Shown in pieces: positions 1-64,000 of a stretch of DNA of 64,000 nucleotides. The stretch lies in assembly GCF_000421465.1 (NCBI RefSeq), contig NZ_ATXB01000002.1, positions 362,690 to 426,689 on the forward strand, written 5' to 3'. Numbering within the stretch: position 1 is the first letter of the stretch; each line of letters begins with the position of its first letter. The notes below the pieces were generated by a model, which was not told the DNA's origin, ran no database searches, and saw only the letters and a list, made by a program, of their open reading frames with translations. The position numbers and the translations under genes were made by a program. The stretch comes from Methylohalobius crimeensis 10Ki (lineage in GTDB: Bacteria > Pseudomonadota > Gammaproteobacteria > Methylococcales > Methylothermaceae).

Positions 1-776
1 AAATCGATGACCACCGCTTCCCCCGGCGTCCAATAGGAGGAGATTTGCAGGATGGCCGGACCGCTCAAACCCCGGTGGGTGAAAAGCATTTCCTCTTCGA
101 AAGTCTGCCGCTCGACACTGACCCGCACGGACAAGCCGATGCCGGCCAGGTCGTGGAAACGGTTTTTGTCGCTGCCCTGCCAAACGAAAGGCACCAAGCC
201 GGCCCGGGGCGGAATGATCGTGTGCCCGAAGCGCTCGGCGAGCCGATACCCGAACGGTGTGGCGCCCATTTTGGGAATCGACAAGCCTCCAGTGGCGATC
301 ACCAAGGAGCGGCAGCGCCATTCCCCTTTTTCCCCCGCCAAGGCAAAGCCGCCCTCGAGCCCCGGCTCGATATCGGTGACGGCTGTCTTGAGGCGTAGAA
401 TCACGCCCGCCTGTCGGCACTCGGCCAAGAGCATGTCCAAAATATCGCGCGCGCTTCGATCACAGTAAAGCCGGCCCCGGGTTTTCTCGTGATGGGGAAT
501 GCGATGCCGCGCCACCAGATCGATGAAGTCCCACTGAGTGAAGCGGCTGAGCGCGGATTTGCAGAAATGGGGATTGCGGGACAGATAATGCTCGGCTTCC
601 AGATACAGGTTGGTAAAATTGCACCGCCCGCCGCCGGACATGAGGATCTTCTTGCCGGCTTTGTTGGCATGATCGAGCACCAGCACCCGCCGCCCGCGCC
701 GGCCGGCGGCAATGGCGCACATCAGACCGGCGGCGCCGGCGCCGAGGACGATCACGTCGAAGGATTGAACGGACAC
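1..776 (-). CDS. BaiN/YhiN (HI0933-like) family flavoprotein, 3' end beyond the left edge
   Basis: Minus-strand reading from a GTG at 776 gives about 258 residues of an FAD-dependent oxidoreductase of the HI0933/BaiN family. The dinucleotide-binding motif GAGAAG lies at residues 12-17 and the family motif GGGRCNFTN at 48-56, and a GGLSIPKMG segment follows further on. The natural substrate of this family is mostly unknown; BaiN itself was proposed to act on bile acids, which is not expected here. The C-terminal part lies outside the window. The start is uncertain: GTG 776 lacks a clear ribosome-binding site and an in-frame TTG sits about 21 nt upstream. The gene is divergent from the CPBP protease gene. 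Confidence 0.85.
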   Translation of the reverse strand, partial: MSVQSFDVIVLGAGAAGLMCAIAAGRRGRRVLVLDHANKAGKKILMSGGGRCNFTNLYLEAEHYLSRNPHFCKSALSRFTQWDFIDLVARHRIPHHEKTRGRLYCDRSARDILDMLLAECRQAGVILRLKTAVTDIEPGLEGGFALAGEKGEWRCRSLVIATGGLSIPKMGATPFGYRLAERFGHTIIPPRAGLVPFVWQGSDKNRFHDLAGIGLSVRVSVERQTFEEEMLFTHRGLSGPAILQISSYWTPGEAVVID

Positions 777-802
777 GGTCGTGGGGAGGTCGGGCAAAAG
801 GA

Positions 803-808
803 TATAAT
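803..808 (+). promoter_or_regulatory. Candidate -10 box (TATAAT)
   Basis: A perfect TATAAT stands in the divergent gap between the flavoprotein and CPBP genes, about 80 nt before the CPBP start. No good -35 hexamer is visible at 16-18 nt spacing, so this is only a candidate. Confidence 0.3.
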
Positions 809-886
809 CCTACCCCATACGCACAAGTCGAGGGTCGAAAAATTACCGCCCACCATCATTTAAACATTCCCGGCGTCGGTCTCGCT

Positions 887-1615
887 TTGAGCCTGATCGC
901 TTGCTACGCCCTGGTGGTCCAGTTGGCGGCGACCGCCCTGGTGGCGTGGCTGGGGCCGCAGTGGCTGTGGCGCGCGACCCTGGTGGTGGAAAGCGGTTTT
1001 TTAGCCGCCCTTTTAATCTATGTCAGCCGCTTCGACCTTCAATCCCTGGGGCTGCACCGGGTCGACTGGGCCGAGGGCATCCAAATCGTCCTTTGGTTTC
1101 AAGCCATCGCCTTCGCCAGCGACGCCGTGATTCTCTGGCTGACTCCCGCCCCCTTGGTGGACGAATACCTGCAGCTATTCCAACCGGCCACGTCTTTTGA
1201 ATGGCTCGCCCTGGCCGGGGTGGCGGCGGGGGCGGCGCCGGTCATCGAGGAACTGCTATTCCGCGGATTTCTGCTCGCCGCCCTCCGCCGCCGCTTCGGA
1301 ATTCTCACCGCCATCCTCGGGACCACCGTGCTGTTCGCCCTGATCCATCTGAAACCGGTCCAGATCCTGGCCGCCCTGCCCCTGGGATTGATGCTCGCCG
1401 CCTACGTGGCGCGCGGCGGCAGTCTTTACGTCACCGCCGCCGCCCATATCCTGGGCAACGGTTTTTCCTTCCTAGGCCTGGCCTATGCCGGAATTCCCTG
1501 GATATCCGCCGATTGGCATCCCAATGCAGCGGAAGGAATGGGATCTTTGGTGCTCGCCGCCTTTCTTTTATGGCGATTTCTTCAGCGCTACCCGGTCATT
1601 CAAAAAAGCAATTGA
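887..1615 (+). CDS. CPBP family intramembrane glutamic endopeptidase
   Basis: This 242-residue, strongly hydrophobic protein has all three motifs of the CPBP (CAAX protease and bacteriocin-processing, Abi) family: EELLFRG at 121-127, the second-motif histidine in FALIHL (H154), and HILGN at 187-191. Such proteases sit in the inner membrane and cleave peptides within or near the bilayer; the substrate here is unknown. The annotated start is TTG 887. The frame stays open upstream and the protein may begin earlier at a non-standard codon, so the N-terminus is uncertain. It stands alone between the divergent flavoprotein gene and the PfkB kinase gene. Confidence 0.85.
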   Translation: MSLIACYALVVQLAATALVAWLGPQWLWRATLVVESGFLAALLIYVSRFDLQSLGLHRVDWAEGIQIVLWFQAIAFASDAVILWLTPAPLVDEYLQLFQPATSFEWLALAGVAAGAAPVIEELLFRGFLLAALRRRFGILTAILGTTVLFALIHLKPVQILAALPLGLMLAAYVARGGSLYVTAAAHILGNGFSFLGLAYAGIPWISADWHPNAAEGMGSLVLAAFLLWRFLQRYPVIQKSN

Positions 1616-1739
1616 TTTCAAAGGTTTTTTTGGATCGCAAATAAATCGCTCACCTTGACAATTCCAGGCCTTTGACGGTACCGTAAGCAGCTTCCATTTA
1701 TTTTCGTCTGTCAAGATTTACTCGAACCAGGTCGTTTGC

Positions 1740-3368
1740 ATGCAAGAGCATACCCCCAAGACCGGTAATCCGGACGTCTCCTCCGAAGCAAAAAATCGCG
1801 AGGCGGGAAACCCTCTGTTCGCGCAACTCCCCGAAAGCCTGAGCAGGGTCGCCAAACGCAATGAGATCGATTGCGACGTCGTCTCGACTTCCATCGAGTG
1901 CGGTACGGTGGAGGATATTCGCATCGAGGTGCCGGACGAGGTTTTCCGGACGGTGGAGCAAAAAGTCCAAAGCGCTCGCTCCGCCAGCATTCAGGAAAAG
2001 ATCGAACAGGGCATTCCCAAATTGCCCGCCCAAACCATCGACCTGGAAGAAACGGATACCGAAATTTCCCTGACCATCGTCAGCGACGATCCGCGTCCGG
2101 TCACCCTGGCCCTGGCCTTTCAACGGGAAGCCGCCCGAATTCACCGAGGCCTCGGCGGCGGCGCGTTCAACACCACCGTGGACAGCGCGATCATCAATCT
2201 CGCCCTGTACCGGGCGTTGGGCCTGCCGGAAAGCGACCTGCCCAAGACCCACCTTTACCTGACTTTGCCGAAGGCGCAGGCGGAAACCGTCCGCAAGCAG
2301 GCCGAACCGTTCCCCAACCTGGACATCATCTGGGTGGACGGCAAGCCGCGGCGTTCGGTGTTCATCAAGAATCAGTCGACCGGCGAGGAAATCTATTTCA
2401 GCACCCCCTACGGGGACATCAATCAGAATCGCGCCATTCCCTCCATGCGCACGCCGCGCTTCCTGCTCCTCCATAACCAGCCCGACGATCGCATCTTTTG
2501 GGATATCGCGGTGCGGGTCCGCAACGACCTGGCCGAGCATTCGATCGTCTGGAGCGTCGGCTCCAACCAGATTCGCGACGGCATCGACCGCTACGCCTCG
2601 CCCATGGGGGTATGCGAAACCATGACCCTGAATCTGGGCGAGGCCTTGGCCTGGATTCGCAAGTCCAATTCCCGCTACATCCGCAACGACGACGTGTTGC
2701 TGGAGCATCTGGAGGAATACCATAACAACGAAAAACCCGCCGGCGGGCGAACCAGCTTCGTGCGTCTGTTCGGGATTTTCAAGTCGGAGCTGGGCAAGGA
2801 CCAGCAAACCAGCCTGGTGTTGCCCGAGGACCCGGAAAAGCGGCGTATCGTCGCCCAGCGCTGCGCCGACATCCTGCACCGATTCGGAGTCAAGGAGAGC
2901 GTTTTCATCACCGACGGCTCCAACCCGACGATCGCCAGCTTCAAGTACGAAGACAAGGAAAACAACACTCGCAAGAAGGTCCAGTATTACATCCCCATCA
3001 TCGCCCCGGAAACCGGCGACCGGATCGATCAACTCATCGAAGCGACGGAAGGCGATATCAGCCACAAGGACGCCACCGGCTGCGGCGACTCGTATACCGC
3101 CACGGTATTGGCACTGAAGCAGATCACCGGCAACCGGATCTACCCCACCACCATCGCCATTCTCGCCAATCACATCGCGCGCCTGGTATTCGCGTTGCCC
3201 TACTCCAATCTGATGGAGATCGAAGCCCATTACCCGGGGGTGACGGAAAAGATCATCCGCTTGGCGGTGGAGGATCTGGACGAAATCAACACCCGCTGCC
3301 GGCAAAACAACCGCCTGACGCTCCTGGAATCCAAGGCCCGGTCCCTCATTTTCCAGGTGCTGCGCTGA
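1740..3368 (+). CDS. Large PfkB/ribokinase-family carbohydrate kinase
   Basis: The 542-residue protein ends in a recognisable PfkB-type catalytic segment with GCGDS at 447-451 (D450 the likely base) inside an ATGCGDSYTA stretch. It also has the N-terminal sugar-site motif GGGAFNT around 139-145. Usual PfkB kinases have about 300 residues. This one has roughly 90 extra residues before the core and a longer middle region (about 200-420), so it belongs to an unusual subgroup whose sugar substrate I cannot name. It converges on the next gene, a second kinase-fold gene, with a 23-nt overlap of their 3' ends. Confidence 0.75.
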   Translation: MQEHTPKTGNPDVSSEAKNREAGNPLFAQLPESLSRVAKRNEIDCDVVSTSIECGTVEDIRIEVPDEVFRTVEQKVQSARSASIQEKIEQGIPKLPAQTIDLEETDTEISLTIVSDDPRPVTLALAFQREAARIHRGLGGGAFNTTVDSAIINLALYRALGLPESDLPKTHLYLTLPKAQAETVRKQAEPFPNLDIIWVDGKPRRSVFIKNQSTGEEIYFSTPYGDINQNRAIPSMRTPRFLLLHNQPDDRIFWDIAVRVRNDLAEHSIVWSVGSNQIRDGIDRYASPMGVCETMTLNLGEALAWIRKSNSRYIRNDDVLLEHLEEYHNNEKPAGGRTSFVRLFGIFKSELGKDQQTSLVLPEDPEKRRIVAQRCADILHRFGVKESVFITDGSNPTIASFKYEDKENNTRKKVQYYIPIIAPETGDRIDQLIEATEGDISHKDATGCGDSYTATVLALKQITGNRIYPTTIAILANHIARLVFALPYSNLMEIEAHYPGVTEKIIRLAVEDLDEINTRCRQNNRLTLLESKARSLIFQVLR

Positions 3369-4413
3369 TCGATCGCCAAAGGGCGCGCAGGGAGGCTTCC
3401 TGACGCTGGATATCCCGGGTCAGCTCGAACTGCTCCAGGGCGCGACGAAGATTCTCCTCCGGATCGGTCACTTTGAAGTAGCGGTTGCCGTCGAGATAAT
3501 CGGTGAGGAACCGGACCCCCAATTCGAAGGGCAGCAAGCGAATCGCCTCCGGCACCCAACGGACCTCCTCCCTTTCGAGAAAACGCCCCGCTTCGCTGTA
3601 CCAACCTCGCAAAACGGCTGCCGCCGTATCCAAATCGAAACGCCCCTCCCCGGCGCGACAGACGGAGCGCAGACAATCGCCGACATCGTGGTGAACCAGC
3701 CCTGGCATGACCGTATCCAGGTCGATCCAAGCCAGGGGTCGGTCGGATGCGCGTTCGAACAGGAGGTTGTCCAGCTTGGGATCGCCATGCACGATGCGAA
3801 GCGGCAAGCGCCTTTCGGCTCTGGCCCGATCCAACCCCACCGCCCAACCCCGCTGCCGGTCGATCCAATGGAGCAGCGCCGCCAACGCCCGAGAGACCGA
3901 CTCCCGCCGCCGGCCGCAGGCACGGTCGAGCGCTTCGAGATAAAGGGAAGTGACATGGAACCCGGGCAGGGTATCGTGCCAATCGGCCGAATCCAACTCG
4001 GCCAGCAGGCGGTGAAAACGCCCCAAGCTCCAACCGAGCGATTCGGCCACCGCCGGGATGGCAACCTTGTCGAGCGTCGTTCCGTCGATATATTCCAGCA
4101 TACGCCAACAACCTCCGGCGCCGTCTTCGATCCAATCTTCACCCGTCCGGGTGGGTATCAGACACGGCAATTGGAGGCCGGGCAGGGGCCAATCCCGCCA
4201 ATGATCGTGAAGCCGGCGCAGGTTGGTCATCACCTGCGCCGGCCGGGGAAACACCGCGCGATTGATGCGCTGTAGCACCCCGCTAAGGGAATGGGTAATC
4301 ACCCGGTAGGTATCGTTGATCAAACCATTGCCCAAGGTTTCCACCTTCACCACTGGCGAAGGCAGATCGAAGCAGGCGGCGACGGCGTGCAGGCCGCTCA
4401 ATTCCGTGGACAT
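3346..4413 (-). CDS. Aminoglycoside-phosphotransferase-fold small-molecule kinase
   Basis: This 355-residue soluble protein has the phosphotransferase (APH/choline kinase) signature HGDPKLDN at 209-216, followed by the Mg-binding IDLDT at 230-234. The N-terminal GNGLINDTYRV segment resembles the nucleotide-binding loop of N-acetylhexosamine kinase and homoserine-kinase-like relatives. Such enzymes phosphorylate sugars, amino alcohols or antibiotics. There is no sign of a resistance setting, so a sugar or amino-sugar substrate is more likely. The gene is convergent with the PfkB-like kinase and stands upstream of the smr gene on the same strand. Confidence 0.8.
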   Translation of the reverse strand: MSTELSGLHAVAACFDLPSPVVKVETLGNGLINDTYRVITHSLSGVLQRINRAVFPRPAQVMTNLRRLHDHWRDWPLPGLQLPCLIPTRTGEDWIEDGAGGCWRMLEYIDGTTLDKVAIPAVAESLGWSLGRFHRLLAELDSADWHDTLPGFHVTSLYLEALDRACGRRRESVSRALAALLHWIDRQRGWAVGLDRARAERRLPLRIVHGDPKLDNLLFERASDRPLAWIDLDTVMPGLVHHDVGDCLRSVCRAGEGRFDLDTAAAVLRGWYSEAGRFLEREEVRWVPEAIRLLPFELGVRFLTDYLDGNRYFKVTDPEENLRRALEQFELTRDIQRQEASLRALWRSISAAPGK

Positions 4414-4441
4414 GGGGATCGGCTACGTTTCGATTCCTCGA

Positions 4442-5044
4442 TCATCTCTCCGCCATTTGAAACCGGCGCCGGTTGCGTTCCTTTTGCAGCGCCCCCTTTT
4501 TCAACATGACATAAAGCGCCCCGTGCCCTCCGTGACATTTCTGAGCGCTGTGAAACGCCATCACCTCCGGCAACATAGGCAGCCAGTAGGCCAAGCAGCT
4601 CTTGAGCATGGCGCGGCGCTCGCCTTCCGGTCCGCGTCCTCCCTTACCGTGAATGATCAGGGCGCAACGCACTTCGTCCCGAAGACATGCCTGAACGAAC
4701 CCATAGACCTCGCGTCGGGCCTTGGCCACCGTTAAATGATGCAGATCCAAAAGCGCCTCCAACGGATACTCGCCGCGGCGGAGCTTTCGGAACACGCCGT
4801 GCTGCACGCCGGGGCGCTTATAACCCAGCACCGCGTCGGCGGGAACCGGGTCGATAAAGGTGGTGGGCAAGAAAGTTTCATCGTCCAACATGCGTTCGGC
4901 CGCCTCGCGCCGGTAGACCTGCCCCGGGGTGGCCCGCTTGGGTTTGGGCAAAGGGAGCTTGTCGGTCCCGGTCAGAGGTCGGGTCCCGGCCATCGCTTCC
5001 TCGAATAGGGCGGCCTCGCCGGGCTTATGTTTCGTCTGACTCAT
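4442..5044 (-). CDS. Smr-domain protein (SmrA/YdaL-like)
   Basis: The 200-residue product carries a C-terminal Smr domain, with DLHHLTVAKARREV as the DLHG-like motif, then LIIHGKGGRG (the HGxG motif) and a closing ALYVMLKK strand. Smr domains in small stand-alone proteins are known or suspected nucleases. I chose the ATG at 5044 because the family N-terminus (MSQTKHKPGE) starts there; the same frame continues upstream but reads out of frame through the dehydrogenase gene. It lies 20 nt after the dehydrogenase stop and is probably co-transcribed with it. Confidence 0.85.
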   Translation of the reverse strand: MSQTKHKPGEAALFEEAMAGTRPLTGTDKLPLPKPKRATPGQVYRREAAERMLDDETFLPTTFIDPVPADAVLGYKRPGVQHGVFRKLRRGEYPLEALLDLHHLTVAKARREVYGFVQACLRDEVRCALIIHGKGGRGPEGERRAMLKSCLAYWLPMLPEVMAFHSAQKCHGGHGALYVMLKKGALQKERNRRRFQMAER

Positions 5045-5064
5045 CGCGCTTTCCTCGAATAGGG

Positions 5065-6060
5065 TTATGGTACTAGCACCGCCGCCCCCTGAAATCTGCC
5101 CTGCCGCAAATCCTCCAGCGCCCGATTGGCTTCGGTGAGGGGATAAGGGTGAACTTCGGTCCGGATTTGAGAGACCGCGGCAATGGCCAAAAATTCCTCC
5201 CCGTCCCGGCGGGTCAGGTTGGCCACCGAACAAATGCTGCGCTCGCCCCATAACAGGGAATAGGGAAACGAGGGGATGTCGCTCATATGAATACCCGCAC
5301 AGATCACCTGTCCGCCTTTGCGGACCGCCTTCAGCGCTTGAGGCACCAGCGCCCCCACCGGCGCATAGAGAATCGCCGCATCCAAGGCTTCGGGAGGCAG
5401 TTGACCGGAATCTCCCGCCCAGACCGCTCCCAGATCTCGGGCGAAGTCCTGCGCTGCCACGTCGCCGGGGCGGGTGAAGGCGTAAACCCTCCTCTTCTGT
5501 TGAACCGCCACCTGAGCGATGATGTGGGCGGCGGCACCGAAACCGTACAGCCCGACCTCCTCGGCGCCCTTCGCCAAGGCGTAGGAACGGTAGCCGATCA
5601 GGCCGGCGCACAACAAGGGCGCGGCGTGAAGATCGTCGTAGTTGCCCGGAAGGGGAAAACAATAACGGGCATCGGCCACGGTATACTCGGCGTAGCCGCC
5701 GTTCAGGGTATAACCGGTAAAGCCGGGCGCATCACACAGATTCTCGCGCTCCATGCGGCAAAACCGGCACCGGCCGCAGGTATGCCCGAGCCACGGAATA
5801 CCCACCCGCTGCCCCTCCCGAAACCAATCCACGCCTTCCCCCATCGAGTCCACTTCCCCGACGATTTCGTGACCGGGAATGAGAGGCAGCTTGGGATCGG
5901 GCAGATCCCCGTCGACCACATGAAGGTCGGTACGGCAGACGCCGCAAGCTTTAACCTTGATCAAAATCTGTCCTGGACCGGGCCGGGGGATTTCCCGCTC
6001 GATCAAGCGCAAGGGGTCACCCGGCCGCTCCAGGAGCATGGCACGCATCTTGTGAGCCAT
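5065..6060 (-). CDS. Zinc-dependent alcohol dehydrogenase family protein
   Basis: This 331-residue medium-chain dehydrogenase has catalytic-zinc ligands C39 (in KACGVCRTDLH) and H64/E65 (GHEIVGEV), a structural-zinc set C95, C98, C101 and C109, and the nucleotide motif GFGAAA at 173-178. The last motif departs from the usual GxGxxG. The start at 6060 (MAHKMRAM) is preceded by GGAGG at 5-nt spacing; an upstream ATG at 6093 lacks one. It resembles the AdhP/YahK-like group that oxidises primary alcohols or reduces aldehydes. The substrate is not evident from the neighbours. Confidence 0.88.
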   Translation of the reverse strand: MAHKMRAMLLERPGDPLRLIEREIPRPGPGQILIKVKACGVCRTDLHVVDGDLPDPKLPLIPGHEIVGEVDSMGEGVDWFREGQRVGIPWLGHTCGRCRFCRMERENLCDAPGFTGYTLNGGYAEYTVADARYCFPLPGNYDDLHAAPLLCAGLIGYRSYALAKGAEEVGLYGFGAAAHIIAQVAVQQKRRVYAFTRPGDVAAQDFARDLGAVWAGDSGQLPPEALDAAILYAPVGALVPQALKAVRKGGQVICAGIHMSDIPSFPYSLLWGERSICSVANLTRRDGEEFLAIAAVSQIRTEVHPYPLTEANRALEDLRQGRFQGAAVLVP

Positions 6061-6126
6061 TGATGCCTCCGGTAATATGGAATTTGAATTCAATCATACA
6101 ACGTTCTTCCCCAACGGTTCCCCTCT

Positions 6127-7260
6127 ATGCCGGAATTCAGGCAAACCGCACTGATGGCGCTACACCATGAAGACGATTCGCTGATCGTATGTCTCGGCGG
6201 CAACTGGTTGCTCAGCACCGCTTGCCGACCGGGAATCGGAGAGATCGCCTTGAACGTGGAAGAATACCGTGTCCGCCGAATCGCCGTCGATGGCACTGAC
6301 CTTAAGGAATGGGATAGCTGTCTGATTTTATTCCTATTCCAACTCGACGAATACTGCCGGCAGCAGCAGCTTGAGCTGAATGTGGAAGCGGCACCCCAAG
6401 GGGCTCAACGTCTGCTGCGTCTGGCCACGGCGGTCACCGCCCAAGCCGGTCCGACCCATGCGGCGCCTTCCTGGCTGGAGCGCATCGGGTTAAAAGTGCA
6501 GCAACTGGCGGGGGAGGCCCACGAATTCACCCATTTTATCGGCGAAGCCAGCCTCTCCGCCTTTCGCTTCCTCATCGGACGCGGTCGCCATCGGCGCCGG
6601 GATTTGGGGCTGCTATTGGAGGAATGCGGACCCAACGCCTTGCCCATCGTCACCCTGATCGCCCTGCTGGTGGGATTGGTTTTAGCCTACGTAGGCGCGG
6701 TGCAACTGCAAATGTTCGGCGCCCAAGTATACGTGGCCAACCTGGTGGAACTGGGCATGCTGAGGGAAATGGGGGCGATGATGACCGCGGTGATCATGGC
6801 CGGTCGTACGGGATCGGCCTATGCCGCCCAACTCGGCACCATGCAGGTCAACCAGGAGATCGACGCGCTCAGAACCCTGGGCGTGTCGCCGATGGATTTT
6901 CTGATCCTACCCCGCATGCTGGCCTTGATCGTGATGGTGCCCCTGCTCACCGTATACGCCAATTTGGTGGGAATTTTCGGAGGCGCCCTGGCGGCGGTCA
7001 GCGTATTCGATCTGACGTTGCTGGAATACGCCCATCAGACTCGCGCCGCCTTTTCGCCCAATCACGCCACCGTCGGTCTGATCAAGGCCGCCGTGTTCGG
7101 GGTGTTGATCGCCACCGCCGGCTGCCTCCGCGGCATCCAATGCCAACGCAGCGCCCAGGCGGTGGGGGAAGCCGCCACCTCGGCGGTGGTCACCGGCATC
7201 GTCGCCATCGTGGTGGCCGACGCCCTGTTGACGATTCTTTTCACCCAATTGAATTTCTGA
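6127..7260 (+). CDS. MlaE/YrbE-type ABC permease with N-terminal STAS-like domain (operon 1)
   Basis: The first ~100 of 377 residues form a soluble STAS-like domain. The rest is an MlaE permease domain with about five membrane segments and the family region ELGMLREMGAMMTAVIMAGR followed by DALRTLGVSP. MlaE proteins pair with an MlaF ATPase and an MCE protein to move phospholipids or other hydrophobic molecules between inner membrane and periplasm. In E. coli the STAS partner MlaB is a separate protein; here it is fused to the permease. It is the first gene of a four-gene operon (permease, ATPase, MlaD, PqiC) that is repeated in the same order near 50.5-54 kb. Confidence 0.9.
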   Translation: MPEFRQTALMALHHEDDSLIVCLGGNWLLSTACRPGIGEIALNVEEYRVRRIAVDGTDLKEWDSCLILFLFQLDEYCRQQQLELNVEAAPQGAQRLLRLATAVTAQAGPTHAAPSWLERIGLKVQQLAGEAHEFTHFIGEASLSAFRFLIGRGRHRRRDLGLLLEECGPNALPIVTLIALLVGLVLAYVGAVQLQMFGAQVYVANLVELGMLREMGAMMTAVIMAGRTGSAYAAQLGTMQVNQEIDALRTLGVSPMDFLILPRMLALIVMVPLLTVYANLVGIFGGALAAVSVFDLTLLEYAHQTRAAFSPNHATVGLIKAAVFGVLIATAGCLRGIQCQRSAQAVGEAATSAVVTGIVAIVVADALLTILFTQLNF

Positions 7261-7262
7261 CC

Positions 7263-8015
7263 GTGGCCGAACCCCATATTACCGTTCGCAACTTGACCAT
7301 GGCCTACGGTAGCAACGTGATCCAAAAGGATCTTGATTTCACCATTGAAAAAGGCGACATCTTCGTCATCATGGGCGGCAGTGGCTGCGGGAAAAGCACT
7401 CTATTGAACCACCTGATCGGCCTGATGCGTCCGTCCCGCGGCCAAATTTTCTACGAACAAGTGGACTTTTGGGCTGCCGACGACGCCACCCGCAGTGATA
7501 TTCTGCGCCAGATCGGCACGCTTTATCAAAGCGGCGCACTGTGGAGTTCGATGACTTTGGGCGAAAACGTGGGATTGCCGATGGAGGAATATACCGACCT
7601 GGGTAAGGCGCAAATCTCGGCGTTGGTTTCCCTCAAGCTGGCCTTGGTGGGGCTACGCGGATTCGAGGATTATTATCCCTACGAGGTCAGCGGCGGGATG
7701 AAAAAGCGCGCCGGTCTCGCCCGGGCCATCGCCCTGGATCCGGCGCTCCTGTTCTTCGACGAACCCTCGGCGGGATTGGATCCGATCAGCGCCAAGCACC
7801 TGGACGACCTGATCGTGGAATTGCGCGACAGCCTGGGCGCGACGGTGGTCATGGTCACCCACGAACTGCCCAGTATCTTGAGCATCGGCACCAATTCGAT
7901 CTTTCTGGACAATGAAAGCAAAACCATGATCGCCCAGGGTTCGCCCCGCGAACTGCTGAAATCCTGCCACGAGCCCAGGGTGCGTGAATTTCTGACCCGA
8001 GGAGGAACCCTATGA
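7263..8015 (+). CDS. MlaF-type ABC transporter ATP-binding protein (operon 1)
   Basis: The 250-residue ATPase has Walker A GGSGCGKST (38-46), the Q-loop region TLYQSGALW, an MlaF-style signature VSGGMKKR (142-149) and Walker B LLFFDEP (162-168). The start is GTG 7263, two nucleotides after the permease stop. SGGM in place of SGGQ is typical of the Mla/Mkl group of ATPases. It should power the adjacent MlaE-like permease. Its stop overlaps the next start as ATGA, which points to translational coupling. Confidence 0.92.
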   Translation: MAEPHITVRNLTMAYGSNVIQKDLDFTIEKGDIFVIMGGSGCGKSTLLNHLIGLMRPSRGQIFYEQVDFWAADDATRSDILRQIGTLYQSGALWSSMTLGENVGLPMEEYTDLGKAQISALVSLKLALVGLRGFEDYYPYEVSGGMKKRAGLARAIALDPALLFFDEPSAGLDPISAKHLDDLIVELRDSLGATVVMVTHELPSILSIGTNSIFLDNESKTMIAQGSPRELLKSCHEPRVREFLTRGGTL

Positions 8016-8989
8016 GCAGGCAGGCCAACCCGGCCACCATCGGCGCCTTCGTGCTCGGTGCCCTGGCCATTTCGGTGTTGACCCTGATGATTTACGCCGG
8101 CGGCGAGCTTTGGTCGGAACGGGAACGTTTCGTGGTGTATTTTTCCGAATCGGTCAACGGCCTCAACGTGGGCGCGCCGGTCAAGATGCGCGGAGTCCAG
8201 GTGGGCAAGGTGAACGAAATCCTGATCCAATACCAACCCGAGGAACGCACCCTGAGGACGCCGGTGGTAATCGAAGTGGATTTGAGTCGATTGCAGATGG
8301 GCGATAAAACCGGTCTTCCCTGGCAGGGAATGCCCAGCGAGGAATTGATCAAGGCCGGCTTGCGCGCCCAACTCAAACTGCAGAGCCTGGTCACCGGCCA
8401 GCTTTACGTGGATTTGGACTTCCATCCGGACACACCGGTGCGCCTGGTGGACTTGGAACAAAAGCTGGAAGAAATTCCTTCCATTCCCTCCAGCCAGGAA
8501 GAAATCGAAAGCACCATCGGGGAGCTGGTGAAGGAAGTCCGGCAACTGCCGCTGAAAGATACTTTCCTCACTATCAATTCCACCCTTGCCCACATTGACG
8601 CGGTGGTGGGGCAACCGGAGATCCAATCGTCAATCAAGAAGCTGGACAGCATCCTGACCAAACTGGACCGAGTATCCGGACAACTCGGTCCGCGTTTGGC
8701 ACGAGTGAGCGATCGATTGGATGCCAACCTGGTCACCTCCCAACGTTTGTTTCAGCATCTCGACGCCGAACTGGTTCCGTTCCTGGACCAATCCCGGCAA
8801 ACTTTGGTCCGGGCCGATCAAACCTTCGCCGAATTGAGCCAGGTGGTGGGACCGGACGCGCTGCTCGTCGACCATGTATTCACCACTCTGGATGAACTTC
8901 GGGATGCCGCCCGCCAAGTGAGGATTCTAGGCGAAACGCTGCAGACTCAACCGGAAATCCTCTTGCGAGGAAAACGAGACCGCCGATGA
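8012..8989 (+). CDS. MlaD-family MCE-domain protein (operon 1)
   Basis: The 325-residue protein has a single N-terminal membrane anchor (about residues 8-30), one MCE/MlaD domain (about 38-125, including NGLNVGAPVKMRGVQVGKV), and a long helical, coiled-coil-like C-terminal part rich in L, D and Q. MCE proteins form hexameric rings that carry lipids across the periplasm. The length and helical tail fit the Mkl/Pqi-like soluble-tail type better than the short MlaD of E. coli. It overlaps the ATPase and lipoprotein genes by 4 nt on each side. Confidence 0.9.
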   Translation: MSRQANPATIGAFVLGALAISVLTLMIYAGGELWSERERFVVYFSESVNGLNVGAPVKMRGVQVGKVNEILIQYQPEERTLRTPVVIEVDLSRLQMGDKTGLPWQGMPSEELIKAGLRAQLKLQSLVTGQLYVDLDFHPDTPVRLVDLEQKLEEIPSIPSSQEEIESTIGELVKEVRQLPLKDTFLTINSTLAHIDAVVGQPEIQSSIKKLDSILTKLDRVSGQLGPRLARVSDRLDANLVTSQRLFQHLDAELVPFLDQSRQTLVRADQTFAELSQVVGPDALLVDHVFTTLDELRDAARQVRILGETLQTQPEILLRGKRDRR

Positions 8990-9576
8990 CATTCAAACAC
9001 CCGCCTTTTCTCATTGCCTTGGCGCTGCTTGTGCTCACAAGCGGTTGCACGATAACCGGAAAAAGTTCGCCGACCTATTTCCACATTCTGCCGAATCCGC
9101 CGGCGGCGGAGGAAACCACCTCCAGGCGCATGACGATCGGCATCGCCGACATTGAGCTGCCACACTATTTGGAACGCCCCCAAATCGTAACCCTACGGGA
9201 GGGCACGGCCGTCAATCTCGCCGAATTCCATCGCTGGGCCGAACCTTTGGGCGCCGGATTCCAACGGGTGTTGACCGCGGGACTGATCTCCCGAATGCCG
9301 AATAGCCGCATCGTGCCCCTGCCCGCGCGTCGAGTGAAGGTGGATTGGACCGTGGAGATCCAAGTTCGGGATTTTCAGGTTCGAAAGGATCGCTGCCTGC
9401 TACTGTCCGATTGGCGGCTACAAAGCGACCGGACCACGCAAACTTGGCAACGATCCACCATTGAAGAATCGATATCGGAAGGAGGCTATCCGGGGATAGT
9501 CTCCGCCATGGGGCGCGCGGTGGATCGCCTCGCCGGACAGATTGCCGCCGAATTGGCCGCGCTGGAAAATCAATAA
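8986..9576 (+). CDS. PqiC-like ABC transport auxiliary lipoprotein (operon 1)
   Basis: A 196-residue lipoprotein: hydrophobic signal peptide, lipobox LTSGC with the modified Cys at 21, then a PqiC/YmbA (DUF330, ABC-type transport auxiliary) domain with the typical early YFHILP and later RVKVDWTVEIQVRDFQV segments. PqiC-type lipoproteins dock MCE bridges to the outer membrane, so this gene probably completes the transport system encoded by the three preceding genes. It overlaps the mlaD-like gene by 4 nt and the convergent M48 protease gene by 7 nt. Confidence 0.88.
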   Translation: MTFKHPPFLIALALLVLTSGCTITGKSSPTYFHILPNPPAAEETTSRRMTIGIADIELPHYLERPQIVTLREGTAVNLAEFHRWAEPLGAGFQRVLTAGLISRMPNSRIVPLPARRVKVDWTVEIQVRDFQVRKDRCLLLSDWRLQSDRTTQTWQRSTIEESISEGGYPGIVSAMGRAVDRLAGQIAAELAALENQ

Positions 9577-10352
9577 GTGCAATTCGGCGCCCGACCTTGG
9601 GCCCGGGCGGTTTGATACAGTGCCAGCGCCTTGTCCATGCGCGCCTGTAAATCTTGAATCCGGGTGTCGTGGGAAGGGTGGGTGGAAAGCCATTCCGGCG
9701 GACGGGCCCCGCCGGCCGCTTCCATGTTGTACCACAGTTGCACCGCTTCCCGGGGATCGAAACCGGCCCGGGCCATCAATTCCAGGCCGATGGTATCGGC
9801 CTCGGATTCCTGAATCCGGCTGAACGGCATGAGTACGCCATACTGCGCCCCCACCCCCAGCGCGCCCATCACCAACTGACCGGTCGCCGACTGGGGCGCG
9901 GCGATCGCTTGAATGAGGGCCAAGGACTGACTGACGGCAAACTCCTGGGATACCCGCTCATTGCTGTGGCGCGCCTGGACGTGGCCGATCTCGTGGCCGA
10001 CCACCGCCGCCAACTGGTGCTGATTTTGGGCCACCTTGAGCAAGCCGGAATAGACGCCGATCTTGCCGCCCGGCAGAGCGAATGCGTTGGCCTGGTCCGA
10101 CTTGAACACCACAACCTCCCACTGCCCGCTCAAATCGCGGGTCAACTCGCGAACGACGCACTGGACATAAGCGTTGATCTCGGGATCGGTTTCGATCTGC
10201 TCCTTGCTCTTGATTTGCTCGAACGCCTCGAACCCCATTTGGGTCAACTGTCCTTCCGGCATCAACATTAGCTGGGACCGTCCCGTGGGCGAAGTGGCGC
10301 AAGCCGTAAGCAATATCATCAAGCTCAAGGCGAGCAATCGTTTCCTGACCAT
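9570..10352 (-). CDS. M48-family metallopeptidase lipoprotein (LoiP/YcaL-like)
   Basis: This 260-residue protein has a signal peptide with lipobox LTAC (Cys18), the zinc motif HEIGH (120-124) and the downstream glutamate motif ESEAD (182-186), all hallmarks of periplasmic M48B peptidases such as LoiP, YcaL and BepA. It likely sits on the outer membrane and degrades misfolded envelope proteins. It is convergent with the Mla-like operon and divergent from rsd. Confidence 0.9.
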   Translation of the reverse strand: MVRKRLLALSLMILLTACATSPTGRSQLMLMPEGQLTQMGFEAFEQIKSKEQIETDPEINAYVQCVVRELTRDLSGQWEVVVFKSDQANAFALPGGKIGVYSGLLKVAQNQHQLAAVVGHEIGHVQARHSNERVSQEFAVSQSLALIQAIAAPQSATGQLVMGALGVGAQYGVLMPFSRIQESEADTIGLELMARAGFDPREAVQLWYNMEAAGGARPPEWLSTHPSHDTRIQDLQARMDKALALYQTARAQGRAPNCTY

Positions 10353-10466
10353 TTACTATCTCCGGCGATGTGTCTTCACTGCTGGGTAGGCCGCCCCTGA
10401 GCATTGCCGTCCGTGCCCAGATGGCATAAAGTATGGGCGAATCTACCACATAGCAAACTGCTTGTC

Positions 10467-10913
10467 ATGACGAAACCGAGCTATACAGGCGCCGAACGGC
10501 GGCAACGAACCCATGCAATGATCGAGGAGCTTTTGCAGGAGCGCAAGCAAATGTGGGCCTTGTACTGGGAAGTGGCCGAACTCCAACCGTACGAACGACA
10601 TAAAGAATCGCTGGATAAAATCCTGAATCGATTCTGTCAAATACTGATCGACTACATTTCTCTCGGTCACTTCGGCATCTATCAATACCTGCTCAACGGC
10701 ACCGAGCGGCGCCGCAAAGTCCTGGAAGCCGCCGAAAAACTGTATCCGGCCATATCCGAGAGCGCGGAAGCCGCCCTCGATTTCAACGATCGCTATGAAA
10801 AGGCGCAACTCACCGATCCGGAACGCCTGGCGCGGGAACTTTCCCAATTGGGGGAAGCCTTGGCCTCCCGTATCGAACTCGAAGATCAACTGATCGACTC
10901 CATGACCCGCTGA
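10467..10913 (+). CDS. rsd: Rsd/AlgQ family anti-sigma-70 regulator
   Basis: The 148-residue, mostly helical and acidic protein matches the Rsd/AlgQ family. It contains the ERKQMWALYWEVAEL, RFCQILIDYISLGHFGIY and family-typical helical segments. Rsd binds domain 4 of sigma-70 and lowers its activity in stationary phase; AlgQ affects alginate genes in Pseudomonas. I chose the ATG at 10467 because the alternative at 10404 adds a non-conserved N-terminus. No strong Shine-Dalgarno is visible. Its TGA overlaps the next ATG by one base, so the NUDIX gene is probably coupled. Confidence 0.82.
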   Translation: MTKPSYTGAERRQRTHAMIEELLQERKQMWALYWEVAELQPYERHKESLDKILNRFCQILIDYISLGHFGIYQYLLNGTERRRKVLEAAEKLYPAISESAEAALDFNDRYEKAQLTDPERLARELSQLGEALASRIELEDQLIDSMTR

Positions 10914-11476
10914 TGAAATTCTGTTCCCACTGTAGCGCCCCGTTGACGTTCAAGATTCCGGCCGGCGAGGACCGCGAGCGTTTCGTGTGCGAACGCTGCG
11001 GCACCATCCATTATCAAAACCCGAGGATCATCGCCGGTTGCCTTCCCCTGTGGGAAGGCAAGATCCTATTATGCCGTCGCGCCATCGAGCCCCGTTACGG
11101 TTTCTGGACTCTGCCGGCGGGCTTCATGGAATTGGGGGAAACCCTGGACCAGGCGGCGATTCGGGAGACCCGGGAAGAAGCCTGCGCGGAGGTCGAATCC
11201 CACGGCCTGTATACGGTCTACAGCCTGCCCCACGTAAATCAGGTTCACATCTTCTTCCGCGCCGAACTGATCGACGGGCGTTTTGCCCCCGGCCCCGAAA
11301 GCCTGGAAACCCGGCTGTTCGAAGAAACGGAGATTCCCTGGGACGAGCTGGCCTTTTCCACCGTGCGCCGAACCTTGGAAAGTTTTTTGGAAGACAAAAG
11401 CCGCGACCGGTTCGAGGTGAAGGTCGGAGACCTCCTCCCATCCCCCGTCATGCGACAAAACCCAACCCCCTGCTAA
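10913..11476 (+). CDS. NUDIX hydrolase with N-terminal zinc ribbon
   Basis: The 187-residue protein starts with a four-cysteine zinc ribbon (C4, C7, C26, C29) and continues into a NUDIX fold with the Nudix box from G70 to V94 (E76, R84-E85, E88-E89). The usual glycine near the end of the box is replaced by C91. Such enzymes cleave nucleoside diphosphates linked to another moiety, for instance ADP-ribose, NADH or FAD-type substrates; the exact one cannot be told. It is translationally coupled to rsd. Confidence 0.88.
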   Translation: MKFCSHCSAPLTFKIPAGEDRERFVCERCGTIHYQNPRIIAGCLPLWEGKILLCRRAIEPRYGFWTLPAGFMELGETLDQAAIRETREEACAEVESHGLYTVYSLPHVNQVHIFFRAELIDGRFAPGPESLETRLFEETEIPWDELAFSTVRRTLESFLEDKSRDRFEVKVGDLLPSPVMRQNPTPC

Positions 11477-11498
11477 GAGGCTGTTTCCAAGCCCTTAA

Positions 11499-11669
11499 GG
11501 GTCACGCGATCGCAAATGCCATTATCTTCCTCTCCAATTGGCGAAGGAGTCGCAAAAGCATCTTCTCCTGCTGGCGGTGCTGACCCCCGAGCAAACGGAA
11601 AAATGGGATGAGAAGCACCAGCGCCGTTTCAAACGCAGCCGCGATGGCAAGCCTTGCGATAAACGCTGA
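11499..11669 (+). pseudogene. Remnant resembling the C-terminus of a Spy/CpxP-type LTxxQ protein
   Basis: An open frame without any good start codon encodes a stretch containing LTPEQTEKWDEKHQRR and a basic end, closing at TGA 11667-11669. LTPEQ followed by charged helix is the repeat motif of periplasmic Spy/CpxP/CnrX-like chaperones. Only about 45 residues are readable and no signal peptide is left, so this looks like the tail of a decayed gene placed before the MacAB-type exporter. The match is by motif only. Confidence 0.4.
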
Positions 11670-11697
11670 CCCACCGTATTTTGCCGTAACCGACAAC

Positions 11698-11721
11698 GGC
11701 CGGTTCAAGGACGAACCGGCC
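11698..11721. promoter_or_regulatory. Perfect 9-bp inverted repeat upstream of the macA-like gene
   Basis: ggccggttc and gaaccggcc form a perfect 9-bp stem with a 6-nt loop, 28 nt before the macA-like ATG. No T-tract follows, so a leader hairpin or an operator is more likely than a terminator. Confidence 0.45.
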
Positions 11722-11749
11722 CTCCGCCGTCGATTGACCAAGGACTCTT

Positions 11750-13015
11750 ATGACTCAGGATAATATCGATCAAGTACTGGGCTTGGAACATCCCCCGACG
11801 AAAGGTCGACGAATCCTTTTCTGGCTCGGCATGGCGGCACTGCTGGCGGCCATCGTGGCCGTCGTGGCGTGGCTCCGGGGGAACGGCGACGGTCAGATGC
11901 GCTATATCACCTCCGAAGCGCGGCGGGGAGACTTGACCGTCACCGTGACCGCCACCGGCGCGCTCGAGCCGCTCAACCAGGTGGAGGTGGGAACCGAAGT
12001 GTCTGGCATGATCGAAACCGTGTCAGTGGATTACAACGACCGGGTGGAACGGGGGCAGGTGCTAGCCGAGTTGGACACCGAACAGCTCGAAGCACAACGC
12101 CGTCAGACCGAGGCTTCCTTGGCCCTGGCCAAGGCCAAAGTCCGGGAGGCGAAAGCGACGCTCCAAGAAACCCGCAACAAACTGATACGGGCTCGGCAGT
12201 TGGTGGAAAAAGCATTGATTTCCAGAGAAGAATTCGAGATCGCCGAAGCCAATTACCTGCGTGCTCAGGCGACCTTGGCCAGCGCCGAAGCCCAGGTGAA
12301 GCAAACCCGGGCTCAGCTGGACGAAAACCTCCGGGTGCTGGAAAAAGCGGTGATCCGCTCCCCGATCGACGGCATCGTGCTCGAGCGCAAGGTGGAATCG
12401 GGACAAACGGTGGCCGCCTCGCTGCAGACACCGGTATTGTTCACGCTGGCGGAAAACCTGAGCCAGATGGAGTTGCACGTGGCGGTGGACGAGGCGGATG
12501 TGGGGCTGGTCAGGAAAGGCCAGGAGGCCATTTTCACCGTGGACGCCTACCCCAATCGACACTTCCAGGCGACCATCACCCAGGTGCGCTACGCGCCGCA
12601 GACCATCGAAGGAGTCGTTACCTACGAAACCGTGCTCGCGGTCAGCAATGCCGATCTTTGGTTGCGTCCCGGGATGACGGCGACGGCCGAAATCATCGTG
12701 AACCGGGTCGAGGATGCGCTGCTGGTGCCCAACACGGCGCTTCGCTTTACCCCCCCATCGACCGAAGCGCCCGAGACCCGGTCCGGCGGCAGCGTATTCT
12801 CCAAATTATTTCCCCGCCCGCCATCGACGCGCAAACCGAACGTGACGGAAGATTCTCCAGACGGCGCCCAACAGGTTTGGATTTTACGGGATAACCACCC
12901 GACGGCCGTTCCCGTGACCATCGGCGTCAGCGACGGGGTGATGAGTGAAGTGAGACTGGGCAACATCCGGCCCGGCACCCCGCTGGTGGTGGACGTGGCG
13001 ATGCCCGCCTCATGA
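11750..13015 (+). CDS. MacA-like periplasmic adaptor (HlyD/RND-type membrane fusion protein)
   Basis: The 421-residue protein has a cytoplasmic N-terminus, one membrane anchor (about 22-42), then biotinyl-lipoyl halves around a long alpha-hairpin (about 105-195, rich in A, E, Q and K) and a beta-barrel domain. This is the plan of MacA and other efflux adaptors. MacA links a MacB-type ABC exporter to an outer-membrane channel. A proline- and serine-rich insertion near 330-370 is unusual. The stop overlaps the ATPase start by 4 nt. No TolC homologue lies in the operon. Confidence 0.9.
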   Translation: MTQDNIDQVLGLEHPPTKGRRILFWLGMAALLAAIVAVVAWLRGNGDGQMRYITSEARRGDLTVTVTATGALEPLNQVEVGTEVSGMIETVSVDYNDRVERGQVLAELDTEQLEAQRRQTEASLALAKAKVREAKATLQETRNKLIRARQLVEKALISREEFEIAEANYLRAQATLASAEAQVKQTRAQLDENLRVLEKAVIRSPIDGIVLERKVESGQTVAASLQTPVLFTLAENLSQMELHVAVDEADVGLVRKGQEAIFTVDAYPNRHFQATITQVRYAPQTIEGVVTYETVLAVSNADLWLRPGMTATAEIIVNRVEDALLVPNTALRFTPPSTEAPETRSGGSVFSKLFPRPPSTRKPNVTEDSPDGAQQVWILRDNHPTAVPVTIGVSDGVMSEVRLGNIRPGTPLVVDVAMPAS

Positions 13016-13740
13016 ACGCCGATCAGCCGCCGCTCATCGAATTGGTCGGGGTGACCAAAATCTACGGCAGCGGCCACGCCGCCATGCAAGCTTTGCGCGG
13101 CGTGGATATCCGGATCGATGCAGGCGAATTCGTGGCGATGATGGGACCGAGCGGTTCGGGCAAATCCACATGCATGAATATCTTGGGGTGCCTGGACACG
13201 CCCACCGCGGGCCATTATTACTTCAAAGAAATCGACGTCGTCGGTCTCAGCCGCGACCAGCGCGCCCGTCTGCGCCGCCACTACCTGGGCTTCGTGTTTC
13301 AGGGCTTCAACTTGCTGGCACGCACCACCGCCTTGGAAAACGTGGAACTGCCCTTGATCTATCGCGGCACCCCCGCAGCCCAGCGCCGCGCATTGGCCCG
13401 CGGGGCATTGGCCAGGGTCGGTCTGGACGGCTGGGAACACCATACCCCCGGCGAGCTGTCCGGGGGACAGCAGCAACGGGTGGCCATCGCCCGGGCCATC
13501 GTCACCGAACCGGCGGTGATTCTCGCCGACGAGCCCACCGGCAACTTGGATACGGCGCGTAGCCGGGAAATCATGGAACTGCTCCGGGCTTTCAACCGCG
13601 ACCAGGGCATCACCGTGGTCATGGTGACCCACGAACCCGACATGGCCGCCTACGCCGGACGCACCCTTCATTTTCTCGACGGCCTCATCGAAAACGGACA
13701 ATCCCCGACGGAGGCGAGCCGATGTTCTGGAATGCCCTGA
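13012..13740 (+). CDS. MacB/LolD-type ABC exporter ATP-binding protein
   Basis: This 242-residue ATPase has Walker [10 protein letters not shown], signature [14 protein letters not shown] and Walker [13 protein letters not shown], the latter diagnostic of the LolD/MacB/FtsE-like group. In E. coli MacB the ATPase is fused to the permease; here it is a separate gene whose end overlaps the permease start by 19 nt. It works with the flanking MacA- and MacB-like proteins to expel a substrate such as a peptide, lipopeptide or macrolide-like compound. Confidence 0.92.
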
Positions 13741-14927
13741 TTCTGGCCCTTCGGGCGATTCGCCGCAACCTGCTGCGATCCTCCCTGACCATTCTCGGCG
13801 TGGTGATCGGCGTGGGGGCGGTGATTACCATGGTCACGGTGGGGGGCGGCGCCACCGTCCAGGTGCAGGAACAAATCGCCGATCTCGGCAGCAACCTCCT
13901 CATCGTTCGACCGGGCCAACGCATGTCGTTCGGTCAGCGCTCGGCGGCCCCGGCCTTCGACCTGGACGACATTGAAACCATCGATCGCGAATTGGCGTCG
14001 GTGGCCGCGGTGGCGCCCACCGCCATGCAGACCATGACCGCGATCTACGGCAATAACAATTGGTCCACCACCATCTACGGCGTGGACAACCATTTTATGA
14101 CCGTCAAGAACTGGCCGCTGCAAGCCGGCCGCCCCTTCACCGTGGGCGAACTGCGCGCCGGCAAAGCGGTGTGCATCCTCGGCGCCACCATTCGCGAACA
14201 ATTGTTCGGACGGCAGAATCCCTTGGGTTTGAAAATCCGCCTGGAGAAAATCTCCTGCGAAGTGGTCGGATTGCTGGAAGCCAAGGGACAAAGCTTCATG
14301 GGATCGGATCAGGACGATTTGGTACTGATCCCGTTGCGAACTTTCTGGCGCCGCGTCGCCGGCAACCGGGATATCGGTCTGATTCAAGTGTCGGCCCGGG
14401 AAGGTTTCGCCACGGAAAAAGTGAAACGCGACATCGAGCGCTTGCTGCGCGAGCGTCGCCGTATCCGCCGCGGCCAGGAAGACGATTTCCACGTCATGGA
14501 CATGAAGGAGATCGCCCGGACCCTCACCGGCACCACCCGCATTCTCACCGCGCTGCTGGGCGCGGTCGCCGCGGTGAGCCTGCTGGTGGGCGGCATCGGC
14601 ATCATGAACATCATGCTGGTGTCGGTGACTGAGCGCACCCGGGAAATCGGCATCCGCTTGGCCATCGGCGCCTTGGAGCGGGAGGTGATGATGCAGTTCC
14701 TGGTGGAAGCGATGGTCCTGTCTTCCTTCGGCGGCATCATCGGCATCCTCTTGGCCCTGGGCGCATCCCTGCTACTTGCTCGCTTGCTCCAGGTGCCGTT
14801 CATTTTCAACGGCGGCATCGTCGTCGTCGCCTTTCTCTTTTCCGCCGCCGTGGGGGTGATTTTCGGCTACTTCCCGGCGCGCAAGGCCGCCCGCCTCGAT
14901 CCCATCGAAGCGCTGCGCTACGAGTGA
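13722..14927 (+). CDS. MacB-type ABC exporter permease
   Basis: The 401-residue permease has one N-terminal membrane helix (about 20-45), a large periplasmic MacB-PCD domain, and three C-terminal helices that include the LLVGGIGIMNIMLVSVTERT motif and the closing PARKAARLDPIEALRYE of the FtsX/MacB superfamily. Together with the two preceding genes it forms a tripartite exporter. Substrate unknown. Confidence 0.92.
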   Translation: MFWNALILALRAIRRNLLRSSLTILGVVIGVGAVITMVTVGGGATVQVQEQIADLGSNLLIVRPGQRMSFGQRSAAPAFDLDDIETIDRELASVAAVAPTAMQTMTAIYGNNNWSTTIYGVDNHFMTVKNWPLQAGRPFTVGELRAGKAVCILGATIREQLFGRQNPLGLKIRLEKISCEVVGLLEAKGQSFMGSDQDDLVLIPLRTFWRRVAGNRDIGLIQVSAREGFATEKVKRDIERLLRERRRIRRGQEDDFHVMDMKEIARTLTGTTRILTALLGAVAAVSLLVGGIGIMNIMLVSVTERTREIGIRLAIGALEREVMMQFLVEAMVLSSFGGIIGILLALGASLLLARLLQVPFIFNGGIVVVAFLFSAAVGVIFGYFPARKAARLDPIEALRYE

Positions 14928-15002
14928 CCCTCCTCCGTGCGGCAAATCAACAACTGCCCGTCACGAGCGCGGGAGAAGACGCATAGCGGACCATTGCTCG
15001 GT

Positions 15003-15230
15003 TCAGTGACAACAGGGACATTGGGGACCGTGTTTTCGCGTCGATGGTTCGAGGATTTGCCCCGCCCTTTCCCGGCCGCGGGCCATATGCCCATGCACGG
15101 CCGGAGCATGGAAAAAAATGCGCTCCACCCCGGCGCCACATTGGGGGCACGGCGGCCGCTGGGCGGACATTGGGTGATGCGCTTCGAAACAGACGCCGCA
15201 GCGCCTGCAGCGGTAATCGTAACTGGGCAT
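15003..15230 (-). CDS. FmdB-family zinc ribbon protein
   Basis: A 75-residue protein beginning MPSYDYRCRRCG, the signature start of FmdB-type zinc ribbons. Zinc ligands are C8, C11, C28 and C31. An additional C71, C73, C74 and H75 cluster at the C-terminus is unusual. GGAGG sits 7 nt before the ATG at 15230; the frame continues upstream but without family similarity. FmdB proteins are small putative regulators first noted beside formamidase/amidase genes. Here it follows the COS-hydrolase-like gene by 119 nt on the same strand. Confidence 0.85.
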   Translation of the reverse strand: MPSYDYRCRRCGVCFEAHHPMSAQRPPCPQCGAGVERIFFHAPAVHGHMARGRERAGQILEPSTRKHGPQCPCCH

Positions 15231-15349
15231 AACGGTGCCTCCGGATCGCCAAACATCGCTGACATTGGGAGGGGGAGCCGGAGCCCTCTCTCCCACTTCC
15301 TCTCCAGGATCAATCAATTGGAATGCGTAAATCCCAATTGAACCTCGGG

Positions 15350-16003
15350 TCAACCCCAACGGGGAGGTTGCTTCGCCTTCACTCCGAAGGCATCCGCCGT
15401 GGCATCGGTTCGAGCGCGCTTGTCGGGGTCCTGGGTGGGCGGACGCAACCGCCGCGTTTCCACTTCCCAGATCCATCCGCTGACGGTGACGTTCTTGGGG
15501 ATAAGCGGATGATTTTTGAATGCCTCGACGGTTTTCATGCAGGTCTGATCCACGTCATCCATCATGCCGATCCACTTGGCGAAGGCGCCTTTGGCCAGAC
15601 TCAATTCCGGCAGAGTCGGATCGAGGGTGAGCGTGTCCGGATCGACCCCGCTTTGCCTCAGGGCCGCTTCCAATTCCGCGGCGTCGGCGGACAACATTCC
15701 GCACTGGGTATGTTGCACGATGACGATTTCCTGGGTGCCGAAGAAATTACAGGTCAACATGGCCGAGCGAATCGCATCATCGGTGACAATCCCGCCGGCA
15801 TTGCGGAAGCAATGAGCATCCCCGCCTCCCACAGGGGTATCCACGCGGATACCCAGCGCCTCGTCCACCGGCAATCGCTCGTCCATGCAGGCCAATACCC
15901 ACAACCGACGATTATTGGGTCCTTCCGCCCCATAGCGGCGGCGCTTTGCCCAATGGTCGAACTGCTTGACCCGGTTTTCCAATTCCGCTTTTAAAGTAGC
16001 CAT
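15350..16003 (-). CDS. Beta-carbonic anhydrase fold enzyme, carbonyl-sulfide-hydrolase-like (clade D)
   Basis: The 217-residue protein shows zinc ligands C39 (CMDER, 39-43), H98 and C101 (HTQCGM) in the order of beta-carbonic anhydrases, with the Asp41-Arg43 dyad conserved. The compact CMDER...HTxCGM layout and the HCFRNAGG segment resemble clade D members, which include the carbonyl sulfide hydrolase of Thiobacillus. COS hydrolase makes H2S and CO2 from COS; carbonic anhydrase hydrates CO2. Sequence alone does not separate the two roles. A purine-rich GGAGG-like site precedes the ATG. Confidence 0.82.
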   Translation of the reverse strand: MATLKAELENRVKQFDHWAKRRRYGAEGPNNRRLWVLACMDERLPVDEALGIRVDTPVGGGDAHCFRNAGGIVTDDAIRSAMLTCNFFGTQEIVIVQHTQCGMLSADAAELEAALRQSGVDPDTLTLDPTLPELSLAKGAFAKWIGMMDDVDQTCMKTVEAFKNHPLIPKNVTVSGWIWEVETRRLRPPTQDPDKRARTDATADAFGVKAKQPPRWG

Positions 16004-16323
16004 TCAGATACCCTCCTAAATTGGATTTCGCCGATCTTTCCACTTGAGGGCTAAATCGGCGCCATGCCGACAAACTCTAGTGTTGTAACTCATTCCACCC
16101 AAACCAAAAATAGCGCAAACACCCGGTGATGGTCAACACCATAGAAACTAATAATTACTTATTTTGAATCAATGCGCACGGGGAAAAGAATATTTCGATT
16201 GTTTCTATACGCAACCAAATCGCCCTATAATCGCAGGCCATCGCGCATGCCCCCTATTTGAAATTGAATCATAACCGGATTTATTGTATGTAGTGATCGA
16301 GTGTACATGCGGAGGGGATCACC
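16004..16323 (+). promoter_or_regulatory. AT-rich divergent intergenic region with -10 box for cfa
   Basis: This 320-nt gap between the COS-hydrolase-like gene and cfa is clearly more AT-rich than its surroundings. It contains a perfect TATAAT at 16226-16231, with weak -35 candidates (TTTCTA at 16202-16207, 18-nt spacing). A strong Shine-Dalgarno (GGAGGGG) lies just before the cfa ATG. No small gene is apparent. Confidence 0.5.
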
Positions 16324-17481
16324 ATGTCCATCAAAGCTTTGACATCGTGGCATTGGAACTGGTCCGATCATCTTTTTTGTAAGGAGCGGGTGGCGTCTCT
16401 TCTGGAAGAAGCCGACATCCACATCGACGGAGGCAGGCCCTGGGATATCCGGGTGCATGATCCCCGATTCTTCCAACGGGTATTGGCCGAAACTTCGATG
16501 GGATTCGGCGAATCTTACATGGACGGTTGGTGGGACTGTGAACGTTTGGACGAATTGATCTACCGAATCCTGCGCCACCGCCTCACCGAACGCGTGCAAT
16601 CCTGGAAAGATATCCTGGCCTTCCTACAGGCGAAGTTACTCAATTTGCAAGATGTACGACGGGCTTTCCATATCGGTCAGCACCATTACGACATCGGCAA
16701 CGAACTGTATCAATCGATGCTGGACCGGCACATGATTTACAGCTGCGGTTATTGGAAGGCCGCCAACGACTTGGATGCCGCCCAAGAGGCCAAACTCGAT
16801 CTGGTCTGTCGTAAACTCGGCCTCGAACCCGGCATGCGGGTTTTGGACATCGGCTGCGGGTGGGGCGGTGCGGCCAAATTCGCCGCCGAACGTTACGGCG
16901 TCGAGGTCTACGGCGTCACCGTGTCGGAGGAGCAAGCCAAATTCGCACACGAGATATGCCGCGGGCTTCCCGTAACCATTGAACTGAAGGATTATCGCAC
17001 CCTCTCCGGGCGATTCGATTGCGCTTATTCCCTGGGAATGTTCGAGCATGTCGGTTACCGAAACTATGCCGACTACATGGAAGTGATCGAACGCTGCCTT
17101 CCGCAGGACGGCCTCTTCCTGCTCCATACCATCGGCTGCAACGCATCGAGCTACCACGGCAACCCCTGGGTGGAGCGCTACATTTTCCCCAATTCGATGC
17201 TGCCTTCGATTCGCCAGATCGGTGCGGCGATCGAGGGAAAGCTGATCCTGGAGGACTGGCAGAACTTCGGCCCCGATTACGATCGCACGCTTTTGGCATG
17301 GCATGACAATTTCGAGCGCGGCTGGGCGCCGCTTCGCGACCATTACGGAGAGCGTTTCCAGCGGATGTGGCGGTTTTATTTGTTGAGCTTTGCCGGCGCA
17401 TTCCGCGCGCGCTATATTCAGCTTTGGCAAATTGTTCTGTCCCGGCGGGGCCGCCCCATGCGTTACGACGCGCCGCGCTGA
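16324..17481 (+). CDS. cfa: Cyclopropane-fatty-acyl-phospholipid synthase
   Basis: The 385-residue enzyme methylenates double bonds of membrane phospholipid acyl chains with S-adenosylmethionine. The SAM motif VLDIGCGWGG is at 173-182, the conserved catalytic-site cysteine in YSCGYW is C141, and family segments QHHYDIGNELY and GMFEHVGYRNY are present. The length matches E. coli Cfa (382). GGAGGGG precedes the ATG. Cfa is usually induced on entry to stationary phase; here the upstream AT-rich region carries a TATAAT. Confidence 0.96.
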   Translation: MSIKALTSWHWNWSDHLFCKERVASLLEEADIHIDGGRPWDIRVHDPRFFQRVLAETSMGFGESYMDGWWDCERLDELIYRILRHRLTERVQSWKDILAFLQAKLLNLQDVRRAFHIGQHHYDIGNELYQSMLDRHMIYSCGYWKAANDLDAAQEAKLDLVCRKLGLEPGMRVLDIGCGWGGAAKFAAERYGVEVYGVTVSEEQAKFAHEICRGLPVTIELKDYRTLSGRFDCAYSLGMFEHVGYRNYADYMEVIERCLPQDGLFLLHTIGCNASSYHGNPWVERYIFPNSMLPSIRQIGAAIEGKLILEDWQNFGPDYDRTLLAWHDNFERGWAPLRDHYGERFQRMWRFYLLSFAGAFRARYIQLWQIVLSRRGRPMRYDAPR

Positions 17482-17528
17482 ATGCCCCAACGATTGACAT
17501 CTCCTTCAGGCGGGCCGACCATGCCGGA

Positions 17529-17903
17529 ATGAATGGCACTCAATTGAAATGCCTTTTGGCGATGACAGTGCTGGCCTTGACCGGTTTCGGCCCGCTCTCG
17601 TTGACGTGCCTGATCGGTATGTTCATCCTGATCCGGAGACCGATCTGGTTTTTCCAGGTGGTGCAGAATCTTTATGACAACCACCGGGCTCAAGCGGTCG
17701 ATTTACCGCTTCGGAACAACGGCACCTCGGCCACGGTCGCTCGAATCAAAAGCTTTCTTTCCCTGCTGACTCTTTTGATTTTGGATATCGCTCCGGTGCC
17801 GGTCACCGGTTCCATCGGCTTGTATGTCGTGACCACACGGCCGAAGTGGTTCAAGACGCTGGTGGAAAGAATCTACAACGGCGCTGTTACCTCTTCGCGG
17901 TAG
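17529..17903 (+). CDS. Small two-helix membrane protein of unknown function
   Basis: A 124-residue protein with two similar halves. Each has a hydrophobic helix ending in P-x-x-x-G-x-x-G-x-x-x-x-x-x-R-P-x-W (about residues 8-40 and 78-105), so it may come from an internal duplication. I recognise no family. It lies 47 nt after cfa on the same strand and could be co-transcribed. The start at ATG 17529 is the first in-frame Met before the hydrophobic segment; the ribosome-binding site is weak. Confidence 0.6.
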   Translation: MNGTQLKCLLAMTVLALTGFGPLSLTCLIGMFILIRRPIWFFQVVQNLYDNHRAQAVDLPLRNNGTSATVARIKSFLSLLTLLILDIAPVPVTGSIGLYVVTTRPKWFKTLVERIYNGAVTSSR

Positions 17904-17927
17904 GGGCGACCGGCCGGTCGCCCCTAC
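17900..17927. repeat. 28-bp perfect palindrome (REP-like)
   Basis: gtaggggcgaccgg followed directly by its reverse complement forms a perfect 14-bp arm palindrome. It covers the stop codon of the small membrane gene and lies between two convergent genes. Its arm shares the gtaggggcg core with the hairpin at 63362-63385, which suggests a dispersed repeat family. It may also act as a bidirectional transcript end. Confidence 0.75.
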
Positions 17928-17934
17928 TACAATT

Positions 17935-18549
17935 CTAATCTTTGGGGACATAAATGATTCCATCATCGCACCCCGATTTTTGCAGATCGTAGGCGTCGTC
18001 GACATCGACAACCGCCTCGGGGCAAGGGATACGGATCACGCGCCGAGCGTATTTCCGAAGCAGAAATTTGGCGCCACTGTCCCCGGAAAGTCGCTGCAAA
18101 TCGTCAAAATATCTGCGGGGAAATAGCGCCGGAACGCCCAAGGTATCGGCATATTTACTGGCGGCAATCTCCCCGTACCGCTCAAACGCCTCGATGAGCC
18201 GATCGAGATGCGCGACCCCGACTCGAATTTGATCGGCGAGAATTATCAGAACTGCGCGATATTCCCCCATACGAGCGATGCCAACACGCACTGAACCACC
18301 CATGCCTTCCCGCCACGCCCTATTGTAGACCGGCGCCACATCGAGATCGGAAATCGCCTCCATAATCAGGTTTCGATGGGCACCGACCACGACGAATACC
18401 CGATCGCACAGGGATTCCAGTGCATTCAGGACAGCCCGCCGCACCAGGGGAACGCCGTCCAAGGTCAAAAGCTGCTTGGGCCGTCCAAGACGCGAGGAGG
18501 AGCCGGCGGCAAGCACCAAGCCCGCAATTCCTCGCTCCCACTCAGGCAT
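17935..18549 (-). CDS. mocA: MocA-like molybdenum cofactor cytidylyltransferase
   Basis: The 204-residue NTP-transferase has the N-terminal LAAGSSSRLGRPKQLL loop (14-29) of the MobA/MocA family and the GMGGSVRVGI motif. MocA-type enzymes attach CMP to molybdopterin to form the MCD cofactor used by xanthine-oxidase-family hydroxylases. It overlaps xdhC by 8 nt and follows the iorAB-like genes, exactly where such a maturation gene belongs. The LADQ(I/P) metal-site motif reads LADQIRV, a small deviation from LADQP. Confidence 0.85.
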   Translation of the reverse strand: MPEWERGIAGLVLAAGSSSRLGRPKQLLTLDGVPLVRRAVLNALESLCDRVFVVVGAHRNLIMEAISDLDVAPVYNRAWREGMGGSVRVGIARMGEYRAVLIILADQIRVGVAHLDRLIEAFERYGEIAASKYADTLGVPALFPRRYFDDLQRLSGDSGAKFLLRKYARRVIRIPCPEAVVDVDDAYDLQKSGCDDGIIYVPKD

Positions 18550-19639
18550 GGATCGGACCGGCCTTGCGGCTCAGCGGCATCCCGTCGCGACCGGCGAAAC
18601 ACGCCTGAATTTCGGCCACGATCGACAACGCGATCTCTTCCGGCGTTTCCGCGCCGATATCCAGTCCCACCGGTCCCTTTACCCGTTTCCGCGATTGGGC
18701 AAGGGATGCCGAAGCGTTGTTTTTCAAGGTATCGAGTAGCCGCTCCAAACGCGCCTTGGGCCCAAGCACGCCGCAGTAGCCGGCATTCGATCGCAATAAA
18801 CCCCGCAGCAATTCGCAATCGTGGAGAAAATGATGGGTCATCAACACCACCGCGGTGCGTCGGTCCGTTTGCACGACGCGGGCCATATCCTTGACCGGCA
18901 CGACGGATACCGACCGGGCGCCGGGAAAACGATCGGCCCGGGCGAAGGCTTCCCGGTGATCGAACACCTCCACGCTCCAACCGAGCCGATCGGCGAAGGT
19001 CACCAAAGGCAGCGCGTCCGGCCCGGCGCCGACCACGAGCAAGCGGATGGGCAGCTCGACCGGCTCCACCAATATCTCCCTATCCCGAATAGCGACAACC
19101 TGCGGCTTGCGTGCCGCCTTCACCTCGGCCACCTGACCCGAAAGATCGACCCGATCGTCCCAGTTGGACGACCACTGGACAGCACCGCCGGCGTCGCACA
19201 TCCAGCGGCTGGCGAGACGGGAGGAATCGAGGCTGCGAATCACGGTAGCCATCACCCCCCGCATCCGGTCCTTCAGGCAGCGGGCGATAAATTCCAGCGG
19301 CCCCGGCTGGCCGGGGCCCACCGGCTCGAGCAGAACGTCCACTTTTCCGTTGCACCCCAACCCTAATCCCCAAACAATCTCGTCGTCGGAGGTATTGTCG
19401 TAGCCGATCCGTTTGGGGCGGCCGTTTTTGCGTACTTTTTCCGCCTGAAGCAGCAAATCGTTTTCCAGACACCCCCCGCCGATGAGGCCGATGACTTCAT
19501 CACCGGGCAAAAACAAGGCCCGTGCCCCCGGACGCCGATAAGTGGAGCCCTCCACCCGAACGACGCTGGCGAGAACACCCGTCTTACCGTGTCGTTTGAC
19601 GCGTTCGAACGTATCGACGATATCGAGAATTTCTCTCAT
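18542..19639 (-). CDS. XdhC/CoxI family molybdenum hydroxylase maturation protein
   Basis: The 365-residue protein has an N-terminal XdhC/CoxI domain (VEGSTYRRPGARAL, GGGCLEND) and a C-terminal Rossmann XdhC_C domain (LLVVGAGPDALPL, then VLMTHHFLHD and GYCGVLGPKARLERLL). XdhC binds the sulfurated molybdenum cofactor and hands it to the apo-hydroxylase. It lies 54 nt after the large hydroxylase subunit and overlaps mocA, forming a maturation pair for the IorAB-like enzyme. Confidence 0.9.
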   Translation of the reverse strand: MREILDIVDTFERVKRHGKTGVLASVVRVEGSTYRRPGARALFLPGDEVIGLIGGGCLENDLLLQAEKVRKNGRPKRIGYDNTSDDEIVWGLGLGCNGKVDVLLEPVGPGQPGPLEFIARCLKDRMRGVMATVIRSLDSSRLASRWMCDAGGAVQWSSNWDDRVDLSGQVAEVKAARKPQVVAIRDREILVEPVELPIRLLVVGAGPDALPLVTFADRLGWSVEVFDHREAFARADRFPGARSVSVVPVKDMARVVQTDRRTAVVLMTHHFLHDCELLRGLLRSNAGYCGVLGPKARLERLLDTLKNNASASLAQSRKRVKGPVGLDIGAETPEEIALSIVAEIQACFAGRDGMPLSRKAGPIHA

Positions 19640-19693
19640 ATACGATTCGGCAGGATCGGCTGCTTAACGAAAAGCCTGAAAGGCGATGCCCGA

Positions 19694-21877
19694 TCAAGCC
19701 GACAAAGTCAAAGGCAATCGATAGAAACGCCGGCCCGTGGCGGCATGGAGCGCGTTGGCCACCGCCGGCGCGATCACCGGGGTGGCGGGTTCGCCGACGC
19801 CGGTGGGCGGCTGGGCGGAAGGGACAATATGGACCTCCACGGCGGGCATTTGATTGATGCGCAGCACCGAATAGTTATGGAAATTCGATTGCTTCACCCG
19901 CCCTTCCTCCAGGGTGATTTCGCTCATCAATACCGGGGATAGACCGTAACCGATCCCTCCTTCCATCTGCGCCCGGATAACGTCCGGGTTGACCGCCACG
20001 CCGCAGTCGACGGCACAGACCACCCGGTCGACGGTGAAGCTTCCATCGTCTCTCACCGTCACTTCCACCACCTGGGCCACATAACTATTGAACGATTTAT
20101 GCACCGCGACGCCGCGCCCTCTGCCTTCCGCCAGCGGAGTCCCCCAGCCTGCTTTTTTCGCCGCTAATGTCAACACTTTACGGTGACGGGGATGGTCCTT
20201 CAAAAGCGCCAGCCTAAACGCCACCGGATCCTTGCCCGCCTTCTCGGCCAATGCATCGATGAAGGTTTCGGTGGCAAAGGCGGTATGGGTGGACCCCACC
20301 GAGCGCCACCACTGCACGGGCACTCCGATTTCCGGAGAATGCAGATCCACGGTCAGGCTGGAAATGGCGTAGGGCAGATTGGCGGCGCCCTCCACGGAAG
20401 TGCTGTCCACGCCGTTCTCATCGATGTTCACGGACTCGAAAGCGGTGCCGCGCATAATCGACTGGCCGACGATGCGGTGTTGCCAGGCGATCGGATTGCC
20501 TTGCTCGTCAAGCCCCGCCCTGAGCCGGTGAAAATACATGGGACGGAAGTAGCCGGCGCGCATATCGTCTTCACGGGTCCAGAGCATTTTGACCGGAATA
20601 CCTTTGCCCACCTCCCGGGCGATGCTGGCCGCCTCCACCACGTAATCCGAATGGGGATTGCCCCGTCGACCGAAGCTACCCCCCGCGTACAGCATGTGAA
20701 TCTTGACCTGTTCCGGTTCCAATCCCAGCAGGGAAGCCACCGCCTTTTGGTCGCCGGTCTGCAGCTGGCAGCCGTTCCAAATCTCGCAGCCGTCATCGTC
20801 GATCCGAACCACGCAGTTCAACGGCTCCATGGCCGCATGGGCCAGGTAGGGAAATTCGTATTCCGCCTCCAAGACCCGGGCCGCTTGATCCAGCGCCTGA
20901 TCCGAATCCCCTTCCCGCCGGGCGATCGCGCCCGATTTCTGGGCCAGCTCCTTGTAGCGGGCCATGATCTCCGTCGAACCGAGCTTGAAGGCTTCGTTTT
21001 CATCCCATTCGACGCTCAAAGCGTCGCGCCCCTGTTTGGCGCTCCAAAAATCCTTCGCCAGCACCGCCACGCCCCGGGGAATCTCGACCACCTTGACGAC
21101 GCCGTCGACGGCTTGGGCCTTGCCGGCGTCGAAGGAACGGACCTTCGCGCCGAAGCGCGGGGGATGGGCCACCACCGCGATGAGCATGCCCGGCAGCTTG
21201 ATGTCGAAGGTAAAAACTGCGCTGCCGTCGGTCTTGCCGTCGTCTTTGCGCGGCACGTACTTGCCGATATAGACGAAATCCTCGGGGTCTTTCAAGACGA
21301 TGTTCTTCGGCACCGGCAGCTCGGCGGCCGCGGCCGCCAATTCACCGAAGGTGGCCTTATGGCCGGAAGCAGCATGGGCGATCACGCCCTTCTGCACGGT
21401 GATGTCGCCCGCCGGCACCTGCCAACGCTGGGCGGCGGCGGTCACCAACATCTGCCGGGCCGCCGCACCCGCCTTGCGCATTTGCTCGAAGGAATTGGCC
21501 ATGGCCGTGCTGCCGCCGGTACCCTGATAAGGGCCCCACAGCAAATTGTTGTAACGACTGGCGTCGGCCGGCGCGCCCTCGGGAGTGACCTGGGACCAAT
21601 CGGCATCCAATTCCTCGGCCACCAGGGTGGTGAGGCCGGTGTAGGTCCCCTGCCCCATTTCCAAGTGCTTGATGATCACCGTGACGCGGTCGTCCGTCCC
21701 GATGCGGACGAAGGCGTTGGGCACGAATCCGGCTTCTTGGCTGAATGTCGCGGCCTGCTTGCCACCACCCTTAAACGCCGACGGCAGACAAGCCCCCAAC
21801 ACCAAGCCGGTTCCGATGACGGCGGAGGCTTTCAAAAACCGGCGCCGGCTCACATTGACAATCAAATCATCCGCCAT
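19694..21877 (-). CDS. IorB-like large subunit of a periplasmic molybdenum hydroxylase
   Basis: This 727-residue protein belongs to the xanthine-oxidase superfamily, isoquinoline 1-oxidoreductase beta type. It begins with a Tat signal (SRRRFLKA, residues 10-17). That signal ends in LGAC (C30), a possible lipobox, so it may be a Tat-exported lipoprotein. Family segments include [35 protein letters not shown] and a closing [18 protein letters not shown]. It holds the MCD cofactor and should hydroxylate a heterocycle or aldehyde. IorA, which lacks a signal, would be carried out as a folded partner. Real substrate unknown. Confidence 0.92.
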
Positions 21878-21889
21878 GGCTGCCTCCTG

Positions 21890-22351
21890 CTAAGCAAGCG
21901 ATTTGGCCGCTTCTTTGAGCGCGGCGCGAATCCGGACGTAGGTAGCGCAGCGGCAAATATTGCCGGCCATGGCCGCATCGATATCGGCATCGTCGGGATC
22001 GGGATTGCCGGCCAGCAAAGCGGCGGCCGCCATGATCTGCCCGGACTGGCAATAGCCGCACTGAACCACGTCGAGCTCGTTCCAAGCGGAACGCACCGCC
22101 CGGCCTTCCCTCGAAGTGTCGACTCCTTCGATGGTGGTGACGGATTTGCCGGCCACGCTCGAGACGGGGGTGACGCATGAGCGGACGGGATTCCCGTTCA
22201 CGTGGACCGTGCACGCGCCGCAGAGCGACATGCCGCAGCTATATTTGGTGCCGGTCAACCCCAAGTAATCGCGTAGAACCCATAACAAGGGTGTATCGGA
22301 AGCCGCCTCGACTTGCCGCTCCTGACCGTTGATTTCGAAGCTAATCGCCAT
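21890..22351 (-). CDS. IorA-like [2Fe-2S] small subunit of the molybdenum hydroxylase
   Basis: A 153-residue protein with two [2Fe-2S] domains. The plant-type cluster is [21 protein letters not shown], and the second helical-domain cluster is CGYCQSGQ ... NICRCATY. It passes electrons from the molybdenum centre to an outside acceptor. The start at ATG 22351 follows GGAGGAG; the longer frame to 22477 runs into the promoter. It lies 12 nt before the large subunit. For relatives of this type the acceptor is often a c-type cytochrome, and one is encoded immediately upstream. Confidence 0.92.
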
Positions 22352-22414
22352 GCGCTCCTCCTGCCAATGCCATTCGATGGGAGACGGGCGCCGCTCGTGC
22401 GCGGAGAGACTTTG

Positions 22415-22443
22415 AAAATACTGCAGGCATAGGATGTTGTCAA
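22415..22443 (-). promoter_or_regulatory. Sigma-70-type promoter for the iorAB-like operon
   Basis: On the minus strand TTGACA (22443-22438) and TATTTT (22420-22415) are separated by exactly 17 nt, in the gap between the cytochrome c stop and the iorA-like start. The hydroxylase genes may thus be expressed independently of the upstream mtr-like operon. Confidence 0.6.
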
Positions 22444-22480
22444 ACGCGTCAAGCCCTCGCTTAGCGGAAAGGCACAAAAC

Positions 22481-23074
22481 TTACTTTCCGCGTCCGTAAT
22501 AGGCGATCAAGCCCTCAACCTCTTCCGCTCCGAGCTTGCTCAGCTTCTTCAGCATCATCTTCTCCGCGGCTCTCTCTCCTCGTAAGTATTGCCTGAGAAC
22601 TCTGCGCAGATGAGAGATCCGTTGCCCCACCAGGATAGCCTCATACTCGTCGGAAGCTCGACCCCCCTTCACATGGCACTTGGCGCATAGGCGCTGATGG
22701 ATCTTCTTCCCTTCCTCGGCCTTACTCGGGTCCACCTGCTGAAGCTGGGGGCGGAAAGGCTGCCGGCTGTAGTGGTCGGCTGCTATTTGAATCTGGTCTT
22801 CGGTGAGCCCCTTGGCCACCGCCTCCATAACCGGCGAGGGCCAGTCTCCGGCGGCATAGGCTTTGAGAGCATAAACCAAAAAGGTTCGCGACTGACCTCC
22901 GATGACGGGCACATTGGGATCGTCTCCGACCCCGGAGGAACCATGGCAGGCGCTACAGAACTCAATCGAATCCGGCATCGGTTCGTCGCTCCAGCCGAGT
23001 TCGACCCACAGGCCGGCAAGGAAAAAGACAAGCCACCCAATCATTCCTATCTCCACTAAGCGCCGGAATTTCAT
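22481..23074 (-). CDS. Periplasmic diheme cytochrome c (c4/c553-like)
   Basis: The 197-residue product has an N-terminal signal or anchor (about 8-29) and two heme c sites, CSACH (about 40-44) and CAKCH (about 131-135), each followed by a cytochrome c class I fold with likely Met ligands. It resembles cytochrome c4/c553 electron carriers. Its start overlaps the mtrB-like stop as ATGA, tying it to the MtrAB conduit. It also precedes the molybdenum hydroxylase genes, so it could carry electrons between the two; that role is inferred. Confidence 0.85.
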   Translation of the reverse strand: MKFRRLVEIGMIGWLVFFLAGLWVELGWSDEPMPDSIEFCSACHGSSGVGDDPNVPVIGGQSRTFLVYALKAYAAGDWPSPVMEAVAKGLTEDQIQIAADHYSRQPFRPQLQQVDPSKAEEGKKIHQRLCAKCHVKGGRASDEYEAILVGQRISHLRRVLRQYLRGERAAEKMMLKKLSKLGAEEVEGLIAYYGRGK

Positions 23075-25206
23075 TGGAACTGATACACCATCGAGAAGGA
23101 AAACACACTCACCGAATAGTTGTGACTCTGCTCCCCCAGGCTAAGTACAGTGGGGATGGAATCTGGCCCGACCCCGTCAATAGGCCACTGGTCGGAACGG
23201 AACCGCTCGTATAAAAAACCGAGCCTGAGCCCCAGATTCTGCCGAAGGCGATAATTGGCATGCACATCGAAAGTGTGGCGGCTAGTGTCGAGGTCGGGAA
23301 AACCATTCCCGGCGCCGGTAACGTCAATGGAGCCTTCCGAGGCAGCGTATACATAATTAGCCCCCACATCCAAACGCTTGGGAATGGCGATTACCTTTAT
23401 CCCCACACCCAGGGTGTCGAAAATGTCGGCAGTACGGCCGGACCAATCGGGCTTGGAGAAACTTTGACTGCCGGCCTGCTTGGCCTTGATCCACTGCCGA
23501 GTATAGAAAGCGTAAGTGCTGAGCCGCTCCCAAGGGGAGAAGGAAAGGTCCAAGGTTAAGCCGAAGTCCTTTTCATCCTTGAGACCGATGACGGATTGTC
23601 CGTAGTCGTCATGGGCGAAGTCGCCGCTCACTCCGACGCTCCATCGCGTCGAGGGAGTCGCCACCAAACGGATACGGGCCTCGTTTCGATCGCGCTCGGC
23701 GAGGAAGAATTTCCGCAGGAACGGGTTTTGGGAAGGAGTCACCTCGGCGACCGGATCGAAGGAACTGGGATCACGTTCGGCGTGAGCGAATCTCGCCATC
23801 ACGTCCAGGAGCCGGTGGGGACGAGAAACAAACTTTGCCCAGAAGGTTTTTTCCCGGGTTTCTCCTATTTCTTGGAAGGTCCGATCCATCCGCTGATAGT
23901 CGAAACCGGCCGAGGCGTTGAGGTGCCGGGCAAAGGCGTAGCCGCCTTTCACGCTGACCAGATGGCGTTTGAAACTGTAGGGCAGGTTAGTCCGCCCCGC
24001 GACGGAAGGCGCAGAGTCGGCGACGATGTAGGTATAAAGATCCTGGGGCGTATCGTTGTCCCGGTCCTCTAGACGGTACCGGGCATTGAGACTGAGCCCT
24101 CGCCAGGGCCGCGATGAGAGCTTGAGATTCACCAGGCGAGTCTGCACCTCTCCATCCAGGGAATCCCGAGGTAGGGGCCTGTCCAGATCCGGATCCACAG
24201 CGAACGGCAGCAAGCTTTCGTCCTGGTTCATTCGACCGAAGGCGACGCGGGCGCTGACCCGCGTTCGTGCCGGAAGGTCGTAGCCCAGGGAGGCGAAAAT
24301 CTGATGAAAGCGGTTGTCCGGTGGCAACGCCAATCTCCCCACTGCCCCCGGTTCGCCTTTCCCGGCGAAAGGGTTGCGCCAAGTCAGAGACTCGTTCTCG
24401 TTGTTGAAGAAAGAGCCCCGATAACCCAGTTCCGCTTGGAAGCGCCTCCAGCTATACGCCGCCGCCACCTCCACCTGATCGGTTTCGTAATCGACGGGCT
24501 CAGGAAGAATCGCCGTCCGAGTAGCCCCAAACGACGAGCCGACAGCGCCTCCGATGCTCTTGGTTCCGTCCTTGAACTCGTGCGAAAAGGCCGCCCTGAG
24601 CTCCCAACCCTTCCTGGGAACCAGGGAAAACCGGGCACCGAAGCGCCTGCGCTCCTGTTCCAAGTCAACCTTCCGCAGATTTGCTCCCAGGGTGGTCATA
24701 CCACTCGTCGAATCGGCATTCACCCAGCCCCCGGGTAGGGTGAGTGCCTCGCTCCCCGTTCCGCGGAAAGGAGACTGGGCCGTATCTTGATCGAACCGAG
24801 GCAGCTGATCGTAGATTAGCCCAAGCCGATAGCGACCCTGCACGCCCCCGTCGATCTCCACGCGGCGCGTGGTCAGACCGAGGTCTGAAGCCCGCACATC
24901 CAGCCGCTGGCCTTGATTCCGATAGCGTCCCTTCACGCCGCCGACCCCATAGGCTCCCTGCTCCTCAAGTCCCCGATATTCGCCGAACTTGAATGCGCTG
25001 TCGGTGACGGCGCCGACTCCGGCCTCAGCCTCGCCGGAAAGACGCCTCGGGGACGGGCACCAACGACATTCCCATCCGGGTGGGCGCACGCCCGATGCCG
25101 GAGAGGCCGCGCGCACCGACGAGGCATTGGCGGCGGCCAGGATCACCACCGGACCCAATACCCCCAAGGAGCACCTTGATGGGAAGACTATCTCTATGTC
25201 TTTCAT
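23071..25206 (-). CDS. MtrB/PioB-family decaheme-associated outer-membrane beta-barrel
   Basis: The 711-residue protein has a signal peptide, a short N-terminal CxxC-containing segment (ECRWCP), and a long series of alternating amphipathic strands ending in a VYQFQ beta-signal. This is the plan of MtrB/PioB/MtoB porins, which hold a decaheme cytochrome inside a 26-strand barrel. The start at ATG 25206 overlaps the MtrA-like stop by 4 nt; the longer frame to 25563 reads antisense to hemes of the neighbour. Together with the decaheme protein it makes a trans-outer-membrane electron conduit. Confidence 0.87.
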   Translation of the reverse strand: MKDIEIVFPSRCSLGVLGPVVILAAANASSVRAASPASGVRPPGWECRWCPSPRRLSGEAEAGVGAVTDSAFKFGEYRGLEEQGAYGVGGVKGRYRNQGQRLDVRASDLGLTTRRVEIDGGVQGRYRLGLIYDQLPRFDQDTAQSPFRGTGSEALTLPGGWVNADSTSGMTTLGANLRKVDLEQERRRFGARFSLVPRKGWELRAAFSHEFKDGTKSIGGAVGSSFGATRTAILPEPVDYETDQVEVAAAYSWRRFQAELGYRGSFFNNENESLTWRNPFAGKGEPGAVGRLALPPDNRFHQIFASLGYDLPARTRVSARVAFGRMNQDESLLPFAVDPDLDRPLPRDSLDGEVQTRLVNLKLSSRPWRGLSLNARYRLEDRDNDTPQDLYTYIVADSAPSVAGRTNLPYSFKRHLVSVKGGYAFARHLNASAGFDYQRMDRTFQEIGETREKTFWAKFVSRPHRLLDVMARFAHAERDPSSFDPVAEVTPSQNPFLRKFFLAERDRNEARIRLVATPSTRWSVGVSGDFAHDDYGQSVIGLKDEKDFGLTLDLSFSPWERLSTYAFYTRQWIKAKQAGSQSFSKPDWSGRTADIFDTLGVGIKVIAIPKRLDVGANYVYAASEGSIDVTGAGNGFPDLDTSRHTFDVHANYRLRQNLGLRLGFLYERFRSDQWPIDGVGPDSIPTVLSLGEQSHNYSVSVFSFSMVYQFQ

Positions 25207-26174
25207 CGTTGGCGTTTCACCCCCGACGGATGGTTGGAACCGTGCACCTGAGAGTGACAGTTGAGGCACCCCTTGGCCAGCACGGCAGCCTGGAGAGGAC
25301 CGGCAAGCCCGGTCCCACTGTAAGCAATGCTCGGATGGCCCGCCTGGGAGTGACACTGTTGGCAGAGTAAGGGGGGACGCTTCTTCAGCAAAGCCGGATG
25401 ATTGGACCCGTGAGGGAGGTGACAGTGGGTACAGTCCTCGGGAACGGGAGCGTGCTCCCAAAGAAACGGTCCCCGCTTCTCCGGGTGGCACTGGTAGCAT
25501 GTCTCGTTGAGAGTCGGCCGACGCAGAAGGACGGGACCGGGCCCGCCGTGAACATCGTGACAATCGCTGCAGACCATTTTTCCGAAGCGGATGGGATGAA
25601 CCGACATCTTATGAACATCCGCGCGCTGGCGCTGATGACAGCGGAAACAGACCTGCGGCTGAGTGGCCAGATCGAGCACCGGATCCTCGCGGCTGTGGAT
25701 TCGATGACAACTGGCGCACACCAGCCGGCTGCTCTCGTGCACGCTTCCATTCCACTGGATTCGACCTCGCGTGCGATGACATTGCAAGCACGCGGCGTTC
25801 TGGCGCTCCGGTGCCGCCGACGAGCTTTCCCCGAAGACGATGACGGCGGGGCGCTCTTCGCCGGGCATCACCTTGGCGGTATGAGCCCGCCCGGGTCCGT
25901 GGCAGGCCTCGCACTGAAGCCCCGCGAAGGGAGCTCTCGGGTCCTCCTGACTTCCATGGGGCGTCTCGAAGATAGCCATCACCGGATATTCGTAATCCTC
26001 GTCATGACACTTGAGGCAAGTGTCCGCCCCGTGCTTGGAATAGCCGGTGTATCCGTCGGCGGCAAAAGCGCCCGCCGGGCAGAGAAAGAGAACCAGGGCA
26101 ACTGTAAGCGTGGCCCGTAGCTCTTGTCTGTCTCCCCCAGAAGCAGCGTCCGTTCCGGTTCCCCAGCCGGTCAC
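25203..26174 (-). CDS. MtrA/MtoA/PioA-like decaheme cytochrome c
   Basis: The 323-residue secreted protein contains exactly ten CXXCH heme sites in order: CLKCH, CEACH, CLQCH, CASCH, CFRCH, CSDCH, CYQCH, CTHCH, CQQCH, CLNCH. A signal peptide ends near AGAFA-ADG (about 38-39). Count, size and the partner MtrB gene match the MtrA/DmsE family. The start is GTG 26174, preceded by GGGA. No MtrC/OmcA outer-surface decaheme gene is seen, as in Fe(II)-oxidising MtoAB or PioAB systems, so either inward or outward electron flow is possible. Confidence 0.92.
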   Translation of the reverse strand: MTGWGTGTDAASGGDRQELRATLTVALVLFLCPAGAFAADGYTGYSKHGADTCLKCHDEDYEYPVMAIFETPHGSQEDPRAPFAGLQCEACHGPGRAHTAKVMPGEERPAVIVFGESSSAAPERQNAACLQCHRTRGRIQWNGSVHESSRLVCASCHRIHSREDPVLDLATQPQVCFRCHQRQRADVHKMSVHPIRFGKMVCSDCHDVHGGPGPVLLRRPTLNETCYQCHPEKRGPFLWEHAPVPEDCTHCHLPHGSNHPALLKKRPPLLCQQCHSQAGHPSIAYSGTGLAGPLQAAVLAKGCLNCHSQVHGSNHPSGVKRQR

Positions 26175-26195
26175 TGTTTCCCGCCTATCCTATCG

Positions 26196-27305
26196 TCAAG
26201 GGTGGAAAGTATAGGTTACCGAATCCAAAGCCAGAATATCACCGGGGTCGATGGTTCCGTCGGAGAAGGCTCCGGGTGATGTGACCACCAAATAAATAAT
26301 GTATTGTCCGGCGAGCTCGTCCCCGACCCAGGTGTTCGTATAGAAATCCGGGATTGTCACAAAGAAGGAAGCCGGGAAGGAGAACGAGATTAGGGGACTC
26401 ACGTTCGCTAGCCGCGAGATGCTGCCGACTTCAACCTCTGGAGAGAGATCTGAAAAGAAGTTCAGAGTGTCTCCATCCGGGAGCAGAATGGCGAGGAACA
26501 CGTCGCCGTCGACCGGAGCGACCGGGTTCGATGCGGCCAGGGACAGGCGAAGAGTGTTGCCGGGTGCGAAAGCCTCTTGATTCGCCGTGACTGCCAGGGC
26601 CAGGTTCCCCGATGCGGGGGGCGTGAAATCCACCGTCAGGGCCGGGGTGGGCGCAACCGAGTTTTCCCGGGAAGCGAAGCGTTTTGCCGTTCCAAACCCA
26701 CCCTCGTCACCGATGAGTATCCAGCCGTGATTGAGGGAAGGGTCGTCCAACCAAGTCTGAACATCGGTGGTCATCTGGACGCTCGTCCAGGTGAAACTGC
26801 CAAGCCCCTGCACCGAAACTGATGCGCTGAGCGTAAATTCGAAGTCGCCCCGGGGATTATCCCAAGGGATGAAATCGAAGAAAGCGTGCTCCACCGTGGC
26901 GTCACCGGGGGTGGCGAGGGTCCCTGCTCCCTCCTCGGCTGGCGCGTCGGACGTCCCCTCGCCCCAGTCTGTCTGTAGCTTGTGAAGGGTCACTTCGGTA
27001 GCGGGAGAGCCGGGACGCTCCCGGGTCATTTCCAGGGTGAGCGTGGCGCTGTTGATGGTCGATCCGGGGGGAATGCGTCCGGCGACGTCGAAGGCGATGA
27101 GCGCCCGTCGCAAGAGGCCGGCGTCGGTGCGCCCGACGAACAACCCATCCCCGCGCCCGTTAGCCAACACCCCCCCTGACCCCTCGTACATGGTGTTGTC
27201 CTTGGACGCCGGCAGGACGACTTGGTCGGCCCAGACTCCGCCACTTTCCAGGACCAACAACAGTCCCAGAACGCCCCTTATTAAGTCCGCTGCTTGTTTC
27301 TTCAT
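26196..27305 (-). CDS. Secreted DNRLRE-domain protein
   Basis: A 369-residue exported protein with a signal peptide (cleavage near VWA-DQ). The N-terminal DNRLRE-type beta domain (about 25-230) contains RALIAFDVAGRIPPGSTI, WGEGTSDAPAEEGAG and GWILIGDE, which are typical of extracellular or cell-wall proteins. The C-terminal 130 residues look like another beta-sandwich of unknown kind. AGGAGGGG precedes the ATG at 27305. It is the first gene of the mtr-like operon (21 nt before the decaheme gene), so it is a candidate surface partner of the conduit, a role usually filled by MtrC-like cytochromes. Confidence 0.75.
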   Translation of the reverse strand: MKKQAADLIRGVLGLLLVLESGGVWADQVVLPASKDNTMYEGSGGVLANGRGDGLFVGRTDAGLLRRALIAFDVAGRIPPGSTINSATLTLEMTRERPGSPATEVTLHKLQTDWGEGTSDAPAEEGAGTLATPGDATVEHAFFDFIPWDNPRGDFEFTLSASVSVQGLGSFTWTSVQMTTDVQTWLDDPSLNHGWILIGDEGGFGTAKRFASRENSVAPTPALTVDFTPPASGNLALAVTANQEAFAPGNTLRLSLAASNPVAPVDGDVFLAILLPDGDTLNFFSDLSPEVEVGSISRLANVSPLISFSFPASFFVTIPDFYTNTWVGDELAGQYIIYLVVTSPGAFSDGTIDPGDILALDSVTYTFHP

Positions 27306-27371
27306 GATCCTAACCCCTCCTCTTGATTGTGGGTATAGGAGAAATAAACGCACTTTTCGGGCAAGCAATAA

Positions 27372-27382
27372 TGTACAGTACA
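27372..27382. promoter_or_regulatory. 11-bp palindrome TGTACAGTACA upstream of the mtr-like operon
   Basis: A perfect palindrome lies about 67 nt before the first gene of the mtr-like operon. On the minus strand a TTGACG lies 17 nt before TACTGT, which overlaps this palindrome, so it could be an operator over a -10 region. The evidence is weak. Confidence 0.3.
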
Positions 27383-27583
27383 GAAGGGTCGATGAGGCGT
27401 CAATGAGTTGTATCTCTGGCGATTTCCTCCATTTTTTTCCGCTTTTTGTATCAGATGGTTACACCCTCCGGACTGAGCCGCTATCTATAGAATAAGGTAG
27501 ATTAACCACTGATTGAAATGCATGCGCCTCTCCAGGTTGGATATTGAGCAACGGACGCGCTTCGCGGTCGACCGTGACGGACT

Positions 27584-28501
27584 TCATGATTCGAAGTATT
27601 GAATCATCCGCTGCCGCGTTTCGGCATCAGGCAGTCGACCGTAGTTGGCGCCCATGTTGTCCACCATGTGATCCACTTTGGAGGTGGCGGGAATCACGCA
27701 CGTCACGGCCGGATGGGAAGCGATGAATTTCAAAAAGAATTGGCCCCAGCTGGCGATGTCGTAATCCGACGCCCAGTCGGGCAAGGGCTTGCCTTGGATT
27801 CGACGGAACAGATCGCCCCGTTGAAACGGCCGATTGATCAGGGTCGCCATGCCGCGGTCGGCGGCCAACGGCAAAAGGCGCTCCTCCGCGATGCGATTGT
27901 CGATGTTGTAGCTGAATTGCACGAAGTCGAAAGGCTCCCGCTCGAGAATGGCGGCCAATTCCTCGTGATCGCGGCCGTGGGAAGTGGTGATGCCGATATA
28001 GCGCACCCGGCCCTCCGCCTTCCAGGCTTTGAGCGTCTCCAGGTGGGTCCGCCAATCGCGCAGATTGTGGATCTGCATCAGGTCGAAGCGGTCCACGCCC
28101 CACAAGCGCCGGGATTGCTCCATTTGCTCGACCCCCGCCCGCTTGCCGTCGGTCCAGACCTTGGTCGCGGCGAACAAGTTTTTTCGTTCGGTTTGGGACA
28201 GCAGCTCCCCCAATACCCGCTCGGCGTTGCCGTACATGGGAGAGGAATCGATCAGCGCCCCGCCGTGGTCGAAAAACGCGTCCAAGACGGCGCTGAGCTG
28301 GGCCATCGATTGGGGATCGCCGGCGACGTTGAAGGTGCGCGATGTCCCCATACCGATGACCGGCAGCGACTCGCCGCTGGCGGGGATCGACTTTTGGATC
28401 GGTTGCTTTGCTGTCGCCAGCCAGGCGGGCCGCGGCAAAGCCAGCGCCGCGCCGATTCCGGCGATCGATTGAATGAAGCGTCTCCGGGTGAATCGTGTCA
28501 T
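27584..28501 (-). CDS. Tat-exported aldo/keto reductase
   Basis: The 305-residue protein begins with a twin-arginine signal (RRRFIQS, 6-12, then a hydrophobic stretch) and has an aldo/keto reductase barrel. Likely catalytic residues are Asp and Tyr in DSSPMYGNAERVLGEL, Lys in FAATKVWTDG and His in LMQIHNLRDW. Periplasmic members of this family are common in proteobacteria, and their substrate and electron donor outside the cytoplasm are unclear. It lies 13 nt after the carrier gene on the same strand, so both are probably one operon. Confidence 0.88.
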   Translation of the reverse strand: MTRFTRRRFIQSIAGIGAALALPRPAWLATAKQPIQKSIPASGESLPVIGMGTSRTFNVAGDPQSMAQLSAVLDAFFDHGGALIDSSPMYGNAERVLGELLSQTERKNLFAATKVWTDGKRAGVEQMEQSRRLWGVDRFDLMQIHNLRDWRTHLETLKAWKAEGRVRYIGITTSHGRDHEELAAILEREPFDFVQFSYNIDNRIAEERLLPLAADRGMATLINRPFQRGDLFRRIQGKPLPDWASDYDIASWGQFFLKFIASHPAVTCVIPATSKVDHMVDNMGANYGRLPDAETRQRMIQYFES

Positions 28502-28514
28502 CGCCGTCTCCTAA

Positions 28515-29843
28515 TTAAGGTTGTTCTCGTTCCACCGCCAACGCCGTCTGACGGCGTCCCAAAACATAGGATACGCCAGCCCACACGAGCGCCAAGGGCA
28601 CCGCCAACCAGGCGATCTGGGACAGGCTCAATCCCAGATCCCGCAAGCCGATGTAAAACCAGGCGCTGACGGCGTCGCCGCCGCGGTACACCACGGTGTC
28701 GTTGAAATTCTTGGCCTTGTATTTTTCCTCGCGCCCCAACACCACGTAAAGCATTTCTCGCGCCGGGCGCATAATGGCATAGTTCCCGGCTCGGCGAAAT
28801 ATCTGGACTCCCACCAGCACCGCCAGCACCGGCGCCATTCCCAGGGCGACAAAACCCGCCGCCAGAAACAGTGGAATCAAAACCAGGGTCCACGCCAGCC
28901 CCAGCCACCTGACCAAACGCGCGGTCAGAAACGTTTGCGTCAGAAGGGTCAGCGCGTTGACCGCCCCATCGATGGCGGCGAACACGGCGGTACGCACCCC
29001 GGAATCGCTGAAGCTGTCGCGGATAATCTGAGCCTGCTGAAAATAGAGAAAGGTCGACAGGGTGGTGAACAGCAGCATCAAGATACCGATCCCCAGCAGA
29101 TAGGGCGAACGCAGCACGAGGATGATGCCGGCGAAAATGCCGCCGCCCAGAGGCTGGTCTTGCCGCGCCGTTGATTGGGGATGCGCGGTCGGTACGCCCG
29201 CAACCGAGGGCCCCTCATGCCAGGCAATCAAACGATGGATGGCCACCACCGCCAGCCCCAGGAACGCCGCCGAGATCGGCAACAAATTGGCCGGCCCCAA
29301 CGGCACCGCCAGACCCGCGGTCAGCACCGGGCCGGTCAAGGCGCCGGCGGTGCCCCCCGCGGCGATGAACCCGAACAGACGCCTGGCCTGCTCGTCGCTG
29401 AACAGGTCCGTCATGAAGCTCCAAAAGACCGACACCACGAACACGTTGAACACACTCACCCAGATGAAAAACGCCCGCGCCAGATAAGCATGAGTGAATT
29501 CCAACCGGAACAGGACGAAGAAAGCCAGCAAATTGACGATGAAAAAGTAATACACGGCGGGCAAAAAACACCGCCGCGGGAAACGCGCGCTAAGCCAGCC
29601 GAACAGCGGCACCGCCGCCAGCATCGCCGCGAAGGTGCCGGTAAAGAGCCACTGGAGATTCTCCACGCCGCCGGCGATGCCCATCTCGTCGCGCATGGGA
29701 CGCAGAATGTAATACGCGCACAACAGCGAGAAAAAATACAGGAAGGACCAGGCCAATGCCTGGATTTCGACCGGCTCGACGTTGACCAATCGCTGCAGTC
29801 TGGATCGCCACAGCAAAAGACGGAAATCGGAGCGTTCGGCCAT
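28515..29843 (-). CDS. MFS-fold carrier related to ATP/ADP (NTP/NDP) translocases
   Basis: This 442-residue integral membrane protein has about 12 helices and the N-terminal YYILRPMRDEMG segment and RPAREMLYVVLGREEKYKAKNF loop of the NTP/NDP-exchange (AAA) transporter-like family. The intracellular-parasite members swap host ATP for ADP. Free-living relatives like this one have no settled substrate. It is upstream of the Tat-exported aldo/keto reductase gene in the same direction. Confidence 0.8.
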   Translation of the reverse strand: MAERSDFRLLLWRSRLQRLVNVEPVEIQALAWSFLYFFSLLCAYYILRPMRDEMGIAGGVENLQWLFTGTFAAMLAAVPLFGWLSARFPRRCFLPAVYYFFIVNLLAFFVLFRLEFTHAYLARAFFIWVSVFNVFVVSVFWSFMTDLFSDEQARRLFGFIAAGGTAGALTGPVLTAGLAVPLGPANLLPISAAFLGLAVVAIHRLIAWHEGPSVAGVPTAHPQSTARQDQPLGGGIFAGIILVLRSPYLLGIGILMLLFTTLSTFLYFQQAQIIRDSFSDSGVRTAVFAAIDGAVNALTLLTQTFLTARLVRWLGLAWTLVLIPLFLAAGFVALGMAPVLAVLVGVQIFRRAGNYAIMRPAREMLYVVLGREEKYKAKNFNDTVVYRGGDAVSAWFYIGLRDLGLSLSQIAWLAVPLALVWAGVSYVLGRRQTALAVEREQP

Positions 29844-30041
29844 GGTTTGATTGTGACTTAATTCCTCATCAACAAGGCAAGCGATTCGCAGAGGATTGTT
29901 CGATTGAAATAAATTCTAAAAACCTATCCCAATCAACACGGATTCACTCATGGGGGATGATTTTCGGAAGGGAAACGGACCGCTCTGCCTGGGATGCGAA
30001 AAGTATGATATTTTTTCGATTATATGCGCATTTTGAATTGA

Positions 30042-30221
30042 GAAGATAGCAAATGGAGCAAGAACCCAATTTATGGGGCATTAATCCCGTTATTGATTTG
30101 GATGATGGTTCCGGCAATCGTTGCAAGCCTTTTGGCAAAAGAAAAAGGCCGTAATGTGGTTGCTTGGACAGTGATGAGTCTGATTCCGATGGTCAATCTT
30201 TGTGCAACATCTTGGAAATAG
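30042..30221 (+). pseudogene. Remnant of a small two-helix membrane protein
   Basis: A frame opened by TGA 30039-30041 and closed by TAG 30219-30221 encodes hydrophobic helices around LIPLLIWMMVPAIVASLLAK and a second helix with TVMSLIPMVNL. This is the arrangement of small DUF-type membrane proteins that repeat an LIPxLN/AxKGR pattern. No ATG, GTG or TTG precedes the first helix, so the 5' end seems lost. It may also be translated from a non-standard codon; the evidence is composition only. Confidence 0.35.
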
Positions 30222-30307
30222 TCAAGGTCGCACAATTACGTTTTTGCCTCTCTCAAAATCAGCATCAACTTGATGTGCCGATATGTATTGCCCTTGATCG
30301 GGCCAAT

Positions 30308-30346
30308 AAAAAGCCCGGCCCGGATTCATCCGGTCTAGGTCGGGCT
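30308..30346 (-). terminator. Rho-independent terminator (minus strand)
   Basis: On the minus strand AGCCCG ... CGGGCT encloses an inner CCGGA/TCCGG stem with a 4-nt loop and is followed by five Ts. It lies 87 nt after the stop of the 47-residue cysteine-rich gene and fits as its transcript end. Confidence 0.7.
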
Positions 30347-30432
30347 ATATAATTAACAAGGTTCAGGGTCCTGGAATTTTGTCTGATCGAATGCAGCAAC
30401 TCAATGCTGATGAGCTCTGCTCAAAGAGCAAC

Positions 30433-30576
30433 CTAACCCTTACCCTCTACTTTCTTCATCTGCTCGCCACAGCAGATTTCCTTATGCTCCATTTCAGAAC
30501 AAGTACAAGGTTTTTCGTATACAAGTTCCGCACCGCATTTCTCACAACGATAACGATCTCCGACTTCTCGCATCAT
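30433..30576 (-). CDS. 47-residue cysteine-rich metal-binding protein (rubredoxin/desulforedoxin-like knuckles)
   Basis: A small gene with a perfect GGAGG 5 nt before tandem ATGs, reading 47 codons to TAG. Cysteines form CEKCG (11-15), CTC (24-26) and ICCG (35-38) pairs among charged residues, like small zinc or iron ribbon proteins; the C-terminal CCGEQM recalls desulfoferrodoxin/desulforedoxin N-terminal knuckles (CCGxxM). A small hairpin (30594-30618) precedes the ribosome-binding site and a terminator follows. Its isolated place in AT-rich DNA suggests a monocistronic stress or metal gene. Confidence 0.75.
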   Translation of the reverse strand: MMREVGDRYRCEKCGAELVYEKPCTCSEMEHKEICCGEQMKKVEGKG

Positions 30577-30983
30577 GGTTTCCTCCTTCTTAACGTTAGA
30601 GGGATATTCATCCTAACGCTGCTATTTAAGCATTACAATCTTTATTTTAACGGTCAGCCCAAAAAAATAAGGGGGAATCAAAATAAAAGGCATATTCTTA
30701 ATATCTCCCTCTCTTCGATTCTCTTCTGTAAACGGTAGAAGGGAAGCTTCACCCTCATGCTGCTGCTATCTCATTCCCCTGTCCTTGCCAATCTCCTTAG
30801 AAATTCCGACAATATAAGAATGCTTAACTTCAAGCTTGTGACTCAATTATTTCAGCGCCCCCAAGTGCTGACAAAAGGCCGGCGAATAGCGGCTGGGCGA
30901 TTGTCAGAGCTTCTATCCATGCTGGAAACGCCGCTGTTATTAAGCTTCTTCGTGCCAAAGACAGCGCAGGAGAAGGCCGCCTC
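30577..30983. other. Intergenic region (about 400 nt), no gene recognised
   Basis: Divergent gap between the small cysteine-rich gene and the MFS carrier. Apart from an imperfect hairpin at 30594-30618 (CGTTAG/CTAACG arms) nothing convincing is seen. A 76-codon frame at 30757-30987 has no ribosome-binding site and no familiar features. Confidence 0.4.
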
Positions 30984-32225
30984 TTGACCTATCTTGAACT
31001 GGCTCGCCGCTACCCGCGCCATTTGGCGTTCGGGCTGCTGCACATGTTCTATTCCAGCCTGGGACAAACGGTCCTGGTGGCCATCTTCACGCCGTTTATC
31101 CGCAAGGAATTTTCCCTGTCGCCGGTGGCGTTCGGAACCCTCTACGCCGCGGCGACGGTGCTGAACGCACTGGTGTTGCCGTTCGCCGGAAGGTTGCTGG
31201 ATGTCATGCCGCTCAGGCGGGTGAGCCTTTTAACCACGTTCATTCTGTCGGCGGGGTGCTGGCTGACCGCCGAGGCCGCCAACTTGACCATGCTATTTGC
31301 CGGGTTGGCACTATTGCGGCTGGGCGGTCAAGGCTTGATGGTGCAAATCAACAGCGTGGGGATGACACGCTATTTCGGCGCCAACCGGGGCAAGGCGCTC
31401 GGCATTTCCATCCTGGGCATGCCGCTGGCGGAAGTGGTCATGCCGCCGCTATTGTTGGTGCTGATCGAGCGTTGGGGATGGAGCCAGGTTTATTTGCTTC
31501 TGGGCGCCAGCAGCCTGGTACTCTTTCTGCCCTTGACCCGACTTCTGATCCGGACCGGCGACCGCTTCAACTTTCCCCACGGACACGCCGGAACCGGCGG
31601 TGGCGCGGCCGCCGATCGCGCGCACCATTTCACCCGGGGACAAATGCTGAAAACCGTTTATTTCTATGCCGTCATGCCCCTGCGACTGATGCCGCCGTTC
31701 ATGATGACGGCGCTGCTACTCTATCAGGACTTGATCGCCGAAACCAAGGGCTGGGCCCTGAGCTGGTTGGCGGCGGGAATCAGCGCCTACGCGGTAGCGC
31801 GGGTGGTATCCTCATTTTTGGTCGGCCCCCTGGTGGACACCATCGGCGCGCGGCGGATACTGCCGACGACCCTGTTCCCGCTCATGGGCGGATTGGGGGT
31901 ATTGATCGTCTCCGACGCTCCCTGGTGGGGACTGGTTTATCTGGCCCTATGCGGCATCACGGTGGGATTTGCGGGAAACGTCGGGGCGACGGTGTGGGCC
32001 GAGGTTTACGGCACCCGGCATTTGGGGGCGATCAAGAGCCTCCAAGCCAGCCTGGGAGTGGGCGCCGCCGCGGCGGCGCCGGCAGTGACGGGCGGATTGA
32101 TCGATTGGGGAGTCGGCATCCCTACGCTGCTGCATTGGAGCATAGGATTGATGGGGGGATCTACCCTGCTGGCACTGCTCGCACCGCTCCCGAAAGCGGG
32201 CAAATCGACAGCGCCTAGTCTTTGA
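30984..32225 (+). CDS. MFS transporter (oxalate/formate antiporter or monocarboxylate-like)
   Basis: The 413-residue protein has 12 predicted membrane segments and an MFS loop LLDVMPLRRVSLLT between helices 2 and 3. The second half has the equivalent LVDTIGARRILPTTL. The overall look is that of the OFA/MCT branch, which moves organic anions. The start is TTG 30984 with AGGAG upstream. It converges on the TPM gene with an 11-nt overlap. Confidence 0.85.
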   Translation: MTYLELARRYPRHLAFGLLHMFYSSLGQTVLVAIFTPFIRKEFSLSPVAFGTLYAAATVLNALVLPFAGRLLDVMPLRRVSLLTTFILSAGCWLTAEAANLTMLFAGLALLRLGGQGLMVQINSVGMTRYFGANRGKALGISILGMPLAEVVMPPLLLVLIERWGWSQVYLLLGASSLVLFLPLTRLLIRTGDRFNFPHGHAGTGGGAAADRAHHFTRGQMLKTVYFYAVMPLRLMPPFMMTALLLYQDLIAETKGWALSWLAAGISAYAVARVVSSFLVGPLVDTIGARRILPTTLFPLMGGLGVLIVSDAPWWGLVYLALCGITVGFAGNVGATVWAEVYGTRHLGAIKSLQASLGVGAAAAAPAVTGGLIDWGVGIPTLLHWSIGLMGGSTLLALLAPLPKAGKSTAPSL

Positions 32226-32883
32226 GGATGAGATGATCGAAGAGCTCGTTGGGATTGATCTCCCCGGCGGGAAAATGCGCGGCCAAAAGCTCGCCGCATT
32301 GCCGAATGGCGTCTTCGAAACCTTGGCTGAGATCGGCGCTTTTGACCCCTTTTATCAGGGTGTTCACGACCTCGTCCCAGGTCTCCGGCGGAAGCTCCCG
32401 GGCAATGGCCTTGTCGGCGAGCACCACTGCGCGGTGTTCCATGAGAGAAACGAATAGCAGGATTCCGGTCTCCCCTTCCGTTTTATCCAGCCCCGCCTCG
32501 TAAAACGCCACCTCGGCGCGAAGTTCGGTTTGGTGGATTCGGTCGTCGCGACTGGTCAACGCGCGTTGAATCCATGGAAACCGGGCCATCCACCAGGAAA
32601 AGGCGACGACGAACAAGGCGGAAATCGCCGACCAAAGAGGGTCGTCGCCCAGGTACGGGATCAACAAATCGGGCACGCCCAGGGCGAAATATAACAAGAG
32701 CAGAATCGCCGCCAGCAAAACCGGCACGTGCCCCACCGTGGACGATCTTTCAACGATCATGGGAACGATCTCGCCCCGGGTGGCGCGTTCGGCTTCTCGG
32801 ATTGCACGTTCGATCCGATCGAATCCCGATTTTTTTAGATGCCTTTTGGCCCAAGAGGGGATGGTCGGTGTATTTCCTACCAT
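32215..32883 (-). CDS. TPM-domain membrane protein (YgcG-like, second copy)
   Basis: The 222-residue protein has an N-terminal cytosolic stretch, two membrane helices (about 53-72 and 85-102) and a C-terminal TPM (YgcG/MOLO1) domain containing TGILLFVSLMEHRAVVLADKAI and QGFEDAIRQCGELLA. TPM domains are found in envelope and photosystem-repair proteins and some hydrolyse phosphate in vitro. It is the last gene of a LemA-TPM-TPM set; its start overlaps the preceding stop by 7 nt. Confidence 0.82.
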   Translation of the reverse strand: MVGNTPTIPSWAKRHLKKSGFDRIERAIREAERATRGEIVPMIVERSSTVGHVPVLLAAILLLLYFALGVPDLLIPYLGDDPLWSAISALFVVAFSWWMARFPWIQRALTSRDDRIHQTELRAEVAFYEAGLDKTEGETGILLFVSLMEHRAVVLADKAIARELPPETWDEVVNTLIKGVKSADLSQGFEDAIRQCGELLAAHFPAGEINPNELFDHLILKD

Positions 32884-33674
32884 TGTCCGGATGCGCCTCC
32901 GCCGCTGAATCCACCGCCACCGCCGGAAAAGCCGCCGCCCCCACCGGAAAAACCGCCTCCGCCGAATCGCCCGCTGCCGAATCCACCGGCGCCGATGCCG
33001 TAAATGCCGGCGCGGCCGTACCGTCGACGCCGAATGGAATAGGGAGCAAGGCCGACGCCCAGGCGCCGCAGGAACACGCCCCCTGCAAACAGGACGAAAA
33101 TCAGAAAATTGACGATACCCCCCCAGCTCCTTCCACGACTGCTTTTGCGGACCGGAGAAGTCTTGGCATTCAGCGCGGCCGCCATATCGAATTCGGGATC
33201 GGTCTTTTGCGCGATTTCGGCGATCCCACGTACTATTCCTTGACTCATGCGGCCCGCTTTGAATAAAGGCACCATTGTTTGATCGATGATTCGGCCCGCT
33301 TCGATGTCGGTCAGACGGCCTTCCAACCCGCCGCCCACTTCGATACGAACTTGCCTTTCCTTCCGGGCGATCAGCAAAAGGACGCCGTTGTCCTTCTCGG
33401 CGGTTCCCAACTTCCAGTCCTCCGCCACCTGGATCGAAGCCCTTTCAATCGGCAGGCCGTGCAGTTCGTTCACCGTCAACACGGCAATTTGGCTGCCGCC
33501 CTCCTGCCAGAGACGGCGCAGCGCTTTTTCAATTTGTCGCTTGGCGGCGGGCTCCAGGATTCCGGCGTCGTCGACCACCGGCCCCTCAAGGGCGGGCACG
33601 GTGAATTCGGCCGCCTGCAGGGCCGATGGAGAAAATGCGATCAGAAAGAGCCAAAGAATCGGAGCCAAAGGCAT
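32877..33674 (-). CDS. TPM-domain (YgcG-like) secreted membrane-anchored protein
   Basis: The 265-residue protein has a signal peptide (cleavage after LQA), a periplasmic TPM domain (about 25-160, with NGVLLLIARKERQVRIEVGG), a membrane helix (about 187-205) and a Gly/Ser-rich tail of GGGGFSGG repeats. This is the standard bacterial YgcG layout. The start at ATG 33674 shares one base with the lemA stop (TAATG), so the pair is coupled. LemA-TPM pairs are widespread and poorly understood. Confidence 0.88.
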   Translation of the reverse strand: MPLAPILWLFLIAFSPSALQAAEFTVPALEGPVVDDAGILEPAAKRQIEKALRRLWQEGGSQIAVLTVNELHGLPIERASIQVAEDWKLGTAEKDNGVLLLIARKERQVRIEVGGGLEGRLTDIEAGRIIDQTMVPLFKAGRMSQGIVRGIAEIAQKTDPEFDMAAALNAKTSPVRKSSRGRSWGGIVNFLIFVLFAGGVFLRRLGVGLAPYSIRRRRYGRAGIYGIGAGGFGSGRFGGGGFSGGGGGFSGGGGGFSGGGASGQW

Positions 33675-34315
33675 TAAAACGCCACCTCCGGCGCCTGTTC
33701 TATTTGTTTTTGCTCCGCCTCGGAAACGGTCCACTGGGGCATCTTTTCATGCTGATAGAGAAGTCCGTTGGTCCAGCTCGTCGGAGGAACCGTAATCAAA
33801 TCGTTGAAGCGCTTGATGGCTTCGATATGGCGCCGCCGGGCAATGGCGATCCGGTTTTCGGTGCCCTCCAGTTGAACCTGGAGGTCCCGGAAATTTCGAT
33901 CGGCTTTGAGATTGGGGTAGCGCTCGGCGACGACCATCAGCCGGCCCAGGGCCTGACTGAGCGATCCTTGAGCCCGTTGGAATTTTTCCAGCTGTTCCGG
34001 CGAAGCCTGACTCGGATCGATCGTCATGCGGGTGGCCTTGGCGCGCGCCTCGATCACCGCGGTCAATGTTTCCTGTTCGTGACTCGCGTAGCCCTTCACG
34101 ACTTTCACCAAATTGGGAATCAGATCGGCGCGCCGCTTGTATTGATTGGTCACCTCGGCAAGCGCCGCTTCGACGTCGTTTTTGGCTTGCGGAATGGATT
34201 GCAATCCGCATCCGCCGAGCAGCAGCGCCGTGAATGCCAGCACGGCGACAACGCGGCCGAAGGTTCCTACCGCTCGGGAAGGCAGGGTCTCGCTTGTTTC
34301 AGAGCGAAGCGCCAT
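33674..34315 (-). CDS. lemA: LemA family lipoprotein
   Basis: The 213-residue protein has an N-terminal signal with lipobox LGGC (C36) and the LemA coiled-helix domain: QYKRRADLIPNLVKVVKGY, ERYPNLKADRNFRDLQ and GTENRIAIARRRHIEA are classic segments. The C-terminus has an additional YQHEKMPQWTVSEAEQKQ end seen in LemA relatives. AGAGGG lies before the ATG. It is the first gene of the LemA-TPM-TPM operon. Confidence 0.92.
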   Translation of the reverse strand: MALRSETSETLPSRAVGTFGRVVAVLAFTALLLGGCGLQSIPQAKNDVEAALAEVTNQYKRRADLIPNLVKVVKGYASHEQETLTAVIEARAKATRMTIDPSQASPEQLEKFQRAQGSLSQALGRLMVVAERYPNLKADRNFRDLQVQLEGTENRIAIARRRHIEAIKRFNDLITVPPTSWTNGLLYQHEKMPQWTVSEAEQKQIEQAPEVAF

Positions 34316-34620
34316 TGTGATTATCCCTCTTCAATATCAGGACCGACCGATACATACTAACATTTGCGTGGAATTTTAACCTATGCGGCGATAGGCATCG
34401 AGGATGCCGAATAAACTCTCGTACCCAAATTATTAGTTGCGGTCGAACGAACTTAGGAGTAGCTTTCGCGATGAATGTCTCACTTTCAAAGCCCTGCCCA
34501 AAAAATCAGGGTCCGAAAACGCGATCCAATGCGAAAGACAATCCTTTATCAGGCTATTTTGTGCGTTGGCTAGCTTGATAGAGCCAGCGCTTGTCAACGC
34601 ATTCATTAGGAAATCTGTGA
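34316..34620. other. Intergenic region (305 nt) before the RRM gene
   Basis: Divergent gap. The only structure I note is an 8-bp-arm hairpin at 34564-34589 (CGTTGGCT/AGCCAGCG, one G-T wobble), 32 nt before the RRM start. Leader structure before small RNA-binding-protein genes is common in cold-regulated genes, but no cold-shock box is evident. No gene recognised. Confidence 0.4.
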
Positions 34621-34920
34621 ATGAATATCTACGTTGGCAACCTGCCTTACAGCGTAACGGAAGACGAGCTTCGCCGGTTATTCGAGCAGTATGGCGACGT
34701 TCAAAGCGTGTACGTGATAAAAGACAGGTATAGCGGCATTCCCAAAGGCTTTGGTTTTGTCGAGATGGGAAGCCAGGAGGAAGCGGACCACGCGATCGAG
34801 AAGCTTGACGGGCATGAAGTGGACGGGAGAAAAATCAAAGTGAACGAAGCCCGCCCCAGGAGCCATAAACCCGCCGACTCTGGAAGGACCGACAAGCCCA
34901 GATCCAAGCCCAAAACCTAA
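34621..34920 (+). CDS. Single-RRM RNA-binding protein
   Basis: The 99-residue protein consists of one RNA recognition motif with RNP2 IYVGNL (3-8) and RNP1 KGFGFVEM (42-49), followed by a basic, S/P/K-rich tail (about 78-99). The aromatic positions needed to stack RNA bases are present (Y4, F44, F46). Bacterial single-RRM proteins are often cold-induced. It is monocistronic with AGGA upstream. Confidence 0.92.
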   Translation: MNIYVGNLPYSVTEDELRRLFEQYGDVQSVYVIKDRYSGIPKGFGFVEMGSQEEADHAIEKLDGHEVDGRKIKVNEARPRSHKPADSGRTDKPRSKPKT

Positions 34921-35035
34921 TCTCAATATCCCGTTGGGGTGGGAGACATCTCCTTTTCCGATCGGCACCGTTTAAACAAAGCCTTCGGTTCTCCAGCCAT
35001 CCCACCGGTGACCCACGGCTTTCCGATCCGCTTTC

Positions 35036-35485
35036 CTACCACAACCATCGCGGCACGCGACGGGAGTATTCCTCCCAAGATTTCCCATGGGCACGAGCGA
35101 GCCACGGCTCTTCGCCCAGCACGACGCGAACCTGAAAAATGGCGGCCAGCATCACCGCGTAGACGAACAAACCGAGGGAATGGAAGGCAACCGCCCACCC
35201 CAGCAAGAGGAGAACCACGGAAAAATACATCGGGTTGCGTGTGTAGCGATAGAAGCCCACGACAACCAAGCGCCTCGGAGGCGCCCAGGGCGCGAGTGTC
35301 CCCTTGCCAGAAACGTAAAAATCGCGCGCGCACCAAAGCAATCCGAGGAACCCGGCGACCAATGGAATCAGACCCAGGGGCTGCACCATCTGAGTATGAG
35401 AACTGGCCATGAGCCATTTCACCGGAACGGCAACGGCGAAGATGCCCGGTAAGACTATAAATGCCAGGAGTGCATGCGCTAACAT
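35036..35485 (-). CDS. Isoprenylcysteine carboxyl methyltransferase-like (ICMT/PEMT) membrane protein
   Basis: The 149-residue integral membrane protein has about four helices and the diagnostic GFYRYTRNPMYFS and late GEEPWLARAHGKSWEEYSRRVPRW segments of ICMT/PEMT-type methyltransferases. Bacterial members methylate small isoprenoid-like or phospholipid substrates using SAM, usually unidentified. ATG 35485 was preferred over TTG 35494. It converges with the RRM gene. Confidence 0.87.
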   Translation of the reverse strand: MLAHALLAFIVLPGIFAVAVPVKWLMASSHTQMVQPLGLIPLVAGFLGLLWCARDFYVSGKGTLAPWAPPRRLVVVGFYRYTRNPMYFSVVLLLLGWAVAFHSLGLFVYAVMLAAIFQVRVVLGEEPWLARAHGKSWEEYSRRVPRWLW

Positions 35486-35584
35486 GAACCGCAAACGGTT
35501 ACCCCATAATGCGGCAAATCCATTCCAGACCGAAACGGTCGAACCATCCGCGTTCTATGAAAATATAAAGGGTTGGATGAAGCA

Positions 35585-35971
35585 ATGGCCAAATACTACG
35601 GTTTTACGATTGTTTTTCTGATCACTCTATCCCTCTTGGGGTGTAGCGACAACACCCGATCACTTTCGGTGACCGCCACCGCGTATACCTCATCCGTCAA
35701 GGAAACGAGCTCAATCCCTTCAGTCGGCGCATGGGGAGACACCCTCAAGCCGGGTATGAAAGCCATCGCCGTTTCTAGAGATCTGATCGACCTGGGGCTT
35801 ACCCAAGGCGTCGAAGTTTCCATCCAAGGACTGCCGGGGAGATACAAAGTGCTGGATAAAACCCACAAACGATGGCGGCGAAGAATCGACATTTACATGG
35901 GTGACGACGTGCAAAAAGCCAAGGCTTGGGGAAAACGGAAGGTCACCATCCGCTGGGAGCCTGAGGAATAA
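35585..35971 (+). CDS. 3D-domain lipoprotein
   Basis: The 128-residue protein has a signal peptide with lipobox LLGC and a 3D domain (VTATAYTSS ... LIDLGLTQGVEVSIQ ... KRWRRRIDIYMGDD), the three-aspartate barrel found in cell-wall and MltA-like proteins. The catalytic Asp of lytic transglycosylases sits in the D-I-Y-M-G-D region. It may act on or bind peptidoglycan. The start at ATG 35585 gives a proper signal; a TTG at 35573 is in frame. Confidence 0.82.
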   Translation: MAKYYGFTIVFLITLSLLGCSDNTRSLSVTATAYTSSVKETSSIPSVGAWGDTLKPGMKAIAVSRDLIDLGLTQGVEVSIQGLPGRYKVLDKTHKRWRRRIDIYMGDDVQKAKAWGKRKVTIRWEPEE

Positions 35972-36040
35972 ACCCTATGGGGCACAGTCAATCCGAGTAG
36001 AATAAGATGCTTACAACTCTCTCTCCAAAAGGAGCGGCTC

Positions 36041-36253
36041 ATGAATCTGGACACCCAGCTCCTCACCCTCACCTGTCCACACTGCAACAATAAATTCAAA
36101 GAGAAGATCGGACGCCTGAAGCATAACCCGGTCCTCGCCTGCCCCGCCTGCAGACAATCCCTCCGGATCAAACCGGACAATTTACGGCAAGGAATGGAGG
36201 CCGTCCAAAAACGGCTTGATCGAGGCAAACCGAATCTCCGCAAACTGCGATAG
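36041..36253 (+). CDS. Small zinc-ribbon protein
   Basis: The 70-residue protein has one zinc knuckle pair, CPHC (residues 12-15) and CPAC (34-37), within a basic sequence. AGGAG precedes the ATG. The pattern resembles the MJ0042-like zinc-finger domains, but the rest is unassigned. It follows the 3D-lipoprotein gene by 69 nt and could share a transcript. Confidence 0.7.
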   Translation: MNLDTQLLTLTCPHCNNKFKEKIGRLKHNPVLACPACRQSLRIKPDNLRQGMEAVQKRLDRGKPNLRKLR

Positions 36254-36774
36254 ATCCCGAATCCCGATCGCTTTTCCATCGAGGAGGTTTCAGGCCCTAC
36301 TGCCGCAAAAATTTCGCGTAGTAGACAGTCTTAATCCCTTTTTCATCAGATCCATTTTTCGAGCCAGCTACCAGCGCGGCCCATACGGGAGAAAGCCTGG
36401 ATCATTTCGCCCACGGGGTTCCGCTAAATCATCGACATCGAGCCGCTGTTTCACGAGTATCGCTCACTGGCTGACGCAGGCCGATGAGAATTTGGATGCA
36501 GAGGCTTCCCACAAAAAAGGCCACGCACCTGAAGATACCAAATTAACAATATCACGTCTCAACAATCATCTGGGCCTCCCCGCTGATCAGGATAAGAGAA
36601 GTAGCCCTCCGGTTAGAAATGCTCCTTAATACCTGCCTGACGCGGAATGGTATTCGCCGTGGGTTTAGCTTTGATGGTGGTGGGAACTGAGAAATGCTTA
36701 TTGGAAAGAGACGGTCAATGACAGGGTTCGCTCCACCTACCGACTGGCCATTGAAGAAATATCTGCTATCAAGC
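36254..36774. other. Intergenic region (about 520 nt), no gene recognised
   Basis: No frame here has a ribosome-binding site and recognisable motifs. A 91-codon minus-strand frame at 36552-36827 overlaps the TetR promoter and start and is unlikely to be real. The sequence may be decayed coding DNA. Confidence 0.4.
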
Positions 36775-36803
36775 TTGACAGACAGATCGTTCTGTTTTAT
36801 AAA
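36775..36803 (+). promoter_or_regulatory. Promoter with TetR-type operator in the spacer
   Basis: TTGACA (36775-36780), 17 nt, TATAAA (36798-36803) form a near-consensus sigma-70 promoter. The spacer is almost filled by an 18-bp imperfect palindrome, agacagatcgttctgttt (36780-36797), with 7 of 9 positions symmetrical. The expected start point falls at the ATG of the TetR gene (36810), so the transcript may be leaderless and autorepressed. Confidence 0.7.
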
Positions 36804-36809
36804 GACGCC

Positions 36810-37373
36810 ATGAACAGCAAGCGTCACAGCGAACCGGCGGAGCGGATTCTAAAAACCGCGGGGGAATTATTTTACACCCAAGGTTATGCGGCCACCGGCG
36901 TGAACCAAATCATTTCCGAGGCGGGGGTGGCCCGGGCGAGCTTTTACCAGCACTTCCCCTCCAAGAAGGATTTGGCGGTCGCCTACCTGCGACGCCGCCA
37001 CCGAATTTGGTTCCAGTGGCTGCGCAGTCACGTGGAACGAGAAACGGAGCCGACCGCGCGGCTTTCCGCCCTGTTCGATTTTCTCGCCGACTGGCTGCCT
37101 GCCTCGGGATACCGGGGATGCGCCTTTCTCAATATGATGTCCGAATCACCGACGCTCGGCGGCGAAATCCAAGCGGTGATCAAGCAGCATAAATCCGAAC
37201 TGCGAGACTACATCCGCGCACTAACTGCCTATCTCGACGTGTCGCCTCAAGAGCAGATCGCCGATGTCGTGCTCGTATTATTTGAGGGCGCCATCATCGA
37301 ATGCCAGGTGATGCGTGATCTCTGGCCCATCGAGGCCGCCAAAAAAGGGATACTTCGTTTAATCGATCGATGA
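36810..37373 (+). CDS. TetR/AcrR family transcriptional regulator
   Basis: The 187-residue protein has the N-terminal TetR helix-turn-helix (about 11-57: ERILKTAGELFYTQGYAATG ... VARASFYQHFPSKKDLAVAYL) and a C-terminal all-helical ligand/dimer domain (AefR/YxaF-like C-terminus). Its own promoter carries a palindrome in the spacer, and a matching palindrome lies before the following PfpI-like gene, so it probably represses both. The mRNA may be leaderless because the predicted start point coincides with the ATG. Confidence 0.9.
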   Translation: MNSKRHSEPAERILKTAGELFYTQGYAATGVNQIISEAGVARASFYQHFPSKKDLAVAYLRRRHRIWFQWLRSHVERETEPTARLSALFDFLADWLPASGYRGCAFLNMMSESPTLGGEIQAVIKQHKSELRDYIRALTAYLDVSPQEQIADVVLVLFEGAIIECQVMRDLWPIEAAKKGILRLIDR

Positions 37374-37418
37374 GCCTTGGTGCCATCGGCAATAAGGGGA
37401 AAAATTTTACTTTAATCC

Positions 37419-37436
37419 AGACTGAATGTTCTGTCT
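37419..37436 (+). promoter_or_regulatory. Second TetR-type operator upstream of the PfpI-like gene
   Basis: agactgaatgttctgtct is an 18-bp palindrome with 7 of 9 symmetrical positions and 12 of 18 bases (by eye) shared with the operator at 36780-36797, the common half-site being gttctgt. It lies 37 nt before the PfpI-like start. Confidence 0.6.
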
Positions 37437-37472
37437 ATCTATCTTCAACACACAGCAAAGGAGGTATCCGAC

Positions 37473-38114
37473 ATGTCCAAGCGACTCGGCATCTATGTCT
37501 TTGACGGGGTAGAGGTCATCGATTTCACGGCCCCGCTCGGGGTAATGGCGGTGGCTCGCCGCATGGATCCGGAACTGGAGGCTTTTCTCGTGGGCGACTC
37601 GGGAGGCTCGGTAAAAACGACGGCCCACATGGAAGTGACGCCGCGTTACCGCCTGGACGATCGCCCCACCATGGACGCCTTTCTCATCCCGGGCGGCATC
37701 GGCACACGCAATGAGATGCACAACGGGCGATTGATCGACTTCGTCCGGACATTGCCGACCGAGACGCTGCTGGTCAGCGTATGCACGGGCTCGTGGATTT
37801 ACGGCAAGGCAGGGCTTCTGGACGGACGCAAAGCGACCAACCGGAAGCACGGCGATCCTTCCGAAAAACTGATTCCGATCGACCGGCTGGGGGAAATCGC
37901 GCCTGCCTGCATCCTCGATCGGCATCGTATTGTGGACACGGGACGCATCCTCACCGCCGGCGGCATTTCCTCCGGTCTCGAGATGGGCCTGTATCTCCTG
38001 TCCCGCTTCGGCTACGACGACGAGTTCGTCGATACCGTCGCTTACATCATGGAGTACGATCGACACTGGGAACGGATGAAGCACGACCGATTGGTTGAGC
38101 GAATCGATCCCTAG
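37473..38114 (+). CDS. DJ-1/PfpI superfamily protein
   Basis: The 213-residue protein has the PfpI/DJ-1 nucleophile elbow VCTGS (103-107, C104 the nucleophile), an N-terminal acidic residue region (E15) and the GGISSGLEMGL helix start typical of the isonitrile-hydratase/AraC-like ligand branch. Its function could be a glyoxalase, isonitrile hydratase or transamidase; sequence cannot decide. AAGGAGG precedes the ATG. A TetR operator-like site and the TetR gene upstream suggest induction by a small molecule. Confidence 0.85.
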   Translation: MSKRLGIYVFDGVEVIDFTAPLGVMAVARRMDPELEAFLVGDSGGSVKTTAHMEVTPRYRLDDRPTMDAFLIPGGIGTRNEMHNGRLIDFVRTLPTETLLVSVCTGSWIYGKAGLLDGRKATNRKHGDPSEKLIPIDRLGEIAPACILDRHRIVDTGRILTAGGISSGLEMGLYLLSRFGYDDEFVDTVAYIMEYDRHWERMKHDRLVERIDP

Positions 38115-38324
38115 CTATTCCGGCCCCATTCCAGGCAATTTTACCGGCGGCGGTTTATAAACAATCCTTGACGCCCGGGAAGGGGCCGCCCCTCCCCCAC
38201 TCTGGGAAAGCAAGTTCGTAAACAGCCTTTTAGACGATTCAGTCACGGTAAGCAATTTCTTTGTTGCGCGACTCATAGGCAAAACCAAACCTCAAACAAC
38301 ACCACGTGACAAGTTAATTCAGCC

Positions 38325-39056
38325 ATGGTCCACTCTCCGATCACACCTTCCCGCTCTGCTTTAACGGCGTTCAGCCCTATTCAACTCGAACGCATGGCCT
38401 ATGCCGGTTCGCGAATCCGGGAGTGTTATCGCGCACTGACCAAGGGTGGCCTCAACATCGTCGGCGAAGTGCTGCGCGGCCAAGGAACCTTCTACGAATT
38501 CGAACACTATCCCAAGGACGACGTGTTCGACCCGGACACCCATTGCCAGTATTACTATCACGCCCACCGTGCGGATGCCGTCGAACACGGGCATTTTCAT
38601 ACCTTCATCCGGCAACCGGGCATGCCCGAAGGTGTCTCCCCGATCGCCCATGACGGCAAGGAAGCATGGCCGACCGGAGAGCAAGCGCTGACTCATCTGG
38701 TGGCGGTGTCCATGGACGCCTACGGATTTCCCATCGCCCTGTTCACCACCAATCGATGGGTCACGGCCGAAGCGTGGTATCGGGCCGAGGATATCATTGC
38801 GATGCTGGATCGATTCCACATCGATCACGCCTTTCCCTCCTGGCCGGTGAACATCTGGCTGTCCAACCTCCCGATTTTATTCCGACCGCAAGTGGAATGG
38901 CTCCTCCGGGAACGCGACCGGAAGGTGACACAATGGCGGAAGGCGCATCCCGATGTTGACGTCTACGAGGATAGGCGCCTGGAAGTCATTTCCCGCTTGC
39001 CGATCGATGTGGAAACCCAGATGCGGGAGGTAGCCGCCGCATTGAGAAAGCAATGA
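38325..39056 (+). CDS. Conserved hypothetical protein (possibly DUF6969)
   Basis: A soluble 243-residue protein without signal or membrane segments. Notable are HYPKDDVFDPDTHCQYYYHAHRAD and EHGHFHTF, histidine-rich segments between about 65 and 100 that could bind a metal. From memory these fit the DUF6969 family, often found near methylotroph or nitrogen-metabolism genes, but I could not verify this. No enzyme motif is recognised. Confidence 0.65.
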   Translation: MVHSPITPSRSALTAFSPIQLERMAYAGSRIRECYRALTKGGLNIVGEVLRGQGTFYEFEHYPKDDVFDPDTHCQYYYHAHRADAVEHGHFHTFIRQPGMPEGVSPIAHDGKEAWPTGEQALTHLVAVSMDAYGFPIALFTTNRWVTAEAWYRAEDIIAMLDRFHIDHAFPSWPVNIWLSNLPILFRPQVEWLLRERDRKVTQWRKAHPDVDVYEDRRLEVISRLPIDVETQMREVAAALRKQ

Positions 39057-39241
39057 AAAAAATTTGTAAGGAATTAAAACCCGCCGCGACCCATTGACCG
39101 AAATGATCTCGGAAAGCATTCCGATCGGCCCGCATTTGGGATGACTTTGGAAACTTCGGATCAACCGGCCGATTTGATCCGGCTCCTCAACATTAGTTGA
39201 TGCAAATATTTTTTATCTAAATGTAATAGAGGTAAATAGAA

Positions 39242-39667
39242 ATGAAAAAAAATCCTACTCATTCGACTGTTTCCGCTATCACTCTTGCCGCAGCGCTCGG
39301 CAGCGCACTGACCGTGGCTTCCGAACCGGTCGCGGCAGCCGGAGGCGGTAAGGAAAAATGCTACGGCGTCGCCCTCAAGGGCAAGAACGACTGCAAGGCC
39401 GGACCGGGAACCACCTGCGCCGGCACCGCCAAGAGGGACTATCAGGGCAACGCTTGGAAGCTCGTGCCGGCGGGCACCTGCGAGGAAATCCGGTCGCCCA
39501 CGTCGCCGACCGGATTCGGCCAGCTCAAGGCCTACAAAACGGCCATGAATCCTTGTGCGGCGAAAAACCCTTGCGCCGCCAAGAACCCCTGTGCCGGCAA
39601 AAACCCCTGTGCAGCGAAGAACCCCTGCGCCGCCAAAAATCCGTGCGCGGCAAAAAGCGTCTATTGA
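39242..39667 (+). CDS. bufA: Bufferin-type RiPP precursor (BufA1/DUF2282) with NPCAAK-repeat tail
   Basis: The 141-residue product has a signal peptide (about 1-33, ending near VAAAG), a DUF2282 bufferin region with four cysteines (C40 in EKCYGV, C51 in KNDC, C59 in TTCAGT, C80 in GTCEEI), then an unusual tail of six hexapeptides NPCAAK (103-138, third copy NPCAGK) ending SVY. MNIO enzymes convert such cysteines into 5-thiooxazoles, giving copper-sequestering peptides. It is the first gene of a buf operon (precursor, MNIO enzyme, partner, DoxX). Confidence 0.88.
39548..39655 (+). repeat. Six tandem 18-bp repeats encoding NPCAAK
   Basis: Six consecutive 18-nt units encode N-P-C-A-(A/G)-K. Units differ at many synonymous third positions (aat/aac, cct/ccc/ccg, tgt/tgc) while the peptide is nearly constant, so selection seems to act on the peptide. 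Confidence 0.85.
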
Positions 39668-39697
39668 TCCCATTTCCTCGTTTTGGAGCGTTCGTCG

Positions 39698-40588
39698 ATG
39701 ATGATCTCCTATGCCCTCTTGGACCCTGATTCGGCGGGCGCTCCACCTTTTACCCGCCTGCCCGCTTCGGCGGGCATCGGCCTCAAACCCGAGCATTATC
39801 AAACCATCCTCGACACCCGGCCAAAGGTCGGATTTTTCGAGGTTCACGCGGAAAATTACCTGGGCGCGGGCGGACCGCCGCATCACTACCTGACCCGCAT
39901 CCGCGAGAATTATCCGCTGTCGGTGCATGGCGTGGGACTGTCGATCGGCTCCGAAGGGGGCATCGACCAGACCCATCTCGACCGTGTGGCCGCCCTGCTC
40001 GACCGTTACCTACCGGAAATGTTCTCCGAACACCTGGCCTGGTCGAGCCACGGCGGCGCTTATTTCAACGATCTCTTACCGCTGCCCTACACCCGGTCGA
40101 CGCTCAAGCGCGTGTGCGATCACATCGATCAAATCCAGGAGCGGCTTAGGCGCCGCATCCTGCTGGAAAACCCTTCCACCTATGTGGAGTTCGCGCAAAG
40201 CGCCTTGACCGAACCCCAATTCATCGCCGAAGCGGTCAAGCGGACCGGCTGCGGCCTGCTGCTGGATGTCAACAATGTCTATGTTTCCTGCACCAACCAT
40301 CGTTGGAACCCGCGCGCCTATATCACCGCCTTGCCTTTGAAGCAGGTAGAGGAAATCCATCTGGCCGGGTTTTCCGAGGATCGCGACGCGGCCGGTTCGC
40401 CCCTGCTGATCGATTCCCACGGCAGCGACGTCGCCGAGGCGGTATGGGCACTTTATGAATACGCTCTGGAAGGCACCGGACCGGTGGCCACCCTGATCGA
40501 ACGGGACAACGATATTCCCCCGTTCAAGCATCTCCTGCGGGAAGCACTGCACGCGCAAACCCATCTTGCAGCAAGGAGACCGGCATGA
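39698..40588 (+). CDS. bufB: MNIO (DUF692) family multinuclear iron-dependent oxidase, bufferin maturation
   Basis: The 296-residue TIM-barrel protein belongs to DUF692/[50 protein letters not shown] and [11 protein letters not shown] supply the metal-binding His, Glu, Asp and Asn residues. It would use a mixed-valent iron cluster and oxygen to modify precursor cysteines. ATG 39698 follows GGAG at 9-nt spacing; an in-frame TTG 15 nt earlier is unlikely. Its stop overlaps the next gene by 4 nt. Confidence 0.92.
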
Positions 40589-41361
40589 CGATCCAAACCG
40601 AATTCGCCGCCGCCCTGCTCGACCCCGAGCGGCTTTGTCCGGAAGGATGGATCGCCTGGAACGGCTCGGATGCGGAAAAGCGCCTGGCGGTCTATCGCAA
40701 CAACGTGGTCGCCTCCTTGATCGATGCGCTGGCGGATACGTTTCCGGTGACCTGCGAGTTGGTGAGCGAGGCATTCTTTCGCGCCATGGCCCACAGCTTC
40801 GTCGAGGCAGAACCGCCTCGATCTCCCATTCTGGCGGAATACGGCCATCGATTCCCGGATTTTATCCAATGCTTTCCGCAAGCTTGTATCGTCCCCTACC
40901 TGGCCGACGTGGCGCGGCTGGAGTGGCTGTATCTGACCGCCTATCACGCAGCCGATGCCGAGCCTCTGGACAGAGCGCGCTTCCTACGAGCGCTGACCCG
41001 TACCGAGGATTTGCCCGCCGCCCGCCTCCGCCTGCACCCTTCGGCGGGCATCTTGCGCTCTTCCCATGCCGCCCACTCGCTCTGGGCGGCCCACCGGGGA
41101 GAGATCGATTTGACCGCGGTCGATCCCTATCGTCCCGAGGACGTGCTCGTCGTCCGTCCCCGGTTGCAAGTTCGGGTCTTTCCCCTGCGTCCCGGCGCCG
41201 CCCGGTTTTTGGATCGGATCAGCGCCGACATACCGTTCGGCGAGAGTGTGTCGGCCACGGTCGAGGCCCATCCGGAATTCGACCTGACCGGCGTGCTCTC
41301 CGATCTGATCGGCGCAAACGCATTGATTGCATTGGACCTTGACGAGGAAAGCTCCGCATGA
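40585..41361 (+). CDS. bufC: DUF2063 (BufC) precursor-recognition partner of the MNIO enzyme
   Basis: The 258-residue protein has an N-terminal DUF2063 domain ([45 protein letters not shown]) and a C-terminal wing-like domain. In bufferin and related MNIO systems the partner binds the leader or signal segment of the precursor and presents it to the MNIO enzyme. It overlaps bufB and the doxX-like gene by 4 nt each, so the four genes are one operon. Confidence 0.9.
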
Positions 41362-41906
41362 ACGCATTACAATCGTTTCTCGAAACCTCCGCCGGCGCAA
41401 AAATCACCCACTGGATCGAAAAGTCGATCCAATATTTGGCAAGGATCCCGGAAGCGCTGATCGCTTTCGTGGGACGGTTTTCCATCGCCGCGGTGTTCTG
41501 GAAATCCGGCCAGACCAAAATAGAGGGGTTTGCCCTGGACATCTTCGATGGCACTTTCCAGTTGGGCTGGCCGCATCTGTCGGACACGGCGGTGTACCTT
41601 TTCCGGGAAGAATATCAGCTCCCCTTTATCAGTCCGGAACTTGCCGCCCCCTTCGCCGCATTCGCCGAACATCTATTTCCTATCTTGCTTTTATTCGGCC
41701 TCGCAACCCGCTTCTCGGCCCTCGCCCTATTGGTGATGACGCTGGTCATCCAGCTATTCGTCTACCCAGGCGCCTACCCCACCCACGGAACCTGGGCGGC
41801 GATCCTCCTCTATCTGATGGCGCGCGGCGGTGGTCTGTTCTCGATCGATCATTGGCTCGCACGCGAGGCAAAAGCCAAGAAAATCGGCCAAACCGAAACG
41901 CCATAG
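41358..41906 (+). CDS. DoxX family membrane protein of the bufferin operon
   Basis: The 182-residue protein has about four membrane helices and the DoxX signature (SIAAVFWKSGQTKI, PFAAFAEHLFPILLLFGLATRFSALAL). DoxX-like genes commonly close bufferin operons (bufD); their biochemical role is unproven. A possible part in quinone-linked reduction or peptide export is only a suggestion. No terminator is obvious after it; the opposite-strand pseudogene starts 63 nt downstream. Confidence 0.87.
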   Translation: MNALQSFLETSAGAKITHWIEKSIQYLARIPEALIAFVGRFSIAAVFWKSGQTKIEGFALDIFDGTFQLGWPHLSDTAVYLFREEYQLPFISPELAAPFAAFAEHLFPILLLFGLATRFSALALLVMTLVIQLFVYPGAYPTHGTWAAILLYLMARGGGLFSIDHWLAREAKAKKIGQTETP

Positions 41907-41969
41907 ATCCAAATAGGCGAGCCGGAATTTCGGAACGTCCGGATTCCATCAAGCCAAGGAAGGCGCCAT

Positions 41970-44310
41970 TCAGGTTGGTTGTCTTTCGTGGAGCTTCAAA
42001 ATCAGATTGGCCACCAGGGCGGTCCAACCGGTCTGATGGGAGGCGCCCAGGCCCCTACCTGTCTCCGCGTGAAAATATTCGTGAAACAACAGTGCGTCCC
42101 GCCAGCTCGGATCGTGCTGCAACGGGCTGTCCGGAGGATAGGCCGGAATCGATCCATTTCCGTCGCGGCGCAGGAGGCCGACCAAACGTTCGGCCAAATG
42201 ACCGGTCACTTGGTGCAAGGTCATGGGTTGCCCGGCCAGGGCGGGGGCGGAAACCTTCAAGTCCTCCCCCAGGTAGCGGTGGAATTTTTCCAGCGCTTCG
42301 ATCAACAGGAAGTTGGTGGGAAACCACACCGGCCCCCGCCAGTTGGAGTTGCCGCCGAACAAGGGAGTCGCGGATTCTCCCGGCTCGTATTCGATGAGTG
42401 CTTCGCCGATGCCCGGCAGCGAGCCCAGATCGCGGCGCTCGGCATGGAGTCGGCTGAGACTGCGGATTCCGTAAGGCGACAGAAATTCCTCCTCGTTCAA
42501 GAGGTGGCGCAGAATGCCGGGCAGCATGGTATGATCGGCCAGCGCCAGGAGATGCTCGCCCCGTTCGTTGGTGTGTTCCGGACAGGCGCAGATGGTGTGA
42601 CCGTCGAACATACCGCCGCGGTGCTCATACAGCAGCTCGCGGAAACGGGGCACGCGGCTCAGGGTCTCGGTATCCAGGATTTCGCACGCGAACAGGGGAA
42701 TGATCCCCACCCACGAGTACACATCCAGCCGTTGCCAATGCCCCTCGGGGGTCAGGATCAAATCCTTGAAGAAATGATCGTCGGCATCCCAGAGGGCTAT
42801 GCCGTCACCGTTATAACCCGCAATGGCCTTGGCGACGGCGAGGAATTGGCTGTAGCACTGAACGGCGATCTCCTCGTAGCCGCGCCCGGCGGCGGCCAGT
42901 TCCACCGCCATCATGGTCATGTTGAGGGCGAACATGGCCATCCAGCCGGTGGCGTCGGCCTGCTTGAGCAGGTAACCGGGCGGCAGAGGCTTGGAACGAT
43001 CATAGACGGAAATGTTGTCGAGCCCCAGAAAACCGCCCTCGAACAGATCGTGATGACGGCTGTCCTTGCGGTTCAGCCACCAGGCGTAGTTGAGCAGCAG
43101 CTTATTGAGGACGCGCTGGAGAAAATCGTAGTCGGCCCGGCCGCTTCGCTCCCGTTCGATTTGGAAAACCTTCAACGCGGCGGCGGCGTGCAGCGGAGGA
43201 TTGGCGTCGCCGAACGCCCATTCGTAGGCGGGGATGTGGCCGTTGGGGTGCAGATAGCGCGCCTTCAGCAGCAACTCGATTTGCCGCTTGGCGAAATTTG
43301 GATCGAGCACGCAGGAAGTCATCGCCTGATAGGCCACGTCCCAGGCGGCGAACCAGGGAAACTCCCAGCAATCCGGCACCGAAATGACATCGTGCGCCTT
43401 GAGATGGCGCCAGTGGCGATTGCGGCCCGTCTTGCGCGCCTTTGGCGGCGGCATTTGGTCGCCGTCCAGCCAGCGCGCCACGTGGTAATGATAAAACTGC
43501 TGGTTCCAGATCAGGCCGGAAAGGGCTTGGCGCACTATTCGCCGGACTTCGGCGGGGGCCTCGCCGGGCAACAGAGCCGCGTAGAAAGCGTCGGCCTCGG
43601 CCCGGCGCGCCTCGAACACCGCATCGGCGGCCTCGAAGGGGAATTCCGCCCGCTCCGCCGCCAGCACCAGATCAATTTCCGCCGCTTCGCCGGAATCCAG
43701 TTCCAAGACATGCCAGGCGGCGAACTTGGTGCCTGCCGGCTCCGGATCGACCGCGCCCCTCTCCCCTTCCACCACCAGGCGGTGGAACGCGTCCTTGACG
43801 TAGGGTTGCGCGTTCGCCACTCCCCACAGCCGTTCGGCGTTGCTCTCGTTGCGGGTGAACAATAGCCGCGCATCGTCGGCGCCGTAGAGGTGATAACGGC
43901 CCAAGGTCTCGTGTTCGGCCTCGACGGCCCAGGCCGCCCCCCCGCGGCGGTTTGATTTGCCCCAAACCGGGGCGGACCGCATCTTCGTCGCCCCACGACC
44001 AGGTGTTGCGGAACCAGAGGGTGGGCAGAAGGTGGAGGGTTTCGGCCTCCGGCCCGCGATTAACGATGCGAATCCGGCAGTGGAGGGTCTCGGGATCGGC
44101 CTTGGCGAACCCCAGGACGCGATGCTGAAATCCGCCTGCGGGAAAGATCAAAAGGCCGTGATAGCGCCGGGTGAGGGAACCGGCCACGGTGCCTGCAGCA
44201 TAGGCGCCGAGGCCGTTGGACAGCCACCATTCGCGCTGCTCGGATTGACTCAAATCGCCGCAGGCGGCGCGGCCGAATCGGATGCCGGTGGGTACTTTCA
44301 GCAAGGACAT
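41970..44310 (-). pseudogene. Chimeric, frameshifted gene: debranching-enzyme N-terminus joined to MGH1-type glucosidase
   Basis: Read 5' to 3' on the minus strand, the first ~60 codons (NGLGAYAAGTVAGSLTRRYH, about 32-51) match the N-terminal domain of glycogen-debranching amylo-alpha-1,6-glucosidases. From about residue 68 (FAKADPET ... RNRGPEAETLHLLPTLWF) the sequence matches the interior of an MGH1-type glucosidase (GH63-like, usually about 880 residues), whose own N-terminal ~200 residues are missing. Reading then slips at a run of seven G (43937-43943): one G fewer would restore the frame, after which 660 residues of the glucosidase follow to the stop at 41970. Both the fusion and the slip indicate a dead gene unless the G run is a read error. 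Confidence 0.8.
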
Positions 44311-44313
44311 GAC

Positions 44314-45459
44314 TTACGCCGCGACCCGGGACCGCCGCTCGATTCCATCCAGCGACTGGTCGAAGTCTTTCTGGAATGCGAACACTCCGTCGGCGAGCAA
44401 GGACCCGGCAAGCCCTTCCCAGGAAAGCCCCAGTTCCTTCAGTTGCGCCACCGCTGCTTGCGCTTCTTCAACGCCCTTCTCCAAGGTCGGCACCACTCGC
44501 CCCCGGCGCCGGAAAACCCTCGCCGTCGCGGGAGACATGACGCTCACCGTATCACGGGCGATCAATGCCTCCACATATTTCAGCGTGTCGTATTCCGGGT
44601 TTTTCACTTCGGTGCCGGACCAAAGCAGCCGCAGGGGTTTGGCGCCCAAGCCCTTGAGGGCCCGCCAGCGCTGGCTAAGCTCGCTCCAACGCTGCTCGTC
44701 GTGGATTTCCAGGAAACTCTGATAAGTCAACTTGGCGCTCGCGATGGCCATTTGGCCGTGGAGGCTTTTTGCCGATTCCGCCTCATCGCTGCAGCGTGAC
44801 TGCATCTCGAGCGCAGTCAGCCGGACATCCACCTCCGCATCGATGCGGTTCAGGCAAAAACTGGCCACTGCGGCCACTTTACTCGGATCGCCCCCGCGCG
44901 CCAGCAGATCCTCCAGGCCGGAAAGATAAGCTTGGGCCACCCGCCGATAAGCTTGGTGCGAGAAAATCAGCGTCGCGTGGACATGGATGCCTTCCGCGAT
45001 CAGCAGAGGAATCGCCGCGATCCCCTCATCCGTGGCCGGAATCCTGATCATCAGATTGTCGCGGCCGACCGTCCGCCACAGCCGTCTCGCCTCCATTAGC
45101 AGGCCATAGGTGTCGTAGGCCAAATGGGGTGAAACCTCCCAGGAAACATAACCATCTTGCCCCTGGGTTGAAGCGTAAACCGACCGCATCCTTCCGGCGG
45201 CGGCGCGAATTTCGCGGATTGCCAGATGCTCGTATATCGACTCGGGGTCCCGCCCTTCATCTCGTAGGCGGTAGATCAGATGACAGTATTCGGGTGGTGG
45301 AAAAAAAGCTTTTCCGAAGACGGGCGGCCGGGAAATCAGTCCTCGATAATCGTTCCACTGGATGATCGATTTCCATCCGCTTCTCCTCGAAAATTCGTCG
45401 TCCAGCGAATCGAGCCAAAACGATTGGCCATGACGGTTTAGAGCTTTCAATGCATTCAT
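44314..45459 (-). CDS. Transaldolase-like protein lacking the Schiff-base lysine
   Basis: The 381-residue protein aligns with long bacterial transaldolases: WLD (15-17), EVSPHLAYDT, IRIPATDEG and VHATLIFS appear in order. The lysine that forms the Schiff base (KIPAT in active enzymes) is R139 (codon AGG, 45043-45045), and the TSNPT loop near residue 41 is ISRPP. The FVSRVD segment is FCLNRID. The frame is intact. It may be a catalytically inactive paralogue in decay or with a new role; sequence suggests no carbon-transfer activity. It lies 3 nt before the chimeric glucosidase pseudogene. Confidence 0.82.
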   Translation of the reverse strand: MNALKALNRHGQSFWLDSLDDEFSRRSGWKSIIQWNDYRGLISRPPVFGKAFFPPPEYCHLIYRLRDEGRDPESIYEHLAIREIRAAAGRMRSVYASTQGQDGYVSWEVSPHLAYDTYGLLMEARRLWRTVGRDNLMIRIPATDEGIAAIPLLIAEGIHVHATLIFSHQAYRRVAQAYLSGLEDLLARGGDPSKVAAVASFCLNRIDAEVDVRLTALEMQSRCSDEAESAKSLHGQMAIASAKLTYQSFLEIHDEQRWSELSQRWRALKGLGAKPLRLLWSGTEVKNPEYDTLKYVEALIARDTVSVMSPATARVFRRRGRVVPTLEKGVEEAQAAVAQLKELGLSWEGLAGSLLADGVFAFQKDFDQSLDGIERRSRVAA

Positions 45460-45735
45460 TGGGTTCCCCTCCGATCAGTCTTTCAATACAAACCCCGAAT
45501 CGACCGGGGCTTTACCCATGGGTCGAAGGAAAACGCCATGGCTTACACCGAAATGGCGGGATAATTCCGTTGGGCCAATAAATGCGACAAGACGGGTGAA
45601 AGGTTTTCCGGTCAGTGGAGACCAATCAAAAGAACCATATGTCGGTATCAAGTCAGTCACCGGATCTTAATTTTTCATTCATTATCGAAAAGGAGTACGG
45701 CTATCCAATCCTATGTCCCGCTTCGTGACTATGCC

Positions 45736-47676
45736 TTGATCGGCGATTGCCACGGCGCCGCGCTGGTCTCGCGCGAAGGCAGCGTGGACTGGTGCGCCCT
45801 CGGTCGCTTCGATGCCGATCCGGTTTTCTGCCGGATTCTGGACGCCGCAAAGGGAGGTTTTCTGGAGGTGATGCCCGCCAACGCCTTTGAGACCGAGCGA
45901 CGCTACGTGGGGCGTACCAATATCCTGCAAACCACCTTCACCACCGACACCGGGCGCATTGCCCTCACCGATTTCATGCCCCTGGGCCGAAAACCGGGGG
46001 CCGGCGTCCACGATTACGTATCGCTCAACGCTCCGTTCCGGCTGGTCCGCCTCGTCGAGGGCGTGGAGGGTACCGTTCGCCTGCGGATACGCTACCGCCC
46101 GAGCCTTGAATTCGCCCGGCGGTCGGCCCGCTTGAGCCAAACCGACGGCGGCATCGCTTGTCCGGATGGGCCGTATCTTCACACCGACCTGAACGATCAC
46201 CTCTCCGTGGCGGACGATCTCGCCGCGGGAGAAGTCCAGCTTTCCGCCGGAACTCGATATTATCTGGTGGTTTCTTCCGATCCCACGCCGACGGCGGTGT
46301 CGCGTCCGGATCTGGAGCGACTACTGGCGGTCACCCGCGCCTTCTGGGAGGAATGGTCGGATTACTGCCGCTACGACGGCCCTTATCGCGAATCGGTGGT
46401 GCGCAGCGCCCTGGTACTGAAGATGCTTACCTACGCGCCCACCGGCGCCATCGTGGCCGCGCCCACCACTTCCCTGCCCGAGCAAGTCGGCGGCGTGCGC
46501 AACTGGGATTACCGCTATTGCTGGCTGCGCGACGCCGCCTTCACCCTGCACGCCCTCGCCCGTCTGGGATACAGCGGCGAGGCACGGCGCTTCAGCGATT
46601 TTCTCAAGCGAAGCTGCCGGGCCAGCGCCCCGGCACTACGCATCGGCTACGGCATTTGCTCGGAGACCGAGATCCAGGAATACTGCCTCGACCACCTGGA
46701 AGGTTACCGCCACAGCCGTCCGGTCCGGGTGGGCAACGCGGCGTTCGGCCAGGAGCAATTGGACGTCCACGGAGAGGTCATGGACTGGGCGCTGGTCTAC
46801 CGGACCCTGGGCGGCAAAGTGGGCCCGCCGGAAAGGCGCCTGTTGCAGTCGATGGTCGATTATGTGACCGACCGCTGGAACGAGCCCGACCAGGGGATTT
46901 GGGAAATGCGCGGCCCGCCCCGCCATCACGTATACGGAAAAATCATGGCGTGGGTGGCCGTCGACCGGGCCCTCCGTCTGTTCGGGCCCGCCAAGGAATG
47001 GGTCCGGCTGCGCGACCGAATATACCGCATGGTGCTCGAGTACGGCGTCGATGGCCGATCCGGTCATCTCAAGCTGGCCTTCGCCGATGCCGGCGCCGAC
47101 GCCGCCTTGCTGATGATCCCTAAGCTGGATTTTCCCCTGCCGGACCGGATTCTGGAAGCCACCGTGGATGCAGTGGAAAATCAATTGAAACACGGAGATT
47201 ACGTCTATCGCTACCGGAACGACGACGGTCTGTCGGGCAAGGAAGGCGCTTTTTTGATGTGCAGCTTCTGGCTAGTCGACGCGCTCCTGTTTCTGGGCCG
47301 GGAGACGCAGGCACGCGCCTTGTACGAACGCCTCCTCCGCTGCGGCAACGATCTGGGGCTCTACTCCGAGGAGATCGAACCGGACACGGAGGAGCTTCTC
47401 GGCAACTTCCCGCAGGCATTCACCCACCTGGCGCTGATCGAGAGCGCCGCCCATCTGGATCTGTACGCGCGCGGCGGCGCGGCCGCCCTCCGGGGCACCC
47501 AGGCCGACCGCGCCCGGCTGGACGTGGAGGCGACCGCAGGACTTAAAGCGCTTTGGGCGGCCTTCAAGAAGACCCGCCGGGTGGGACGCCTTCGATCCTC
47601 GCGGGCCTCCATCCTGTCCGAAACCCATGCCAAGTGTGGCGACAAACCGCAAATCGAATCCGATCTCAAACCCTGA
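45736..47676 (+). CDS. GH15 family glycoside hydrolase (glucoamylase/trehalase-like)
   Basis: The 646-residue protein follows the bacterial GH15 glucoamylase/trehalase plan: GDCHGAALVSREGSVDW at the start, GVRNWDYRYCWLRDAAFT, a first catalytic glutamate region GIWEMRG, and the second in YSEEIEP near the end. It would release glucose from the non-reducing end of trehalose or malto-oligosaccharides. The family usually begins about 10 residues earlier; that upstream segment is present but its expected ATG reads ATC at 45703, with a good AGGAG before it. TTG 45736 is the only standard start in frame, without ribosome-binding site. Followed after 11 nt by the metE-like gene. Confidence 0.85.
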   Translation: MIGDCHGAALVSREGSVDWCALGRFDADPVFCRILDAAKGGFLEVMPANAFETERRYVGRTNILQTTFTTDTGRIALTDFMPLGRKPGAGVHDYVSLNAPFRLVRLVEGVEGTVRLRIRYRPSLEFARRSARLSQTDGGIACPDGPYLHTDLNDHLSVADDLAAGEVQLSAGTRYYLVVSSDPTPTAVSRPDLERLLAVTRAFWEEWSDYCRYDGPYRESVVRSALVLKMLTYAPTGAIVAAPTTSLPEQVGGVRNWDYRYCWLRDAAFTLHALARLGYSGEARRFSDFLKRSCRASAPALRIGYGICSETEIQEYCLDHLEGYRHSRPVRVGNAAFGQEQLDVHGEVMDWALVYRTLGGKVGPPERRLLQSMVDYVTDRWNEPDQGIWEMRGPPRHHVYGKIMAWVAVDRALRLFGPAKEWVRLRDRIYRMVLEYGVDGRSGHLKLAFADAGADAALLMIPKLDFPLPDRILEATVDAVENQLKHGDYVYRYRNDDGLSGKEGAFLMCSFWLVDALLFLGRETQARALYERLLRCGNDLGLYSEEIEPDTEELLGNFPQAFTHLALIESAAHLDLYARGGAAALRGTQADRARLDVEATAGLKALWAAFKKTRRVGRLRSSRASILSETHAKCGDKPQIESDLKP

Positions 47677-47687
47677 GGAGGCCCTCC

Positions 47688-48776
47688 ATGCCCACATCCA
47701 AGCCATCCCCGACGCTTCCCACCGAACCCATCGGCAGCGTGCCGCGCCCGCCGGAACTGATCGACGCCGTCAAAGCGTTTGCGGCGGGCCGCCTGGGTCA
47801 AAGGGAACTCGACGCCCTGATCGAAGTGGCGGTGCGCGACACGGTGGCGCGCTTCGAGACCACCGGATCGCCCGTAATCACCGACGGCGAACAGGGCAAA
47901 CCCAACTTCCTCGGCTATCCCTTGGAAGGACTTTCCAACATCGCCCCCGACGGCATCGCCATCGCTTTCGCCGACGGCCATCAGCGCCGCCTCCCCCGCC
48001 TCGACGAAGGGCCATTTCGCTACGCAAGGTATGCCGACGGTTACTTGAAACGCGCGCAAAAATACGCCCGCGTGCCGGTCAAGCAGGCGGTCATCTCCGC
48101 CTCGGCCCTGAGCCTCCTCTATCCCGAGGAAGGCATTGCCGATTATCCCAGGGAGCGTTTTCTGGCGGACCTGGTGGACGAAACCGCCACCGACGTCCGC
48201 CGCTGCCTGGCGCAAGGCGCCCACCGGGTTCAGATCGATTTCACCGAAGGCCGCCTGGCGGTCAAGCTGGATCCGAGCGGCGGTTTGCTGCGCTTTTTCG
48301 TCGAGCTCAACAATCGCGTCCTGGCGCGTTTCACGGCGGAAGAACGCAAGCGCATCGGCATCCACACCTGTCCCGGCGGCGACCGGGACTCCACCCACAG
48401 CGCGGACGTGGATTATGCCGGCCTGCTACCCCATCTGTTCGAGCTCAAGGCGGACAATTTCTACATTCAACTGGCCAGCGAACCCGATCGCGAAAGCGTG
48501 CTCGAGATCATCGCCGAGCACGCCAAACCCGATCAACGCCTCTTCGTCGGGGTCATCGATCCCATCGATCCCCGGGCGGAATCCCCCGAAACCGTCCGCG
48601 ACCGGGTGTTGGAAGCCGCGCGCCACCTTCCCCCGGAGCGTCTGGGCACCACCGACGACTGCGGGTTTTCCCCCTTCGGCGACGACACCTCCACCGCCAG
48701 GGATCTGGCTTTCGAAAAAATTCGCGCGCGTGTCGAAGGAACGCGATTAGCCTCTGCCGAACTGAATTTAAAATAG
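47688..48776 (+). CDS. Core MetE-like cobalamin-independent methyltransferase
   Basis: The 362-residue protein matches only the C-terminal catalytic half of MetE. Zinc-ligand candidates are His and Cys in IHTCPGGDRDSTHS, then Glu near QLASEPDRE and a late Cys in TDDCGFSPF. Such core-MetE proteins (MesA-type or YxjG-like) transfer a methyl group to homocysteine from a donor that is often not methyl-tetrahydrofolate. GAGGAGG lies before the ATG at 47688. The gene is in an operon with GH15 (11 nt upstream) and an unknown gene (11 nt downstream). Confidence 0.87.
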   Translation: MPTSKPSPTLPTEPIGSVPRPPELIDAVKAFAAGRLGQRELDALIEVAVRDTVARFETTGSPVITDGEQGKPNFLGYPLEGLSNIAPDGIAIAFADGHQRRLPRLDEGPFRYARYADGYLKRAQKYARVPVKQAVISASALSLLYPEEGIADYPRERFLADLVDETATDVRRCLAQGAHRVQIDFTEGRLAVKLDPSGGLLRFFVELNNRVLARFTAEERKRIGIHTCPGGDRDSTHSADVDYAGLLPHLFELKADNFYIQLASEPDRESVLEIIAEHAKPDQRLFVGVIDPIDPRAESPETVRDRVLEAARHLPPERLGTTDDCGFSPFGDDTSTARDLAFEKIRARVEGTRLASAELNLK

Positions 48777-48787
48777 CGAGAAACAAC

Positions 48788-49765
48788 ATGCCCATCCTGG
48801 AACCCGATCCCTGGCGACAGGCATTCTTCGATCATTTCCCCTGCCCGGACGATCTCGCCATTCCCACCAAGGACCCGGATGCCTATCGCCTGAATCCGCT
48901 TCACGCCTGGGCCTACAACAAACTCATGATCGCCGAAAAGCAACACCTGATGTGCGGTCCCCATGATATCGAGCCCGGCTTTTATCCCGTCTTCAGCAAG
49001 CCCATCTACAACCTGAGATCCATGGGTTCGGGCAGCGGAGTGATCGCCGATCGATATGATTTTTCAAAGAGATACAATCCCGGCTTCATGTGGGTGGAAA
49101 TTCTGAAAGGCGAACATCTGAGTACCGATGTGGCGGTGGTGAACGGGAAAGCCTTGTGGTACGCCCATGCGATCGGTTATCCCGAACGGGAGGGCACCTT
49201 CGACTATTGGGAGATTCTACCCGGGAACCGGGAAAGGGTAGAAGCATATTTGCAGACCTTCATCTCGGAGAATTTCATCCATTACCGCGGCATGCTGAAT
49301 TTCGAGACCATCGGCGGGCGCATCATCGAGATGCATCTTCGATTCGCCGATCAATGGCCGGATCTTTACGGAGAGCCATTCGTCCCCAACCTGATCGAGC
49401 TGTATCGCGCCGGAATCTGGCGCATGGGACCGTTAAATCGCACCGGCTTCAGCGTGGTGCTGTTCGGAGAACACCGCAACTATCGAAAACCGTCGCAGGC
49501 GTTTTTAAGTCAATTGATCGATCACGACCGGGTGACCAGCATCCAGCTGCCTTTTTATGAAGAGGTGCCTTATCAACAGCATTCCATGCCGCCCGGCGGG
49601 TTCAGGCTCGCCATCGTCAATGGTTTTTCCCTGGAACAATGCAAGGAAGCCAGAGAAGCGATTCATCAAGAATTCATGCGCCTGAACGACTGGAATCCAA
49701 AGCTTCCTTCCGGCTATCCCGGTGACGAGAGAATACTCCATGCCTCGCCGTCCGGACCGGCATAG
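48788..49765 (+). CDS. Conserved hypothetical protein, possible ATP-grasp-like fold
   Basis: A soluble 325-residue protein without recognised name. Segments PVFSKPIYNLRSMGSGSGV, FMWVEILKGEHLSTDVAVV and FETIGGRIIEMHLRFADQ are arranged like the K, E-x-x-x-G-x-H and N/E-metal motifs of ATP-grasp ligases, so such a fold is possible but unproven. It is the third gene of the GH15-metE-unknown-patatin series and overlaps the patatin start by 26 nt. Confidence 0.6.
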   Translation: MPILEPDPWRQAFFDHFPCPDDLAIPTKDPDAYRLNPLHAWAYNKLMIAEKQHLMCGPHDIEPGFYPVFSKPIYNLRSMGSGSGVIADRYDFSKRYNPGFMWVEILKGEHLSTDVAVVNGKALWYAHAIGYPEREGTFDYWEILPGNRERVEAYLQTFISENFIHYRGMLNFETIGGRIIEMHLRFADQWPDLYGEPFVPNLIELYRAGIWRMGPLNRTGFSVVLFGEHRNYRKPSQAFLSQLIDHDRVTSIQLPFYEEVPYQQHSMPPGGFRLAIVNGFSLEQCKEAREAIHQEFMRLNDWNPKLPSGYPGDERILHASPSGPA

Positions 49766-50294
49766 ACCGGTTACAGCGCTGGTATTCGCCGGCGGCGGCA
49801 GCCTCGGCGCCGTTCAAGTCGGCATGCTCAAGGCTCTCGTGACCGAGGGGGTGGAAGCGGACCTGGCCAGCGCGGCCATTCCGGGCGTCCTGCCGCCCGT
49901 CCGCATCCGCGGTCATTGTCTCATCGATGGCGGAGTAGCCAACCACACCCCCTTATCCACCGCCGTTGATCTGGGAGCGAAACGGGTTATCGTACTGCCG
50001 ACCGGTGCCCCTTGCACCCTGGAACGCTTGCCTCTAGGCATTCTCGAAATCGTCTTGCATTCCCTCAATCTGTTCACGGTGCAGCAATTGCTGAAAGACG
50101 CCGCCTATTATCGGGACAAATTGGAAATCATCATCCTTCCGCCGCTCTGCCCCCTCTCATCGAGTGCTTACGATTTTTCCGTCGCCGGCGAACTGATCGA
50201 CCGAGCCGCGAATCAGACCTACGCTTGGCTGAAACAGCACGGTCTCAGTCCGGCCGGCATTCCGCCGGAACTTGCGCCCCATACCCATCGCTGA
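49740..50294 (+). CDS. Patatin-like phospholipase with internal deletion (likely inactive)
   Basis: Start ATG 49740. The 184-residue product has the patatin oxyanion-hole motif GGGSLG (about 18-23) and the Asp motif DGG (about 65-67), but the 130-150 residues that normally lie between them, with the GxSxG nucleophile, are absent. The text jumps from VEADL to ASAAIPGVLPP, joining the end of the first helix to the segment just before the catalytic Asp. The frame is kept, so an inactive remnant may still be made. It is the last gene of the preceding operon. Confidence 0.8.
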   Translation: MPRRPDRHRPVTALVFAGGGSLGAVQVGMLKALVTEGVEADLASAAIPGVLPPVRIRGHCLIDGGVANHTPLSTAVDLGAKRVIVLPTGAPCTLERLPLGILEIVLHSLNLFTVQQLLKDAAYYRDKLEIIILPPLCPLSSSAYDFSVAGELIDRAANQTYAWLKQHGLSPAGIPPELAPHTHR

Positions 50295-50327
50295 AGCGAA
50301 CCTTTATCTCATCCAGAAGCAAAAAAG

Positions 50328-50341
50328 GCGCATACATGCGC
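50328..50341. terminator. Hairpin after the patatin gene, possibly a weak terminator
   Basis: GCGCAT-ac-ATGCGC forms a 6-bp stem with a 2-nt loop, 33 nt after the stop, preceded by six A and followed by cttctt. The hairpin is short; on the minus strand it is followed by a T run, so direction is unclear. Confidence 0.3.
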
Positions 50342-50550
50342 GCTTCTTAAATCTGTCACATTATATTCTAGAGCGGTCTCAGCGACTCTTGAACCGTTCC
50401 GCAACCAATCAACCTCAATTTCGCCTGAACGATGTAAGGGATCGCCCCGCTCAACTACGAATAAACGGAACAAGTTAAACTATTCTGGTAGAGAGCCAAT
50501 ACCCGACTTTCCTTTCACTGACAACTTCCAAATCCAATCGGGCTGAAATC

Positions 50551-51687
50551 ATGTCGAATTCATCGACCGCCGCAAAGCCGCTTCCGGACAATCCCGGGAT
50601 CAAATGCGAGGATCGAAAGGTGATGCTTTCCGGCGCCTGGAATCTGCGCGGTTTGGCGACGGAACTGCCGAGATTGCGTTCGCGACTCAAACGCTACGTT
50701 CGCCAAACCGGATTAGAGTGGGACTTGAACGGGGTGGATATCCTGGACAGCGCCGGCGCCTACGTGCTCTGGCAAGTTTGGGGCGAGCGATTCCCCGAGC
50801 ATCTTCAAATACGCGCCGAGCTCGTCGCGGTATTCGACCGCTGGCGGAAACGGCAAATCCCCTCCGTCCAGGACGCCCCGCGCCGATCCCGGATGCTGCT
50901 GAGGCCTCTCAAACGCAATCTTTCCGCCTTTACGGGACAAATGATCGAACTGCTGATTCTGCTGGGGCAATTGATAATCGACCTGGGTAACGTCATCCCC
51001 CATCCCCGCGATTTTCCCTGGCGGGAAACTTCCGCCACCCTTCACGACGCCGGCGTCCGAGCGTTGGGGATCACGGCGCTGGTGGGCTTTCTCATCGGCA
51101 TCGTCCTCAGCTACCTGTCGGCGCTGCAATTGAAAAACTACGGCGCCCAGGCGTTCGCCGTCAATATTATGGGGCTCGGCATCATCCGCGAACTGGGACC
51201 GACGCTGGCGGCGGTACTGGTGGCGGGGCGCTCCGGCTCGGCGATGACCGCGCAATTGGGAGTGATGCGCGTGACCCAGGAATTGGACGCCCTCGCGGCG
51301 TTGGGTATCTCCGCCTCGCAGCGCCTGATCCTACCCAATGTGGTCGCCTTGATGATCGGGATGCCGCTTCTGGTGGTCTGGACCGATGCCATGGCGCTGG
51401 TGGGCGGGGCGGTCGCCGCCAAATGGGAGCTGGATTTCGGCTACTATCAATTCTTTACCCGCTTGCCCGACGTGGTGCCGGTTTCCAATTTGATCATCGG
51501 GCTGGGCAAGGGCGCGGTCTTCGGCTTGTGCATCGGACTGATCGCAAGCCACTTCGGATTGCATACCCAACCCAACACCCAAAGCTTGGGCCGAGAAACC
51601 ACCCACTCGGTGGTCACCTCAATCACTCTGGTCATCCTGATCGACGCGCTGTTCGCGGTCGTCTTCGACGACGTGGGGATGCCATGA
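50551..51687 (+). CDS. MlaE/YrbE-type ABC permease with N-terminal STAS domain (operon 2)
   Basis: The 378-residue protein has an N-terminal STAS domain (about 20-105: VMLSGAWNLRGLATELPRL, WDLNGVDILDSAGAYVLWQV) and a C-terminal MlaE permease domain with MGLGIIRELGPTLAAVLVAGR and ELDALAALGIS. Same architecture as the gene at 6127 but only moderately similar, so an old paralogue rather than a recent copy. It overlaps the ATPase gene by 4 nt. The pairing of MlaE with STAS in one chain may replace free MlaB. Confidence 0.92.
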   Translation: MSNSSTAAKPLPDNPGIKCEDRKVMLSGAWNLRGLATELPRLRSRLKRYVRQTGLEWDLNGVDILDSAGAYVLWQVWGERFPEHLQIRAELVAVFDRWRKRQIPSVQDAPRRSRMLLRPLKRNLSAFTGQMIELLILLGQLIIDLGNVIPHPRDFPWRETSATLHDAGVRALGITALVGFLIGIVLSYLSALQLKNYGAQAFAVNIMGLGIIRELGPTLAAVLVAGRSGSAMTAQLGVMRVTQELDALAALGISASQRLILPNVVALMIGMPLLVVWTDAMALVGGAVAAKWELDFGYYQFFTRLPDVVPVSNLIIGLGKGAVFGLCIGLIASHFGLHTQPNTQSLGRETTHSVVTSITLVILIDALFAVVFDDVGMP

Positions 51688-52454
51688 ACGAAAGCTGCGT
51701 GGTTTGCCTGGAACGGGTATGGACGCTTTTCGGCGATACGGTGGTTCACCGGGATATCAATCTGTCGATCCGAAGAGGGGAAATCGTCGGGTTGGTGGGC
51801 GCATCGGGAAGCGGAAAAACCATCTTGATGCATGAAATGATCGGCCTCAAGACGCCCACCTGCGGACATATCTCGATTCTCGGCGAACCCTTGTGGGAGC
51901 GGGGCGTCCAACGCCGCCAGCAATTGCGCAACCGTTGCGGCGTGCTGTTTCAGGGCGGCGCCCTGTTCAGCGCGTTGAACGTTTTCGACAATATCGCTTT
52001 CCCCTTGCGGGAACTGGGTTTTTTCGACGAGGAATTGATCGAACATTTGGTCTGCATGAAATTGGCCATGACGGGGCTCGAGCCCCGCGACGCCATGCAC
52101 ATGCCGGCGGAATTGTCCGGCGGCATGGTGAAGCGCGCGGCGCTGGCGCGGGCCTTGATCATGGAACCCGAATTATTGTTTCTGGACGAACCGACCTCCG
52201 GGCTGGATCCGGCTTCGAGCGAATCCTTCGTCGATCTTCTGAGTTGCCTGCATCGAGAATTAGGGTTCACCGTCCTGATGATCACCCACGATCTGGATAC
52301 CTTGCGCGATTTGTGTACCCGCGTGGCGGTATTGGCCGATCAACGATTGATCGCCTTGGGAACGCTGGAAGAGGTGCTCGATTGCCCGCACCCCTTCGCG
52401 CGGGAGTATTTCCACGGCAAACGCGCCCGGCGCGTTTTCGAGAGGAGGGAGTAA
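51684..52454 (+). CDS. MlaF-type ABC transporter ATP-binding protein (operon 2)
   Basis: The 256-residue ATPase has Walker A GASGSGKTI, LFQGGALFSALNVFDNI as Q-loop region, signature LSGGMVKRAALARAL and Walker B LLFLDEPTSGLDP. The SGGM signature fits Mla/Mkl ATPases. The start at ATG 51684 is 4 nt inside the permease gene. It is the energiser of the second Mla-like system. Confidence 0.92.
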   Translation: MNESCVVCLERVWTLFGDTVVHRDINLSIRRGEIVGLVGASGSGKTILMHEMIGLKTPTCGHISILGEPLWERGVQRRQQLRNRCGVLFQGGALFSALNVFDNIAFPLRELGFFDEELIEHLVCMKLAMTGLEPRDAMHMPAELSGGMVKRAALARALIMEPELLFLDEPTSGLDPASSESFVDLLSCLHRELGFTVLMITHDLDTLRDLCTRVAVLADQRLIALGTLEEVLDCPHPFAREYFHGKRARRVFERRE

Positions 52455-52455
52455 G

Positions 52456-53370
52456 ATGGGACGGGAAAGCTACGCCCTGATGGCCGGAACCTTTGTGGTC
52501 GTCCTGATGACGGCCGCCTTGGCCGCGTTCTACTGGCTGGGCGGCCACACGGTGCAACGCGATCCCTACATCGTGGTCACCCAATCGGCGATTTCCGGGC
52601 TCAATCCCGAATCCACCGTCTATTATCGCGGCGTCGAGGCCGGCAAAGTGACGGCGGTCGATTTCGATCCCGAGAATATACGCGACATTTTGATCCACAT
52701 CCAAGTCGACCACACCCTGCCGATCACCCGCGGCACGTACGCCACCCTCAGAAGCCAGCCCCTGACCGGCCTGGCCGAGATCGAACTGAACGATACCGGC
52801 GACAATCCCACCCTCCTGCCAACGCGCGCCGACCGGCCCGCCCGCATTCCCATGAAACCCTCCATGCTGGACAAAATGACCGAATCCGGTCAGGATATCC
52901 TCCTTCAGATCAAGCAACTCACGACCAACCTCAACCGTTTGCTGAACGCCGAAAATCGAGCCCGGATCGAAAACACCCTGGCGGCGGTGGAAACCGCCGC
53001 CGAGCGGATGGCGTCCCTGGAGGAACGGCTCGACCAAACCCTTTCCGATCTCCCTGCCCTGACCGCCGAAGCCCGGCAAACCCTGGCCCACATCAACACC
53101 CTGGCCAAGGATTTCAAGGAAGTATCGGCGGAAGCGAAAAACCTCACCGAGGACACTCGACAGCTAATAGCATCGGGCCAAAACGCCACCCAGACGATGA
53201 CCACCGAGACGCTCCCTGAAGTGAACGCCTTGCTGCGGGATTTACGCCCCGCGATCAAACATCTGGGAAAACTGACCCGGATGCTGGAAAGAGACCCACA
53301 AATGCTTTTGCTGGGACCGCCATCTCCTCCGCCCGGCCCCGGCGAACCCGGCTATGAGAAATGGAAATGA
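52456..53370 (+). CDS. MlaD-family MCE-domain protein (operon 2)
   Basis: The 304-residue protein has one N-terminal membrane helix (about 8-28), a single MCE domain (about 37-120: GLNPESTVYYRGVEAGKV, LTGLAEIEL) and a helical C-terminal half with repeated T-L, A and E residues, as in the protein at 8012. A proline-rich end (PPSPPPGPGEPG) is unusual. GGAGGG precedes the ATG. It partners the preceding permease and ATPase. Confidence 0.9.
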   Translation: MGRESYALMAGTFVVVLMTAALAAFYWLGGHTVQRDPYIVVTQSAISGLNPESTVYYRGVEAGKVTAVDFDPENIRDILIHIQVDHTLPITRGTYATLRSQPLTGLAEIELNDTGDNPTLLPTRADRPARIPMKPSMLDKMTESGQDILLQIKQLTTNLNRLLNAENRARIENTLAAVETAAERMASLEERLDQTLSDLPALTAEARQTLAHINTLAKDFKEVSAEAKNLTEDTRQLIASGQNATQTMTTETLPEVNALLRDLRPAIKHLGKLTRMLERDPQMLLLGPPSPPPGPGEPGYEKWK

Positions 53371-54461
53371 TTCGGCATTTTTTTCGATCTACCTACCGCC
53401 TGGGAATCTGCCTGGCCCTGCTTGGAATGTCGGGGTGCGGCCTGGCGCCGGATCGGCCGCCCCCGCCGAGATTGCATGACTTCGGCCCGGTCACGGATAT
53501 TCCGACCCAAAGACCCTGGTCGAAAGTCGTCGTGGAAGCGCCGGAATGGCTGCAAGGCGACCGAATCCATTACCGTAGGCTGTATCTCGATCCCACCCGC
53601 GTCGATGCTTACACTCGCAGCCGCTGGATCGCTCCTCTGCCCGAGCTGATCGAAGAATATTGGCGCGGAACGGAAGGCGAACGCGGCTACCGGTTGCGCA
53701 TTCGCCTGCTGGCATTCGAACAGGTTTTCGAACGACCCGACCGCGCCCGGGTCGTGATGCGATTTAACGCGATAGTCGAGGCAACCGGTAACCGGACATT
53801 CGGCGAACGACGGTTTCACCTCAGCCTTCCGACCGCAACGGCGAACGCCACCGGCGCGGTGACCGCCTTCGCCGATTTGATGAAACAGGCTTCCGTTCAA
53901 CTTCGAGCCTGGCTGATGAAGATATCATCAGAACGCTCGAGCGTTCCATCGGCTCGATCCGAAATGGCCAGTGGTAGCCGTGATGGCCGTGAAAACCGTA
54001 ATGGCCATAAAAACCGCGATCTCGGTAATATGCCACGAAAAGAGAAATCAAAACTTGCCATAGGTCCATCCCAATACACCACCGAAGATGACATGCAGCA
54101 TAAACGTAGCGACGGGGGCCATCATGCCCATGGCGACGGCGAAAAGCCCTGCGCCCATCATCGGCATGAGCATGCTCATCATCACCAGCCAGCCGATGAT
54201 GCCGAGGATGATGCCTTGAACGACCGAGGGTCCCGGCAATTTGCCATGGAGAAAGGCGAAAACCAAACCATATCCCATGCCGACCATGAAATGGGCCATC
54301 CATCCGAGCGCCTTGATGCCGCCCATCATGCCAGCCAGCATAGCGATCACATCCAGTTGGGGCATCATCCCCATGGCGCTTTTCATCATCATGAGCAGAG
54401 AGAGAACCACCGTTGCTACCAGTCCGGCAATGATTCCGCGAGCGATGTTATTCATGATTGA
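53361..54461 (+). CDS. PqiC-like lipoprotein (operon 2) with read-through C-terminal extension
   Basis: The first ~190 residues are a PqiC/YmbA-like ABC transport auxiliary lipoprotein: signal peptide with lipobox MSGC (about Cys27), then a domain like that at 8986. Related proteins end near residue 190-200. Here the frame stays open for another ~175 residues to 54461, across the whole antisense strand of the membrane gene 54048-54455. That tail is His- and Gly-rich because ATG codons of the opposite Met-rich gene read as CAT in this direction. The original stop seems lost; whether the long form is made is unknown. Confidence 0.65.
   Translation: MEMIRHFFRSTYRLGICLALLGMSGCGLAPDRPPPPRLHDFGPVTDIPTQRPWSKVVVEAPEWLQGDRIHYRRLYLDPTRVDAYTRSRWIAPLPELIEEYWRGTEGERGYRLRIRLLAFEQVFERPDRARVVMRFNAIVEATGNRTFGERRFHLSLPTATANATGAVTAFADLMKQASVQLRAWLMKISSERSSVPSARSEMASGSRDGRENRNGHKNRDLGNMPRKEKSKLAIGPSQYTTEDDMQHKRSDGGHHAHGDGEKPCAHHRHEHAHHHQPADDAEDDALNDRGSRQFAMEKGENQTISHADHEMGHPSERLDAAHHASQHSDHIQLGHHPHGAFHHHEQRENHRCYQSGNDSASDVIHD
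54048..54455 (-). CDS. Small methionine-rich membrane protein
   Basis: The 135-residue protein has about four membrane helices with many methionines (MMMKSAMGMM, MAHFMVGMGYG, MMSMLMPMM) and ends in GGVLGWTYG, features of the DUF6789-type membrane proteins. A clear AAAGGAG precedes the ATG at 54455, supporting it as the real gene rather than the antisense frame. Methionine-rich helices can bind copper, and the next genes include a cupredoxin, but this is speculative. Confidence 0.72.
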   Translation of the reverse strand: MNNIARGIIAGLVATVVLSLLMMMKSAMGMMPQLDVIAMLAGMMGGIKALGWMAHFMVGMGYGLVFAFLHGKLPGPSVVQGIILGIIGWLVMMSMLMPMMGAGLFAVAMGMMAPVATFMLHVIFGGVLGWTYGKF

Positions 54462-54601
54462 GCTCCTTTAGTTCGAGAGATTCAAAATAATTCACGAATA
54501 TATGTCGCCCACATCGCTCCCACCTTACCTGGAAAAATGGATTTGAATACCTCATGCCGAGCGGGATCACCGGATTCAAGAAAAAGCGTTTTCTATGTAA
54601 G

Positions 54602-54645
54602 GATTGCTCATCCGCCTCGACCCATTGGATGAATCAATCTAATTT
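54602..54645 (+). terminator. Interrupted hairpin with T-run before the AhpD-like gene
   Basis: GATTG-ct-CATCC and GGATG-aat-CAATC can pair across a 13-nt loop and are followed by taattttta. The position after operon 2 suggests a terminator, although the interior bulge weakens it. Confidence 0.4.
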
Positions 54646-54669
54646 TTAACCCAATTGATGGAGAGTCCC

Positions 54670-55245
54670 ATGACCAGCGAATACCGCTTGACCCTGCTCC
54701 CGAAAACCCTCGACAACGTAGATCCGACGGCCAAGGCCGTGCTGGAAAAAGCCAAGGCGCAAGTGGGATTCATTCCCAACATGTACAGCTACATGGTCAA
54801 CTCGCCGGGATTATTGGAAACTTATCTGGACGGTTACGCCCGCTTTCGACGGGATTCGGGCTTCACGCCCGCCGAGCAGGAGGTGGTCTTCCTCATCCTC
54901 AGCCGCGCCAACGGATGCGAGTATTGCATGGGGGCCCACAGCATGATCGCCGACCAAATGTCCGAGGTGCCGCCGGAAGTGACCGCCGCCATTCGCGAGG
55001 GCGACCCCATTCCCGATCCGAAGCTGGCCGCGCTCAGCGCCTTCACTCATGTGATGTGGGAAACCCGCGGCCTTCCCTCCAAGGCCGCGGTTCAGGATTT
55101 TCTCGACGCCGGCTATGGAGAGCGTCATGTGCTCGAGATCATCCTAGCCCTGGCGGTCAAAACGATCAGCAACTACGCCAACCACCTCTTTCACACCCCG
55201 CTTGACGGCATGTTTGCCGACTACGCCTGGAAAAAACGGGGCTAG
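54670..55245 (+). CDS. Carboxymuconolactone decarboxylase/AhpD-like family protein
   Basis: The 191-residue protein has the CMD/AhpD core with ANGCEYCMGAHSMIA, where the CxxC and the following His (about 83-89) match the peroxidase-related AhpD-like active site. Members act as peroxidase partners or in thiol redox; the specific substrate is unknown. The ATG at 54670 has GGAG 6 nt upstream; an ATG at 54658 is less well placed. It is the first plus-strand gene after operon 2. Confidence 0.85.
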   Translation: MTSEYRLTLLPKTLDNVDPTAKAVLEKAKAQVGFIPNMYSYMVNSPGLLETYLDGYARFRRDSGFTPAEQEVVFLILSRANGCEYCMGAHSMIADQMSEVPPEVTAAIREGDPIPDPKLAALSAFTHVMWETRGLPSKAAVQDFLDAGYGERHVLEIILALAVKTISNYANHLFHTPLDGMFADYAWKKRG

Positions 55246-55276
55246 GGCCCGGCTTCCGCCGCGGGCAGGGTCGGGA

Positions 55277-55615
55277 TCATGGCCTGACCACGATCGTTCC
55301 GACCATGCCCGCCCCTTCGTGGGGAATGCAGAAATAGCGGTAAGTACCGGCAGTCGTGAAGGTGTGGCGATACGTCCCGTCGACTTCCAGGTTGCCTGAG
55401 TCGAACGGCGCGGCGCCTTCGGGAAGCGCCGCGCTTTCGGGGCGGGCCGCCTTTTCCGGATCCGCCGTGACCGTATGCACCAGCACCGAAGCGTTCCGCC
55501 ATTCCACCGTCGTCCCGACGGGAACGGTCAGTTTTTCCGGGACGAACTTCAAGGTATTGGTCATCTCCACGACCACCGCCCCGCTTTCCGCCTGGAGGCC
55601 TCCGGCCGCGAACAT
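55277..55615 (-). CDS. Cupredoxin (plastocyanin/azurin-like), N-terminus probably frameshifted
   Basis: From ATG 55615 the frame encodes 112 residues with type-1 copper ligands: His in SVLVHTVTA, then Cys, His and Met in YFCIPHEGAGM. This soluble form lacks an export signal. Upstream in the same frame lies a hydrophobic stretch GFLAAAFAGWMFAAGG without a start. A well-placed start (AGGAG, ATG 55740, MANQNDTASV) opens in another frame and reaches it if one base is added near 55643-55645. The intact gene thus likely spanned 55277-55740. Confidence 0.75.
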   Translation of the reverse strand: MFAAGGLQAESGAVVVEMTNTLKFVPEKLTVPVGTTVEWRNASVLVHTVTADPEKAARPESAALPEGAAPFDSGNLEVDGTYRHTFTTAGTYRYFCIPHEGAGMVGTIVVRP

Positions 55616-55878
55616 CCATCCGGCGAAGGCCGCCGCCAGGAACCCTTGAAAACCGGAAAAACCGCATCGAGCCCCGCCGCAACCCCGCGAAGAACGCGGC
55701 TCGAGCGGTCAACAGAAGCGGTATCGTTTTGGTTAGCCATCGATGATCTCCTCTCGGCCAAATTGAATCGATTGAAATTAACCATCCCCTCGATGGTTAT
55801 AAATTAGGTCGCGCCGCTCCGCTCAACCTTACGCTTTCTCTCGTGTGTCTTCGCGACCCGGGTTTCGCCGGGCCCCCA

Positions 55879-56310
55879 TCAATCGCGCTCCCGCTTCGAC
55901 GGGATCCGCCACAAAGTATCCAGATCGCGCAACGTGTAAAGCGCAAAGCAGGCTCCCAGCATGGGCCAGGCGGCAAAGAACAGAAGATTCGAACCTTCGA
56001 AGGGCTGCAGGTATTGCCGATAAGAGGAAAGGGTCGAGACCCCGTGCAGCAAAAACACGGCACCGTAGATCCAGCGCGGGGCCGCCCCCAGAACGAATCC
56101 GATCAACAGTCCTATCTCGGCCACCGCCACGATGTAGATCATCGCCTCCCCGAAGCCGCCCAATCCATAAAAATGCTCGAAAATCGAGGCCGCATGCCCG
56201 GGGCGGACGAATTTATCCAGCGTCCACATGAGCATGACCAGAAATACGCTGATTCGAAGAACGAAAAGGGCTCGCGCCACACGGCGCCAATCGTGGGTGA
56301 TCGTGTTCAT
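55879..56310 (-). CDS. DoxX-like small integral membrane protein
   Basis: The 143-residue protein has four membrane helices (about 14-32, 58-75, 80-98, 108-126) with the LRISVFLVMLMWTLDKF start of DoxX/DUF417-like proteins. It lies upstream of the cupredoxin gene on the same strand, 138 nt away, and may be co-transcribed. Its function is unknown. Confidence 0.75.
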   Translation of the reverse strand: MNTITHDWRRVARALFVLRISVFLVMLMWTLDKFVRPGHAASIFEHFYGLGGFGEAMIYIVAVAEIGLLIGFVLGAAPRWIYGAVFLLHGVSTLSSYRQYLQPFEGSNLLFFAAWPMLGACFALYTLRDLDTLWRIPSKRERD

Positions 56311-56390
56311 ATAGGCTCCTTGATAGAGTAGGTGAAGAAAAAATCCGGGAATAGCCGTTCCACTGAATGCTCGATTTCGCCGACACGACC

Positions 56391-56643
56391 ATGTTAAACC
56401 CTTACGCCCCTGCCATCGGAAGACCGAAAGCCCTGTTTTTCGACGTCAACGAAACCTTGCTGGATCTGAACCCGCTGACCGAATCCGTCGCCCGGGTGCT
56501 CGACGGTCGCCGGGATTTGGCGGTTCTCTGGTTCACCAGCCTCCTGCACCATTCATTGGTCGCCACGGTGGGAAATCATTACCGGGATTTCGGCCAAATC
56601 GGCGTGGCCACCTTGCTAATGGTGAAGGCGGTCAATGAACCAT
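56391..56643 (+). pseudogene. Truncated haloacid dehalogenase type II gene (5' part only)
   Basis: From ATG 56391 the product begins as an L-2-haloacid dehalogenase-like HAD enzyme: ALFFDVNETLLDLNPL carries the nucleophile motif DxNxT, then LWFTSLLHHSLVATV and YRDFGQIGVATLLMVKA. Usual length is about 220-230 residues. Similarity stops near residue 80 (56630), exactly where the stop of the convergent ZIP gene lies, and the frame then runs antisense over it to 56711. The 3' two thirds are missing. Confidence 0.75.
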
Positions 56644-57339
56644 CATGGTTCCCACCATCCCCAACAGGAAGCCGGATACGGCGCCGAGGGCGGGGAAGTC
56701 CCGGTGCTTGAGATGGGCGCCGGGGGCGATATCGTCGAAAATCAGGTAAATGATGCCGCCGCTGCAGAAAAGCATCAACAGCCCCAGGCTGCCGCTCTCG
56801 TTCGAAGGCCAGGCGTACCCCAACCAGGCGGAAAGCGGGCCCGCCAAGGGAGCGAGCAGGAAAATCAGCCACAGCCGGCCTTTGGAAAGCCCGCCGGCGT
56901 GCATTTCGTGGAACGAGGCGAATCCCTCGGGAAGATTTTGCAGCGCGATCAAGCCCGCAAGCAGATAGCCCGTGTTCGACTCCCCCGCCGAAGCCGCACC
57001 GAGGGCGATGGCCTCGGGGATGTAATCCAGCAGCATCCCGATGAATTGGGAAGCCGTCCCGCCTCTGCCTTTCACCCAGCGGTTGATCCCCCAAAAAATC
57101 AGACCGCCCAGAAAAAAAGACCACGCCGCCGAAAGGGTCGACGCGTCCTTCATGCCGTGGGGAATCAGCACGAGGGCGATGGCGGCGAGCAGCGCCCCGC
57201 CCCCGAAATACGCCACGAAACTGTCGATCTCCCGTTGCCGGCAGAACGACCTCAGCCTCAAATGGGACGAGGCCAGGGCGCCCAGCGGGATGCTCAATCC
57301 GGCCATCAGCGCCAAAAGCAGACTCGAAGACAGTGTCAT
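56632..57339 (-). CDS. ZIP family divalent metal transporter
   Basis: The 235-residue protein has eight predicted helices and the ZIP metal-site helices: LVLIPHGMKD (helix with His), DYIPEAIALG and ALQNLPEGFASFHE with conserved Asn, Glu and His. ZIP proteins bring Zn2+, Fe2+ or similar ions into the cytoplasm; the ion here is unknown. It is convergent with the truncated dehalogenase and divergent from the aldehyde dehydrogenase gene. Confidence 0.9.
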   Translation of the reverse strand: MTLSSSLLLALMAGLSIPLGALASSHLRLRSFCRQREIDSFVAYFGGGALLAAIALVLIPHGMKDASTLSAAWSFFLGGLIFWGINRWVKGRGGTASQFIGMLLDYIPEAIALGAASAGESNTGYLLAGLIALQNLPEGFASFHEMHAGGLSKGRLWLIFLLAPLAGPLSAWLGYAWPSNESGSLGLLMLFCSGGIIYLIFDDIAPGAHLKHRDFPALGAVSGFLLGMVGTMMVH

Positions 57340-57471
57340 AAGAAAACCTGCGTGCTCGATCCAAAAGCCCTTATTCCGAATCAGTCTTCATTTTTCCGTA
57401 AGCCTTACCGGATTGATTCGACTCATCTGGCAAGCGAGCATTTATATCGTCATCGAAAGGAGCATTATTCC

Positions 57472-58902
57472 ATGCACTATTCGATCAAAGTACCGGATGC
57501 CCCATCCGCCGGGAACCTGCGCGTTTTCTCGCCCTTCGAAAATCGTCCCGTGGGCAGCGTGGAAACCGTCGATGCGGTAGGGGTGGAGCAGGCCCTGGAA
57601 AACAGCACTGCGCTTTATCGAGACCGGACCGGCTGGCTGCCGGCGGGCGAGCGCGCCGCGATTCTGGAACGCACCGCGGCGTTGATGACCGAGCGCGCCG
57701 AGCAACTGATCGCCGTGGCGATCGCCGAAGGGGGCAAGCCCTATCAGGATACGCGGGCGGAACTGCGGCGCGCCATCGACGGAATCCACAATTGCCGCGA
57801 ATGCATCCGCTCCGGGCACGGCAGTGAAATCCCCATGCAGATCAACGATGCTTCCATGCACCGGCTGGCCTTCACCCACCGCGAGCCCATCGGCCCGGTG
57901 GTGGCGGTGAGCGCCTTCAATCATCCGCTCAATCTGATCGTCCATCAAGTGGGGCCGGCGATCGCCGCCGGCTGTCCGGTGATCGTCAAGCCCGCCGAAA
58001 AGACCCCGCTATCAGCGTTCGCGCTGGTGGAATTGCTGCGTGAGGCGGGGCTTCCGGAAGCCTGGTGCCAACCGCTGATGCCCGAAAAGCTCTCCATCGC
58101 CGAAGCCCTGGTCACCGACGCCCGGGTGGCTTTTTTCAGCTTTATCGGCAGCAGCAAAGTGGGGTGGCACCTGCGTTCCAAGCTCGCCCGGGGCACCCGC
58201 TGCGCCCTGGAGCATGGCGGCGCGGCGCCGGTGGTGGCGGCTGAAGACGCCGATCTCGACGCCATGCTGCCGCTTTTGACCAAGGGCGGCTTTTATCACG
58301 CCGGACAGGTGTGCGTCTCGGTCCAGCGGGTTTACGCCCATCGATCGATCGCCCGGGAACTGGCGGAAAAATTGGCCCGGTCGGCCGACGCCCTGAAAGT
58401 GGGTGATCCGACCGATCTGGATACCGAAGTGGGCCCTTTGATCCGCCGCGAGGAAGTCGACCGGGTCGACAAGTGGGTCAACGAGGCTGTGACCGAAGGC
58501 GCGGAATTGCTGGCGGGAGGCGAGCGCCTTTCGGAGGCGTGCTACCGGCCTACGGTCCTGTTCAATCCGGCCGATTCCAGCAAGGTCAGCCGCCTGGAAA
58601 TCTTCGGCCCGGTGGTCTGCGTCTACGAATATGACGAGATCGACGAGGCGATCGCCCGCGCCAACGCCCTGCCCTACGCTTTTCAGGCCGCGGTGATGAC
58701 CGGTAGCCTCGATACCGCAATGCACGCGTTCAAGCATTTGCAGGCTTCGGCGGTGATGATCAACGACCATACCGCCTTCCGCGTCGATTGGATGCCCTTT
58801 GCCGGCCTCAAGGAATCCGGTTACGGCACCGGCGGCATTCCCTATACCTATCGCGAGATGCAAATCGAAAAAATGGCGGTCATTCGGTCCCCTCAGCTCT
58901 AA
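57472..58902 (+). CDS. Aldehyde dehydrogenase family protein
   Basis: The 476-residue NAD(P)-dependent dehydrogenase has the catalytic Cys281 (GQVCVSV), Glu247 in LEHGG (usual form LELGG) and the substrate-side EIFGPVVCVYEYD and GLKESGYGTGG motifs. The group resembles the glyceraldehyde-3-phosphate/lactaldehyde/phosphonoacetaldehyde dehydrogenase subset, but the aldehyde is not known. AGGAG precedes the ATG at 57472; the frame before it is antisense to the ZIP gene. Confidence 0.9.
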   Translation: MHYSIKVPDAPSAGNLRVFSPFENRPVGSVETVDAVGVEQALENSTALYRDRTGWLPAGERAAILERTAALMTERAEQLIAVAIAEGGKPYQDTRAELRRAIDGIHNCRECIRSGHGSEIPMQINDASMHRLAFTHREPIGPVVAVSAFNHPLNLIVHQVGPAIAAGCPVIVKPAEKTPLSAFALVELLREAGLPEAWCQPLMPEKLSIAEALVTDARVAFFSFIGSSKVGWHLRSKLARGTRCALEHGGAAPVVAAEDADLDAMLPLLTKGGFYHAGQVCVSVQRVYAHRSIARELAEKLARSADALKVGDPTDLDTEVGPLIRREEVDRVDKWVNEAVTEGAELLAGGERLSEACYRPTVLFNPADSSKVSRLEIFGPVVCVYEYDEIDEAIARANALPYAFQAAVMTGSLDTAMHAFKHLQASAVMINDHTAFRVDWMPFAGLKESGYGTGGIPYTYREMQIEKMAVIRSPQL

Positions 58903-58974
58903 ACTCGACTTTCCCCCTTGGCAATACAATGAAACAAGCACTGACAAGACATGCGAGAGTTTTTTACAAAAGCG

Positions 58975-59089
58975 CCCTCTCCCGCTGGCGGGAGAGGGAT
59001 GGGGTGAGGGTGGTTTAAATCACAAAATGCCTTTTATTTCAATTAGATCCACCCTCATCCTAACCTTCTCCCTCCAAGAGGGAGAAGGG
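58975..59089. repeat. Palindromic intergenic repeat (copy 1, about 115 bp)
   Basis: Left arm ccctctcccgctggcgggag with tail gggatggggtgagggtgg, spacer about 30 nt, right arm ccaccctcatcctaacc and a second hairpin. The arms are inverted copies of each other, giving a MITE/REP-pair-like unit. It shares most positions with copy 2 at 63214-63322, but its right hairpin is tccctccaagaggga. Confidence 0.85.
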
Positions 59090-59123
59090 ACCCTACTCCG
59101 AAGCGAGTCAATGTAAGGAGTCT

Positions 59124-60755
59124 ATGATGAAAAGCCCCGAACCGCCTCCCGGGCTGACGGGAATGGCCCTGCTCGGCAACCCCAAATACAACAAATCGAC
59201 CGCCTTCACCGCCGCCGAACGCGATCGCTACCGGCTGCGCGGCCTACTTCCCGCCGCGGTCAGCACCCAGTCCATGCAAATCAGGCGGGTGCTGGAGAAT
59301 CTCCGGCGCAAGGCCTACGACATCGAACGCTATGTGTTTTTGATGGCGCTCCACGGCCGCAACGAGCGGTTGTTTTACCGCCTTCTGATCGAGCATACCG
59401 ACGAGATCCTGCCCCTCGTCTACACACCCACCGTGGGCCAGGCGTGCCTGGAGTTCGCCCATATCTTCCGCCAGCCGCGCGGATTTTACCTCACCCCCGA
59501 AGATCGCGGGCGGATCGCCGAAATCCTGGAAAACTGGCCGCATCGGGACGTGCGCCTGATCGTGGTGACCGACGGCGAGCGTATCCTGGGCTTGGGCGAT
59601 CTGGGCGCCAACGGGATGGGAATCCCCATCGGCAAGCTGGCGCTCTATTCGGCTTTCGCCGGAATCGAGCCCGAACACTGCCTGCCGGTGATGCTCGACG
59701 TGGGCACCGACAACCGGGAACTTCGCGACGATCCCCTGTATCTGGGCATCGAGCGGCCCCGCCTCCGGGGTGAGGCCTATGTTTCATTGGTGGACGAGTT
59801 CGTCGCCGCCGTGCAAAAACGCTATCCCCGGGCTTTGATTCAGTTCGAGGATTTTCTCACCCCCAACGCCTGCCTGCTGCTGAACCGCTACCGGGAGCGG
59901 GTGTTGTGCTTCAACGACGACATCCAGGGCACGGCGGCCGTCGCCCTGGCCGGGGTCCTGGCCTACTGCCGTCTGGCGGGCCAAGCATTGAAGGATCTCA
60001 GGGTCCTGTTTCTGGGGGCCGGCTCGGCCGCTACCGGGATTGCCGACCTGTTCCAGACGGCCTTGCTGGAGGCGGGCCTGACACGCGAGGAAGCCCGCCG
60101 CAGGCTCTGGTTCGTGGACATCCACGGCCTTCTGGTCAAAGACCGCGACGATCTGTTGCCCCACAATCTGCCCTACGCCCACGACGCGCCCCGCCTCGAT
60201 TTCATCGAGGCGATCGGGTTCGTCCGGCCCCACGCCCTGATCGGCGCGACGGGAGCGCCCGGCACCTTTACCCGGCAGACCATCCAAACCCTCGCCTCCA
60301 TCCACCGGCGACCTTTGGTTTTCGCCCTGTCCAACCCCACCTCGCGCGCCGAATGCACCGCCGAGGAGGCGTATCGCTGGAGCGAAGGTCGGGCGGTTTT
60401 CGCCGGCGGCAGTCCCTTCCCTCCGGTAACCCTCGGCGGACAGACGTTCCATCCGGCCCAGGCCAACAACGCCCATATCTTCCCCGGCATCGGCCTGGGC
60501 GCGCTCGCAGCCCACGCCCGCCGCATCAGCGAGGGGATGTTCCTTCAGGCGGCCCGGGCCCTGGCGGCCCAAGTCACCGACAAGGACCTGAACTGCGGCG
60601 CCTTGTTTCCTCCCTTGTCCGAAATCCGGCGGGCGTCGCTGCCCATCGCGGTCGCGGTGGCCGACCAAGCCTGGAAGGAAAATCTGGCCCGGGGCGACCG
60701 CCCCGACGGTTTGGAAGAGACCATCCAGTCGATGCGCTACAATCCGTGGTATTGA
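59124..60755 (+). CDS. maeA: NAD-dependent malic enzyme
   Basis: The 543-residue enzyme has the malic-enzyme motifs YTPTVGQAC (catalytic Tyr), GLGDLGANGMGIPIGKLALY, metal-site QFEDFLTPNA and FNDDIQGTAAV, and NAD-binding FLGAGSAATGIADL. It decarboxylates malate to pyruvate and reduces NAD(P). The length and order fit E. coli MaeA (565). GGAGT lies before the ATG at 59124; a second in-frame ATG is next. It follows repeat copy 1. Confidence 0.93.
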   Translation: MMKSPEPPPGLTGMALLGNPKYNKSTAFTAAERDRYRLRGLLPAAVSTQSMQIRRVLENLRRKAYDIERYVFLMALHGRNERLFYRLLIEHTDEILPLVYTPTVGQACLEFAHIFRQPRGFYLTPEDRGRIAEILENWPHRDVRLIVVTDGERILGLGDLGANGMGIPIGKLALYSAFAGIEPEHCLPVMLDVGTDNRELRDDPLYLGIERPRLRGEAYVSLVDEFVAAVQKRYPRALIQFEDFLTPNACLLLNRYRERVLCFNDDIQGTAAVALAGVLAYCRLAGQALKDLRVLFLGAGSAATGIADLFQTALLEAGLTREEARRRLWFVDIHGLLVKDRDDLLPHNLPYAHDAPRLDFIEAIGFVRPHALIGATGAPGTFTRQTIQTLASIHRRPLVFALSNPTSRAECTAEEAYRWSEGRAVFAGGSPFPPVTLGGQTFHPAQANNAHIFPGIGLGALAAHARRISEGMFLQAARALAAQVTDKDLNCGALFPPLSEIRRASLPIAVAVADQAWKENLARGDRPDGLEETIQSMRYNPWY

Positions 60756-60759
60756 CAGT

Positions 60760-61452
60760 CTACGGCCTGCGGCGATACTGGCGGACACCGAACAAATTCT
60801 CCCGAGCACGCCGGTCGAAAGCAAGGGTCTTGTCCGACAAAACCTTGAGCCCCCGCTTAACGGCGTGCCGTTCGGCGATCTCCGCATACCAGCGCAGGAC
60901 GTTGGGATATTCGGTAATATCCACGCCCTGGGATTTTGAACTGCGAAGCCAGGGAAAGACGGCGATGTCGGCGATGGTGTACTCGTTGCCAGCGAGATAA
61001 TGGCTCTCTCCCAGGCGCCGGTCGAGGACGCTGTAGAGCCGGTTTGCCTCGTTGGTGTAGCGCTCAATGGCATAGGGAATGGGTTCGGGGGCGTAGCGGC
61101 GGAAGTGATGGGCCTGGCCGAGCATGGGGCCGATGCTTCCCATCTGGAACATCAGCCACTCGAGGACCGCATAGCGGACGCGCGACTCCTGCGGATAAAA
61201 CGCGTTCGCCTTTTCCGCCAGGTAGATCAGAATGGCGCCCGATTCGAACAGGCTGATCGGCCTTCCACCCGGACCGTCGGAATCGACGAGGGCGGGGATC
61301 TTGTTGTTGGGGCTGATGGCCAGAAACTCGGGATCGAACTGCTCTCCCGCGCCGATGTCCACCGGATGACCCCGATAGTCAAGACCGGTCTCTTCCAGCA
61401 GGATATGCACCTTGTGGCCGTTCGGCGTCGGCCAACTGTATATTTCGATCAT
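60760..61452 (-). CDS. Glutathione S-transferase (YfcG/YghU Nu-class-like)
   Basis: The 230-residue protein has the N-terminal thioredoxin-like GST domain (MIEIYSWPTPNGHKVHILLEE, PNNKIPALVD, LFESGAILIYL) and a helical C-terminal domain with FPWLRSSKSQGVD. The TPNG loop and the length match Nu-class GSTs such as YfcG, which have disulfide-bond oxidoreductase activity. It lies 4 nt from the convergent malic-enzyme stop. Confidence 0.9.
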   Translation of the reverse strand: MIEIYSWPTPNGHKVHILLEETGLDYRGHPVDIGAGEQFDPEFLAISPNNKIPALVDSDGPGGRPISLFESGAILIYLAEKANAFYPQESRVRYAVLEWLMFQMGSIGPMLGQAHHFRRYAPEPIPYAIERYTNEANRLYSVLDRRLGESHYLAGNEYTIADIAVFPWLRSSKSQGVDITEYPNVLRWYAEIAERHAVKRGLKVLSDKTLAFDRRARENLFGVRQYRRRP

Positions 61453-61471
61453 AAGCAGTGAACGTTTTCGA

Positions 61472-63163
61472 TTAAATCAACCGACTTTGCTCGTGGATCT
61501 CGTGGTTGAGAACCCGATCGTTGTCGCTGTAATCCACCGGCACCTCCACCAAATGCACCCCCGGCGTCTCGAAGCATCGATCGACCACGGGAATCAATTC
61601 TCCGGCGGCGGCGAGGCGATGACCTTGGGCGCCGTAGCTCCGGGCATATTGGACAAAATCGGGATTGCCGTAATCGAGACCGAAATCGGCAAAGCCCATG
61701 TTGGCCTGTTTCCACTTGATCATGCCATAGGCGTTGTCGCGCAGGACCAAAACCACCAGATCCAATCCGAGCCTGACAGCGGTCTCCAGTTCCTGGGAAT
61801 TCATCATGAAGCCGCCGTCGCCGCAGATCGCCATCACCCGCCGCTGCGGATAAACGATTTTGGCGGCGATCGCCGAAGGCAGGCCCGCCCCCATGCTGGC
61901 CAGAGCGTTATCCAACAGAACGGTATTGGGCTGGCACGCCGGGTAGTTGCGCGCGAACCAGATCTTGTAGATGCCGTTGTCGAGGGTGATGACGCCGTCT
62001 CCGGGCATGACTTTGCGCACGTCGGCCACCAGGCGTTGGGGATAAACCGGGAAGCGGTCGTCGTCGGCGTCCTCGAGAATATGGGCTTCCAGGCGCGCCT
62101 TGACCGTCATGAAACGATCGAAATCCCAATGCGCCTGAAAGGCGACGGCGGCGGTCAGCCGTTCGATGCTGTCGGCGATGTCGCCGATCACCCCTTGCTG
62201 GGGGTGATAGATGGGATCGATGGCGGCGGTCACGTAGTTGACGTGGATCACCCGGGCCGACCCCGCGCGCGCCGCCCCCGCGATGTCCGGGTCGGCCGGT
62301 TCCACGGGGGGCCGGTCGCCCATGATGAAGGGCGGCTTTTCCACCACGTCGTGGCCCACGTTGATGATCAAATCCGCCGCCTCGATGGCGCGATGCAGAA
62401 AATCGCCGCTGGAAAGCGCCGCGGTCCCCAGGAACAGGGGATGGGTCTCGTCGATCACGCCTTTCCCCATTTGGGTGCTGAAAAAGGGAATGCCGGTCCG
62501 GTCGATGAAGTTTCTCAACACCCGACAGGTATGCCGGCGATTGGCGCCGGCCCCGATCAGCAGCAGGGGACAGCGCGCCGATTGGATCATCGCCGTCGCC
62601 TCCGCCAGGGACCGTTCGCTGGCTCTGGGATTTTCGAATCGGCTGCGGCCGATGATCGCCGCATCGGTGGTCTCGCGCGCGATGTCCTCGGGCAGTTCCA
62701 GATGCACCGCCCCGGGACGCTCGTCCTCGGCGCGGCGGAACGCCTCGCGCACCTGGGAAGGGATGTGACCGCCGCTGCTAAGCTGACGGGTGTATTTGGT
62801 CAGGGGTTGCATCATGTCCACCACGTCGACGATCTGGAAGGCCCCCTGCTTGCTCGCCTTGATGGGCTTCTGTCCGGTGATCATCAGCATCGGCATGGCG
62901 CCGAGCTGGGCGTAGGCGGCCGCGGTGACCAGATTGGTCGCCCCCGGTCCCAGGGTGGCGAGGCACACCCCGGTCCGTCCGGTCAGCCGCCCGTAGGTCG
63001 CCGCCATGAAACCGGCGGCTTGCTCGTGCCGCGTCAGAACGAGCCGGATCGACGAATCCTTGAGCGAGTCGAGCAGATCGAGATTCTCCTCGCCCGGGAT
63101 GCCGAAGAGATATTCGACCCCTTCGGCCTCCAGCGCCTGGACGAATAAATCGGATGCTTTCAT
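61472..63163 (-). CDS. Acetolactate synthase-like thiamine-diphosphate enzyme (AlsS type)
   Basis: The 563-residue ThDP enzyme has the catalytic Glu region GIPGEENLDLL and RHEQAAGFMA, the ThDP motif GDGGFMMNSQELETAV ... NAYGM, and a whole-length match to catabolic acetolactate synthases that lack a small subunit. It would join two pyruvates to acetolactate. The start at ATG 63163 is preceded by AGAGG; the frame to 63292 runs into repeat copy 2. No ilvH-like gene is adjacent, which favours the AlsS type, although a biosynthetic IlvB role is possible. Confidence 0.87.
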   Translation of the reverse strand: MKASDLFVQALEAEGVEYLFGIPGEENLDLLDSLKDSSIRLVLTRHEQAAGFMAATYGRLTGRTGVCLATLGPGATNLVTAAAYAQLGAMPMLMITGQKPIKASKQGAFQIVDVVDMMQPLTKYTRQLSSGGHIPSQVREAFRRAEDERPGAVHLELPEDIARETTDAAIIGRSRFENPRASERSLAEATAMIQSARCPLLLIGAGANRRHTCRVLRNFIDRTGIPFFSTQMGKGVIDETHPLFLGTAALSSGDFLHRAIEAADLIINVGHDVVEKPPFIMGDRPPVEPADPDIAGAARAGSARVIHVNYVTAAIDPIYHPQQGVIGDIADSIERLTAAVAFQAHWDFDRFMTVKARLEAHILEDADDDRFPVYPQRLVADVRKVMPGDGVITLDNGIYKIWFARNYPACQPNTVLLDNALASMGAGLPSAIAAKIVYPQRRVMAICGDGGFMMNSQELETAVRLGLDLVVLVLRDNAYGMIKWKQANMGFADFGLDYGNPDFVQYARSYGAQGHRLAAAGELIPVVDRCFETPGVHLVEVPVDYSDNDRVLNHEIHEQSRLI

Positions 63164-63213
63164 TGAAAACCTCTTGGAGAGTTCAGACGCTGTTTCAAAA
63201 AATGCTGTTATCT

Positions 63214-63322
63214 CCCTCCCCCGCTGGCGGGAGAGGGATGGGGTGAGGGTGGAATCCATTAGGCAAATACCTTTATTTCGATCCACCCTCATCCTAACCT
63301 TCTCCCGCCAGCGGGAGAAGGG
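63214..63322. repeat. Palindromic intergenic repeat (copy 2, about 109 bp)
   Basis: Same unit as copy 1 at 58975-59089: left arm hairpin ccgctggcgg with gggatggggtgagggtgg, spacer, then ccaccctcatcctaacc and a right hairpin cccgccagcggg. It lies before the acetolactate-synthase-like start. Both copies occur between genes about 4.2 kb apart. Confidence 0.85.
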
Positions 63323-63361
63323 ACTCTACTTGTTGAGATGGGTTAATAGAGATCGATGAGA

Positions 63362-63385
63362 GCGGACACATAGGTCCGCCCCTAC
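63362..63385. repeat. REP-like hairpin gcgga...tccgcccctac
   Basis: GCGGA and TCCGC pair over an 8-nt loop, followed by ccctac, the same ending as the 28-bp palindrome at 17900-17927. A member of a widespread hairpin-type repeat is likely. Confidence 0.5.
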
Positions 63386-63412
63386 AGTCGACATATCCTT
63401 GTACGCACCGTT

Positions 63413-64000
63413 TCATTTACAGCCGGCATGTGCCACCGGTACCTTTTCCTCGCCGACCTGGGTCAGATGGCGGCGGGGGCGGAAGCTTCCGGCCGTGGCC
63501 TCTGCCACATCGAGCGCGAACGCCGGGGGAATATCGTCCGATTGGAGACAATTTTCCTTGATATGGGGAAATATCTGATCGTAGCGCAAAATCTCGTGCT
63601 GACTGACTCGCCGGTGGATATGGGTCCGGTTGAGATCCGAAGTATGCCGGAGTCCGGCCGAAGTAATAAGGTCGGCGGTAGCGTGCATGGTTTTGGCATG
63701 ATACTGGGCCACGCGCCGGGCTTTGTCCGCGACCACCAACCCGCGGTAAAGCCGGGGATCCTGGGTGGCGACGCCGGTGGGGCAGCGGTTGCTGTTGCAG
63801 GTCAGGGAATGCACGCAGCCCAGGGCGAGCATCATCCCGCGGGCGCTGTTGCACAAATCCGCCCCCAAGGCCAGATTCTTGACCAGGTGGAAACCGGTCA
63901 GAACCTTGCCCGAGGCGATGACGCGGATATGCGAACGCAGGCCATATCCGTGAAGACTGTCGGCGACGAAAGCCAGGGCTTCGCGCAGCGGCATGCCGAC
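63413..64000 (-). CDS. FMN-binding glutamate-synthase-like protein, 5' part beyond the right edge
   Basis: The visible C-terminal ~195 residues include the glutamate-synthase central/FMN domain end (LRSHIRVIASGKVLTGFHLVKNLALGADLCNSARGMM) and the iron-sulfur cysteine motif CNSNRCPTGVATQDP. Proteins of this kind (GltB2-like, about 500-550 residues) are separate from the large GltB and often of unknown partner. The ATG at 63994 is internal; the real start lies outside the window. It follows the repeat region on the same strand as the acetolactate-synthase-like gene. Confidence 0.85.
   Translation of the reverse strand, partial: VGMPLREALAFVADSLHGYGLRSHIRVIASGKVLTGFHLVKNLALGADLCNSARGMMLALGCVHSLTCNSNRCPTGVATQDPRLYRGLVVADKARRVAQYHAKTMHATADLITSAGLRHTSDLNRTHIHRRVSQHEILRYDQIFPHIKENCLQSDDIPPAFALDVAEATAGSFRPRRHLTQVGEEKVPVAHAGCK

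Follow-up and report, generated by a model that had tools for sequence, protein, structure and literature searches.

The bufferin precursor encoded in the window, that is, the whole stretch of 64,000 nucleotides of Methylohalobius crimeensis 10Ki DNA analysed here, ends in a tail of six NPCA(A/G)K units, and what explains this tail is the DUF6969 gene directly upstream of bufA, a gene absent from the finding of an earlier, sequence-only reading of the same DNA. NPC arrays and DUF6969 genes are associated in other genomes too. We see an even chance that the tail is an NPC-repeat peptide, a separate small protein in relatives, which has been fused onto the bufferin, with DUF6969 acting on the tail and BufBC on the core. 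On the whole, the NPC tail and DUF6969 point to an undescribed bacterial system handling cysteine-rich secreted peptides.

The bufferin locus and its host genome

Pfam and NF050167 matches bear out the operon as previously read, composed of a DUF2282 precursor, an MNIO enzyme, its DUF2063 partner and DoxX (Table 1). The overlapping starts claimed for it are found at bufB/bufC and bufC/doxX, by 4 nt each, but not at bufA, which ends 30 nt before the bufB ATG. The precursor is of Buf1 type, with a DUF2282 match over the curated cut-off, four core cysteines and the bufABC order with DoxX, and its N-terminus appears Sec-like as judged by eye. The gap of 185 nt from the DUF6969 gene to the bufA start counts against our explanation as far as co-transcription is concerned.

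Table 1. Features of the bufferin locus, in window coordinates
Feature	Position	Strand	Evidence
DUF6969 gene, 243 aa	38325..39056	+	PF22308 E 2.3e-85, 285.7 bits vs cut-off 27; full-length member
bufA, bufferin-1 type precursor (DUF2282), 141 aa	39242..39667	+	PF10048 E 2.1e-25, 88.9 bits vs cut-off 22.4
Six NPCA(A/G)K units, C-terminal tail fused to bufA	39548..39655	+	sequence, shuffles, codon-position pattern
bufB, MNIO (DUF692) bufferin maturase	39698..40588	+	PF05114 E 2.7e-108; NF050167 BufB 393 bits vs cut-off 310
bufC, DUF2063 partner of MNIO	40585..41361	+	PF09836 E 5.7e-29
DoxX membrane protein of bufferin operon	41358..41906	+	PF07681 E 2.6e-16

The host genome has one DUF2282 gene, and outside the tail it shows no NPCAxKNPC array and one single NPC-x-x-K match; a stand-alone NPC peptide gene was searched for there and not found. 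An AMO/PmoA-family gene is present in two copies, one of them, at the locus read, flanked by ORFs which we take to resemble pmoC and pmoB, and for these reasons we regard the host as a methanotroph. Neither DUF2282 nor DUF6969 is detected in nine other genomes of the genus that were searched. The host also carries a second MNIO gene (locus L203, G000:C1:2670418-2674200), immediately preceded by an ORF of the same orientation that encodes 140 residues with 7 Cys and a lipoprotein-like start (CFGINACKG... CMGMNSCKG), and that may be a Buf2-type precursor.

Compared with the Buf1 clusters in the available part of PMC12452194, the window is alike in precursor family, in the four core cysteines and in the order of BufB, BufC and DoxX, and differs in having the six C-terminal NPCA(A/G)K units and the upstream DUF6969 gene. 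The Buf1 fusions described in that part involve cytochrome c, FGE, MerC and tandem Buf1, none of them with NPC repeats, and the words NPC and Pro-Cys are absent from its main text as available.

The NPC tail of BufA

The tail proves to be as first described: six NPCA(A/G)K units make up residues 103-138 exactly, SVY comes after them, and the precursor has ten cysteines, at 40, 51, 59 and 80 in the core and at 105, 111, 117, 123, 129 and 135 in the tail. The four core cysteines match the four of tail-less relatives, and every tail cysteine is preceded by Pro and followed by Ala. The NPCAxKNPC pattern has five matches in the window, all inside the bufA tail, and none in 100 shuffles, which rules out a chance repeat. 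When the six units are compared, third-codon columns vary in 6 of 6 cases, second positions in one and first positions in none, showing that the DNA has drifted under a conserved protein sequence; fresh DNA slippage is ruled out by this pattern.

Such a tail is rare in bufferins, as it occurs in none of 39 other DUF2282 loci examined; 38 of the 39 have no Cys after the domain, and the row of the remaining one, L229, is a partial first match whose apparent "tail" contains the bufferin's own start. Among 369 genomes of the class, eight have the NPC pattern, and it lies inside a DUF2282 ORF only in the window. The fusion is thus seen in one genome, which counts against our explanation and would suit a recent neutral fusion whose tail has no function of its own. 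We consider the latter very unlikely, since the repeat protein sequence has been kept (here or before the fusion) with varying third positions, and the neighbouring DUF6969 is intact.

Relatives with separate genes

Two genomes of the same order as the host, G012 and G044, have the NPC peptide(s), DUF6969, BufA, BufB, BufC and DoxX as adjacent separate genes, and the shared proteins are 64-75% identical to those of the window. In both, BufA runs to [16 protein letters not shown] and a few residues more, and stops at the point where the window's protein enters its tail. It is because these two genomes carry the NPC peptide, DUF6969 and a tail-less bufferin as separate neighbours that we read the tail as a fused peptide. 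The window's BufA is about 70% identical to the tail-less BufA of G012, G044 and G050. G907 has an NPC peptide side by side with DUF6969, and no bufferin gene is found in the 3.6 kb examined. G050 has a bufferin operon and, after it, a DUF6969 gene without about the first 95 residues (H61, H79, H81, H90 and H92 are gone), and no NPC peptide is present within the 14.7 kb examined. G036 has only a DUF6969 fragment close to a contig end, which says little. Overall, DUF6969 is intact in four of 301 genomes of the order, all of them with an NPC array, whereas no array lies close to the single copy that is clearly broken. Rfam gives no match to a riboswitch-like stretch that precedes BufA in relatives.

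NPC arrays outside bufferins

A scan for NPCAxKNPC with one genome per species yields at least 119 stretches, and the hosts among the matches listed include Pseudomonadota, Cyanobacteria, Rokubacteria, Nitrospinota and others. Classified by sequence motif, the ORFs among these matches comprise 57 stand-alone PC-repeat peptides, 36 SoxA/TsdA-like cytochromes, 21 P460-like cytochromes, nine other CxxCH proteins, six thioredoxin-fold proteins, and 13 that are other, partial or chance; five examples were verified in Pfam, with SoxA-TsdA_cyt-c, Cytochrome_P460, Thioredoxin and TPR matches. NPC arrays are therefore a widespread module of secreted-looking proteins. A bufferin operon is present, in the DNA examined, at one of the 119 matches listed (L042, Gallionella), and its bufferin is tail-less. 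The tail as a bufferin-specific feature is ruled out, the repeat being common in other secreted proteins of several phyla. The NPC pattern was also looked for in viral contigs and none was found, and the papers listed by text searches with the repeat strings are unrelated, none of those listed naming the NPC repeat.

Two groups of arrays may be described separately. P460-like cytochromes of marine alphaproteobacteria (L101, L060, L076 and L056, the last confirmed in Pfam) have 32 to 43 NPC motifs per ORF and are among the densest Cys arrays seen. Cyanobacterial thioredoxin-like proteins (L011, L083, L098, L100 and L120) begin with NPCASK repeats; DUF6969 is absent from the DNA examined, and a DsbD-like gene family is present in these five loci and in L007.

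DUF6969 as companion of Cys-repeat peptides

With the window's DUF6969 as query, tblastn matches 46 of the 119 NPC loci listed at 47-70% identity, and an HMM finds DUF6969 in 47 of them, at a median of 103 bp from the NPC ORF. It is the commonest other neighbour of the listed arrays; the next family is found in 13 loci. Against our explanation, 72 of the 119 listed loci show no DUF6969 in the DNA examined, although most span at most 8 kb (25 are shorter than 8 kb), so that a missing DUF6969 is not a proven absence; the five loci with thioredoxin-type NPC proteins, all without DUF6969 in the DNA examined, count against it likewise. In the 369 class genomes, the NPC pattern occurs in 8 and DUF6969 in 30, and both occur in 7, each pair within about 1.1 kb (Fisher p 9e-8). 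The exception is G121, with the NPC pattern and no DUF6969, again a point against our explanation.

Seen from the side of DUF6969, a Cys-repeat peptide is fused or close by at 44 of 53 loci, several of the 53 being closely related (e.g. L155-L157, L254-L256) and hence not independent cases. An automatic upstream test is positive at 36 of the 53 loci, against 6 of 53 on the opposite strand as control. Without L142, L240 (false ORF in the tested interval) and L249, dropped by eye, 33 positives are left, to which are added PC peptides farther off in five loci (L240, L247, and L241, L242 and L244 via L263-L265), other Cys repeats in five (L153, L154, L251, L252 and L258) and the window, giving 44; L274 is an additional positive outside the 53. 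The nine loci without a Cys-repeat peptide (L141, L142, L149, L150, L169, L239, L246 at a contig edge, L249 and L253) tell against our explanation. The Cys motifs differ among DUF6969 subfamilies, including NPCAAK, GGNPCAPSAR, SPCSL/SPCGL, NPCSLDED, KKPCAA, GCCGCC, GCCAAE and KCGA. This diversity also counts against our explanation, in that one common chemistry is a guess; on the other hand, a conserved DUF6969 beside peptides that keep a Cys repeat and change its motif looks, from sequence, like a maturase with its precursors. The window itself has an intact DUF6969 next to such an array.

A divergent DUF6969 branch is preceded by short peptides with an N-terminal AxAIDHTRH and (S/N)PC(S/G)L repeats (L158-L168 and L170, e.g. 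L159), and SPCSL-type DUF6969 loci are often preceded by a Sulf_transp gene and followed by a rhodanese gene. At L258 (G772:C4:7029-10601), a DoxX-like gene is followed by a secreted peptide with KCGA/CGAK repeats and by DUF6969, and the 3.6 kb examined contain no MNIO, as if DUF6969 occupied the place of MNIO.

The NPC cysteines might instead carry sulfane sulfur (persulfide), the tail then serving sulfur handling and not copper. The fusion of NPC arrays to SoxA/TsdA-type cytochromes, the Sulf_transp genes in 12 of the 119 NPC loci listed, and the Sulf_transp and rhodanese genes flanking the SPCSL-type loci all speak for it; we think it unlikely for the window, where the tail goes with a bufferin operon, the genome carries pmo genes, and a scan of the near neighbours of the operon identified no sulfur gene.

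Sequence and predicted structure of DUF6969

Pfam lists DUF6969 (PF22308) as a family without described function; NCBIfam and PADLOC give no match for it, and our text searches of the literature brought up no paper that mentions DUF6969 or PF22308. Homologues are present on Sinorhizobium and Azospirillum plasmids; of two records examined, one is unannotated and the other gives a "hypothetical protein". Six residues, H79, H81, H90, H92, H124 and N143, are invariant in 44 close homologues (proteins above 200 aa from 43 of the 46 tblastn-positive loci, plus the window) and in 35 remote ones, with the motif form HxH...HGHxH...H, and H61 is present in 31 of the 35 remote homologues. The window's DUF6969 has all residues invariant in the alignment. 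An AF2 model (mean pLDDT 93.5, pTM 0.91) places five strands between helices, and the invariant residues are located on or beside the predicted strands 74-80, 89-96, 122-130 and 136-142. From these strand positions the residues would cluster in space, and the His-rich motif of the model probably binds metal. In Foldseek the model's best PDB match has E 0.66 and none reaches 0.001, which does not in itself prove a new fold; VIA-align gives a best Z of 3.4 among Foldseek's own candidates, and the sole row of the sequence search against PDB has E 0.06. By eye, no signal peptide is evident, so DUF6969 would act before export, like MNIO enzymes.

An invariant His-rich motif, together with the tie to Cys peptides of changing motif, resembles an enzyme and its substrates. 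This makes it rather unlikely that the tail is an unmodified metallothionein-like thiolate arm binding Cu(I), with DUF6969 as a chaperone, metal-delivery or regulatory protein that makes no covalent change. Such an arm would agree with the regular Cys spacing and the bufferin context, and also with the listed arrays lacking DUF6969 in the DNA examined, many of which may work alone.

MNIO enzymes and the tail

The sequence-only reading assigned the tail to the MNIO system, as its second substrate or as a metal-loading module. This finds no support, as MNIO is present in one of the 119 NPC loci listed, in the DNA examined; nor is the repeat confined to bufB/bufC, for it goes with DUF6969. An MNIO match exists in 25 of 33 genomes with DUF6969 or NPC, and the eight genomes with no MNIO match (G074, G121, G127, G147, G185, G205, G210 and G270) include three with NPC arrays, G074, G121 and G185. 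Among the 33, MNIO adjoins DUF6969 only in the host (G000), G012, G044 and G050, and lies about 15 kb off in G111.

In the part of PMC12668002 available, FonBC, a characterised thiooxazole MNIO, accepted Ala after Cys and rejected Pro at any repeat position, although FonBC is not the window's BufB and its rejection of Pro may not transfer to the tail. That BufB also modifies the tail cysteines, giving a bufferin with extra thiooxazoles, as the earlier reading had it, is to us quite improbable. The tail belongs to the same protein and operon and offers the accepted Ala after each Cys; however, it has Pro before every one of them, and the scarcity of MNIO at NPC loci and its absence from some NPC-array genomes argue in the same direction.

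The Lys-Cys captophorins (fontiphorin, oxazolin), as far as described in that part of PMC12668002, are like the tail in having short regular Cys repeats and a cytosolic partner enzyme. Their unit is the 5-residue EGKCG, with Lys before Cys and an MNIO, whereas the unit of the tail has six residues, with Pro before Cys and DUF6969; the tail is not a Lys-Cys (EGKCG) captophorin repeat.

Proposed maturation and implications

According to the fused-peptide explanation, DUF6969, apparently cytosolic, would act on the Pro-Cys cysteines of the tail before Sec export, and may oxidise, cyclise or metal-load them. The available part of PMC12452194 reports modification of the central cysteines of Buf1 and a disulfide between the outer two; BufB and BufC would likewise turn the central core Cys51 and Cys59 into thiooxazoles, as in known bufferins. 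One precursor would then be served by two maturation systems, BufBC for the core and DUF6969 for the tail, and what is exported may be a chelator in two parts. Its metal would most likely be copper, in a methanotroph whose methane monooxygenase depends on copper. We favour copper for the window because of the bufferin operon and the pmo genes; in general, NPC/DUF6969 may serve either metal or sulfur handling. More tentatively, and short of an even chance, DUF6969 could be a metal-dependent, MNIO-independent maturase serving a large class, as yet undescribed, of ribosomally made peptides with Cys repeats ((N/S)PC and related motifs). The window bufferin would then be a naturally occurring double precursor, its core handled by one enzyme system and its tail by another, unrelated one, prior to export.

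The fusion links a characterised system, copper chelation by bufferin and MNIO, to DUF6969 and the PC-repeat peptides, which are without described function, and the pair thereby gains a testable hypothesis, that of precursor and maturase in metal or sulfur handling. The fused bufferin would be a convenient substrate in this respect, because the expected core modification is an internal control for the tail. Since DUF6969 is present in 30 of the 369 class genomes and in 20 of 398 phylum genomes, a known function would supply annotation for many loci, among them c-type cytochromes bearing the same repeats.
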